Assembly (NCBI GenBank): GCA_947446595.1
Contig: CANFGS010000017.1
Span: forward strand, 1-42,220
Length of the DNA stretch: 42,220 nt
Direction: 5' to 3'
DNA from: Neisseriaceae bacterium
GTDB lineage: Bacteria; Pseudomonadota; Gammaproteobacteria; Burkholderiales; UBA11063
Shown: piece after piece, positions 1 to 42,220 of the stretch
Layout of the letters: the number at the start of each line of letters is the position of its first letter
Position numbering within the stretch: the stretch's first letter is position 1
The notes under the pieces: generated by a model
Databases searched by the model: none
The model's input: the letters and a program-made list of their open reading frames with translations, nothing else
What the model was told of the DNA's origin: nothing
Program-made: the position numbers and the translations under genes

Positions 1-2
1 AT

Positions 3-107
3 CTACATTGGTATAACATGAAGCGAGTACATCAACGATTTAACAATAAACTTACGCCATTTGAATATCACTTGGAGCTTACCAAAAATGTTAAAATAGT
101 AGCTTAA
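3..107 (+). pseudogene. Transposase C-terminal tail (IS481/IS3-like), cut by window edge
   Basis: An open frame runs from the window edge to TAA at 105-107. It encodes about 34 residues with the pattern WYN..R.H..(F/L)N...TP.EY, which matches the C-terminal end of DDE (rve-type) transposases of IS481/IS3 families. In those enzymes this stretch follows the catalytic Glu helix. The rest of the gene lies outside the window, so it cannot be said whether the element is intact. The next 140 bases (108-246) hold no gene that I can recognise. Confidence 0.6.
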
Positions 108-246
108 TAAATATAAAATGATTTTCCAGTATGTACTTGGCTCTTACACTAGTTAAATATGAATCAGATTCATGCCCTAAATCTGTTAAAATCCCAATTG
201 TATAAAACACATCAGCTAAAATTTCTATATAAAAGGTGAGATTCAT

Positions 247-966
247 ATTAACATCAAACTAAGCGTGATAATGCCAGTATATCAAACTAATGAGATTTAT
301 TTAAAAGAAGCGATCAATAGTATTCTTGAGCAAACGTTTCCAGATTTCGAGTTTTTAATTGTCAATGATAGCCCCGAGGATAACAGAAGATTATTCGATA
401 TTGTTAAAAGCTACAATGACAATAGAATTATTTGGATACCATGTGGGAAAAATAGTGGTATCGCAATTGCTTCAAACACTGGGATTGAAGGTGCAAAAGG
501 CACTTTTATCGCTATGATGGATCATGATGATATTTGTATTAAAACGAGATTTGAACAACAAATTCAATTTTTGGAAGATAACCCTCACTACGGTTTTGTT
601 GGTGGACAAGCAGAAGGATTTTATCCAGATGATACTGGTGCTTTGTTAAATTACCCAACTTCATCAACAGTTGAAGAGTTAAAACAAAGTTTTTTTGATG
701 GTGTACCGTTTCTAAATCCAAGCATTATGTTTCGACGTTTAGCTCTAAACACCATAAGGTATAACCCATCATATAAAGTATGTGCTGACTATGATTTATT
801 TGCTAGACTTGTTTTTGAGCAAAATATTATAGGTACTAATTTACCAGAGGTTATACTACGTTATCGATTTCATGATGCAAATACATCTTTTAATCAATAC
901 TTACTTGCAGAAAAAGAAACAAATGAAATTCAACAATGGATTTTACACCACGAAGAAATTAATTAA
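247..966 (+). CDS. Family 2 glycosyltransferase (GT-A fold), probable ATT start
   Basis: This is a short GT2-type sugar transferase, expected to move a sugar from a nucleotide-sugar donor to a cell-surface glycan or lipid acceptor. Visible motifs are the N-terminal strand SVIMPVY, the donor-binding LIVNDSPEDN, the conserved NSGIAIASNTGI segment and the metal-binding MMDHDD (DxD type). At about 239 residues it is little more than the catalytic core, with no membrane segments. The first canonical start is GTG at 265, but that would cut off the residues before SVIMPVY. The ATT at 247, six bases after a strong AAGGTGAG, gives the typical family N-terminus IN(M)IKLSVIMPVY. Whether ATT is used or is a decayed ATG is unclear. 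It stands alone, between a transposase tail and efp, so the acceptor is unknown. Confidence 0.8.
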   Translation: MNIKLSVIMPVYQTNEIYLKEAINSILEQTFPDFEFLIVNDSPEDNRRLFDIVKSYNDNRIIWIPCGKNSGIAIASNTGIEGAKGTFIAMMDHDDICIKTRFEQQIQFLEDNPHYGFVGGQAEGFYPDDTGALLNYPTSSTVEELKQSFFDGVPFLNPSIMFRRLALNTIRYNPSYKVCADYDLFARLVFEQNIIGTNLPEVILRYRFHDANTSFNQYLLAEKETNEIQQWILHHEEIN

Positions 967-995
967 GTAGCTTATGTATTTCATTTAAAATAGTG

Positions 996-1001
996 TACAA
1001 T
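996..1001 (+). promoter_or_regulatory. Candidate -10 box for efp
   Basis: TACAAT lies 33 bases before the efp start, in the short gap after the glycosyltransferase. No good -35 box is visible at 17 bases; TTATGT at 972 is a weak candidate. Confidence 0.35.
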
Positions 1002-1034
1002 TACTACCTGTAACAAAATAAAAAGGAAACCAAT

Positions 1035-1610
1035 ATGAAAGAAAAAGCAGTAGATCTACGTACAGGTTGGATTATTCAGCATGACGGTCGTCAATTTGCA
1101 GTATTAGGTACTCGCACAGTCAAATCAGGAACTGGCGGCGGTGCATTTATACAAACTGAGATGAGAAACATTCAAACAGGTTCAAAGGCTCAAGTTGCAT
1201 TTAGATCAACTGATGCAGTTGAACGTTTATCAACAGAAGAGTTAGACTGTTCTTTCTTGTATAAAGAAGGCGAAGATTACGTATTTATGAATATGCAAGA
1301 CTATAGCCAAATTACAGTTACTCCAGATATAATCGGAGATGATGTTGTATTTTTATCAGATGGTATTAATGTAACACTTAAATTGGTTGATGGCGGCGTT
1401 CTTGCAGTTGAATTTCCAACAACAATCGTATGTACTGTTGTAGAAACTGACCCACAAATCAAAGGAGCTACAGCAACAGCAATGGATAAACCCGCAATAC
1501 TAGATATTGGTATTCGTGTGGTTGTTCCTTCTTTTGTCAATCTTGGCGAAAGGATTGTTCTTAAAACTGCTACTAGAGAATACTCAGAGCGTTATAAAGA
1601 GAAAAAATAA
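1035..1610 (+). CDS. efp: Elongation factor P with an extended, Lys/Arg-free tip loop
   Basis: EF-P binds between the P and E sites of the ribosome and rescues stalling at polyproline stretches. The 191 residues show the normal three beta-barrel (KOW, OB, C-terminal) arrangement, with the family signature near VVETDPQIKGATATA and a C-terminal YSERYKEKK. The start follows a clear AAAAGGA. The domain I tip loop is unusual: it reads VKSGTGGGAF (residues 29-38). E. coli EF-P has VKPGKGQAF with the beta-lysylated K34, and beta-proteobacterial EF-P has an Arg that EarP rhamnosylates. Here the loop is one residue longer, as in E. coli YeiP/EfpL (SPTARGAA), but the tip Arg is replaced by Gly. None of the known modification targets is present. 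No EpmA, EpmB or EarP gene is seen in the window. The call as EF-P family is firm; whether it is EF-P proper or an EfpL-like branch is open. Confidence 0.93.
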   Translation: MKEKAVDLRTGWIIQHDGRQFAVLGTRTVKSGTGGGAFIQTEMRNIQTGSKAQVAFRSTDAVERLSTEELDCSFLYKEGEDYVFMNMQDYSQITVTPDIIGDDVVFLSDGINVTLKLVDGGVLAVEFPTTIVCTVVETDPQIKGATATAMDKPAILDIGIRVVVPSFVNLGERIVLKTATREYSERYKEKK

Positions 1611-1627
1611 CACTCTAATTGTTGTAC

Positions 1628-1656
1628 GTCAAGCCCTTTTTCAAATTGGGCTTGAC
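1628..1656. terminator. Hairpin between convergent efp and oxidoreductase genes
   Basis: GTCAAGCCC (1628-1636) and GGGCTTGAC (1648-1656) form a perfect 9-bp stem with an 11-base loop. It sits 18 bases after efp and 22 before the end of the opposite-strand gene. Neither strand has a T run directly after the stem, so it is a plausible but not classical terminator. Confidence 0.45.
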
Positions 1657-1677
1657 AGCAATCTAAAACTTGAAATA

Positions 1678-2736
1678 TTAAAGCTTGATTACTGAATTTG
1701 TTTTAATTGATTCATCAGCAGCTAAAACTATCTTTAGGCAATCAATTGCATCATTTAGATGTTTGGTTAAATCCAAATCTTCTTTTATCGCTCTAAGCAA
1801 AAATATCTGCTCTAAATTACACAACTCTTGATGACATGGCTCATCTTCCATAGTAATTATCTGATGAGTTATACTAGAATTAGCAGCATTAAATTTATGT
1901 AATAATATAGCGTCAGTTGCAGTGTGAGAATGAATATCCGCAGAATCAGCCATTGTTTTAGGATTCGGCACAATACTAACTGATCCATTTGGACCCATTA
2001 CATCTTTAACAAAATGTGCGCTCTGGCTCACCATAGGCCCCCAAGCAGCCTCATACCAACCCACTGAATCATCATCAAACCTAACTTGTAAACAACCATA
2101 GTTATACATTTTTGTATCAATTTCATCAGATATTCTAGCACCACTAGCATATACACTAATAGGACGAGCATTTGTCATTTGACACATAACATCAACATAA
2201 TGCACTCCACAATCAACCAGTGGAGATAAGGTATTCATAGCTAACTTATGACGGCTCCAACTTTGATCAGTACTTTGTTGATTTAGGTTCATCCTCATAA
2301 CCAATGGCTTTCCAAGAGAATGTGATAATTCTACAAATTTTTGCCATGAAGGGTGGTGTTGTAAAATCAACCCAACAACTACTTTTTTATTATATTTTCT
2401 TGCTGTATGGAAGACTTCATTAGCATCCTCAATATTTGTTGCTAAGGGTTTTTCAAGAAATACATGAGCACCATTTTTTATAGCATGTATTGCATATTTG
2501 GCATGAGTATCACTATAGCTTGAAATACACACAATATCTGGCTTGGTATTTTCAAGCGCTAAATAAAAATCATCATATTCAGGGATATTACCCAACTTTA
2601 CAGATAAATCATGGCGTTTGTTTGCTGTTGGCGCAACTAAACCTACAATTTGACATTCAGAAATTGTGGAATATGCAATTGCATGAGAAGCACCCATATT
2701 ACCACAACCAACAATTAGCACCCGAAAATCAGTCAT
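1678..2736 (-). CDS. Gfo/Idh/MocA family NAD(P)-dependent oxidoreductase
   Basis: This is a 352-residue dehydrogenase of the Gfo/Idh/MocA family, which oxidises or reduces sugars, inositols or related polyols. The N-terminal Rossmann fold shows the dinucleotide loop VGCGNMGASHA, and the family motif EKPLA follows at about residue 98. The C-terminal half is the mixed alpha/beta substrate domain, with DCGVHYVDVM carrying the usual catalytic-region His. The ATG at 2736 was chosen over an in-frame TTG at 2748 because a GAGG ribosome site lies just before it and overlaps the TTG. It is a single gene, convergent with efp. The substrate cannot be told from sequence; the nearby glycosyltransferase makes a nucleotide-sugar role possible, but that is only a guess. 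Confidence 0.85.
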   Translation of the reverse strand: MTDFRVLIVGCGNMGASHAIAYSTISECQIVGLVAPTANKRHDLSVKLGNIPEYDDFYLALENTKPDIVCISSYSDTHAKYAIHAIKNGAHVFLEKPLATNIEDANEVFHTARKYNKKVVVGLILQHHPSWQKFVELSHSLGKPLVMRMNLNQQSTDQSWSRHKLAMNTLSPLVDCGVHYVDVMCQMTNARPISVYASGARISDEIDTKMYNYGCLQVRFDDDSVGWYEAAWGPMVSQSAHFVKDVMGPNGSVSIVPNPKTMADSADIHSHTATDAILLHKFNAANSSITHQIITMEDEPCHQELCNLEQIFLLRAIKEDLDLTKHLNDAIDCLKIVLAADESIKTNSVIKL

Positions 2737-2840
2737 ATATAACCTCAAAACCTATTTATTAATTAAGATCCTCATTATACACAACCTAATTTATATCTTG
2801 CAGTATATTCTATTATATTACATTAAAACTTTATATTTCA

Positions 2841-2867
2841 AGCACTAAATATATTTAGTGCTTTTTT
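2841..2867 (+). terminator. Intrinsic terminator without an upstream gene
   Basis: A perfect 22-base palindrome (2841-2862, AGCACTAAAT...TTAGTGCT) is followed by a T run on the plus strand. It has the form of a rho-independent terminator, but the gene before it runs the other way. It lies just before the hipBA promoter. Confidence 0.6.
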
Positions 2868-2895
2868 AATACAAGATTATAAATAATTATATAAT

Positions 2896-2946
2896 ATAGT
2901 TATACTATCACTTTACACTAATACTATGTTATAATGCTTTATAAAG
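2896..2946 (+). promoter_or_regulatory. hipBA promoter (extended -10) with flanking palindromes
   Basis: TGTTATAAT at 2927-2935 is a perfect extended -10 element (TGn-TATAAT). Two small palindromes flank it: ATAGT-TAT-ACTAT at 2896-2908 and CTTTATAAAG at 2937-2946. HipB-type antitoxins repress their own operon by binding inverted repeats around the promoter, so these are candidate operators. The sites do not match the E. coli hip operator (TATCC-N8-GGATA). Confidence 0.5.
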
Positions 2947-2986
2947 TAGGCTTTAGTTATATTTAATGCTTAAGGAATACAATATT

Positions 2987-3310
2987 ATGACCAAAACAAC
3001 AATACTCCCAAGTCCTTCTGCCAAAAAGATACTCGATCAATTAGGAGAGAATATAAAACTTGCGCGATTAAGGCGTAATTTCTCACAAGCAATTGTTGCC
3101 CAAAGATCTTCAATTTCCCGAAGTACATTATTATTAATCGAAAAAGGTAATCCAAATGTTAAATTTGGTGCTTATGTTAATGTACTACTATCCCTTGGTA
3201 TGCTTGATGATCTGAAACAAATTGCAATAGATGACAGACTTGGCAGAAAATTACAAGATGCTGGGCTACCTATAAGAGGTAGATCATCAAAAATAAAATT
3301 AGTTAAATAG
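2987..3310 (+). CDS. HipB-like XRE-family antitoxin/repressor
   Basis: A 107-residue DNA-binding protein that should bind and neutralise the HipA kinase encoded next to it and repress the operon. Residues about 21-75 form a Cro/C1-type helix-turn-helix: LGENIKLARLRRNFSQ, then VAQRSSISRSTLLLIEKG, where the second helix of the motif reads out DNA. The tail is basic (RGRSSKIKLVK). The ATG at 2987 has AAGGAA about ten bases before it and is preferred over the in-frame ATG at 2966, which sits in front of that ribosome site. The stop is 14 bases before hipA, the usual antitoxin-first layout. Confidence 0.85.
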   Translation: MTKTTILPSPSAKKILDQLGENIKLARLRRNFSQAIVAQRSSISRSTLLLIEKGNPNVKFGAYVNVLLSLGMLDDLKQIAIDDRLGRKLQDAGLPIRGRSSKIKLVK

Positions 3311-3324
3311 TATATGGTATTAAA

Positions 3325-4596
3325 ATGAATAAAACCACAAAAAATGTTACTATAGTTAGTGTTTATGCCAACTGGATTGGATTAGATAACCCAAGACTAA
3401 TTGGGGAATTATTGACAGATCAAGTCAGAGGAAATATAAACATTTCGTTTCAGTATAACTCTGAGTGGATAGAATATATCCAGAAAAATCAAATATCATT
3501 AGACCCACAATTAAGTCTCGATACTTGGCCACAATATTTGGAACAAAGCAAACCTAATTTTAATTTCTTACTTGACTCATCTCCGGATAGGTGGGGTAGA
3601 CAACTAATGATCAAAAATGAAGCTTTAAAAGCATATCCTAAAACTCTAAATGAGTTAGATTTTTTATTAGGAGTGAATGATTTTACAAGGCTTGGAGCAT
3701 TAAGATTCAAGATTGGAGATAGTGAGTTTCTGGATGATAACGCTAACAGTGTGCCACCTTTAGCAGATCTAAGAGAACTTGAGGCTACAAGTAATGAATA
3801 CGAACAGCAGGTGAATGAAAGTAGTCAAAGATATAGCAAAATCATCAAAAGATTAGTTGATCCAGGTTCATCACTAGGCGGAGCACGACCAAAAGCTAAT
3901 ATTAAAGACACTGATGGCAGTTTATGGATTGCTAAATTCCCTAGCATTGAGGACACTTGCGATAAAGGTGCATGGGAAATGGTAATGCACGAGTTGGCAA
4001 ATCTTGCTGGAATTAAAACCCCAGAGGCAAAGCTAATTAATTTCTCTGGAGATTATCATACATACCTTTCAAAAAGGTTTGACAGAACCAATGATAATAA
4101 GCGTATCCACTTTGCATCAGCGATGACACTACTAAATCAAAGCGAAGGTGCTAATCATACTTCTGGTGCATCATATTTTGATTTTATTGATATATTATCA
4201 AAAATAGGGAGCAATAAGTCCGCTGATTTAAACCAGTTATGGCGTAGAATTGTTTTTTCTATTTGTGTATCAAACACAGATGATCATTTAAGGAATCATG
4301 GATTTATTCTAACTCCTACTGGATGGGAACTTTCACCAGCATATGATATAAACCCAAACCCAAGTGGTAGAGGCTTAAGCCTAAATATAAATGATAGGAG
4401 TAATGCCTTGTCTTTACAAATAGTAATGAATATCGCTCCATATTTTGGAATAACTAAAGGCAGTGAAAAAAAATTAATAAACGAAATTGTTAATATAGTT
4501 AAAGAATGGCGAATTGTAGCCAAAAAATTTCACATTCGGGCATCAGAGCAATCCCAAATGGCTGATGCTTTTAAGGCAGCTATAATAATTCCTTGA
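3325..4596 (+). CDS. hipA: HipA-like serine/threonine kinase toxin
   Basis: HipA kinases stop growth by phosphorylating translation components; E. coli HipA acts on glutamyl-tRNA synthetase GltX. This 423-residue protein appears complete. The N-terminal HipA_N subdomain covers about residues 10-130. The glycine-rich loop with the autophosphorylation serine region is GSSLGGARPKA (181-191), the ATP-binding lysine is K204 in WIAKFP, the catalytic segment is SNTDDHLRNH (316-325) and the metal-binding DFG-like site is YDIN (340-343). All key residues are present, so it should be active. It follows hipB by 14 bases. A gltX gene, the classical HipA target, lies 5 kb away in this window, which may be chance. 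Composition is similar to its neighbours, but the downstream junction points to acquisition as a module. Confidence 0.92.
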   Translation: MNKTTKNVTIVSVYANWIGLDNPRLIGELLTDQVRGNINISFQYNSEWIEYIQKNQISLDPQLSLDTWPQYLEQSKPNFNFLLDSSPDRWGRQLMIKNEALKAYPKTLNELDFLLGVNDFTRLGALRFKIGDSEFLDDNANSVPPLADLRELEATSNEYEQQVNESSQRYSKIIKRLVDPGSSLGGARPKANIKDTDGSLWIAKFPSIEDTCDKGAWEMVMHELANLAGIKTPEAKLINFSGDYHTYLSKRFDRTNDNKRIHFASAMTLLNQSEGANHTSGASYFDFIDILSKIGSNKSADLNQLWRRIVFSICVSNTDDHLRNHGFILTPTGWELSPAYDINPNPSGRGLSLNINDRSNALSLQIVMNIAPYFGITKGSEKKLINEIVNIVKEWRIVAKKFHIRASEQSQMADAFKAAIIIP

Positions 4597-4696
4597 TATT
4601 AATTATATGCGCCGCGCAGTAAAGATATATAGCTCAATTGGCTAGTTAATGGTAAAATTCTCGACATAAATATTTGTACAATATGGAGATTAGAAA

Positions 4697-4993
4697 GTGA
4701 ACGATGATAAAGAAATACAAAACTTTAAAAGCCATACTCTTACCCTAGATAAGAATTTTGGTCAACATCTGCATAAATTATATAGTGCTAATACAGAATC
4801 GATTGTAGATATTTTTCTTAAAGATCCAAATAGTGAATTTATAGTTACTTCTCAATACAACAAACTCGAAACATCTGTTACAAAACAATTTTTTGCTTCA
4901 GCTAGTAGCAGCTTTTTTAAAGTTTCATCATTAGGATTTGCTAAATACTCTTTTTCTGCCAGAATTATAAATTCATCAATATGGTTCAGATGA
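4697..4993 (+). pseudogene. Short hypothetical ORF running into a truncated opposite-strand gene
   Basis: A GTG start with GGAG eight bases before it opens a 98-codon frame. The first half, to about codon 55, is a plausible hydrophilic protein (starts MNDDKEIQNFKS, with IVDIFLKDPNSEF). From about 4860 onward the frame is the antisense of the alpha/beta hydrolase gene and looks like non-coding read-through (Ser/Phe rich). The likely reading is the 5' part of a gene whose remainder was lost at a recombination junction near 4852-4880. I do not recognise the family. Confidence 0.35.
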
Positions 4994-5400
4994 TAACTTG
5001 CAAATATTTTTTGCCAAGTGGCATCAGGTGCTGTCCCCATCAATACTAAACCATGAAGAATGCTCTCTAAATCTGGCAGAGTTTGCACAAACATAGCTAG
5101 GGTAGAATGAGCTACTATAATTACATTTTGAAGAGAATCAACCGCCTGCAATATTGCACCTGACCAATTGCAAGCTAAGTGATCTTGTAATAAATTTGAG
5201 CCATCATTAGGTAAATCAAAATGCCAAATATTTCCAGGGAGTGTAGTTTTGAGTAATTGTGTTAGCGGAGCTATTATTTCCGAGCCAAGACCAGGACCAC
5301 TGGGAATAAATATCCAATTCAATTCTGATTCGCCAAATGAGCTCTGAAACTGCAGCCTACCACCACTTGATGTCCACACAGGTTGGTGTTTATTGACCAT
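4852..5400 (-). pseudogene. Alpha/beta hydrolase, C-terminally truncated
   Basis: The 182 residues show an alpha/beta hydrolase beginning: LNWIFIPSGPGLGSE corresponds to the oxyanion strand and loop, FDLPNDGSN to the next strand, and VIIVAHSTLAMFV to the nucleophile elbow with its serine. LHGLVLMGTAPDA is the following strand. Proteins of this kind run to about 270-290 residues, with the acid and His of the triad in the last third. Here the frame stops after VSSLLY, inside the cap, so both are missing and the product is probably inactive. The start is the ATG at 5400; an in-frame TTG lies at 5415, and neither has a strong ribosome site. The truncation faces the hipBA segment. Confidence 0.6.
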
Positions 5401-5552
5401 ATATTTTACATTCAATAAAAAGGATATTTTAGATTAAATCTATTCTAGCATAATACTTGCTAAATTAGGAATTTTCTTGCAGAAAATTTTAGAAAATAAA
5501 TATCGTAACTTATTGTTTATTTTTTGATATTGCTACCTGAATCGGTAACATA

Positions 5553-5637
5553 TGGTGCGGAAGAAGAGACTCGAACTCTTACGCCTCGCGGCGCTGGAAC
5601 CTAAATCCAGTGCGTCTACCAATTTCGCCACTTCCGC
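5553..5637 (-). tRNA. tRNA-Leu (anticodon UAG)
   Basis: The 85-base minus-strand sequence folds as a class II tRNA. The acceptor stem is GCGGAAG/CTTCCGC, the anticodon stem CTGGA/TCCAG carries loop TTTAGGT (anticodon TAG), a long variable arm is built around CGCCGCGAGGCG, and the T arm contains TTCGAGT. The terminal CCA is encoded (5553-5555). It reads CUA and other CUN leucine codons. Confidence 0.96.
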
Positions 5638-5652
5638 ATATGTGAGGTAAGA

Positions 5653-5681
5653 ATATTACACTAACTAGATAAATTTTGCAA
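5653..5681 (-). promoter_or_regulatory. Promoter of tRNA-Leu
   Basis: On the minus strand TTGCAA (5681-5676) and TAATAT (5658-5653) are separated by exactly 17 bases. The expected start point lies about ten bases before the mature tRNA 5' end at 5637. Confidence 0.65.
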
Positions 5682-5730
5682 TTATTTTTACAAAAAATCG
5701 TCATAATCCAAAAAAACATTGATTTCTAGA

Positions 5731-6033
5731 CTATGGATAAACCGCAATAGGGGCTAATTTTAATTTATTAACTATATCCGCTCCATGAGGGGATGAATTG
5801 ATATATGGCGTAAGATCAGTTCCTGCAACCATTCCCTTATGGTGTTTGCCACCCTTCCAAGCTTCAACCTTTGATACATCATATACATTACCATTTAGTG
5901 CAACAAATGCACTATGCCCATTCTTGCCATCATGATTTTTAAGCTCTTTAAGTGACATATGAGGCATACTATTTGCTGCAAAAATACTTAAAAACGCCCC
6001 GACTAATAATACACTTAGAAAAAATTTAACCAT
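5731..6033 (-). CDS. Exported small cytochrome b5-like heme-binding protein
   Basis: A 100-residue protein. The first 20 or so residues (MVKFFLSVLLVGAFLSIFAA) are a signal peptide. The rest is a minimal cytochrome b5-like heme/steroid-binding domain: HSAFVALNGNVYDVSKVEAWKGG, then HHKGMVAGTDLTPYINSSPHG. The family normally uses two His as axial heme ligands; H64/H65 and H83 are candidates. It should act in the periplasm as a redox or heme-carrier protein. The start has AGAGGT just before it. It lies directly downstream of periplasmic katG, though a terminator separates them. The electron partner is unknown. Confidence 0.75.
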   Translation of the reverse strand: MVKFFLSVLLVGAFLSIFAANSMPHMSLKELKNHDGKNGHSAFVALNGNVYDVSKVEAWKGGKHHKGMVAGTDLTPYINSSPHGADIVNKLKLAPIAVYP

Positions 6034-6050
6034 ATTAACCTCTAATTAAT

Positions 6051-6080
6051 AAAAAATGCCAATATGTATCAACATTGGCA
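6051..6080 (-). terminator. Rho-independent terminator of katG
   Basis: On the minus strand TGCCAAT...ATTGGCA (6080-6057) forms a 7-bp stem, extendable by a wobble and an A-T pair, and is directly followed by six Ts (6056-6051). It begins ten bases after the katG stop and lies before the b5-like gene. Confidence 0.8.
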
Positions 6081-6090
6081 CTACAATTAT

Positions 6091-8295
6091 TTAGTTTTGT
6101 ATATCAAAACGCCCAAGCATCATTACCTTAGACCAAGCATTTACAAAGTCATTGATAAATTTTTGCTCATTACCATTTTCTGCATATACTTGCGCTACTG
6201 CCTTAAGTTCAGAATTTGAACCAAAGATTAAATCAACTGATGATGCAGTCCATTTTGATGTATTTGTTTTTCTATCATAACCGATATATTTACCTGGGGT
6301 TTTTGATTTATCCCATCTAGTTGACATATCTAATAGATTAACAAAGTAAGCGTTATTAAGTTTACCTGGAGTTGACGTAAATACTCCGTCTTGAGAATTT
6401 TGATAGTTTACATTTAATGCACGTAAGCCACCCACAAGAACAGTCATCTCAGGAACATTTAGGTTAAGCATACTAGCTTTTTCTACCAATGCTTGAGGTA
6501 ACAAATTAGTACTCACACTGCCATCAGTATAGTTAATAAACCCATCTGATTTAGTTTTCAGGTAATTAAACGAATCTACATCAGTTTGTGCTTGTGTTGC
6601 ATCAGTTCTACCTGCTACAAATGGCACATTTGCTGTGTATCCCGCGCTCTTAGCTGCCAACTCAATTGCAGCATCACCACCGATAACTATTAAGTCTGCT
6701 AACGATACTTTGGTACCATCTTTCTTACCATTATTAAAATCATTTTGGATAGATTTTAACTTAGCAATAACTTTCTGAACATGCTCTGGATCATTCATAG
6801 CCCAATCTTTTTCAGGTGCTAATGCTATTCTTGCTCCATTAGTACCACCACGATAGTCAGTTTTACGATAGGTTTCAGCTGACGCCCAAGCAGTTTTAAC
6901 TAGATCTTGATTTGATAGACCGGAAGCAAGAATTTTAGCCTTTAACTCAGTAATATCTGCTTGAGTAACTTGTTTATAGTCAGCTTTTGGCACTGGGTCT
7001 TGCCAACTAAAGTCATCATTTGGAATCCAAGGACCGATATATCTTGATTTAGGCCCCATATCTCTATGAGTTAATTTAAACCAAGCTCTTGCAAAAGCAG
7101 CTTTCAGTTTCTCTGGGTTTTTATAAAATTCTTCAGCATATTTATTATATGATGTATCTTGTGTTAATGCCAAATCAGTAGTAAACATCATAGGCTTATG
7201 TAATTTGTCAGGATTACTAGCATCAGGTACCATATTAGTGGCTTTAGCATTAGTAGGTTCCCACTGATGTGCTCCGCCAGGACTCATGGTTTTTTTCCAT
7301 TTTAGAGTGTATAGATTAGTTAGATAATCATTACTCCACTTGGTTGGGCTTGAGCTCCAAGCTCCCTCAAGTCCACTACCAATAGCATCAGTGCCTACAC
7401 CGCTTTTATAACTATTTTTCCAGCCTAGACCTTGTTGTTCAACTGGTGCTTTATCAGGTGCAGCGCCTACGTATTTATTTGGGTTTGCTGCTCCATGAGC
7501 CTTACCAAAAGCGTGCCCTCCAGCAATAAGAGCAACAGTCTCTTCATCAGTCATTCCCATACCAGCAAAAGTTTTGCGAATTAAAGGAGCTGCTTTTTTA
7601 GAATCAGGTACTCCATCTGGACCTTCTGGATTTACATAAATTAATCCCATTTGAGTAGCTGAGAATGGCTTTGCTACTTCACCTTTTTTTACATTACTTG
7701 ACAAGACTTCTGGACTAACTCCCCAGTTGGTATCATCTCCCTGCCAGTCATCATCACGCCCAAAAGCAAATCCTACTGGTTTTACGCCCATGGCTTCAAT
7801 TGATACCGTTCCAGCTAGTGCTATCAAATCCGACCACGATACAGCATTACCATATTTTTGTTTTAGAGGCCATAGTAGTTGGCGTGCTTTATCTAGGTTC
7901 ACATTATCAGGCCAACTATTTAGAGGAGAAAAACGTTGTTGCCCACGATTAGCTCCACCTCTACCATCATAAATTCTATATGTTCCAGCATCATGCCAAC
8001 TTAATCTAACAAATAGTGGTCCATAATTACCAAAATCCGCTGGCCACCATTCTTGTTGCTGTGTTAATAAAGCTTCCATATCTTTTTTCAGTTGATTAGT
8101 ATCTAGCTTTTTAAATGCTTGATGATATTTATAATCCTTGTCCATAGGATTATCTACTAGATTTAGATTTCGTAATGGTGCAAGATTCAAAGTTGGTGTG
8201 GTAACACTAGTTTTAGCATTAGTACCCGCATTAACACTACTAGCAGATACTACTGCACCTGAAATTCCAATAACTTTCAAAATTTTTTTATACAT
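6091..8295 (-). CDS. katG: Periplasmic catalase-peroxidase
   Basis: A bifunctional heme enzyme that removes hydrogen peroxide by catalase and peroxidase action. It has two tandem peroxidase-like domains, of which the first binds heme. In the 734-residue form the distal triad is R97, W100 and H101 (VRLSWHDAG) and the proximal His is H261 ([10 protein letters not shown]). W100, Y220 and M246 correspond to the Trp-Tyr-Met cross-link needed for catalase activity, so all key residues are present. The N-terminus [22 protein letters not shown] is a Sec signal peptide, so this is the exported KatG/KatP type known from some pathogens. The ATG at 8295 has AGGAG eight bases ahead; the in-frame start at 8328 would spoil the signal peptide. 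It ends at a strong terminator. No convincing OxyR or Fur site was seen in the 170-base upstream gap. Confidence 0.96.
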
Positions 8296-8462
8296 ATTTA
8301 AAACTCCTAAAATAATCTTTATAACCAAAAACCTATTATTTACTTTTACATTGAAGTAATAATTTTATCAGTAGTAATACAATAAATCTAATTAATAATA
8401 TTTAAACAATTGATAGCTAAAAGCTATTAAAAAAATAATTTTTTGCGACTTCCAAAACTCTA

Positions 8463-9575
8463 TCACAAATAAACCCGAGGAATACGATCAATAAACCCAC
8501 ATAATATTTCATAAATAATAGTACCACATTGATTTGCAACGCTATCAAGCGTTATCTCAGAATCACCTTGTCTACCAATTAAAACAACTTCATCATCAAC
8601 ATAAGAAACACCATTTTCACCAATATCTACCATTAACATATCCATACATATTGTTCCAGAAATAGTGTATTTATGTCCTCTTAAAATAACCTCTCCAATA
8701 TTAGATAAGATGCGCGGATAGCCATCACCATAGCCAATTGGGAGTGTTATCACTCGAGTACTACTTTTTGTAATATACCTATGATTATAACTAATACCTT
8801 GATCTTTTTCGACAATCTTAGTATAGATTACCCGAGATTTAAGACTGAAACATGGTTTTATTTGAGACAAAGACTCGGTATTATGTATATCAAGGGGTCT
8901 TGGAAAATAACCATAACTAAGAATACCAGGACGTACCATATCAAAATAACTATCTGTATAGTAGCACACTCCGGCAGAATTCGCCAAATGGCAAACTATA
9001 TCGGGTTTGAGACTTTTAGCTAAACTTGCTACTTGTTTAAACCTATTGATTTGTTCTAGAGCAAATGTTCTATCATCTTCATCAGCGGTAGCTAGATGTG
9101 AATATATACCTACTAAGTCTAACTCTGGCAATGATAAAACATATTTTAGCAATTCAGGAGCAGTTTCAACTCTAACCCCAACTCGATTCATTCCAGTATC
9201 AACTTTTATATGTACTCTTGCTCTTTGACCCGAATTTTTACAATAGTTAGCAACTTGAGTTGCTTTAAAGATAGATGAGATGGTAATTTCTAATTTATTA
9301 GTAACAAGCCCAGGTACATCTTCACTACCAAAAGCACCAAATACCAAAATTGGAAGCGTAATACCATTATCTCTTAATAATTGCCCCTCAGCCATAAAAG
9401 CAACAGCTAAATAATCAACATACGGTAGGGCAACTTGTGCCATTTGTAAGATACCATGCCCATAGGCATTGGCCTTTAATGGTAAACAAATTTTAACCTT
9501 AGATACCTTATTTCGAATTGCCTGCAAATTTGTAATAAATTGCTTAGTATCAATTTCAATTCGAGTAGCATGCAT
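8463..9575 (-). CDS. alr: Alanine racemase
   Basis: This PLP enzyme interconverts L- and D-alanine to supply peptidoglycan synthesis in the cytoplasm. At 370 residues it has normal length. The PLP-binding lysine is in LPLKANAYGHG (about K34), and the catalytic tyrosine of the second domain is in the SYNHRYI / GYGDGYPR region. The barrel domain ends and a C-terminal beta domain follows, with a C-terminus IPRVYL. It is the last gene of a minus-strand run, 26 bases after gltX. Whether it is the only racemase in the genome cannot be told. Confidence 0.96.
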   Translation of the reverse strand: MHATRIEIDTKQFITNLQAIRNKVSKVKICLPLKANAYGHGILQMAQVALPYVDYLAVAFMAEGQLLRDNGITLPILVFGAFGSEDVPGLVTNKLEITISSIFKATQVANYCKNSGQRARVHIKVDTGMNRVGVRVETAPELLKYVLSLPELDLVGIYSHLATADEDDRTFALEQINRFKQVASLAKSLKPDIVCHLANSAGVCYYTDSYFDMVRPGILSYGYFPRPLDIHNTESLSQIKPCFSLKSRVIYTKIVEKDQGISYNHRYITKSSTRVITLPIGYGDGYPRILSNIGEVILRGHKYTISGTICMDMLMVDIGENGVSYVDDEVVLIGRQGDSEITLDSVANQCGTIIYEILCGFIDRIPRVYL

Positions 9576-9601
9576 TTGTTATACCTATTTATATCAATAT
9601 A

Positions 9602-10990
9602 TTAGCTATTTAGTCTCTTTGTAACTTCAGCTTGCCCCAGAAGATATACTATATTATCAAATGATGGGGTTTGGGTAGTGCCACATAACTTCAACCTTAA
9701 TGGCATACCTAATTCTGGCATCTTGATACTCTCTATTGCACAAAACTCTTTTATATATGCTTTTATAGCTTCTAGTGACCACTCTGGTAACTGACTTAAT
9801 CCAGTACCAAATTTAGATAATAATTCATGCACTCTAGGAGTTTGGTGGTTCTCTATATCTTCATTAGTTACAATAAGTGGTTTATATATATAACTACATT
9901 GATAGGCTAGAGTATTTATATTATCAACTCTTGGCTTAATAAAATCTATTACATCAGCTAATTTTAAATATTGATTATTCTCTACATCTTTTAATACCGT
10001 ATCATTATTACGGGTCCATACATCGATTACTAAATCAACGAGCTTAGCATTAGGATAATTTTTAATATGCTGAGCATTCACCCAAAGTAATTTTTTGATA
10101 TCAAAACGCGCAGGTGAACCAGAAATATTATCTAAGCTAAACCAATTTATAAATTGCTCTAAACTAAATACTTCATCATCCCCATGCCCCCAACATAACC
10201 GTGCTAGATAGTTTAATAAAGCTTCAGGTAAAATACCCATATCGCGATATTGCATTACACTAACTGCATCAGTTCGTTTAGACATCTTATGACCATCTTC
10301 ACGAAGTATCATTGGAGTATGAGCATATAATGGAATAGTAGCACCTAGTGCCGATAAGATATTAATCTGCCGTGGAGTATTATTAACATGGTCATCACCT
10401 CGAATAACATGACTAATTTGCATATCTAAGTCATCAACTACAACACAAAAATTATAAGTCGGCGTACCATCACTTCTCGCAATAATCAAATCATCAAGCT
10501 CGGTATTATTAATTTCTATTCTACCCTTGACTAGATCATCCCAAACCACACTGCCTGATTCTGGGTTTTTAAAACGTATCACTGGGGTTACATTAGGCTT
10601 AACTACTTTATTATGCAAACAACGTTTATCATACTTGGGTTTTTGTCCTTTGGCCATTTGCTCTTCACGCATAGTATCAAGATCTTCTTTAGAGCAATAG
10701 CAAGGATAAGCAAGATCTTTAGCAACCATTGTTGCGATAACTTCTTTATAGCGCTCCATCCGCTTAGTTTGAAAGTATGGACCTTCGTCATAGTTTAACC
10801 CTAACCAATCCATCGCATCAATAATACTATCTACAGACTCTTTAGTAGAGCGTTCGATATCGGTGTCTTCTATTCTTAGAATAAACTGCCCGCTATTATG
10901 CCGTGCATATGCCCAAGAAAACAACCCAGTTCTCGCACCACCAATGTGCAAAAACCCTGTGGGGGATGGGGCAAATCTAGTTCTTATCAT
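9602..10990 (-). CDS. gltX: Glutamyl-tRNA synthetase
   Basis: This class I aminoacyl-tRNA synthetase charges tRNA-Glu. The 462 residues include the HIGH-type motif FLHIGGARTG near the N-terminus and KMSKR (HKMSKRTDAVS). A zinc-binding region is likely from CYCSKED and the later RCLHNK, followed by an alpha-helical anticodon-binding domain. The start ATG overlaps the stop of the upstream acyl-CoA ligase by four bases, so translation is coupled. It is the classical target of HipA in E. coli, and a hipA lies about 5 kb away. Whether this copy can also misacylate tRNA-Gln cannot be decided here. Confidence 0.97.
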   Translation of the reverse strand: MIRTRFAPSPTGFLHIGGARTGLFSWAYARHNSGQFILRIEDTDIERSTKESVDSIIDAMDWLGLNYDEGPYFQTKRMERYKEVIATMVAKDLAYPCYCSKEDLDTMREEQMAKGQKPKYDKRCLHNKVVKPNVTPVIRFKNPESGSVVWDDLVKGRIEINNTELDDLIIARSDGTPTYNFCVVVDDLDMQISHVIRGDDHVNNTPRQINILSALGATIPLYAHTPMILREDGHKMSKRTDAVSVMQYRDMGILPEALLNYLARLCWGHGDDEVFSLEQFINWFSLDNISGSPARFDIKKLLWVNAQHIKNYPNAKLVDLVIDVWTRNNDTVLKDVENNQYLKLADVIDFIKPRVDNINTLAYQCSYIYKPLIVTNEDIENHQTPRVHELLSKFGTGLSQLPEWSLEAIKAYIKEFCAIESIKMPELGMPLRLKLCGTTQTPSFDNIVYLLGQAEVTKRLNS

Positions 10991-12552
10991 TTAACTTCTC
11001 CATTTTTTGCTAATTCCCTTAATTCACGTTTAAGTATTTTACCAGTAGCATTGCGCGGCAGTTTTTCTACAAAAAATACCTTCCGCGGCATTTTAAACGC
11101 TGCAAGATGCGGCTGTAAAAAAGCTTTTATTTCAGCTTCATCTGCCATTACGTCTTCTTTTAGTTCGATATATGCCATTGGGATTTCATTATCATCTTTA
11201 TCTTTAGCTCCAATTACCGCACAAGCATTAACCTTCTCATGAGTATATAGCCATTCTTCGATTTCACGCGGATAGATATTCATTCCTTTATGAATTATCA
11301 AATCTTTAATTCTATCTACAATAAAAATAAACCCTTCACTATCAATACGTCCAATATCACCAGTTCTAAACCAACCATTTACTATAGATTCAGCAGTATC
11401 ATTAGGGCGATTATAGTAACCTTGCATTACATTATCACCTTTAACACAAATTTCACCAGTTTCACCAACTGGCACTTCATTCATATTCTCATCAAAGACT
11501 TTGACACTACAGCATGACAAAGCTTGACCAACAGAACCTTTTTTATTAGCTGTTGGAGAGTTACAAGAAACCACAGGCGAACATTCGCTAATCCCATATC
11601 CTTCAAGTAATTTCCCACGCTTAAATGACGCACTAAAGCGATTATGTACTTCCTCAGATAAAGGTGCTGCACCTGATATAAAGCCTTTAACATTATGAAA
11701 CCAATGAAAATACCATGGCAATTTAGCTTTTGACATCGCATTATAAATATCAGGAACGCCTGTGAAAAATGTACAGCGTTTGAATAAAAGCTGTTTTAAC
11801 AAATTTTTGAAGTCTTTAATTCCTGCAATAGCACGAATAACAATAACCCCACTATTGGTGTATATAGGTAAAAGAACTGTAACAGTAAGAGTAAAAGCAT
11901 GGAACATAGGTAAATAACATAATAGTTTAATCTTACCATCTTTAATATTCATAAGATTTTGTGAACCAAGGCAGTCAGCGAATATGTTTTTGAAAGATAG
12001 CATCGCACCTTTTGGTTTACCAGTAGTACCTGAAGTATAAACAATCAAAGCGGTATCTTCAAGCTTTGAGTCATACGCATCTTCAGAGCCTTGAAAAATA
12101 GCAAAAAGCTTACTGTAGTCGATATTTTTTTCGTTCTCTAAGGGAAATCCATCTACCCAAACTATTTTATCTATATCAGTCTTCTTAATCAAATCTTTGG
12201 TTTCATTAGCAAATTTATTAGAACAAAATAAGAGTTTTGCTTGAGAGTCAGTAAGGATATATGCTAACTCATCTTCTTTTAGGAAGTTATTAACAGGTAC
12301 TACTATAGCACCAATTTTACTAATTGCAAATAAATTTACAATAAACTGCCATGAATTTGACATTATCAAAGCAACTTTATCATGAGGTTTTATGCCATTT
12401 CTATGTAAAAATAATGCAATAGAATCTACGCGATTTTTGAATTCAAGATTACTAATTTTTAAATCTTCTTCAACAATGATGGTCCTATTTGCTGCTTTTT
12501 TTACGTTAGTTTCAATAACTTGATATAGATTTTTTATTGGATAGTTTTGCAT
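10987..12552 (-). CDS. Acyl-CoA ligase (AMP-forming, FadD-like)
   Basis: An AMP-forming enzyme that activates a fatty or other carboxylic acid to its CoA thioester. The 521 residues contain the P-loop-like A3 motif VYTSGTTGKPKGAM, the A5 motif GYGISECSP, the A7 region GWFRTGDIGRID and A8 DRIKDLIIHKGMNIYP. The A10 lysine lies in LPRNATGKILKRELR. Length and motifs fit long- or medium-chain acyl-CoA synthetases, but substrate length cannot be read from sequence. It is the first gene of a run with gltX and alr and has its own extended -10 promoter. The pairing with gltX has no evident functional logic. Confidence 0.88.
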   Translation of the reverse strand: MQNYPIKNLYQVIETNVKKAANRTIIVEEDLKISNLEFKNRVDSIALFLHRNGIKPHDKVALIMSNSWQFIVNLFAISKIGAIVVPVNNFLKEDELAYILTDSQAKLLFCSNKFANETKDLIKKTDIDKIVWVDGFPLENEKNIDYSKLFAIFQGSEDAYDSKLEDTALIVYTSGTTGKPKGAMLSFKNIFADCLGSQNLMNIKDGKIKLLCYLPMFHAFTLTVTVLLPIYTNSGVIVIRAIAGIKDFKNLLKQLLFKRCTFFTGVPDIYNAMSKAKLPWYFHWFHNVKGFISGAAPLSEEVHNRFSASFKRGKLLEGYGISECSPVVSCNSPTANKKGSVGQALSCCSVKVFDENMNEVPVGETGEICVKGDNVMQGYYNRPNDTAESIVNGWFRTGDIGRIDSEGFIFIVDRIKDLIIHKGMNIYPREIEEWLYTHEKVNACAVIGAKDKDDNEIPMAYIELKEDVMADEAEIKAFLQPHLAAFKMPRKVFFVEKLPRNATGKILKRELRELAKNGEVK

Positions 12553-12584
12553 AAATGATGCCTTAGTAATAAGTGATAAATTTA

Positions 12585-12593
12585 TTTATAACA
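12585..12593 (-). promoter_or_regulatory. Extended -10 promoter for the acyl-CoA ligase operon
   Basis: On the minus strand TGTTATAAA (12593-12585) fits TGn plus a TATAAA -10 box, about 33 bases before the start codon. No clear -35 box is present, as expected for extended -10 promoters. Confidence 0.45.
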
Positions 12594-12655
12594 TTCAAGA
12601 CTTGATTGTATCAGAAAGTTTATACATTTACATACAAACATCGGTGATAATATTG

Positions 12656-12664
12656 TGATATACT
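12656..12664 (+). promoter_or_regulatory. Extended -10 promoter for uvrD
   Basis: TGATATACT fits TGn plus TATACT, 39 bases before the TTG start of uvrD. No LexA-type operator was recognised. Confidence 0.45.
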
Positions 12665-12702
12665 ATATTACTTTTACTAGATAGTTATGTGGAGAGAAAA
12701 TT

Positions 12703-14871
12703 TTGTTGGCAAGTTTAAATCAAAAACAGCTAAGCGCTGTAACACATAATGATGGTTCCATGCTTGTATTAGCAGGAGCAGGAAGTGGTAAAACAAAAGT
12801 TTTAACAACTCGTATAGTTTGGTTAATTAACGAGCAGCAATTAAAGGAACATGAAGTATTAGCCGTAACTTTTTCTAATAAAGCCGCTAAAGAAATGCTC
12901 AATCGAGTATCTAGCCAATTATCAGTTAACGCTAGATCAATGTGGATTGGCACATTTCATTCAATTTCATTACGCTTATTAACAAAACATCATAAAGAAG
13001 CTGGATTACCGGCTTATTTTCAAATACTCGATGTACAAGACCAACTAAATTTACTCAAAAGGATTATAAAAGCAGCAAATCTAGATGAAGATCACTATTC
13101 GCCACGTGAGCTTCAAAAATTTATCAATCACCAAAAGGAACATGGCTTAAGGGCTAATCAAATAACCCCAAATGGAATGCGTCAGCAAACTTGGTTAGAT
13201 CTATATTTGGAATATGAAACTATCTGTAATCGTGATGGCTTAGTTGATTTCACTGAGCTATTACTTAGAAGCTATGAAATGCTCTCGGTTAATAAAGACG
13301 TCCTTGATCTTTATTGTAATCAATTCAAACATATTTTAGTTGATGAATTTCAAGATACCAACCATTTACAATACAAATGGCTAAAATTACTTGGTAGCTC
13401 ATGTGGAAATATGTTTGCTGTTGGTGATGATGATCAGTCTATTTATTCTTTTCGTGGTGCACGAGTTGCAAATATGCAGACTTTTTTGCAGGATTTCAGT
13501 ATAACTGACCCGATTCGGATGGAGCAAAACTATCGTTCAACTCCCAATATACTCTCAGCAGCAAATGCAATTATCGATAAAAATAATGAGCGTATTGGAA
13601 AAACACTCTGGACTCAAAAAAGTGACGGCGAAAAAATCCGCTTATATGAAGGCTATACTGAAGAAGATGAGGCTTACTTCGTAACAGATGAGATAAAGTC
13701 ACTTTTAGTCTCAGGTAAAAGCACAGCATCGATAGCAATTTTGTACCGCTCCAACGCCCAGTCACGAATTTTTGAGCAATTATTCTATTCTGAAGGGGTT
13801 CCGTATAAAGTCTATGGCGGACTACGCTTTTTTGATCGTCAAGAAGTAAAACACGTACTATCGTATCTTAGACTTATTCTCAACAAAAATGATAATGAAG
13901 CATTTCTACGAGTAGTAAATGTCCCTGCTCGTGGCTTAGGCGCCAAAGCAATTGAGAACTTACAAAATATTGCCAATGAAAAAAATACTTCCTTATTTGA
14001 AGCCTGCAATTTAAGTGACGGCAAGGCGCGTATTAATTTAGCTAAATTTACTAGTATAATTCAAAAACTGGATCAAAAAGACTTAAGCTTACCTGACTTA
14101 GTTAGTCTAGTTATAGAAGATAGTGGCATTGCCGAAATGTATCGCCTTGATAAAAAAAATGGGGCAGAACGCTTAGAAAATCTTAATGAGCTAGTTAGTG
14201 CAGCAACTAATTTCAAGGCTGAAGATGAAGCTAATAATAATTTAGCTACATTTCTGTCCCATGCAGTACTTGAATCTGGAGAAGGTCAAGCCCAGATATA
14301 TGAACAACCAGTACAATTAATGACAGTTCATGCTGCTAAAGGTCTTGAATTTGATGTTGTCTTTATAGTTGGACTTGAGGATGGTTTGTTTCCGCATGAG
14401 AACTGTTTTGATTCGCCACAAAATCTTGAAGAAGAACGAAGACTAATGTATGTAGCTATAACTCGTGCCTGCAAAAAACTCTATTTACTAAGGGCGTGCA
14501 GTCGCCTAATGTGGGGTAAGCGTATTTCAGCACCAGTATCACGATTTGTTAATGAAATACCAAGTGAGCTAATACTAAATATTTCAGGTATTAGTAAAAT
14601 AGGATGTTCTAGTTTAGTGGAGTCTGATATTGACCTACACCACCTAATCCCAACAGAAGTATCTAATCCCGAAACCAAAATCTCGAGGGTTACACTTTCT
14701 AATTGCGATGAAATCATAAAAATAGGGGATATGGTGAAGCATGCCAAATTTGGTAATGGTAAAGTGTTACAATTAAATATTGATGGTAAGAAAACTACCG
14801 CTGAAATTTTCTTTATCGGAATCGGTAAGAAGAATCTTGATCTCAATATTGCCAAAATAGAAAAAGTTTAA
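12703..14871 (+). CDS. uvrD: DNA helicase II (UvrD/PcrA type, SF1A)
   Basis: A 3'-5' superfamily 1 helicase acting in nucleotide excision repair, mismatch repair and clearing of recombinase or stalled polymerase. The 722 residues show Walker A GAGSGKT (25-31), Walker B VDEFQDTN, motif III DDDQSIYSFRGA, motif IV, motif V MTVHAAKGLEFDVVF and motif VI YVAITRA. The last 50 residues (IGDMVKHAKFGNGKV) form the Tudor-like C-terminal domain typical of UvrD/PcrA and absent from Rep, which decides the name. The start is TTG at 12703 or the adjacent TTG at 12706; GGAGAG lies six to nine bases before. It heads a tight plus-strand run with usp, a radical SAM gene and a YgjP-like gene. Confidence 0.93.
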   Translation: MLASLNQKQLSAVTHNDGSMLVLAGAGSGKTKVLTTRIVWLINEQQLKEHEVLAVTFSNKAAKEMLNRVSSQLSVNARSMWIGTFHSISLRLLTKHHKEAGLPAYFQILDVQDQLNLLKRIIKAANLDEDHYSPRELQKFINHQKEHGLRANQITPNGMRQQTWLDLYLEYETICNRDGLVDFTELLLRSYEMLSVNKDVLDLYCNQFKHILVDEFQDTNHLQYKWLKLLGSSCGNMFAVGDDDQSIYSFRGARVANMQTFLQDFSITDPIRMEQNYRSTPNILSAANAIIDKNNERIGKTLWTQKSDGEKIRLYEGYTEEDEAYFVTDEIKSLLVSGKSTASIAILYRSNAQSRIFEQLFYSEGVPYKVYGGLRFFDRQEVKHVLSYLRLILNKNDNEAFLRVVNVPARGLGAKAIENLQNIANEKNTSLFEACNLSDGKARINLAKFTSIIQKLDQKDLSLPDLVSLVIEDSGIAEMYRLDKKNGAERLENLNELVSAATNFKAEDEANNNLATFLSHAVLESGEGQAQIYEQPVQLMTVHAAKGLEFDVVFIVGLEDGLFPHENCFDSPQNLEEERRLMYVAITRACKKLYLLRACSRLMWGKRISAPVSRFVNEIPSELILNISGISKIGCSSLVESDIDLHHLIPTEVSNPETKISRVTLSNCDEIIKIGDMVKHAKFGNGKVLQLNIDGKKTTAEIFFIGIGKKNLDLNIAKIEKV

Positions 14872-14888
14872 TATTTAGGAGATTTATT

Positions 14889-15335
14889 ATGTTTAATAGA
14901 ATATATGTACCTATTGACAACTCAGATATTTCTGAACATATTTTAAATAAAGCTATCGAATTAGTAAAATCTAATAGTAGTGCAAAGCTTAAGGTTGCTC
15001 ACGTAGTGAACTTAGAGCAAATGACTTTTGGGATTGAGATGATTGGTGCTGCTGAATTAAAAGATAGCATTCTATCTGTAGCTAAAGAATTTGTAGAGCA
15101 TATCAAAGAGACTCTCAAAAATCAAAATGTTCAAGCTGAGATTGTACTCTTAGAAAATTATGGTGCTGGTTTATCAAGTATACTTCTTGAGGATGCTAAA
15201 ACTTGGGGTGCCGATTTATTTATCGTAGGATCGCATAATTTAGGCTCATTTACGCATCTAATTACTGGCGGCGTTGCTGAAGATATTTCTCAAGATTCTA
15301 ACATACCGATATTATTAATTCCTAAGCATAAATAA
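14889..15335 (+). CDS. Universal stress protein (UspA family)
   Basis: A 148-residue cytoplasmic UspA-fold protein. The N-terminus NRIYVPIDNSD is the first strand with its conserved Asp, and the C-terminal ATP-binding pattern G-2x-G-9x-G(S/T) is approximated by GSHNLGSFTHLITGGVAEDI. This suggests an ATP-binding type, although the last position is Ala rather than Ser. These proteins help survival under starvation or oxidative stress by poorly known mechanisms. TTAGGAG precedes the ATG, and it lies 17 bases after uvrD. Confidence 0.9.
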   Translation: MFNRIYVPIDNSDISEHILNKAIELVKSNSSAKLKVAHVVNLEQMTFGIEMIGAAELKDSILSVAKEFVEHIKETLKNQNVQAEIVLLENYGAGLSSILLEDAKTWGADLFIVGSHNLGSFTHLITGGVAEDISQDSNIPILLIPKHK

Positions 15336-15342
15336 ATTAACC

Positions 15343-16182
15343 ATGACACACTTAACAATCATGGATCACTCTAGGATATTTAATAATTTTACATATATAT
15401 ACCCAGTAGTATCTAGGCGTAGTGAAGGAGTGTCTCTTGGTATAAACTTAAATGTTAATAATGCTTGTAATTGGCGCTGTGTTTATTGTCAAGTTGACGG
15501 TTTAGTTCGTGGTAAGCCTGAAACAATTGATCTTAAAAAATTAAGCTATGAATTAGACTATATGATTAATTATATAGTAAATGGTGATTTTTTGGCAAAA
15601 TATGCTTCAGCTAAATTTAGACGCTTTAATGATATTTGTTTATCTGGTAATGGCGAGTCTACCTCTTCACATGATTTCTTGGCTGTAGTTAATATAATTG
15701 CTAGTTTGAGAGAAAGATATAAACTAATTCATAATGTAAAGACTGTCTTAATTAGTAATGGAAGTGAAATTGACCGCCCTGATATAAGTAAGGCGTTACA
15801 AATATTATCAACACTAAATGGTGAGGTATGGTTCAAAGTTGATAGCGCGACCAAATCTGGAATAAATAAAATAAATCAAGTAATATTGTCAGTTGATGGG
15901 GTTAAAAAGCGTTTATTGCTAGCAACTAAACTATGTAAGACATATATTCAAACCTGCATGTATAAAACTAGCGGTATCGATCCTGATACTGATGAAGTAG
16001 ACGCTTATATTAATTTTGTTAATTCGGTACGTGAACATATTGCTGGAGTGTTATTATACTCAACCGCCCGAAACCCTGCTCTTCCAGAGGGGCATGATAT
16101 ATCATCAGTTAGTGAGGAGTTTTTGGCAAATATCGCAAATAGATTATCAACTAATGATATATTAGTCAAATACTATCAATAA
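15343..16182 (+). CDS. Radical SAM protein (CX3CX2C), function unknown
   Basis: The [4Fe-4S]-cluster motif is C42-X3-C46-X2-C49 (ACNWRCVYCQ), typical of radical SAM enzymes that cleave S-adenosylmethionine to a 5'-deoxyadenosyl radical. A following DICLSGNGESTSS is the GGE-like SAM-binding strand, here with SGNGE. At 279 residues it is a single barrel without an added SPASM or TRAM domain. It resembles stand-alone proteins of the COG0731 type, whose substrates are unknown. It starts seven bases after usp; the ribosome site is weak, and the ATG at 15361 is an alternative start. It is followed by a YgjP-like gene after eight bases, so the two may be expressed together. Confidence 0.85.
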   Translation: MTHLTIMDHSRIFNNFTYIYPVVSRRSEGVSLGINLNVNNACNWRCVYCQVDGLVRGKPETIDLKKLSYELDYMINYIVNGDFLAKYASAKFRRFNDICLSGNGESTSSHDFLAVVNIIASLRERYKLIHNVKTVLISNGSEIDRPDISKALQILSTLNGEVWFKVDSATKSGINKINQVILSVDGVKKRLLLATKLCKTYIQTCMYKTSGIDPDTDEVDAYINFVNSVREHIAGVLLYSTARNPALPEGHDISSVSEEFLANIANRLSTNDILVKYYQ

Positions 16183-16190
16183 GTATAAAT

Positions 16191-16874
16191 ATGGAAATCT
16201 TCGAATACCGCGGAATGCAAGTTCAGCTTATTGCCAAGACAATAAAGCATTGTTATTTAAGAATTAAGCCTGATGGCTTGATTATGCTAACCCACAACAA
16301 ATGGGTAAAAAAATCTGCGGCTTTAGAGCTAATTGATAAAAACTGGGGCTTAATCGAATCCAAATTAGCCAAACTATCAAAACCAAATGACCTATCTCTT
16401 GGGAATGAAATTTATTTCTTGGGAGAATGTTATAAACTAAATATTATCTTAGATAAAAAAATAAAGATTGAGGTAATTGATAATTGCGTTCATCTTTTTA
16501 CTCCGAAAGATGAATTTGAAATCAAAATTAAAATCCTCAATGCTTGGTATTTACAACAATCAAAACCGATTCTTACTAAGCAATATGAGACATATCTAAA
16601 TAATATCAGCCACTGGAAAATTATACCCCCTATGATACGCTTTCGCACTATGAAAAGGCGTTGGGGTAGCTATAATAAAACCACTAATACTGTGACTTTA
16701 AATACCAATTTAGTAAAAGTAAACACTGACATAATAGATTATATTATTGCCCATGAGCTTTGTCATATACGACACTTTAACCATAGTTCAGCTTTTTATG
16801 ATGAACTAACTAGATTGCACCCAACATGGAGAGAGCAAAAACTAGAGTTAGATTTTTTAAGCTCCAAGATATAA
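16191..16874 (+). CDS. YgjP-like (M48-type) zinc metallopeptidase domain protein
   Basis: A 227-residue cytoplasmic protein of the YgjP/DUF45 family. The zinc site HELCH (H188-E189-H192) has the HExxH form, and the conserved block RFRTMKRRWGSYN lies just before it. A third ligand is expected in the region LHPTWRE. These proteins are related to SprT-like and M48 peptidases, but no substrate is known. There is no signal peptide or membrane helix. It is last in the run from uvrD; neighbours are stress or repair genes, which gives only a hint of its role. Confidence 0.88.
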   Translation: MEIFEYRGMQVQLIAKTIKHCYLRIKPDGLIMLTHNKWVKKSAALELIDKNWGLIESKLAKLSKPNDLSLGNEIYFLGECYKLNIILDKKIKIEVIDNCVHLFTPKDEFEIKIKILNAWYLQQSKPILTKQYETYLNNISHWKIIPPMIRFRTMKRRWGSYNKTTNTVTLNTNLVKVNTDIIDYIIAHELCHIRHFNHSSAFYDELTRLHPTWREQKLELDFLSSKI

Positions 16875-16964
16875 TGTCCAACCCCTAGATGTAATAAAAA
16901 ACCGTATATATTGGCGTTAGTGGTAGTAAAATACTGTTATACATAAAATTCAAAGGATGCATCA

Positions 16965-17819
16965 ATGTTTAAGACAAAAAGCCTGCCCCATGAAATACGT
17001 CATATTGTAGTTAATAAGGGTACTGAGTACCCGGGAAGTGGTGAATATGAAGATAATGAGACTCCCGGGACTTATCTATGCCGTCAATGTGGTTTAGGTT
17101 TATTTCGGGCTGAACATAAATTCCCATCAGGGTGTGGGTGGCCTAGTTTTGATCTTGAAATTGAGGGGGCTGTTAAACGCATTCCTGACAAGGATGGAAG
17201 ACGTACTGAGATATTATGTAGTCGTTGTGATGCACATTTAGGTCATGTATTTAAGGGTGAAATGATGACCTATCTAAATACGCGCCACTGCGTTAATTCT
17301 CTAAGTATTGATTGGGTCTCTGATACTGCAGTACTTGATAGTGAAGAAATCATCCTAGCCGCGGGATGCTTTTGGGGCGTTGAATATTATATGCAAAAAT
17401 ACCCAGGGGTTCTAAAAACTGAAGTTGGCTATATCGGCGGACTCAAAGATAATCCAACTTATAAAGAAGTATGCAATAAGACAACTGGGCACTTAGAAGC
17501 TGTAAGAGTAGTATTTGACCCAGAAACTGTTAGTACTGAACAAATACTAAAATATTTCTTTGAAATTCACGATCAATCCCAAAATAACGGCCAAGGTCCA
17601 GACCTGGGGCCACAATATTTAAGTGCGATATTTTACTATACTAACGAACAACAAAATACCGCAGGAAATGTTATCGAGCTTCTAAAATCAAATGGCTATA
17701 AGGTAGCAACATCCATTCGAGAAATGTCTATTTTCTGGAAAGCAGATGGCTACCATCAAGACTATTATACAGTAAACAACAATTCTCCATACTGCCATAG
17801 CTGGACCAAGAAGTTTTAG
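16965..17819 (+). CDS. Bifunctional methionine sulfoxide reductase, MsrB-MsrA fusion
   Basis: Repairs both stereoisomers of oxidised methionine. The N-terminal MsrB domain (about 1-118) has zinc cysteines C39/C42 and C85/C88, and catalytic C109 in RHCVNS. The C-terminal MsrA domain (about 125-284) has catalytic C135 in AAGCFWGVE and the conserved GYIGG and HLEAV segments, with C277 as a likely resolving residue. The order B-then-A is the reverse of the MsrA-MsrB order of Neisseria PilB or Helicobacter. There is no signal peptide, so it works in the cytoplasm. AAAGGATG precedes the start. It stands alone, followed by a hairpin. Confidence 0.95.
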   Translation: MFKTKSLPHEIRHIVVNKGTEYPGSGEYEDNETPGTYLCRQCGLGLFRAEHKFPSGCGWPSFDLEIEGAVKRIPDKDGRRTEILCSRCDAHLGHVFKGEMMTYLNTRHCVNSLSIDWVSDTAVLDSEEIILAAGCFWGVEYYMQKYPGVLKTEVGYIGGLKDNPTYKEVCNKTTGHLEAVRVVFDPETVSTEQILKYFFEIHDQSQNNGQGPDLGPQYLSAIFYYTNEQQNTAGNVIELLKSNGYKVATSIREMSIFWKADGYHQDYYTVNNNSPYCHSWTKKF

Positions 17820-17824
17820 TACTT

Positions 17825-17845
17825 GAGGTCACAATTTGTGACCTC
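17825..17845 (+). terminator. Hairpin after the MsrBA gene
   Basis: GAGGTCACA and TGTGACCTC form a perfect 9-bp stem with a 3-base loop, five bases after the stop. No T run follows, so this is a weak terminator or another kind of palindromic site. It also lies next to the insertion-sequence remnant. Confidence 0.5.
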
Positions 17846-17869
17846 ATATATCCAAAGTAGTAGATTTAC

Positions 17870-18290
17870 TTGGCAGAGATAATTCTTTCAATTCTCTTGT
17901 TCGAGACAAAAGAAGAATACGGTCATTTTGAAGGTGACACAATAGTTAGCAAAGACCACAATGGTATGGTAGTTACGTTAACTGAAAAGAAGACATTACA
18001 GGAATTTATAGTTCCGGTAGAAAATATGGACTCAATTACTGTAGCAAATGCTATAATTGAGGTATGGTGTTTATTTTGCTAAACCTTATTGCTCAAACGA
18101 TAAGGCATTGGTAGAAAATCACAACAGACTGATACGGGACTTTGTCCCTAAGGGTTCTGATTTCAAGTTGATAAGTAAAGAATATTGGCGGGAAATTCAG
18201 GATATATTAAATAATCGGCCGCGTGAGATTCTGGGTTTTAAAACTCCGAATCAGATGGTAGCTCAAGAGCTTAAACTGTGTTGCTCTTGA
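17870..18290 (+). pseudogene. IS30-family transposase remnant
   Basis: Two pieces of an IS30-type DDE transposase are present. The first (to about 18080) has GHFEGDTIVSK, containing the first catalytic Asp, and a following conserved strand. The second, in another frame (18057-18290), has YFAKPY, the region around the catalytic Glu (ALVENHNRLIRDF) and LNNRPREILGFKTPNQM, the conserved C-terminal end. The N-terminal helix-turn-helix and the segment with the second catalytic Asp are missing. The gene has therefore lost both its 5' part and a central part, with a frame change. It is not functional. No inverted repeats were found around it. Confidence 0.85.
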
Positions 18291-18317
18291 ATCCTGCGGG
18301 CGCGTAAGAAAGTAAAT

Positions 18318-19295
18318 ATGAAAACTCAATTTAATCGTTTCACAATGCTTCTAATTGTAACAACCCTTATCGGGGTTAGTTATACCAATTTCAAATATAA
18401 AGCCTATGTGCCAGGTATAGCTTTGGTTCTAGGAATATTATTAACTAGTATTCATAAAGATAACTCTATTAGCCATCATACCAAAGTCTGGTCAAGTAAG
18501 ACTTTAAGCTATGCTATTATCCTACTTGGCTTTGGGTTTAACTTAAATAATATACTTAAAGCAGGGCTTGCTGGGATTGGCTATACTATTATTAGTATCG
18601 GCGGTACGCTTATTCTTGGTTTGTTAATTGGTAAACTCCTAAAAAATGATGGTAAGATTTCAATACTAATTAGCTCAGGAACAGCAATTTGTGGTGGTAG
18701 TGCTATTGCGGCAATTAACCCAATAATTCGTAGTAGTCATGAAGAAACAGCTGTTGCTATGGGGGCTATTTTTCTACTAAATGCAGTTGGTCTGCTTCTC
18801 TTCCCAATAATTGGACATCAGCTAAATCTCACACAACATCAATTTGGCCTACTTGCAGCCCTTGCTATTCATGATACATCTTCAGTGGTAGGAAGCTGTA
18901 TGTCTTATGGTCAAGAGTCATTAATAGTTGGCACAACTGTAAAACTAGTTAGGGCATTATGGATAATTCCTGTTAGTCTTATAATAGCTCTAATGTATAG
19001 TAAAATCAACCATAATGAACAATCTCAAGGTAAAACTAAAAAACCGTGGTTTATTTTTTGGTTTATCTTAGCTTCATTATCAGTTACTCTATTTCCAAGC
19101 TTACAAGCCATAGGTACTCATTTAAAAGAATTAGGCGAGAGTTTCTTTATGGTTGCTTTGTTCCTAATCGGCTATAATGTATCTTTTAGCAGCCTAAAAT
19201 CAGTTGGAACCAAAGTCTTATTTCAAGCATTATCACTATGGATTATTGTATCTATTTTGGTAATCTTAGCACTAAAAACTGGTTTTTTAAATTAG
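18318..19295 (+). CDS. YeiH/UPF0324 family membrane protein (putative anion exporter)
   Basis: A 325-residue integral membrane protein with about nine to ten hydrophobic helices. It carries the family segments VPGIALVLGIL, LLGFGFNL and SSGTAICGGSAIAA. The family has been suggested to export sulfate or other anions, but the substrate is not proven. The start follows the IS30 remnant by 27 bases; no upstream promoter is obvious, and the transposon debris could have brought one. No linked LysR-type regulator, common with yeiH in other bacteria, is present. Confidence 0.88.
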   Translation: MKTQFNRFTMLLIVTTLIGVSYTNFKYKAYVPGIALVLGILLTSIHKDNSISHHTKVWSSKTLSYAIILLGFGFNLNNILKAGLAGIGYTIISIGGTLILGLLIGKLLKNDGKISILISSGTAICGGSAIAAINPIIRSSHEETAVAMGAIFLLNAVGLLLFPIIGHQLNLTQHQFGLLAALAIHDTSSVVGSCMSYGQESLIVGTTVKLVRALWIIPVSLIIALMYSKINHNEQSQGKTKKPWFIFWFILASLSVTLFPSLQAIGTHLKELGESFFMVALFLIGYNVSFSSLKSVGTKVLFQALSLWIIVSILVILALKTGFLN

Positions 19296-19329
19296 AAGAA
19301 TAGTTATTTTATATAACTGCTGCTATTAA

Positions 19330-19338
19330 TGTTAAAAT
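19330..19338 (+). promoter_or_regulatory. Extended -10 promoter for ssb operon
   Basis: TGTTAAAAT fits TGn plus TAAAAT, 29 bases before the ssb start, in the gap after yeiH. Confidence 0.45.
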
Positions 19339-19366
19339 ATAGCTTAGATTTTTTAAAGGAATTGTA

Positions 19367-19783
19367 ATGAAAAAAATAATCATCACCGGAAATGTAGGCA
19401 GAGACCCAGAATTAAGAGCAGATCAAAGCGGTAACCAATTTGCGACTTTCTCTATGGGGGTATCAGTTGGCACTAAACAAGCACCAAAAACTGACTGGGT
19501 TGAAGTAAGCTGCAATGGTAAATTGGCTGATTTAGCAAAAAACTACATCAAAAAAGGTAGTAAACTTTTAGTCGAAGGTTTTCCATCAGCTAATGCTTAT
19601 ATAAACAAAGAAAACAAGCCTGTAGCTTCACTTAGAGTATTTGCTAATAATGTTGAATTCTTAAGTAGACGTGATGATGAAACAGCTACTGATGATCATT
19701 CACGGAGTGACGAGCCAGTATATAGCCTACCTGAAGCTGGTAGCTCTAGTAACACCCTAACATCGGACAATATTCCGTTTTAG
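19367..19783 (+). CDS. ssb: Single-stranded DNA-binding protein, short form
   Basis: An OB-fold protein that coats single-stranded DNA. The fold begins KKIIITGNVGRDPELR, with TDWVEVSCNGKLADLA and YIKKGSKLLVEG following, as in bacterial SSB. The acidic linker is short and ends SDNIPF, close to the DDIPF tip that recruits repair proteins. At 138 residues it is shorter than usual (about 160-180), so it may be a second SSB rather than the main one. It heads a run with hemJ, an FAD monooxygenase and a thioesterase; ssb to hemJ is 11 bases. Confidence 0.88.
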   Translation: MKKIIITGNVGRDPELRADQSGNQFATFSMGVSVGTKQAPKTDWVEVSCNGKLADLAKNYIKKGSKLLVEGFPSANAYINKENKPVASLRVFANNVEFLSRRDDETATDDHSRSDEPVYSLPEAGSSSNTLTSDNIPF

Positions 19784-19794
19784 AGAGTATTACC

Positions 19795-20247
19795 ATGGTT
19801 CCAAAGCTGGTAACTGAATATCCTACATTATATGGATATGTTAAAGCGTTTCATATTATTGCCGTTGTTGCTTGGTTTGCAGGATTATTTTATCTGCCGC
19901 GCTTATTTGTGTATCACTCAATGACCGATAATAAAACAAGTCAAAACCAGTTTAAAATTATGGAACACAAATTATACTGGTATATTATGACTCCCGCAGC
20001 TATTACTTCCATAATATTGGGAGAAATTTTGGCTCATGGATTTGGGTTCAGTGGCTTATGGCTTCATCTTAAAGTTATTCTAGTTGGTACTTTGGTATTC
20101 TATCACATCTACTGCTTCAAACTTATGGATGATTTTGCCAAAGACTGTAACACCAAAACCCATAAATGGTTTCGAGTATTTAATGAATATCCAACAATTA
20201 TACTAATCCTATGTGTTATTTTGGTTGTAGTTAAGCCACAATTTTAG
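19795..20247 (+). CDS. hemJ: Protoporphyrinogen oxidase HemJ
   Basis: HemJ oxidises protoporphyrinogen IX to protoporphyrin IX in heme synthesis, in the inner membrane. The 150 residues include four hydrophobic helices, the conserved His in KAFHIIAVVAWFAGLFYLPR, a second conserved region MEHKLYW, and LHLK with its conserved lysine. Length fits the family. It is 11 bases after ssb and 22 before the FAD monooxygenase. Other heme genes are not in the window. Confidence 0.9.
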   Translation: MVPKLVTEYPTLYGYVKAFHIIAVVAWFAGLFYLPRLFVYHSMTDNKTSQNQFKIMEHKLYWYIMTPAAITSIILGEILAHGFGFSGLWLHLKVILVGTLVFYHIYCFKLMDDFAKDCNTKTHKWFRVFNEYPTIILILCVILVVVKPQF

Positions 20248-20269
20248 ATACTAAAAAGGAGTGTTGAAG

Positions 20270-21697
20270 ATGACAAATTTGGTAGACGTATTGGTAGTTG
20301 GTGCTGGCCCTGTTGGACTTAATTTAGCTCTTGCCCTAAATAAAGCAGGTGTTCAATGTCGCATTATTGATAGCAAAGCTGAACCATCCAAAACATCTAA
20401 TGCAATTGGAGTAAATGCCAGAACTCTCGAAATTTGGAAATCCATGGGTTTTGTAGGTACCGCTATAGCAAACGGTATAAAATTAAACCAAGTGAAGTTA
20501 TTTAGTGGTAGTAAGCTATTAAATCATGCCGGATTTGATTCGGTTGAGAGCGAATTTAATTTTATGCTCTCCTTACCTCAGACCCAAACTGAGAGGCTAC
20601 TAATTAATGAACTCAAAAAATATAATACCCATGTTGAATGGAATACTAAGTTAACAGATCTTAAAGACACTAACGAATCAGTAAACATTGCCTTAAACTC
20701 AGATTTCAAAGAATCAACTCTAACTGCCAAATGGGTAGTTGGCTGTGATGGTTACCATAGTAAAGTACGTGAATTAGCCGGGTTTAAACAAGAATGTCAT
20801 GATCTAATACAACACTTCATAATGATGGATGCAAAACTCAGTGGCAATATCAGTAAAAATGATGTGAGTATCGTATTTAACATTGCAGGAGTTATGGTAT
20901 TTATACCTATGAAAGACAATGTACGCGTGATTGCTGAGGTTAGCAATGATCCAAAATTTAAAGATCTAAAAGATGGCAACCTGGATATTTTTACCAAAAT
21001 ACTAAATGAACGTCATCCAGGGGTAGTTATTGATTCTGTTGATTGGTTAAGTGATTTTAATATTCATGAATGTTTAACATCAAATTTCAGAAATGGCCAT
21101 GTGTTTCTAGCTGGAGATTCGGCGCATAGTCATTCACCAGCAGGTGCTCAAGGTATGAATACCGGTATTCAAGATAGCTGGAATCTAGCGTGGAAACTTG
21201 CTCATGTCATAAAAAATGAGGCAAAAGATAGTCTACTTGACACTTACAATATCGAACGCCGTGGTATCGCTAATGACGTTATCAAACGCTCAGGAGGCAT
21301 AACTAAAGTTGCTACAACCAATAACAAATTCATCCAATTACTCCGTAATCTTGGGGTTGGGGGAATATTGAGTATTGATTTAATAAGAAACAAAATAGTT
21401 AATAGCTTACAACAAACTGATATATGCTATGAAAATAGTCCATTAATAAATACCAATCAAGTTTTATACCAAAACCAAACTAAATTTCAAAATATTGGCT
21501 CCAAGTGGTTTTTACTTACTAAAGATGAAATTCCTAATCCAGATTTGCCAGGTTTTATTGAAATAGTACGTAATCCTATATACTGGAGTGATCAGCCTTT
21601 ATGTCTTATTCGTCCTGATGGATATATTGCCATGTATGCCGACTCATTATTTGAGATTTCGGGATATTTGGCAGAAAATGAAATTACCTCTGCTTAA
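20270..21697 (+). CDS. FAD-dependent aromatic-ring monooxygenase-like protein
   Basis: A group A flavin monooxygenase of about 475 residues. It has the FAD Rossmann motif VGAGPVGLNLALAL at the N-terminus, the DG motif GCDGYHSKVRE and the GD motif AGDSAHSHSPAGAQGMNTG that binds the flavin ribityl and pyrophosphate. The C-terminal thioredoxin-like portion is short. Relatives hydroxylate phenols, polyketides or quinone precursors; the substrate here is unknown. The ATG at 20270 has AAAAGGAG eight bases before and was chosen over the GTG at 20261. It is followed by a hotdog thioesterase (18 bases), which suggests a CoA-linked acyl or aryl substrate. Confidence 0.85.
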   Translation: MTNLVDVLVVGAGPVGLNLALALNKAGVQCRIIDSKAEPSKTSNAIGVNARTLEIWKSMGFVGTAIANGIKLNQVKLFSGSKLLNHAGFDSVESEFNFMLSLPQTQTERLLINELKKYNTHVEWNTKLTDLKDTNESVNIALNSDFKESTLTAKWVVGCDGYHSKVRELAGFKQECHDLIQHFIMMDAKLSGNISKNDVSIVFNIAGVMVFIPMKDNVRVIAEVSNDPKFKDLKDGNLDIFTKILNERHPGVVIDSVDWLSDFNIHECLTSNFRNGHVFLAGDSAHSHSPAGAQGMNTGIQDSWNLAWKLAHVIKNEAKDSLLDTYNIERRGIANDVIKRSGGITKVATTNNKFIQLLRNLGVGGILSIDLIRNKIVNSLQQTDICYENSPLINTNQVLYQNQTKFQNIGSKWFLLTKDEIPNPDLPGFIEIVRNPIYWSDQPLCLIRPDGYIAMYADSLFEISGYLAENEITSA

Positions 21698-21715
21698 CTA
21701 AAGGAAACTTACCCA

Positions 21716-22150
21716 ATGATTTTTAAAAAAACTATAGAAGTACGCTGGTCAGATATTGATGCTAATGGACATGTAACTCATACAGCTTATGGTACTTTTG
21801 CGACCCATACTCGAGTTGCATGGATGGCATCAGTAGATTGTAATATGACAAAGTTACTCGAACTTGGATTTGCTGCAGTATTATTAAAAGAACAAACCGA
21901 ATATTTCAGAGAAATATTTTTAGGTGAAAAGGTCACAATTGAACTATTCTTTGCAGGTGCTACTACTGACAACTCACGTTGGAAGTTCGTACATAAAATC
22001 TATAGTGCAAACAACAAACTTAGTGCTATCAATACTGTATACGGCGCTTGGATTGATACCAGTATGAGAAGAATCGCACCACCACCACAATATCTAATAG
22101 ATCGTGTACAAAATTTAGCAAAAACTGACGACTTCGAGCATATAGCTTAG
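21716..22150 (+). CDS. Hotdog-fold acyl-CoA thioesterase (4HBT type)
   Basis: A 144-residue hotdog thioesterase. The catalytic Asp region is RWSDIDANGHVTHTAY, as in YbgC and 4-hydroxybenzoyl-CoA thioesterases. It hydrolyses an acyl- or aryl-CoA; the natural substrate is not known. It starts 18 bases after the FAD monooxygenase. Its stop abuts the stop of the opposite-strand cation transporter with no gap. Confidence 0.85.
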   Translation: MIFKKTIEVRWSDIDANGHVTHTAYGTFATHTRVAWMASVDCNMTKLLELGFAAVLLKEQTEYFREIFLGEKVTIELFFAGATTDNSRWKFVHKIYSANNKLSAINTVYGAWIDTSMRRIAPPPQYLIDRVQNLAKTDDFEHIA

Positions 22151-23149
22151 CTATTTAGCATCGCAGTATGCCATTTCAGGATTATGATTAAATTCATACT
22201 GTAGGGTTACATGGGATATTTTGTGCTTAGTTTTTAGCATTGTCTGACACGCTAATAAGGTATCTTGCCAATTTAGTGGATTATTTGCAATAATATGCGC
22301 TGATAATGAGGTGATATTAGCAGATAAATACCAGATATGTAAATCATGTACCCCCACAACTCCGTCAACTAGCTCCAAATCACGCCCAACATCTTCATAA
22401 TTGACATAGTCAGGTACTCCAGCCATTAGCACTATCGTTGATTTTTTAATTAATTTATAATTAGATGTAATAAGTATAAATACTACTATTAGCGATAACA
22501 TAGGGTCTACAATACTGTACCCCGTATAGATGATAATAACTCCAGCGATAATAGCAACAACGGAAGCTAATAAATCCCCCATAGTATGAATAAGTGCAGC
22601 TTTGGTATTTAATGATTCTGAGCTTTTAACTAGGGCATACGCAATTATACCATTTACCAAGAAACCAATACCTGCAATAATAAATACCCCCTCACCATGA
22701 ACTGTAGTTGGTATAAAAAATCTCTGTATAACTTCAAACAACAACCCTAAAGTCAGTATTAGCGTAAAAATACAATTAACTAGCGCACCCAGAGCTTCAG
22801 CTTTACCATACCCAAAAGTAAGGTTAGTAGTTGCAGGGCGTTTACTAATTATATTTGCAATAAAAGCAATTAATAGTCCAGCAGCATCAGTCAACATATG
22901 TATAGCATCAGATTGTAGTGTTATTGAATGGGTAAAATAACCACCTACACCTTCAATTAGTGCAAAACTAAAAGTAGCAACCAGGCAAAATGCTAAAACT
23001 TTGGAGTTAGCATCACGTCCATGCATATGGTCATGTCCGTGGTGGTGATGGTGTTTTTCATCAATATTGCTATGATTGTCATCATCATGGGAATGCCCAT
23101 CTTGGTTAGCACCATGGCTTAAGTAATTACTATATTTTTCTTGTGGCAT
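22151..23149 (-). CDS. Cation diffusion facilitator transporter (zinc/cobalt efflux)
   Basis: A 332-residue inner-membrane transporter that exports Zn(II) or similar ions in exchange for protons. The N-terminus is a His/Asp-rich tail (residues 13-45, with five consecutive His) that may bind metal. Six helices follow. The transport site is HD motif SDAIHMLTDA in helix 2 and HTMGDLLAS in helix 5, as in ZitB/CzcD. The C-terminal cytoplasmic domain contains the conserved VHDLHIW. It is the last gene of the bamE-dapB-nadB-fdx run, three bases after fdx. Confidence 0.92.
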   Translation of the reverse strand: MPQEKYSNYLSHGANQDGHSHDDDNHSNIDEKHHHHHGHDHMHGRDANSKVLAFCLVATFSFALIEGVGGYFTHSITLQSDAIHMLTDAAGLLIAFIANIISKRPATTNLTFGYGKAEALGALVNCIFTLILTLGLLFEVIQRFFIPTTVHGEGVFIIAGIGFLVNGIIAYALVKSSESLNTKAALIHTMGDLLASVVAIIAGVIIIYTGYSIVDPMLSLIVVFILITSNYKLIKKSTIVLMAGVPDYVNYEDVGRDLELVDGVVGVHDLHIWYLSANITSLSAHIIANNPLNWQDTLLACQTMLKTKHKISHVTLQYEFNHNPEMAYCDAK

Positions 23150-23152
23150 TAA

Positions 23153-23488
23153 TTAATTCTCTTTAGCATGATTAATAGTGTATTTAGGTATTTCAACCAC
23201 TAAATCTTCACTACCAACCTTAGCTTGACAAGATAGGCGAGACAATGAGCTTAGCCCCCAAGCTCGATCAAGTAAATCTTCCTCTAATTCGTTAATTTCA
23301 TTCAAAGAATTGAACCCATTACGAACTATTATATGACATGTAGTACAAGCACACGCCATATCACAAGCATGTTCAATTTCTACATTGTGAGACAGTAATT
23401 GTTTACAAATATTTTCACCAACTTTTCCTTCAAATTCTAAACCTTTAGGACAAAGTTCAGGATGAGGAAGCACAGTTATTTTGGGCAT
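23153..23488 (-). CDS. fdx: [2Fe-2S] ferredoxin (Isc-type)
   Basis: A 111-residue adrenodoxin-like ferredoxin used in iron-sulfur cluster assembly. The cluster ligands are C-X5-C-X2-C (CDMACACTTC) and a later Cys in LSCQA. It starts with KITVLPH, as in Fdx of the isc system. The rest of an isc cluster is not nearby. It lies 35 bases after nadB, whose product partner NadA is an iron-sulfur enzyme, which may explain the pairing. Confidence 0.9.
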   Translation of the reverse strand: MPKITVLPHPELCPKGLEFEGKVGENICKQLLSHNVEIEHACDMACACTTCHIIVRNGFNSLNEINELEEDLLDRAWGLSSLSRLSCQAKVGSEDLVVEIPKYTINHAKEN

Positions 23489-23523
23489 TTTTACTCCATA
23501 AATTTAATTTTTATAATATTATA

Positions 23524-25098
23524 TCATATTTGTAAGATCGTATCTTTAGCAATCGTATCGGTATTTGGATAATCTTTGCTAAAGTGCAACCCACGACTTT
23601 CATGACGAGATATCGCACTTTTGACTATTAATTCAGCATTTAAAAGTAAATTTCTAAGTTCAATTAAATCTGCTGAAAGTTTGAAGTTTGAATAATAATC
23701 ATGAATCTCAGCTTGCAACATATTTATTCTATGCATAGCACGTTCTAAACGTTTATTAGTTCTAACAATACCTACATAATCCCACATAGCACGGCGTAAT
23801 TCATCCCAATTATGCGATATAATAATCTGTTCATCATTATCAGTCACTTGTGAAGCATCCCATTCTGGAATAGTTACCGGATCTATTGTTAAATTTAGAA
23901 TTGAGTTAGCTGCATTTTCACCAATGACGAGACATTCAAGTAAGGAGTTACTTGCTAAGCGATTAGCCCCATGAAGCCCAGTGTACGCACATTCGCCAAT
24001 AGCATATAGGCTGTTGATATCAGTTTCACCAGCAAGATTAGTTACAATACCACCACAAGTATAATGAGCAGCAGGAACTACAGGTATTGGCTCATTAGTA
24101 ATATCTATCCCAAGCCCTTTACAGGTTTGAAGAATATTTGGAAAATGTTCTTTTATAAATGATTCTGGCTTATATGATATATCTAGATGTACAAAGTCAA
24201 AGCCATGCTTTTTCATCTCAAAATCAATTGCTCTAGCTGTGATATCACGCGGTGCAAGCTCCATTCGTTCGTCATGATTTTGCATAAAGCGATATCCAGT
24301 AGGAAGTTTCAAAATCCCACCTTCACCACGAACCGCTTCTGATATTAAAAAAGATTTAGCATGCGGATGATATAAACAAGTAGGATGGAATTGGATAAAC
24401 TCCATATTAGCAACTCTACACCCCGCACGATATGCCATTGCAATTCCATCTCCCGTAGCAACATCAGGATTGGTTGTATATAAATATACCTTCCCTGAGC
24501 CACCACTTGCTAAGACAGTGCTTTTACCACCAAAACTATATATTTGGTTGGTATTACGATTTAGGGCATAAACACCGTAGCATTTTTTATTATTTACTCC
24601 AATTTTATTACCCAAAATAAGATCAACCGCTACAAAGCCCTCATATACCGTGATGTATGGATGCGATTTGACTTTCCTTATTAAAGTATCTATAATAGCA
24701 GACCCAGTACTATCTGCTACATGAAGTATTCTTCTAAAGCTATGCCCACCCTCACGAGTTAGATGAAACCCAGTCTGGTTATCCGTATCAGGCGTAAATT
24801 GGACTCCTTGACTAACAAGCCATTTTATGGCTTCAGGTGAATGCTGTACAATGTATTGTACAGCTTCTTCATTGCATAATCCTGCACCAGCAATAAGAGT
24901 ATCGTCAATATGACTTTGGGTCGAATCATTACTATCGATCACAGCAGCAATTCCACCTTGGGCATAGTATGAATTACACTCATTAAGTTTCTGCTTGGTT
25001 AATAGTGCGACTTTTTTTTTATTATTAGCAAGCCTCAAAGCTGTAGATAAGCCAGCTAATCCACTACCAATAATAACTGAATCGTAGTTTAGTATCAT
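23524..25098 (-). CDS. nadB: L-aspartate oxidase
   Basis: The FAD enzyme oxidises L-aspartate to iminoaspartate, the first step of de novo NAD synthesis. The 524 residues include the FAD motif VIIGSGLAGLSTAL, the conserved YYAQGGIAA, HPTCLYHP and GEG segments, and the substrate-binding region HYTCGGI. It also has the succinate dehydrogenase flavoprotein-like C-terminal helical domain. The start overlaps the dapB stop by four bases. nadA and nadC are not in the window. Confidence 0.95.
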   Translation of the reverse strand: MILNYDSVIIGSGLAGLSTALRLANNKKKVALLTKQKLNECNSYYAQGGIAAVIDSNDSTQSHIDDTLIAGAGLCNEEAVQYIVQHSPEAIKWLVSQGVQFTPDTDNQTGFHLTREGGHSFRRILHVADSTGSAIIDTLIRKVKSHPYITVYEGFVAVDLILGNKIGVNNKKCYGVYALNRNTNQIYSFGGKSTVLASGGSGKVYLYTTNPDVATGDGIAMAYRAGCRVANMEFIQFHPTCLYHPHAKSFLISEAVRGEGGILKLPTGYRFMQNHDERMELAPRDITARAIDFEMKKHGFDFVHLDISYKPESFIKEHFPNILQTCKGLGIDITNEPIPVVPAAHYTCGGIVTNLAGETDINSLYAIGECAYTGLHGANRLASNSLLECLVIGENAANSILNLTIDPVTIPEWDASQVTDNDEQIIISHNWDELRRAMWDYVGIVRTNKRLERAMHRINMLQAEIHDYYSNFKLSADLIELRNLLLNAELIVKSAISRHESRGLHFSKDYPNTDTIAKDTILQI

Positions 25099-25823
25099 AT
25101 ATCAAGCACATCAAACATATTATATAAACCTGGCTTCTGGATACTTAAAAAAGCGCATGCGATAAGCGCACCATTAGCAAAGCTACCACGGTTATTAATT
25201 TCACTAGTTAAAGTCAAAGTTTCACCATTATCGATAAACATTACATCATGCTTACCCACTATATCACCACCTCTAACTACAGAAAAACCAATATCTTTCG
25301 GATTTCTTTGTTCATTAACTCCGTAACGAGTAAATTTAGCATGCGTTTTAAAATCAAGATTTCTCGACTCTGCTATTATCTCACCCAATTTAAGAGCAGT
25401 TCCCGAGGGGGCGTCTTTTTTGTAACGATGATGAGCTTCAAAAATTTCTGTTTCAAAGTTACTAAGTTTATCTGCAGCAATAGCGGTTAATTTAAACAAC
25501 AAATTAACTGATAAACTCATATTTGCAGAAAACAAAATTGCAATATTTTTACTTGCTTCAGATATAAAATCTTTTTCTAAATCACTAAAACCTGTAGCAC
25601 CAATTACTAAGGGTATTTTATATTGCAGACATGCATTTATTGTTTTAATGGTTGAGCTTGGTGTTGAAAAATCAATTACAACATCTGCTCCCTTAATTTT
25701 GCTAATATCATCACCTTTAGCAATACCAGCAAACAATTTATAATATTCAGGTTTAGCTGCAATAATCTTAGTAATTTCTAAACCCATTCTACCTGATGAA
25801 CCAATTAATGCTATATTTATCAT
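25095..25823 (-). CDS. dapB: 4-hydroxy-tetrahydrodipicolinate reductase
   Basis: Reduces the product of DapA with NAD(P)H in lysine and diaminopimelate synthesis. The 242 residues show the N-terminal Rossmann motif GSSGRMG and the DapB signature EAHHRYKKDAPSGTA, which contains the catalytic His and Lys. It is somewhat shorter than E. coli DapB (273), as in many beta-proteobacteria. It starts five bases after bamE and overlaps nadB by four bases. Confidence 0.95.
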   Translation of the reverse strand: MINIALIGSSGRMGLEITKIIAAKPEYYKLFAGIAKGDDISKIKGADVVIDFSTPSSTIKTINACLQYKIPLVIGATGFSDLEKDFISEASKNIAILFSANMSLSVNLLFKLTAIAADKLSNFETEIFEAHHRYKKDAPSGTALKLGEIIAESRNLDFKTHAKFTRYGVNEQRNPKDIGFSVVRGGDIVGKHDVMFIDNGETLTLTSEINNRGSFANGALIACAFLSIQKPGLYNMFDVLDI

Positions 25824-25828
25824 TGTTC

Positions 25829-26176
25829 CTACTTATTAAAAAACTGTCCACTCTTACTTATACTAATAACTTTACCTTCTTTATCAAATAATATAGTAAT
25901 ACAATAATTTGTTTCTAATTTATTACTCTTATAGTCTTGATAGAAAAAATCCCAACGATTTTGATCAAACAAAAACTGGGTAAGTGGATGACCAATAATG
26001 AAGGACACCTGCTCTTTGGTTATCCCTACATGTAACTGATTAACTTGGTTATTAGTAATATAATTACCTTGCTGCACCTCCATCATATATGGAAAACGCC
26101 ATTCTGAAAATTTTATACCCGCACATCCAAATAGAAAAACAGGTAAGATGAGCCATAATTTATACTTTTTTATCAT
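25829..26176 (-). CDS. bamE: Outer-membrane assembly lipoprotein BamE (SmpA/OmlA)
   Basis: A small lipoprotein of the BAM complex that inserts outer-membrane proteins. The lipobox is LFGC at the end of the signal peptide (MIKKYKLWLILPVFLFGC), so the mature protein begins at C18. The SmpA/OmlA fold follows: QLHVGITKEQVSFIIGHPL, then WDFFYQDY. At 115 residues it is of normal length. It is divergent from fur, an arrangement found in Pseudomonas and in many beta-proteobacteria. Confidence 0.9.
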   Translation of the reverse strand: MIKKYKLWLILPVFLFGCAGIKFSEWRFPYMMEVQQGNYITNNQVNQLHVGITKEQVSFIIGHPLTQFLFDQNRWDFFYQDYKSNKLETNYCITILFDKEGKVISISKSGQFFNK

Positions 26177-26259
26177 ATATAACCAAAAAAACTTGCTAAA
26201 AACTATATTTTAACTCTAAAATGAGTACTTGAGTTACAAATTTAAGAAATAAAAGAAAA

Positions 26260-26676
26260 ATGGATCTACAAAACCTAAAGAATACGGGTACTAAAATAAC
26301 CAAACACAAAATTGCTATTTTGCAATTATTTGATTTATATAAGCATTTAGATGCTAGTAAAATCTTATCATTGTTAACAAATCAAGGCACGGATATTAGT
26401 TTAGCAACTATCTATCGTATACTTGCTATCTTTGAAGCCAACAATATCCTTGAAAAGCATAATTTTAATGATGATCAAGCTATTTATGAACTAATAAAAC
26501 CAAATGAGCATCACGATCATTTAATTTGTGTAAAATGTAATAAAGTAATTGAATTTGTCGACTGTAAAATAGAACGATTACAAGAAAAAATTGCTAAAGA
26601 AAATAATTTTAAGATCGTAAACCACCACCTAAATCTTTACGGAATCTGTGAAGATTGTGACAAAATTCAACATTGA
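26260..26676 (+). CDS. fur: Ferric uptake regulator family protein
   Basis: A 138-residue metal-dependent repressor. The winged helix shows TKHKIAILQLF and ISLATIYRILAIFE, the recognition helix of Fur. The metal-binding HHDHLICVKC contains the regulatory His pair, and C90/C93 and C130/C133 are structural zinc ligands. The signature fits Fur proper more than Zur or PerR, and the divergent bamE neighbour supports it. No Fur box was recognised in the 83-base gap. Confidence 0.9.
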   Translation: MDLQNLKNTGTKITKHKIAILQLFDLYKHLDASKILSLLTNQGTDISLATIYRILAIFEANNILEKHNFNDDQAIYELIKPNEHHDHLICVKCNKVIEFVDCKIERLQEKIAKENNFKIVNHHLNLYGICEDCDKIQH

Positions 26677-26691
26677 CTTAGTCAATTAAGC

Positions 26692-26697
26692 TATAAT
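26692..26697 (+). promoter_or_regulatory. Candidate -10 box for the gsp operon
   Basis: A consensus TATAAT lies 34 bases before the gspC start and just after fur. TTGACT at 26673 is only 13 bases upstream, too near for a normal -35. The short inverted repeat TTGAC-TTA-GTCAA (26673-26685) overlaps the fur stop and may have regulatory meaning. Confidence 0.5.
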
Positions 26698-26731
26698 GAT
26701 AGACTTAAACTTTTATTAAAAATATTTAACT

Positions 26732-27541
26732 ATGCATACTAAAACATTGAATGTAATAATTTTTGCTGCAAGCAAAATAATAAATCTTTTGATTATATTA
26801 TATTTTGCTGTACTTCTAGCAAAACTTGTATGGTGGCTTATAAATCCGGCACTAGGTAATGTATATATCGAAAAATCATCCGCTACTGAATTTGAAAAAA
26901 GTGTTAAATACGTAAATAACCGCTACCCATTTGGTATTGTAGCAAAAGCAGTTGAATCAGCTCATCAAGAACCACCAATCGCAACTCTAGTTAAGCTTAA
27001 TGGTATATATTTTAATCCACCTAAAAGCATAGCATTTATTACCTATAGTGGTAAATCATATATTGTGAGTGTTGGTGACAAAATAATGGGTGACGCAACA
27101 CTTATGTCTATAAATACCGATTTAGTCGTGGTTAACCAAAATGGTGCTGATGCTACTATTAAAATTAATCCTAATAGCGCTGATGATTCTGATGATGATT
27201 TTGCACCAGATATGTCAAATAGTCACTTCTCTAGAAATAGAATATCTGAAAAATCTTCTATACCAATGGTTAATCACTCTAATCATGAAACAGATATACC
27301 AAGTAACCGCAATATTAATAACGACATTAAAGAGCGCCGAAAAAAACTTATAGAAGACTTTGCTCAGAAAACACCAACTGACCCTAGTAGCAATAATGGA
27401 ATACCTGACACAACTACAAATAATAATGCTACTGAAAATATAGACAATAGCTCAAATAACGAAAAGAATAATCATCAAGAAAGTAATCGCGCATTAAATA
27501 ACAATAGTAACGGCACCAATACCGTTCAAACTAACCCTTAA
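26732..27541 (+). CDS. gspC: Type II secretion inner-membrane protein GspC-like
   Basis: GspC connects the inner-membrane platform with the secretin. Residues about 11-35 form a single membrane helix, and residues about 55-150 form the periplasmic HR domain (ATLVKLNGIYFNPP, SYIVSVGDKI). There is no PDZ domain after it. Instead the last 120 residues are a low-complexity Asp/Ser/Asn-rich tail. Length (269) fits, but the C-terminal content is unusual. No good ribosome site precedes the ATG. The gene stands directly before gspD, as in many type II clusters, which secures the call. Confidence 0.8.
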   Translation: MHTKTLNVIIFAASKIINLLIILYFAVLLAKLVWWLINPALGNVYIEKSSATEFEKSVKYVNNRYPFGIVAKAVESAHQEPPIATLVKLNGIYFNPPKSIAFITYSGKSYIVSVGDKIMGDATLMSINTDLVVVNQNGADATIKINPNSADDSDDDFAPDMSNSHFSRNRISEKSSIPMVNHSNHETDIPSNRNINNDIKERRKKLIEDFAQKTPTDPSSNNGIPDTTTNNNATENIDNSSNNEKNNHQESNRALNNNSNGTNTVQTNP

Positions 27542-27561
27542 GTTTTTAAAGTGAATTAAAT

Positions 27562-30096
27562 ATGGTAAATTCGAAAAAAATAATTTTATTACTAACTATA
27601 GTTTCATTAACAAATTATACAATTGCTGTTAGCCAAAAAAGCAATGCTTCAGCAACAGCAAATAATACAAAAAAAAACACACTTCCTACATTAAATAAAA
27701 ATGTACCCCATAAACCTAAAACTGTATCAAAAACTGGAGCTCCAACACCAACCCCAATTCAAAATACACCACCCCTACCTTCACCATCAAGTATTCCAAC
27801 GCTAAGCCCTGATAAAGTAGTACTAAATTTTGAAAATGCGGATATCCAAACTGTAATTAAAGCAATTAGTGAATTATCAGGGAAAAATTTCGTAATTGAC
27901 CCCCGTGTCAAAGGAACTGTTAATATCGTATCCGATAAACCAATATCTAAAGTAGATAGTTACAAGGTATTAGAAGCTGCACTAAGAATGCAAGGGTTTG
28001 CAACAGTTGAAGCGGATGGAGTAATTAAAGTATTACCAGAAACCGATGCTAAAACTTATGGAATGCGAACAGATGATAACTCCAAAAACCAACAAGGTGA
28101 TCAAGTAGTTACCAAAATATTCATTATCCAGCATGGTTCAGCTACACAATTAGCTAGTTCACTTAGACCATTAATCGCACCAAATAACTCAATTTCTGTT
28201 TACCCTAATACTAATGCTCTAATTGTCACTGATTATGCATCTAATCTTGAAAGAATTAATAAAATCATCAATAAATTAAGCCAAGTTAACAATGGTGGCA
28301 CTGTAAGTAAACCAATTATTGTTACTTTACAAAATGCAATAGCCTCAGATGTAGCACAAATTTTGCAATCATACATTAACGGGGGATCAAGTAGTGGTAG
28401 CGGCGGTGGTGGTGGTAGTGGTGGTAATACTGACAGCCCAGGTGCTACAGTAACTGTAGAAGCTAATACCAACTCTTTAATTTTATACTCAGTTATTCCA
28501 GATAAGGTAGAAGAGCTAAAATCCTTAGCCCTTAAAATAGATAACAATATCGGCAGTGTCAATAGCGATCTTCATGTAGTTTATTTGAAAAATGCTGATG
28601 CTGCTCACGTAGCTGACGTACTTAGATCTGTTGTCAATCAACAAGAAAACCCTGACTTGACAGCTAGCTCTTCGCAAGCTAAATTTACTACTGAGCCTTC
28701 TTCAGTATTTGGTTCTGCAGGTAGTAGTGGTACTGGTGGTGGCGCTACTGGTGGTATGGGTAGTTCAGCAAGTCGTCAATCTGGTGGAGCAGCCAACCGT
28801 AACTCCAACAATGCTAATCAAAAAGATGCTCCAAAAATCTTGGTACAAGCCGAACCTACTACCAACTCACTTATAATACAAGCACCACAAGCAGTATACA
28901 AAAACTTACGCATGATTATAGATATGTTAGATATTAGACGCGCTCAGGTTATGGTTGAAGCCATGATTGCTGATATCAGTAGTACCGAAAATGGTACTTT
29001 TGGGGTGCAATGGTTAGTTGGGGGTGGTAATAATAATGCTGGCGTTATCGGCCTTGGTAACTATGGAGGTAGTACATCTTCACTATCAGGTCTTGCAACA
29101 ACGGCTATTGGTGCTACAAGTGGTGGTGCTGGCGGTGCTGGTATTTCTGTTCCTAATGAAGTTTATGTAGGTTTGGTAACTGGAACAACTTCTGTTGGTG
29201 GGCAAACTATTCCTACACTTGGAGCATTGGCTGACATGATTTCAGCTAATAGCGTAGGTAATATTTTAGATCGACCTACTATGTTAACTCTTGATAATGA
29301 AGAAGCTCGAATAATGGTTGGACAAAATATTGGTGTTCCAAATGGTTCTTTCACAGCAACATCAGGCTCTCCTGGAAACCTAACCACTACAATTACGCGT
29401 CAAGATTTGGGTACAGTATTACAAATCAAGCCATTAATTACCCAAAATGGTACTATTCAGATGGATATTTATCAAGAACAGTCGTCTCTTTCTGCTGATC
29501 AGCCAATTAATTCCGCTAATGGTCCATCTTTCCTAAAACGTAATTTACGTGCTACTATACTAGTAGATGATGGGCAAATTATTGCTCTTGGTGGAATGAC
29601 TGAGGATTCTATCAGCATTCAACAAAATGGCGTTCCTGGTTTAAGTAGTATACCATATATTGGATGGTTATTTAGCTGGCAAAGCCGAATTCATAAGAAA
29701 CAAAATTTAGTATTATTCTTACGCCCAGTAATTGTTAAAAATGCTGAGGGTTATAAAGCATTAACCAACCAGCGTTATAACTACATTATGGGAGAACAAA
29801 ATAAAGTTCAAGCCAAAGAAACTGCTGTATTACCAGGTGTTGCTCCAGTGACTTTGGATAACCAAGTACCATATACTCTAGAAAAACTCCCTAATCAAGG
29901 AAATTCGTCATTGAATTTAAATAAATCATTGCCGGTAGTTGATTTGACAAACAACGGTACAAATGTTGAAAAAACTAACCCTGCGGCTATATCTGTTACA
30001 ACTACCAAAATAACACCTATGGCAGCAGCAACTAAAGCCATGGGTGTTGAAAGCTCTGGTAGCACACAGATTAATGCACTTACGCCAGGTAATTAG
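27562..30096 (+). CDS. gspD: Type II secretion secretin GspD
   Basis: The outer-membrane channel of the type II system. The 844 residues start with a signal peptide, followed by a Pro/Thr-rich linker (about 35-85). N0 starts near VVLNFENADIQTVIKAI, and N1 and N2 follow with repeated KH-like folds. The N2-N3 region contains a Gly/Ser-rich loop near 28380-28440 and a second at 28720-28830. The secretin core ends with VPGLSSIPYIGWLFS, the family signature. Asn/Thr-rich residues follow. No pilotin-binding S-domain is evident, so the way it is brought to the outer membrane is unclear. Confidence 0.93.
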   Translation: MVNSKKIILLLTIVSLTNYTIAVSQKSNASATANNTKKNTLPTLNKNVPHKPKTVSKTGAPTPTPIQNTPPLPSPSSIPTLSPDKVVLNFENADIQTVIKAISELSGKNFVIDPRVKGTVNIVSDKPISKVDSYKVLEAALRMQGFATVEADGVIKVLPETDAKTYGMRTDDNSKNQQGDQVVTKIFIIQHGSATQLASSLRPLIAPNNSISVYPNTNALIVTDYASNLERINKIINKLSQVNNGGTVSKPIIVTLQNAIASDVAQILQSYINGGSSSGSGGGGGSGGNTDSPGATVTVEANTNSLILYSVIPDKVEELKSLALKIDNNIGSVNSDLHVVYLKNADAAHVADVLRSVVNQQENPDLTASSSQAKFTTEPSSVFGSAGSSGTGGGATGGMGSSASRQSGGAANRNSNNANQKDAPKILVQAEPTTNSLIIQAPQAVYKNLRMIIDMLDIRRAQVMVEAMIADISSTENGTFGVQWLVGGGNNNAGVIGLGNYGGSTSSLSGLATTAIGATSGGAGGAGISVPNEVYVGLVTGTTSVGGQTIPTLGALADMISANSVGNILDRPTMLTLDNEEARIMVGQNIGVPNGSFTATSGSPGNLTTTITRQDLGTVLQIKPLITQNGTIQMDIYQEQSSLSADQPINSANGPSFLKRNLRATILVDDGQIIALGGMTEDSISIQQNGVPGLSSIPYIGWLFSWQSRIHKKQNLVLFLRPVIVKNAEGYKALTNQRYNYIMGEQNKVQAKETAVLPGVAPVTLDNQVPYTLEKLPNQGNSSLNLNKSLPVVDLTNNGTNVEKTNPAAISVTTTKITPMAAATKAMGVESSGSTQINALTPGN

Positions 30097-30104
30097 GGTT
30101 TTAT

Positions 30105-31601
30105 ATGGAAGCGATAAAATTTGTACCTAATAAATTCTCAAGACGGATACCGTATTTGTATGCTAAAAACAATCAAATATGTATCTATGGTGTTGAGAAT
30201 AATCAGGTACTTGTTGCAGTGGTTGATAAATTAAACCCTGCAATAATATCTGAAGTAAAACGCAAACTTAACGAAGCGATATTAGTTACCAAAATTAATG
30301 CCAAAGTTTTTGATGAACTATTATCAGAAGCCTACTCCAATTCAAATGCGGCAGCTATTGTTGATGATGTTCAAGATGATATTGATATCTCAGACCTAAT
30401 CCATAATCTTCCACGTTCTTCTGATTTACTTGAGTCAGAGAATGACGCTCCAGTTATTAAAATTATAAATGCCTTCTTAACTCAAGCAGTAAAAGAAGAT
30501 GCCTCAGATATTCACTTAGATGCTTATGAACGAAAATCTATCGTTCGCTTTAGGCGTGATGGTGTATTACAAAGTGTGGTAGACTTAAATCCTGGTCTTC
30601 ATGCAGCACTAGTATCACGGATAAAGATTATGGCACAGCTTGATATTGCTGAAAAAAGACTTCCCCAAGATGGACGTATTGCACTTCGTTTAGCAGGGCG
30701 TGAGGTTGATTTACGGGTATCAACCATTCCAACAGGTCATGGTGAGCGTGTGGTTATGCGTTTACTTGACAAAAACAAAGAACGTTTACAACTTGAAGTA
30801 CTTGGTATGAATAAAGATACTTTGGTAAAAATTGATAAACTTATCCATCGCCCACATGGGATTTTCTTAGTTACAGGGCCAACAGGGTCTGGTAAATCAA
30901 CTACACTATATGCGGCTTTAGCAAGACTTGACTCAAAAGAACTAAACATCATGACGGTCGAAGATCCTGTAGAGTATGATATCGAAGGTATCAGCCAAAC
31001 TCAAGTTAATTCAAAAATTGAGATGACATTTGGTCGAGCATTAAGAGCTATCCTTCGTCAAGATCCTGATGTAGTGATGATAGGTGAGATTCGCGATTTA
31101 GAAACCTCTCAAATTGCAGTACAAGCGAGTCTTACTGGACATTTGGTTTTAGCAACACTACATACTAATACTGCAGCATCAGCAGTTACGCGGTTAATCG
31201 ATATGGGAGTTGAGTCTTTTTTACTATCTTCAACATTGATAGGGGTTTTGGCACAGCGATTAATTCGCTTATTATGCCCTAAATGTAAGATTGAAAATAA
31301 TTTTGTTGATGCTAATATGCGAAAACTTCATGGTATCCATGAAGATACTATATTATACTCACCAAGTGGCTGTGAAGTATGTAGCTTCACTGGCTACAAA
31401 GGTAGAACTGGTATTCATGAATTATTAGTTGTTGATGAAGAAATACAACGTATGATTCACACCGAAACTCAAGAACATGAAATAGAAAAACATGCGATTG
31501 CAAATCTTGGTATGCGTACTCTTAGAATGGACGGTATGCGCTGGGTAATTGAAGGTAAAACATCACTTGAAGAGGTAACAGCAGTTACCAATGAAGATTA
31601 G
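30105..31601 (+). CDS. gspE: Type II secretion ATPase GspE
   Basis: A hexameric cytoplasmic ATPase that drives pseudopilus assembly. The 498 residues show Walker A GPTGSGKS (258-265), the Asp box, the His box and Walker B DPDVVMIGEIRD. A zinc-binding pair CPKC (391-394) and CEVC is present, as in GspE/PilB. The N1E domain is short. Operon order and the zinc site indicate GspE rather than PilB, although the two families are close. It is eight bases after gspD and six before gspF. Confidence 0.93.
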   Translation: MEAIKFVPNKFSRRIPYLYAKNNQICIYGVENNQVLVAVVDKLNPAIISEVKRKLNEAILVTKINAKVFDELLSEAYSNSNAAAIVDDVQDDIDISDLIHNLPRSSDLLESENDAPVIKIINAFLTQAVKEDASDIHLDAYERKSIVRFRRDGVLQSVVDLNPGLHAALVSRIKIMAQLDIAEKRLPQDGRIALRLAGREVDLRVSTIPTGHGERVVMRLLDKNKERLQLEVLGMNKDTLVKIDKLIHRPHGIFLVTGPTGSGKSTTLYAALARLDSKELNIMTVEDPVEYDIEGISQTQVNSKIEMTFGRALRAILRQDPDVVMIGEIRDLETSQIAVQASLTGHLVLATLHTNTAASAVTRLIDMGVESFLLSSTLIGVLAQRLIRLLCPKCKIENNFVDANMRKLHGIHEDTILYSPSGCEVCSFTGYKGRTGIHELLVVDEEIQRMIHTETQEHEIEKHAIANLGMRTLRMDGMRWVIEGKTSLEEVTAVTNED

Positions 31602-31607
31602 AGAAAT

Positions 31608-32819
31608 ATGACAACTTATAATTATAAAGCGGTAGATAATTCCGGGAAAGACAAATCTGGGGTAATCCAAGCAGAATCACCAAGAAGTGCGCGGCAATTA
31701 CTGCGTGATAAAGGACTAATTGTTGCTCATATCCAAGCTGAAAAAGAAGACAGGGAGAAAAAAGGTACTTTTAATTTCAAAAAAACTATCTCTTCTCTTG
31801 AATTATCCCTGATCACTAGACAATTTGCTATTTTACTTAACTCTGGATTATCAATAGAAAGCTCACTTAATGCCCTAATTGAACAATTGGAAAGTCCAGA
31901 TCAAAAAACAGTTTTTATGGGTGTTAAAAGCGAGGTTTTAAGCGGTCGACCATTAGCAGCTTCACTTAGAATGTTTCCTAAAGTTTTCCCTCCAGTATAT
32001 TGTAGTCTTATTAATGCTGGGGAACAATCAGGTAGTTTGGCTCGTGTAATGACTAAATTAGCTGATCATAGTGATAGAACTCGTGAATTAACTAGCAAAA
32101 TCATGATGGCACTATTATATCCAGTTATTGTATCTATTGTTGCTGTTGTTATGATTGTTGCTCTACTAGTATTTGTGGTACCACAAGTGGTAAAAGTATT
32201 TGAAGCATCCAAACAAGAACTACCAATACTTACTAAAATAATGATTTCGACTAGTAATGGGCTGCGGGAATATGGCTGGATAATCATATTAGCAATTATT
32301 GTTTTAATATTTACTATAGCTCGATTACTAAAAAAAGAAAGCTTCAAAGTTAAGTTTCATCGTAAATTGTTAACCATTCCTGTGGCTGGTAAGCTCCTTA
32401 TTAATGTTGATGTAGCAAGATTTACCCATATTTTGGCATTACTACTTGCTAGTGGAGTACCTATGATTGCTGCTCTTGAAGCGGGACGTGATACTGTTAG
32501 TAATTATATGATGAAAAAAGCCATTGATAATTCGATAAAAGCAGTTCAAGAAGGTGTGCCTCTTGCTATTGCCATGTCTCGTGAAAATGCTTTTCCACCA
32601 GTAGTTATTCATTTGATAGCAAGTGGAGAAAAATCAGGGAACTTAGATCATCTATTAGAGCAAGCAGGTACTCATCAAGAACTTGAACTATCACATAGAA
32701 GCCAACTCCTAACAGGGATACTTGAACCAGCTTTGATCTTAATAATGGGTGGTGTGGTATTATTAATTGTAATAGCAATTATGCTACCGATATTAAACAT
32801 GAACAAAATGGTAGGCTAA
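31608..32819 (+). CDS. gspF: Type II secretion platform protein GspF
   Basis: A polytopic inner-membrane platform protein of 403 residues. Two repeated T2SSF domains each carry a conserved core (ITRQFAILLNSGLSIESSL and ARFTHILALLLASGVPMIAAL) and three membrane helices lie at about 170, 220 and 375. The N-terminal MTTYNYKAVDNSGKDKSGV is typical of the family. It ends the gsp run in this window. Confidence 0.93.
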   Translation: MTTYNYKAVDNSGKDKSGVIQAESPRSARQLLRDKGLIVAHIQAEKEDREKKGTFNFKKTISSLELSLITRQFAILLNSGLSIESSLNALIEQLESPDQKTVFMGVKSEVLSGRPLAASLRMFPKVFPPVYCSLINAGEQSGSLARVMTKLADHSDRTRELTSKIMMALLYPVIVSIVAVVMIVALLVFVVPQVVKVFEASKQELPILTKIMISTSNGLREYGWIIILAIIVLIFTIARLLKKESFKVKFHRKLLTIPVAGKLLINVDVARFTHILALLLASGVPMIAALEAGRDTVSNYMMKKAIDNSIKAVQEGVPLAIAMSRENAFPPVVIHLIASGEKSGNLDHLLEQAGTHQELELSHRSQLLTGILEPALILIMGGVVLLIVIAIMLPILNMNKMVG

Positions 32820-32871
32820 TAACTGCCATCCTGCATCGATGCATGTTTAAGTGTAATCCCCCAGCTATTAA

Positions 32872-32985
32872 TTCGTCGTCCCAGCACTTTGATTTTCGTC
32901 ATCCCAGTGCTTTGATTTCGTCGTCCCAGCGCTTTGATTTCGTCGTCCCAGCGCTTTGATTTCGTCGTCCCAGCGCAGGCTGGGA
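32872..32985 (+). repeat. Tandem 22-base repeat (about 5 units) ending in a REP-like hairpin
   Basis: Units begin at 32872, 32895, 32917, 32939 and 32961. Four are full units of TTCGTCGTCCCAGC plus GCTTTGAT or near variants (first and second differ slightly), and the fifth is cut. The last continues into TCCCAGC-GCAG-GCTGGGA (32968-32985), a 7-bp hairpin. This resembles the widely found proteobacterial interspersed element with CCCAGCGCAGGCTGGG. The gap 32820-33025 contains no gene. The 12-base palindrome TGCATCGATGCA lies at 32832-32843. Confidence 0.85.
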
Positions 32986-33025
32986 TCCATGCACTTGCAC
33001 TTGTAATATATTAAAGGCTCATGAA

Positions 33026-34600
33026 ATGAAAAGAATAAAATATTTAATTAGCTTCGCATTAATAATCGCAATTGTTATTTATATATTTATACCGTCAAAA
33101 CCTGTTGTCACAAATAATCAATCACCTGAACAAACTTTTCTAGTATCGGCAAAACTTATTGATAATAACCAAGCCAAGTTATCCTTTGTGATTGCACCAA
33201 ATTATTATATTTATAAAGATAGGCTACAAATTTGGCTACTACCTAGTATGGAATCAGTTGCATTAAATAAAATCAAATTCCCTAGTAGTTTACTTATACC
33301 AGATATTAATGAGCCTAACAAAACTGACGAAGTCATGACTGGCAAATTTAGTTTGGATATCCCAATTGATGCAACTATCAATACCATCAATCTTACTCTT
33401 CAGGGCTGTGATGGTAAAACTATTTGTTATCCGCCCCAAAAATACACTTTCAATTTAAATAATTCAGTATCACCAGGAAGTATATCTATTAAAGAATTAT
33501 TTAATGATTTTATAAACTTCTATCATGGTGATAGCACATTATCTAACCTAAGCACTCCCATATTGGTTTTACTATTTTTTATTGCTGGAATTGCTATTTC
33601 TCTAACTCCATGCATGTACCCATTATACCCAATAGCGTTATCTTCAATAATTGGAAATTCTGTTAATCTCAAACGTACTAACATACTTATGCTAACAATC
33701 AGCTATATCCATGGAATAGCTCTTATTTATGTGATTATGGGCTGTTTAGCTGCGTATACTGGAGAATTATTTACTACACTTACTCAAACTCCGATAGTCA
33801 TTATTATCTCAGGTCTAATCTGGTTTATTCTAGGATTATCGATGTTTGATCTTTTTGAAATCAGATTACCCCATAGTATCAACTCATACTTACATACCAA
33901 AAGTATTAATATAAGTGGTGGGCGCTATACCAAGGTATTTCTCATGGGTATAATGTCGTCAATCCTACTAGGCCCATGTGTAACTCCACCATTAATTGCA
34001 GCTATTGGAATTATTGTTGGTCATGGCGATATCATATTTGGTGGACTCGCACTTTATGCTATTAGCCTTGGTATGGGTGTCCCTATACTAATATTAGCTC
34101 TAGTAGGCGATAAGATGCTACCCAAATCTGGAAACTGGATGAACGGCATCAAGTATTTCATGGGTTTAGTAATGATAGCAGGAAGTATTTACCTAGTTGC
34201 ACCTTTTATATATAACCACTATATCTACAATCCATCTAAGCATAATGAAGCTAACGAATTAGTCATTGATAATAGCCTTGAATTAGATAATACAATTAGA
34301 TACAGTGCCAAACCAGTTATTATTGATTTTTACGCCTCTTGGTGTGCTATTTGTATTGAAATGGATAAAAAGACATTTTCTGATAAAAATGTACAATCTT
34401 TTTTGGCTAATTATACTGTAATTAAATTTGATTTAAGCCAAAATACACATGACCAAATGCAAGTACTAAAACATTATGGGCTTTATGGGCCACCTGCATT
34501 ACTCATATTAAATAATAATCAACCCACAAAATTACTTGGTTTTATTAGTAGTGAAGATTTAATTAATAAATTAACACCTGTTTCAACTAAATCACCCTAA
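33026..34600 (+). CDS. dsbD: Thiol:disulfide interchange protein DsbD
   Basis: DsbD carries electrons from cytoplasmic thioredoxin to periplasmic DsbC, DsbG and CcmG. The 524 residues contain all three parts. The N-terminal periplasmic domain has the CDGKTICYPP pair, the eight-helix membrane domain has TPCMYPL and GPCVTPP, and the C-terminal thioredoxin-like domain has WCAIC. An N-terminal membrane/signal segment precedes. It follows the repeat region and its stop overlaps the convergent rodA stop by four bases. Confidence 0.93.
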   Translation: MKRIKYLISFALIIAIVIYIFIPSKPVVTNNQSPEQTFLVSAKLIDNNQAKLSFVIAPNYYIYKDRLQIWLLPSMESVALNKIKFPSSLLIPDINEPNKTDEVMTGKFSLDIPIDATINTINLTLQGCDGKTICYPPQKYTFNLNNSVSPGSISIKELFNDFINFYHGDSTLSNLSTPILVLLFFIAGIAISLTPCMYPLYPIALSSIIGNSVNLKRTNILMLTISYIHGIALIYVIMGCLAAYTGELFTTLTQTPIVIIISGLIWFILGLSMFDLFEIRLPHSINSYLHTKSINISGGRYTKVFLMGIMSSILLGPCVTPPLIAAIGIIVGHGDIIFGGLALYAISLGMGVPILILALVGDKMLPKSGNWMNGIKYFMGLVMIAGSIYLVAPFIYNHYIYNPSKHNEANELVIDNSLELDNTIRYSAKPVIIDFYASWCAICIEMDKKTFSDKNVQSFLANYTVIKFDLSQNTHDQMQVLKHYGLYGPPALLILNNNQPTKLLGFISSEDLINKLTPVSTKSP

Positions 34601-35703
34601 TATTTATTTCGTTTGGCAATTGCTAACATAATCCCAAATTGTATCATAAGAATGATAGTTGCCGTACCTCCATAACTAATAAAAGGTAGAGGCACTCCCA
34701 CTACTGGTAATACCCCAGCAACCATTCCCATATTAATCAAAATATATAATGTAAATGACATTGTGATACTTCCTGCTATTACTCTAGTAAATATATCTGG
34801 AGCGTCTCTCATAATCATTAAGCAACGGATAATCAAAGCTAAATATAATAGTAATATAACACAAACTCCAATATAGCCAAATTCTTCAGCAACAACAGTA
34901 ATGACAAAGTCAGTATGCTTTTCAGGAATAAAGTCCAAATGAACTTGCGTTCCTTTGAGATATCCTTGACCATATAGTCCACCAGAACCAATTGCTATCA
35001 TACCTTGGATGATATGATAACCCTTACCAAGAGGGTCAGATTGTGGATTTAGTAGTGTTAAAAGACGGTGTTGTTGGTAGTCATGTAGATGATGCCAGAT
35101 TAGTGGGGTTGAAGCTAATAAAATAACTAATCCAAAGATAATCACCCGCCAAGGTAAACCCACAAAAAACAGCACAAAGAATCCTGCTGCTAAAACTAAT
35201 ATACCAGTTCCCAAATCAGGCTGCTTGGCAATTAGGGCAAATGGTATTAATATTAGTAACAAACCATATATATAATCAAGACCTTTAACTAGAATATTCT
35301 TGTACGAATAAAAATACGCTAATATAAGTGGCACAGACAATTTACAGATTTCCGATGGCTGGATTCTAATCCCTAAGTTTAACCACCGTTTAGCACCATT
35401 TACCCTGACTCCGACAACTAAAACCGCAATTAAACACAGTATACTTATTATATATAATGGAACCGTCCAATTCTTTATTTGATTTAAATTGATATTAGCA
35501 ACAATTATCAGTATCCCAAAAGATACTCCAAGATAAGCTATATCATTAATTATTCGTCCAGCAACTTTATCATTAGCCGAATATTGAACAAATATATTTA
35601 TTGTGGCCAATGCTAAAAGAATCAGGATAATAGTTTTGTCTAAATTATAAAATCTATTGATTAAGTGCTTTAACCTTTTAAATTTAGTCTCTGTTAGATT
35701 CAT
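34597..35703 (-). CDS. rodA: Rod-shape SEDS glycosyltransferase RodA
   Basis: An inner-membrane peptidoglycan polymerase of the SEDS family that works with PBP2 in elongation. The 368 residues hold about ten membrane helices and the conserved segments RWLNLGIRIQPSEICKLSVP, KQPDLGTG and FVITVVAEEFGYIG. The start overlaps the mrdA stop by four bases (ATGA). It is last of the tkt-mreBCD-mrdA-rodA run. Confidence 0.95.
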   Translation of the reverse strand: MNLTETKFKRLKHLINRFYNLDKTIILILLALATINIFVQYSANDKVAGRIINDIAYLGVSFGILIIVANINLNQIKNWTVPLYIISILCLIAVLVVGVRVNGAKRWLNLGIRIQPSEICKLSVPLILAYFYSYKNILVKGLDYIYGLLLILIPFALIAKQPDLGTGILVLAAGFFVLFFVGLPWRVIIFGLVILLASTPLIWHHLHDYQQHRLLTLLNPQSDPLGKGYHIIQGMIAIGSGGLYGQGYLKGTQVHLDFIPEKHTDFVITVVAEEFGYIGVCVILLLYLALIIRCLMIMRDAPDIFTRVIAGSITMSFTLYILINMGMVAGVLPVVGVPLPFISYGGTATIILMIQFGIMLAIAKRNKY

Positions 35704-37595
35704 TCACCACTCTCCACGTTTGATTGATTAGCATCACTGTATTCTAATTGATCATTAGTATCAGCGGCATCATTTGGCTTATGAGCTACTACCGCATATT
35801 CACCAAGTAAATAATAATCAAAAAGTTTTCTAGCAATAGGAGCAGCACTAGCTGCACCAAATCCCGCGTGTTCTACTATTACTGCAATAGCTATTTTAGG
35901 TTTATCAACTGGAGCAAAAGCAGTAAACCACGCATGATCTTTATATTGTTTACCTTGGAATTTAGCACTACGATTATCTTTATTCATAGCTACAACTTGG
36001 GCAGTTCCAGTCTTACCTGCCATTGTATATTGTAAACCTCCTGATATCCCATGTGCAGTACCTTTTAGTACTACATTTTGCATCGCTGATTTTATAAATT
36101 TAAAATAAGTATTAGGAATTGGTAACATATGTGAGTTAATTATATAACTTTCTATGAGCACATTATTTTTATCAGTCGTGTTTTTAAAAAAATGCGGGGT
36201 AATAACCTTACCTTCATTAGCAATTATAGTAGTAGCAAATGCCATTTGAAGCGGGGTATAATGATTAAGCCCCTGCCCAATCCCAAAAACAACACTATCT
36301 GCAGCTTGCCAATTTTTTTGATAATCATCCCGAAAATGCTTAGCTTTCCACTCTCGTGAAGGTAAAAGTCCACTATCCTCAATTGGCAGATCTACACCAG
36401 TTTTTTTCCCAAAGCCAAACATTGGCATCACATCATCAGCTCTATCAATACCTAAATCTAAGCCCAGTTTATAAAAATACGTATCAGACGAATAAGTTAT
36501 CGCATCCATTAGATTCACTGTACCGCGTGCAACCTTTTCACTATCTCTAAATCTATGGCTTGATCCAGGAATAACATAGTACCCGGGGTCATAAACAGTC
36601 GAACTAGGTGTTAGCACTCCTAAAAACAATGCTGTTAAAGCTAAAAATGGCTTAAAAGTAGAACCTGGTGGATAAGTACCCTGTGCTCCTCTATTTAATA
36701 AAGGCTTTTTAGGGTCATTCATTAAATCGCCCCAGTCATCTAAGCTAATACCATCAATAAACCAATTGGGGTTATATCCTGGTTTGGATACAAAGGCTAA
36801 AACTCCACCATCATTAGGATCGATAACAACTATAGCACCATTATTATCACCCAATAAATTCCATGCTAATTTTTGAAGCTTATTATCTATAGTTAGGTGT
36901 AATGTCTGACCATCTGTTGCTGCAGTATTATCAATAAGTCCTACTTCATTACCATTAGCATCAGTTTTAATACTTTTCTTACCTAAATGTCCTCGAAGGG
37001 TGCTTTCATAATATTGTTCAATACCACTTTTTCCGATATAGTCATTAGATACATAATCTTGATTTTTAATTTTCTGCTTATCTTTTTGACTAATGCGCCC
37101 GACATAACCTATACTATGTGAGTATAGTTCATCAAATGGGTAATTACGCTTAATTCTTGCAAAAACTGATAATTCCGGAAATTCATAAGCATGAGATGTA
37201 ACACTAGCAATCTCTTTATCAGACAAATCATCTTTAATAACAACCCAGTCATAATTTTTAGAATTATTTTTAGTTGCATAAAATTTTTTCTTATCAAGAG
37301 TCGTTATATTAACGTATTTTGACAAACTTTCAAATAATTGCTTTTGGCTACCTTTTAAATATTTAGGAAGAGCAGCAAGAACATATGAGGCATCATTATT
37401 TGCTAATACAACTCCGTTTCTATCAACAATCTGTCCTCGTACGGGCTGTGTTGCTACTATAGATGAATAATTATTGATTGATTGCTGAAGTAATTGAGTA
37501 TGATTGATTAATTGTAAATAACCATAGCGTAAAAATAAGACTCCAAATGTAAAGGTAATAAATGAGTAAGCTGCAATCAGCCTTGAGTTTTTCAT
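35700..37595 (-). CDS. mrdA: Penicillin-binding protein 2 (elongation transpeptidase)
   Basis: A class B PBP that cross-links lateral-wall peptidoglycan with RodA. The 631 residues show one N-terminal membrane anchor (about 8-26), the pedestal/dimer region, and the transpeptidase domain. S312 lies in PPGSTFKPF (SxxK), the SxN motif is SSD in YSSDTYFYKLGLD, as in many PBP2 proteins, and KTGT lies in MAGKTGTAQV. All active-site motifs are intact. It lies one base after mreD. Confidence 0.95.
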   Translation of the reverse strand: MKNSRLIAAYSFITFTFGVLFLRYGYLQLINHTQLLQQSINNYSSIVATQPVRGQIVDRNGVVLANNDASYVLAALPKYLKGSQKQLFESLSKYVNITTLDKKKFYATKNNSKNYDWVVIKDDLSDKEIASVTSHAYEFPELSVFARIKRNYPFDELYSHSIGYVGRISQKDKQKIKNQDYVSNDYIGKSGIEQYYESTLRGHLGKKSIKTDANGNEVGLIDNTAATDGQTLHLTIDNKLQKLAWNLLGDNNGAIVVIDPNDGGVLAFVSKPGYNPNWFIDGISLDDWGDLMNDPKKPLLNRGAQGTYPPGSTFKPFLALTALFLGVLTPSSTVYDPGYYVIPGSSHRFRDSEKVARGTVNLMDAITYSSDTYFYKLGLDLGIDRADDVMPMFGFGKKTGVDLPIEDSGLLPSREWKAKHFRDDYQKNWQAADSVVFGIGQGLNHYTPLQMAFATTIIANEGKVITPHFFKNTTDKNNVLIESYIINSHMLPIPNTYFKFIKSAMQNVVLKGTAHGISGGLQYTMAGKTGTAQVVAMNKDNRSAKFQGKQYKDHAWFTAFAPVDKPKIAIAVIVEHAGFGAASAAPIARKLFDYYLLGEYAVVAHKPNDAADTNDQLEYSDANQSNVESGE

Positions 37596-37596
37596 T

Positions 37597-38067
37597 TTAA
37601 AAAATTAAGTTTGATTTAATATCACGGATATTGGTAAAGCTAAATAGCCATAATATAATTGGACATAATACTAGTACTTCGATACTTAAGTCTACCCAAT
37701 TAATAAAACTATTATGCGTCAATAAGCCAATTAGCATCATAATGCCTGATAGCATTGCATAAAATACGCTTATCATAACTACTTTTTGTAACGAACCACC
37801 CAAAGAATATGTAATCACAAGCCTCTGGCTTAAGAATGATAATAGAATGGCAGCAAATAAATGACTTCCTAAATACCAATGCCCCATTAAATCAGTAAAA
37901 AACGCAATGAAAATTATTAGCTTTAAATACGAATTTTTTCTGAATAATAAAATAACCAAAATGACACTCAGGGAGTCAAGATATAAAACGGTTAGGTTAT
38001 TGATTAGTAATTGAAATAACATCAATCCAAATATAAGAATTAATAATTTTATATTATTGCTGTGCAT
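37597..38067 (-). CDS. mreD: Rod-shape-determining membrane protein MreD
   Basis: A 156-residue protein with about five to six hydrophobic helices that links MreC to the elongation machinery. Family features are weak but position is decisive: it lies between mreC and mrdA. The ATG at 38067 overlaps the mreC end by 14 bases. An in-frame upstream start at 38139 would put 24 extra non-hydrophobic residues inside mreC and is less likely. No clear ribosome site is seen, so translation may be coupled to mreC. Confidence 0.85.
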   Translation of the reverse strand: MHSNNIKLLILIFGLMLFQLLINNLTVLYLDSLSVILVILLFRKNSYLKLIIFIAFFTDLMGHWYLGSHLFAAILLSFLSQRLVITYSLGGSLQKVVMISVFYAMLSGIMMLIGLLTHNSFINWVDLSIEVLVLCPIILWLFSFTNIRDIKSNLIF

Positions 38068-38845
38068 TTTTAAGTACCAATAAATATTGTAGTTTATTAA
38101 AATTAACCACTGGCTCACATATTGCTGAATTAAATCCATTATTTTCGTAAAATACTTTACTTACTCTAGCAACAGGAATATTTGCTGGGTATAAATCATC
38201 AAGCCCTGTAGTAACCAGAATATCACCCACACTAATTTTATCAGCTTTATTGATATATTTAACTTGCATATTATTATTACCAATACCGGAGGCTAACATT
38301 TTACTTTTTGTTACTTGGTTTTGAAGATAGATTTTGTAATCAGGATTAGTAATTAAGACTACTTGTGCATTATTTGGATTAACTGAACTGATTTGCCCAA
38401 TTACACCATCTTTATTAACTACCGTACTACCTAAATTTATACCTTTACTTGAGCCTCTATCAATAAGTAATTTACTATTAACTAGATAATTCACATCAAT
38501 TATGCCACGAGCCATGGTTATTTTAAAATTATTGTATAACTCAGATTCAGAGTTTAGATTTTCAATTTCTTTAGCATCAGTGCTTTGATTGTTTTGCTGT
38601 TTTAGTAATAAGGCATCTTTTTCAACCTGCTGACGTAGCTGAATATTTTCTGTTTCAAGTTTTTTTTGAGTATTTTTTTGTAAAAATACTAATTTGGGAT
38701 AACTAATAATTTTATACTCAAGCATAACAACTTGCTTATGTACATATATTGCCACTACATCACGGAATTTACTAATAAAAGAAAACTTATCCAGTAAAAT
38801 TAGTGCCATAGCAGCAATTAATAACCAAACCCGTAAACGTAACAT
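38054..38845 (-). CDS. mreC: Cell-shape protein MreC
   Basis: A bitopic inner-membrane protein of 263 residues that scaffolds PBP2 in the periplasm. A membrane helix (about 7-22) is followed by a coiled coil (about 50-100, rich in Lys/Glu/Gln) and two beta-barrel domains containing GVIGQISSVNPNNAQVVLIT and GDILVTTGLDDLYPANIPVARV. It starts directly after mreB with no gap and overlaps mreD. Confidence 0.93.
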   Translation of the reverse strand: MLRLRVWLLIAAMALILLDKFSFISKFRDVVAIYVHKQVVMLEYKIISYPKLVFLQKNTQKKLETENIQLRQQVEKDALLLKQQNNQSTDAKEIENLNSESELYNNFKITMARGIIDVNYLVNSKLLIDRGSSKGINLGSTVVNKDGVIGQISSVNPNNAQVVLITNPDYKIYLQNQVTKSKMLASGIGNNNMQVKYINKADKISVGDILVTTGLDDLYPANIPVARVSKVFYENNGFNSAICEPVVNFNKLQYLLVLKNAQQ

Positions 38846-39892
38846 CTATTTTATTCTATTTAGATATACTCGATTATCAGATATATAATCAAGTGCGATG
38901 CCACAGCCTTTAGCAACACATAGTAATGGCTCGTCAGCGATATGTACTTGTAATCCAGTTTCTTCATTAATTAGAGTATCTAATCCTCGAAGTAGGGCAC
39001 CACCACCCGTTAGAGTTATTCCATTATCTATCAGATCTGCTGATAATTCAGGGGGAGTTGTTTCAAGTGCATTACGAATAGCTAAAACCATCTGATCAAG
39101 AGTATCTTTAAGAGCTTCTCTTAATTCCGATGAATTAATAGTTATTTCTTTAGGTAGTCCTTGGTACGCATCACGCCCACGAATTACCATTTCCCCAACA
39201 TCTGATGTTTTATGAGCCGAACCAATTTGTTTTTTGATCTCTTCAGAAGTAGAGTCCCCAATTAACAACCCGTGCTTAGAACGAATATGTGCTGAAATTA
39301 TTTCATCCACTCTATCTCCTGCAACTTTTATCGAGTTAGCATACACAAGCCCACCTAAAGATATAACTCCAACCTCAGTTGTTCCACCACCAATATCAAC
39401 TACCATTGACGCCTTAGGAGATGCAACAGGCAAATCAGCACCAATAGCAGCTGCCATTGCTTCTTCGATTAGCTCTACTTGGCGAGCACCAGCAGCTAGT
39501 GCTGCATCTTTAATTGCCCGGCGTTCAACTTGAGTTGAACCACAAGGCACACAAATTACAATTCTTGGTGGGATAGAAAAGAGTTTTTTACTGCTATTTA
39601 TTTTTTTGATAAAATATTTTATCATTTGTTCAGTAACTGTGAAATCCGCAATAACACCATCTTTCATAGGGCGAATTACTTCTATTTGACCTGGAGTTTT
39701 TCCAAGCATGGTTTTTGCTTCATGACCTACAGCAATAACTCTTTTGCCATATCCATCACGCGATAGCGCAAGAGCTACCATTGATGGTTCATCTAGTATA
39801 ACGCCTTTACCTCTAACATAAACGATTGTATTTGCAGTTCCCAAATCAATAGCAACATCACTACTAAAATAACCTAATAATCTTTTCAACAT
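38846..39892 (-). CDS. mreB: Actin-like rod-shape protein MreB
   Basis: An actin homologue that directs lateral wall synthesis. The 348 residues show the ATP-binding motifs: phosphate 1 AIDLGTANTIVYVRG, phosphate 2 MVVDIGGGTTEVGVISLGG and adenosine motif LTGGGALLRGLD. The N-terminus LKRLLGYFSSDVAIDLGTAN carries an amphipathic stretch of the Gram-negative type. AGAGGA precedes the start. It starts 17 bases after tkt, so it may be co-transcribed with it. Confidence 0.97.
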   Translation of the reverse strand: MLKRLLGYFSSDVAIDLGTANTIVYVRGKGVILDEPSMVALALSRDGYGKRVIAVGHEAKTMLGKTPGQIEVIRPMKDGVIADFTVTEQMIKYFIKKINSSKKLFSIPPRIVICVPCGSTQVERRAIKDAALAAGARQVELIEEAMAAAIGADLPVASPKASMVVDIGGGTTEVGVISLGGLVYANSIKVAGDRVDEIISAHIRSKHGLLIGDSTSEEIKKQIGSAHKTSDVGEMVIRGRDAYQGLPKEITINSSELREALKDTLDQMVLAIRNALETTPPELSADLIDNGITLTGGGALLRGLDTLINEETGLQVHIADEPLLCVAKGCGIALDYISDNRVYLNRIK

Positions 39893-39909
39893 AATAATCC
39901 TCTAGTAAT

Positions 39910-41913
39910 TTAATTAAATGGTTTAATAAAATCTTTAATTTTGCCTAATATCATGTCTTCAGTAAATCCAAAATGATTAAACAAGTCTTTTGCGGGTGCT
40001 GATTCACCAAAAGTATCAATACTAATAATTAGCCCATCAATACCAACGTATTTGTACCAAGAGTCAGCAACTCCTGCTTCTATAGCTATTTTGTACTTAG
40101 ACTCTGGTAAAACACTCTTTTTATACTGAGTATTTTGAGTATCAAAAACAGAAGTCGAGGGCATTGATACTAGTTGCACTTGTTTATTTTCTGCTACTAA
40201 TTTTGTATATACTTTATAAGCAAGCTCCACTTCAGAACCTGATGCTAGTATTATTATATCAGGTGTCTCACTATTTTTAGATAAAATATATCCACCTTTA
40301 GAAATATTTTTTGTAGTTACCGCATCTCTTTGCATATACTGTAGATTTTGTCTTGAGAAAATCAAGCTTGATGGTGTTGTAGTTTGGCTAAGTGCAGCAC
40401 CCCAAGACACAACCGTCTCTACAGTATCACAAGGGCGCCATACGTGCATATTTGGAATTAGACGTAGTGTTGCTATTTGTTCAACTGGTTGGTGGGTTGG
40501 ACCATCTTCACCCAAACCTACTGAATCATGAGTATATACAAATATCGGGGCAATCTTCATTAAAGATGCCATTCTTAGGGCATTTCTAGCGTATTCAGAA
40601 AACATTAAAAAAGTTCCACCAAATGGTTTAATCCCATTATGTAAGTACATTCCATTTAGCATTGCTGACATTCCAAACTCACGAACTCCATAGCTGATAT
40701 AGTTACCGGTAAAGTTATTTTTGTCATTAAGCGTTTTAGCAAAGCTCCAACGAGTAAGGTTTGATCCAGTTAAATCAGCAGAGCCACCTACTAATTCAGG
40801 TAAATATTTGGCAAAATATTCAATCGCATTTTGTGATGCTTTACGAGTTGCGATTGTTTCAGCCTTTTCACTAACTAATTTAATACCTTCTTCTATAATC
40901 TGATTCCAGTTTTTTGGTAGTTCGCGAGAATTACGGCGCTTAAATTCAAGAGCCAATTCTGGATATGATTTTTGGTAAGTTGCAAATAGTTTATTCCACT
41001 CATCTTCTAGTTTTTGACCTTTGTTCTTACAATCAAACTCTTGATAAACTTCATTAGGCATAACAAATGGTGGATAGTCCCAACCTAGTTCTTGGCGTAC
41101 AAGTTTGATTTCAGCTTCACCTAGAGCGGCACCGTGGCTCTCTTCTTTACCAACCTTATTTGGAGAGCCTTTACCAATTTTAGTTTTACAAATTAGGATA
41201 CTAGGGCGTTCATCATTCTTGGCATCTTTTATAGCGTTATTTATAGCGTTTACGTCATGACCATCTATATTGTCAATTACATGCCAGTTATAAGCTTCAA
41301 AGCGTTTAGCTACATTTTCGCTAAACCAATCATGAACTTCACCATCAATAGATATTCCGTTATCATCATATAAAGCGATTAATTTACCAAGTTTGAAAGT
41401 ACCTGCTAGAGAACACACTTCATGAGATATTCCTTCCATCAAGCAGCCATCGCCCATAAAAACATAGGTATGATGGTTTACAATAGGAAGTCCATCTTTA
41501 TTAAATTCATCAGCTAGTATTTTTTCTGCTAGTGCCATTCCAACGGCATTAGCTAGCCCTTGACCTAATGGTCCTGTAGTTGTTTCAACTCCATCAGTAT
41601 AGCCATACTCTGGGTGACCTGGGGTTTTAGAGCCCATTTGGCGAAATTGCTGAAGATCATTAAGAGTTAGATTATAACCTGTTAGATGCAGTAGACTATA
41701 TAATAACATTGAGCCATGACCATTACTTAATACGAAACGATCGCGATTCACCCAGTTTGGATTATTTGGATTATGAGATAAATGATCGCGCCATAGCGTA
41801 ACCCCAATTTCAGCCATTCCCATTGGCATCCCTGGATGTCCGCTTTTTGCTTTTTCGACAGAGTCAGCAGATAGTATACGTATTGCATTAGCTAGTAAAT
41901 CATAATTGGTCAT
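39910..41913 (-). CDS. tkt: Transketolase
   Basis: A thiamine diphosphate enzyme of the pentose phosphate pathway that moves two-carbon units between sugar phosphates. The 667 residues include the phosphate-site [13 protein letters not shown], the ThDP/Mg motif [18 protein letters not shown], and the pyrimidine domain with [17 protein letters not shown]. The C-terminal domain is complete. Length fits E. coli TktA (663). It has its own promoter and is the first gene of the minus-strand run with mreBCD. Confidence 0.96.
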
Positions 41914-41945
41914 AAAGAACTTTCATCAGTAGATTAATGTACATG

Positions 41946-41954
41946 ATTTTATCA
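41946..41954 (-). promoter_or_regulatory. Extended -10 promoter for tkt
   Basis: On the minus strand TGATAAAAT (41954-41946) fits TGn plus TAAAAT, 33 bases before the tkt start. On the plus strand a consensus TATAAT lies at 41964-41969, facing away; no gene is evident after it. Confidence 0.45.
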
Positions 41955-42073
41955 TAATTCATGTATAATGACTACGGTTTTAAACCACCACCATGCTCGT
42001 AATTTGTAAAGTGAAGCGCGAAAGTTTAAAATTTGTAGCTATAAAATAAAAGAATGAGTTTCAGATTATACGT

Positions 42074-42220
42074 TCATAAATAAACAAGTTCCGAGTATGC
42101 TAATCGCTCTTTTATGCCACAAATCATACGCCCTGTTTCACATATAATTACCCAAGAGAGCTCTGCCTCTTCTAAAGATGCTTTATATTTATGAATCAAT
42201 TGCTTAGGAAAACCATACAA
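42074..42220 (-). CDS. C-terminal end of an unidentified gene, cut by window edge
   Basis: An open minus-strand frame of 48 codons enters from the right edge and stops with TGA at 42074. The residues look like real protein (LYGFPKQLIHKYKASLEEA, then SWVIICETGRMICGIKERLA) rather than random. No family was recognised, and the start lies outside the window. The 160 bases between it and tkt hold no gene that I can support. Confidence 0.4.
   Translation of the reverse strand: MYGFPKQLIHKYKASLEEAELSWVIICETGRMICGIKERLAYSELVYL

Follow-up and report, generated by a model that had tools for sequence, protein, structure and literature searches.

Activation of EF-P has been solved several times, namely by beta-lysylation of a lysine, by rhamnosylation of an arginine, by attachment of 5-aminopentanol to a lysine, and by loops that act unmodified. 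In its available parts, the EF-P modification literature covers EarP, the EpmA type, the Bacillus type, Staphylococcus EF-P, phosphorylation and EfpL. According to the accessible portion of PMC6544042, the loop tip in 1166 surveyed EF-Ps is K, R, A, M, N or Q, and replacement of K34 of E. coli EF-P by A, M, N or Q always gives an inactive protein, thus a small tip without modification would probably not be enough. The same portion states that Lys-type loops need P32 and that EarP-type loops are devoid of it, P. putida having Ser at this place. As for EfpL, a loop of nine residues (SPTARGAAT) is given in the available text of PMC11611912, where Ser and Gly tips of EF-P are also mentioned, in 2024, without detail. 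Among the matches listed in our literature search, whose coverage leaves out most subscription journals, no GT2-family glycosyltransferase was found as a partner of EF-P.

In the window, by which we mean the whole analysed stretch of 42,220 nucleotides, the efp gene lies on the forward strand at positions 1035 to 1610 and encodes a protein of 191 aa. It is the sole EF-P found in the genome; the second efp whose presence the original prediction had left open did not appear in a genome-wide search. The KOW-like, OB and C-terminal domains (PF08207, PF01132 and PF09285) all score above cut-off, and the AlphaFold2 model (mean pLDDT 89) is nearly all-beta with the loop as a coil, giving a normal-looking EF-P. 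Rescue of polyproline-stalled ribosomes is expected of the family and is the putative function of this member.

The β3-β4 loop, residues 29-38, reads VKSGTGGGAF and is encoded at positions 1119 to 1148 (+). As had been predicted, there is neither Lys nor Arg at its tip; K30 is the loop-base lysine and not the equivalent of K34. The range 1122-1154, assigned to the loop at first, does contain loop sequence, but it covers K30-Q40 and is shifted by about one codon. Thr33 (codon at 1131 to 1133, +), a proposed O-glycosylation site, stands at the place of E. coli K34 and of the arginine targeted by EarP if the loop is aligned from the KSG- side, the placement of the gap differing by one to two residues between two alignments. 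Ser31 (codon at 1125 to 1127, +) takes the place of E. coli P32 and would be the alternative acceptor; Ser at this position also occurs in EarP-type EF-Ps (KSGR). Both our alignment and the available text of PMC11611912 bear out the earlier statement that, compared with the E. coli EF-P loop (KPGKGQA, seven residues), there is one additional residue here. The supposed equality in length with E. coli YeiP/EfpL did not hold, as the EfpL loop has nine residues and the window loop eight (KSGTGGGA); over the loop stretch E. coli EfpL (L200:7451-8023) aligns as IQSPTARGAATLY, 13 residues versus 12 in the window.

We refer to EF-Ps with the loop KSGTGGGA as K-type. The eight loop residues, K30-A37, are identical in all 13 genomes that carry this type, with seven of the eight codons varying, in each case synonymously, and the S31 codon invariably being TCA. 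Since 132 of the 191 residues of the whole K-type EF-P are invariant, the unvarying loop is not striking by itself. It is not an assembly error either, because it is also present in G016, a genome assembled into a single contig.

The family to which the window belongs consists of one genus with 23 genomes; the window genome (G000) has 1.74 Mb in 57 contigs and is 99.98% complete. An EF-P match was obtained in 18 of the 23, comprising 13 of the K-type and five of the R-type (loop HVGGRGGA, 32-34% identical to the window EF-P), and the five genomes with no match are 59-89% complete. The remaining K-type EF-Ps are 86-99% identical to that of the window. The genus, whose K-type members are a small group of freshwater bacteria, includes Aquella oligotrophica P08T, and G016, with its contig of 2,820,660 bp, is identified as Aquella oligotrophica from the accessible part of PMC6612550. 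A scan of GTDB contigs seeded by exact short peptides returned 10 relatives at 86-99% identity and two at 37% from other lineages, and no KSGTGGGA loop was found in it outside the genus. In a sample of the order (399 genomes) only the 10 sampled K-type genomes exceed 42% identity to the window EF-P, and in a sample of the phylum (398 genomes) its best relative reaches 45%, all of the 29 best loci having PGK loops. Viral contigs yielded no relative of the K-type EF-P and one partial relative (34%) of the GT2 described below. Across these scans the loop occurs in one genus only, and no large, already described group bearing it was encountered.

The HVGGRGGA type is of interest on its own. In the 98-row tree described below, a branch with support 91 sets apart 29 rows of this type, from many families of the order (loci L014-L018, L020-L025, L027, L155-L170 and L210); the three members tested score as EF-P and not as EfpL. 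EarP is absent from 11 of the 12 scanned HVGGRGGA genomes (two of these 11 having a completeness of 52% and 68%); the twelfth, G033, in which EarP was found, has an EarP-type EF-P as well. Possibly, this type is an unmodified Arg-tip EF-P outside EfpL. Within the genus, pyrG and kdsA come after its efp in 5/5 genomes (gene names by reading), with eno after kdsA in three of the five loci; of the other two, only one is ended by its contig. We also looked at loss of polyproline as a sign of weak EF-P: Pro-Pro frequency was 0.82 per 1000 aa in K-type loci (49,915 aa) versus 0.72 in R-type loci (12,503 aa), a sample too small to be informative, and PPP occurred once in the former and not at all in the latter.

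Assignment to a class was approached with protein models and with trees from which the loop columns were omitted. The window EF-P passes both EF-P models, NF001810 (191.6 vs. a cut-off of 161) and, marginally, TIGR00038 (185.9 vs. 185.8; the EF-P of G016 scores 202.2), and fails both EfpL models, NF003392 (149.3 vs. 216) and TIGR02178 (142.4 vs. 264.05). The extended loop with an Arg tip that marks EfpL is likewise absent, the window having eight residues with Thr/Gly at the tip. A tree of EF-P and EfpL sequences, which the original prediction had called for, was built in a quick form of 98 rows and a careful form of 42 rows, the latter including five of the 13 K-type sequences. The K-type EF-Ps group in a single clade that sits on a long branch amid PGK-loop EF-Ps from a different class of the same phylum, apart from EfpL; from this placement and from the sequences themselves, the kin are read here as Alphaproteobacteria. 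Supports along the path to the K-type are 98/98, 92/90, 95/91 and 97/94, the last node joining G610, a 0.9-Mb genome that is itself on a long branch. An origin from the R-type by loss of its Arg was favoured at first from loop length and was ruled out by the AU test of a K+R clade (p 0.0006); a clade of K-type and EarP-type was rejected as well (p 0.006). The K+EfpL clade gave p 0.055, just short of rejection, so for membership in EfpL there is no formal rejection, and it is the scores and the tip residue that rule against it. A divergent EfpL turned sole EF-P of the genome would agree with this marginal value and with a loop longer than canonical; nevertheless, with EfpL scores this far below cut-off, no Arg tip and the best tree placing the K-type among alphaproteobacterial EF-Ps, we find it scarcely credible. 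Thus, of the suggested divergent branch of EF-P/EfpL, the divergent EF-P branch is supported and the kinship with EfpL is not.

Known modifiers of EF-P were searched for in 61 genomes and in 14 controls. EarP (PF10093) was found in 0/23 genomes of the family, in 30/38 other genomes of the order sample and in 0/14 controls; together with a loop free of Arg, this agrees with the earlier remark that the arginine target of EarP is missing. EpmA did not exceed its cut-off in any of the 61 genomes, two of the 14 controls being positive. Neither enzyme, both of which had been proposed for a genome-wide search, is above cut-off in G000, whose best match to TIGR00462 (232.7 bits vs. 286.9) lies in a 500-aa frame of the length of LysRS. 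The residues targeted by EpmA and EarP are missing from the window loop in any case.

Directly upstream of efp, at positions 247 to 966 (+), the window encodes a GT2-family glycosyltransferase of about 239 aa, which is our candidate modifier of EF-P. It matches PF00535 (Glycos_transf_2) with 89.3 bits against a cut-off of 23.3. D40, D91, D93, D94, D180 and D182 are invariant in 8/8 aligned GT2s, so that the DHDD and DYD motifs are kept; we take these Asp residues to be those of the DXD motif and of catalysis. No transmembrane stretch was seen in three orthologues, where the top 19-residue Kyte-Doolittle mean is 0.8-1.1. The AlphaFold model (mean pLDDT 61) is poor beyond the N-terminal half, so the fold matches indicate only GT-A/GT2; among solved structures, the closest ones belong to polysaccharide or teichoic-acid enzymes and to unassigned glycosyltransferases. 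GT2 enzymes usually build polysaccharides, and SunS is a precedent for one acting on proteins. The gene is full length in 11 of the 13 K-type genomes. The G002 copy is truncated by the end of its contig to a piece of 80 residues; in G003 a fold-back close to the contig end disrupts the 5' end of the gene (L071/L036, about 1-240), where the inverted start may be an assembly artefact or a real inversion or invertible segment. With dN/dS of 0.13-0.25 in five pairs, GT2 is under purifying selection.

The start of the GT2 gene is unusual. In the window the start at 247 would be ATT, preceded by a Shine-Dalgarno-like stretch, AAAAGGTGAG (231 to 240, +, read by eye), and the first ATG/GTG/TTG is a GTG at 265, inside the first strand. 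Twelve copies could be read at the 5' end: in seven, none of ATG, GTG and TTG occurs from the upstream stop to the first strand; in two others the sole candidate is a TTG that overlaps the Shine-Dalgarno-like stretch; and three (G015, G016 and G019) start with ATG. Frames with no standard start offer ATT or ATA after a Shine-Dalgarno-like stretch (L084, L086, L088, L089, L092 and L094). The missing start codons could mean weak expression or decay of GT2; by analogy with infC, which has a non-AUG start, use of such a start by GT2 is also possible. A non-ATG start could make GT2 sensitive to the state of translation, and this touches on a reading in which GT2 is functionally tied to the K-type EF-P but modifies another of its residues or another translation component, or in which the translation of GT2 reports EF-P activity. 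Linkage and co-occurrence (see below) fit such a reading equally well. However, no Pro-Pro pair was seen by eye in the eight aligned GT2s, so EF-P should not be required for translating GT2, and where a loop without the usual targets stands beside a glycosyltransferase, that loop is the simplest acceptor to assume. We hold this reading to be distinctly unlikely.

An orthologue of GT2 62-89% identical to that of the window is present in 13/13 K-type genomes and in 0/10 other genomes of the family, three of which have paralogues at 30-37% identity and seven none (E≤1e-20). In 38 genomes of other families only relatives at ≤37% or none were found at the same threshold, and in the scan of 399 genomes of the order GT2 (E≤1e-34) and the K-type EF-P occur in the same 10 genomes; the GT2 query covered the 61 genomes and this order sample, the phylum being sampled with the EF-P query. 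GT2 is directly upstream of efp and codirectional with it in 11/13 K-type genomes. In G016 and G019 the two genes are apart and both are kept, which counts as one event, since the marker proteins of these genomes are 99% alike. (The rpoB of G016 is split into two overlapping frames, model positions 1-729 and 721-1238 in L127 and L131, perhaps by a sequencing frameshift.) No relative of GT2 (E≤0.01) was found in 85 loci, some of them overlapping, around other efp or earP genes. Nor does any other immediate neighbour of efp recur in the 12 K-type loci compared; farther away, a few protein families recur in pairs of loci. This bears on the idea that another enzyme, as yet unrecognised, modifies the loop, e.g. 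by phosphorylating S31 or T33, and that GT2 is incidental. Phosphorylation of EF-P is indeed reported in Streptococcus suis in the accessible part of PMC12595652; still, with no other recurrent gene immediately beside efp, and with the distribution of GT2 left unexplained, we give this idea very little credence.

Loop type and GT2 were then placed on a species tree of rpoB and LysRS, in which G008 (52% complete) has a long branch and several rows are partial. Here a single clade of the 13 K-type genomes is rejected (AU p 5e-6), and the type must have changed four times or more; the tree of LysRS alone requires only two switches. GT2 follows the loop type in 3/3 independent pairs on the starred branches and in four pairs when all branches are used. 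A sign test of joint switching gives p 0.25, three or four switches being too few for significance. Read on the species tree, there are at least three joint switches of loop type and GT2. Because the K-type EF-Ps are one clade, the pair either has been exchanged within the genus or stood beside the R-type in an ancestor and was then lost repeatedly; by either route, GT2 and the K-type efp move together.

The two proteins do not evolve at the same pace. The ratio of mean distances of GT2 to EF-P is about 2.8 (78 pairs), compared with about 1.65 for EarP to EF-P, or 1.74 if the ratios are averaged (55 pairs, taken from 11 genomes after omission of one of the 12 loci, which had no efp). Over the same 78 pairs, identities correlate at 0.54 between EF-P and GT2, at 0.68 between EF-P and the markers, and at 0.37 between GT2 and the markers. 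This excess in rate and the absence of a mirror signal weigh against a tightly co-evolving pair. As a separate observation, G013 (C103) and G022 (C2) are 98% identical in the markers and 97% in EF-P but only 77% in GT2, which suggests an exchange of GT2 alleles.

At the level of the locus, GT2 and efp form a two-gene unit within a block of about 1480 bp (181 to 1657, +) that is shared with the sister genome G001 at 92.5% identity, beyond which the compared G001 flanks do not match. Elsewhere, the blocks that make up the background collinearity of G000 with G010 or G001 measure about 2-8 kb. Downstream of efp, where the shared block ends, a perfect 9-bp inverted repeat, GTCAAGCCC...GGGCTTGAC, was read directly at 1628 to 1656 and is a possible terminator; it has no T run after it and was not listed by the terminator scan, which returned three sites vs. 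1.3 expected by chance, none at the end of efp. Promoter-like sites (14 vs. 16.3 by chance) show no excess. A 34-aa tail at 3 to 107 (+), presumably the C-terminus of a transposase, points to an insertion element at the contig end (window 1-107). Remains of insertion elements flank the unit upstream in G000 and downstream in G001, there with a protein that we take to be an IS3-like transposase (L031:4316-5074). Six of the 13 K-type genomes have a contig end that falls either inside GT2 or no more than about 320 bp upstream of the gene. A mobile cassette, considered from the 1480-bp block, was set aside, as one insertion element on each side can explain the flanks. Farther downstream of efp, window positions 2966-4596 hold a weak HTH match and a HipA-like protein, a candidate HipBA-type toxin-antitoxin pair.

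The insertion-element remains adjoining the unit, together with the greater variability of GT2 and the better correlation of EF-P with the markers than with GT2, are what would be expected under the main rival to our reading. According to it, the K-type EF-P works unmodified, its lengthened Gly-rich loop reaching the P-site tRNA by backbone contacts, and GT2 is a surface-polysaccharide enzyme hitchhiking on the same small operon or mobile segment. The normal-looking model with its coil loop is compatible with this. EfpL provides a precedent for loop lengthening without modification, as the longer loop is proposed, in the available text of PMC11611912, to reach the tRNA. According to the same text, however, EfpL needs its Arg tip, the R33K exchange losing the effect, whereas the tip in the window is uncharged. 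Moreover, hitchhiking fails to explain why GT2 is kept where it is unlinked (G016 and G019) and absent wherever the loop differs. Action without modification had also been suggested in the original prediction; the strict pairing with GT2, which went unnoticed there, points to a different modification. We therefore regard this rival as rather unlikely, although it has to be taken seriously.

The reading we prefer is that GT2 O-glycosylates the EF-P loop at T33 or S31, independently of EarP, and judged from sequence comparison we give it a probability of about 0.5. Since P32 is lost, since a Thr follows the KSG- context and since a GT-A enzyme is strictly tied to this loop, the most economical interpretation is O-glycosylation at T33 or S31. 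The course of events would be as follows: a K-type, alphaproteobacterial-like EF-P would have replaced the R-type (HVGGRGGA) of the sister genomes in the Aquella genus; in its loop, S-G-T-G-G-G would have taken the place of the PGK-G-G pattern seen in its kin; and the loss of Lys would most likely have been paid for by the dedicated GT-A (GT2) glycosyltransferase encoded just upstream. What we infer is that GT2 acts on EF-P, together with the identity of the sugar, the residue that accepts it and the consequences for stalled ribosomes. The gene rmlC, for a step of dTDP-rhamnose synthesis, is present in 13/13 K-type genomes (and in 3/5 R-type genomes), thus dTDP-rhamnose is a possible sugar donor. 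Taken more widely, the locus may represent a new kind of EF-P activation, in which a Ser/Thr-Gly loop on an EF-P of alphaproteobacterial descent would be O-glycosylated by a dedicated GT2, with an origin independent of EarP, the enzyme having been exchanged or lost with its substrate several times in one genus; this wider proposal is tentative, and we rate it slightly below an even chance.

If this is true, a hydroxyl-linked solution would be added to those listed at the outset, and glycosylation of EF-P would have had an independent origin, by an unrelated glycosyltransferase. In that case, moreover, part of a genus would have exchanged a core translation factor for a foreign type, with the competing type persisting in sister lineages. 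Since the pair is present in a cultured type strain, Aquella oligotrophica P08T, the question of which loop-tip chemistry the ribosome needs becomes directly testable.

Compared with the known systems, the window EF-P shares with the EpmA-type, beta-lysylated at Lys34, the family and the domains, and the closest kin found are PGK-loop EF-Ps (45% at best in the sample); unlike this type, it has no tip Lys, no P32 and no EpmA match above cut-off in its genome. With EfpL (YeiP) it has in common a loop above the canonical seven residues and a proposed function without EpmA or EarP. Nevertheless, EfpL has nine loop residues, an Arg tip and, in E. coli, stands as a second copy beside EF-P, whereas the window protein has eight, is a single copy devoid of the Arg and falls below the EfpL cut-offs. 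The HVGGRGGA R-type of the order resembles it in its eight loop residues, in occurring in the same genus (five genomes) and in the lack of EarP in 11/12 scanned genomes, but differs by its Arg tip, by pyrG and kdsA after efp in 5/5 loci and by the lack of any GT2 found in those genomes. EarP itself is a GT-B enzyme, according to the available part of PMC5615199, and acts on Arg, whereas the partner in the window is GT-A-like (GT2, PF00535), the loop is one residue longer and without Arg, and EarP is missing from the family. Yet the resemblance to EarP and its Arg-rhamnosylated EF-P (GT104) is twofold: in many genomes of the order a glycosyltransferase gene lies directly beside efp, and the loop of the EarP type is likewise a Pro-less KSG- loop with the modified residue, here the proposed one, right after it.
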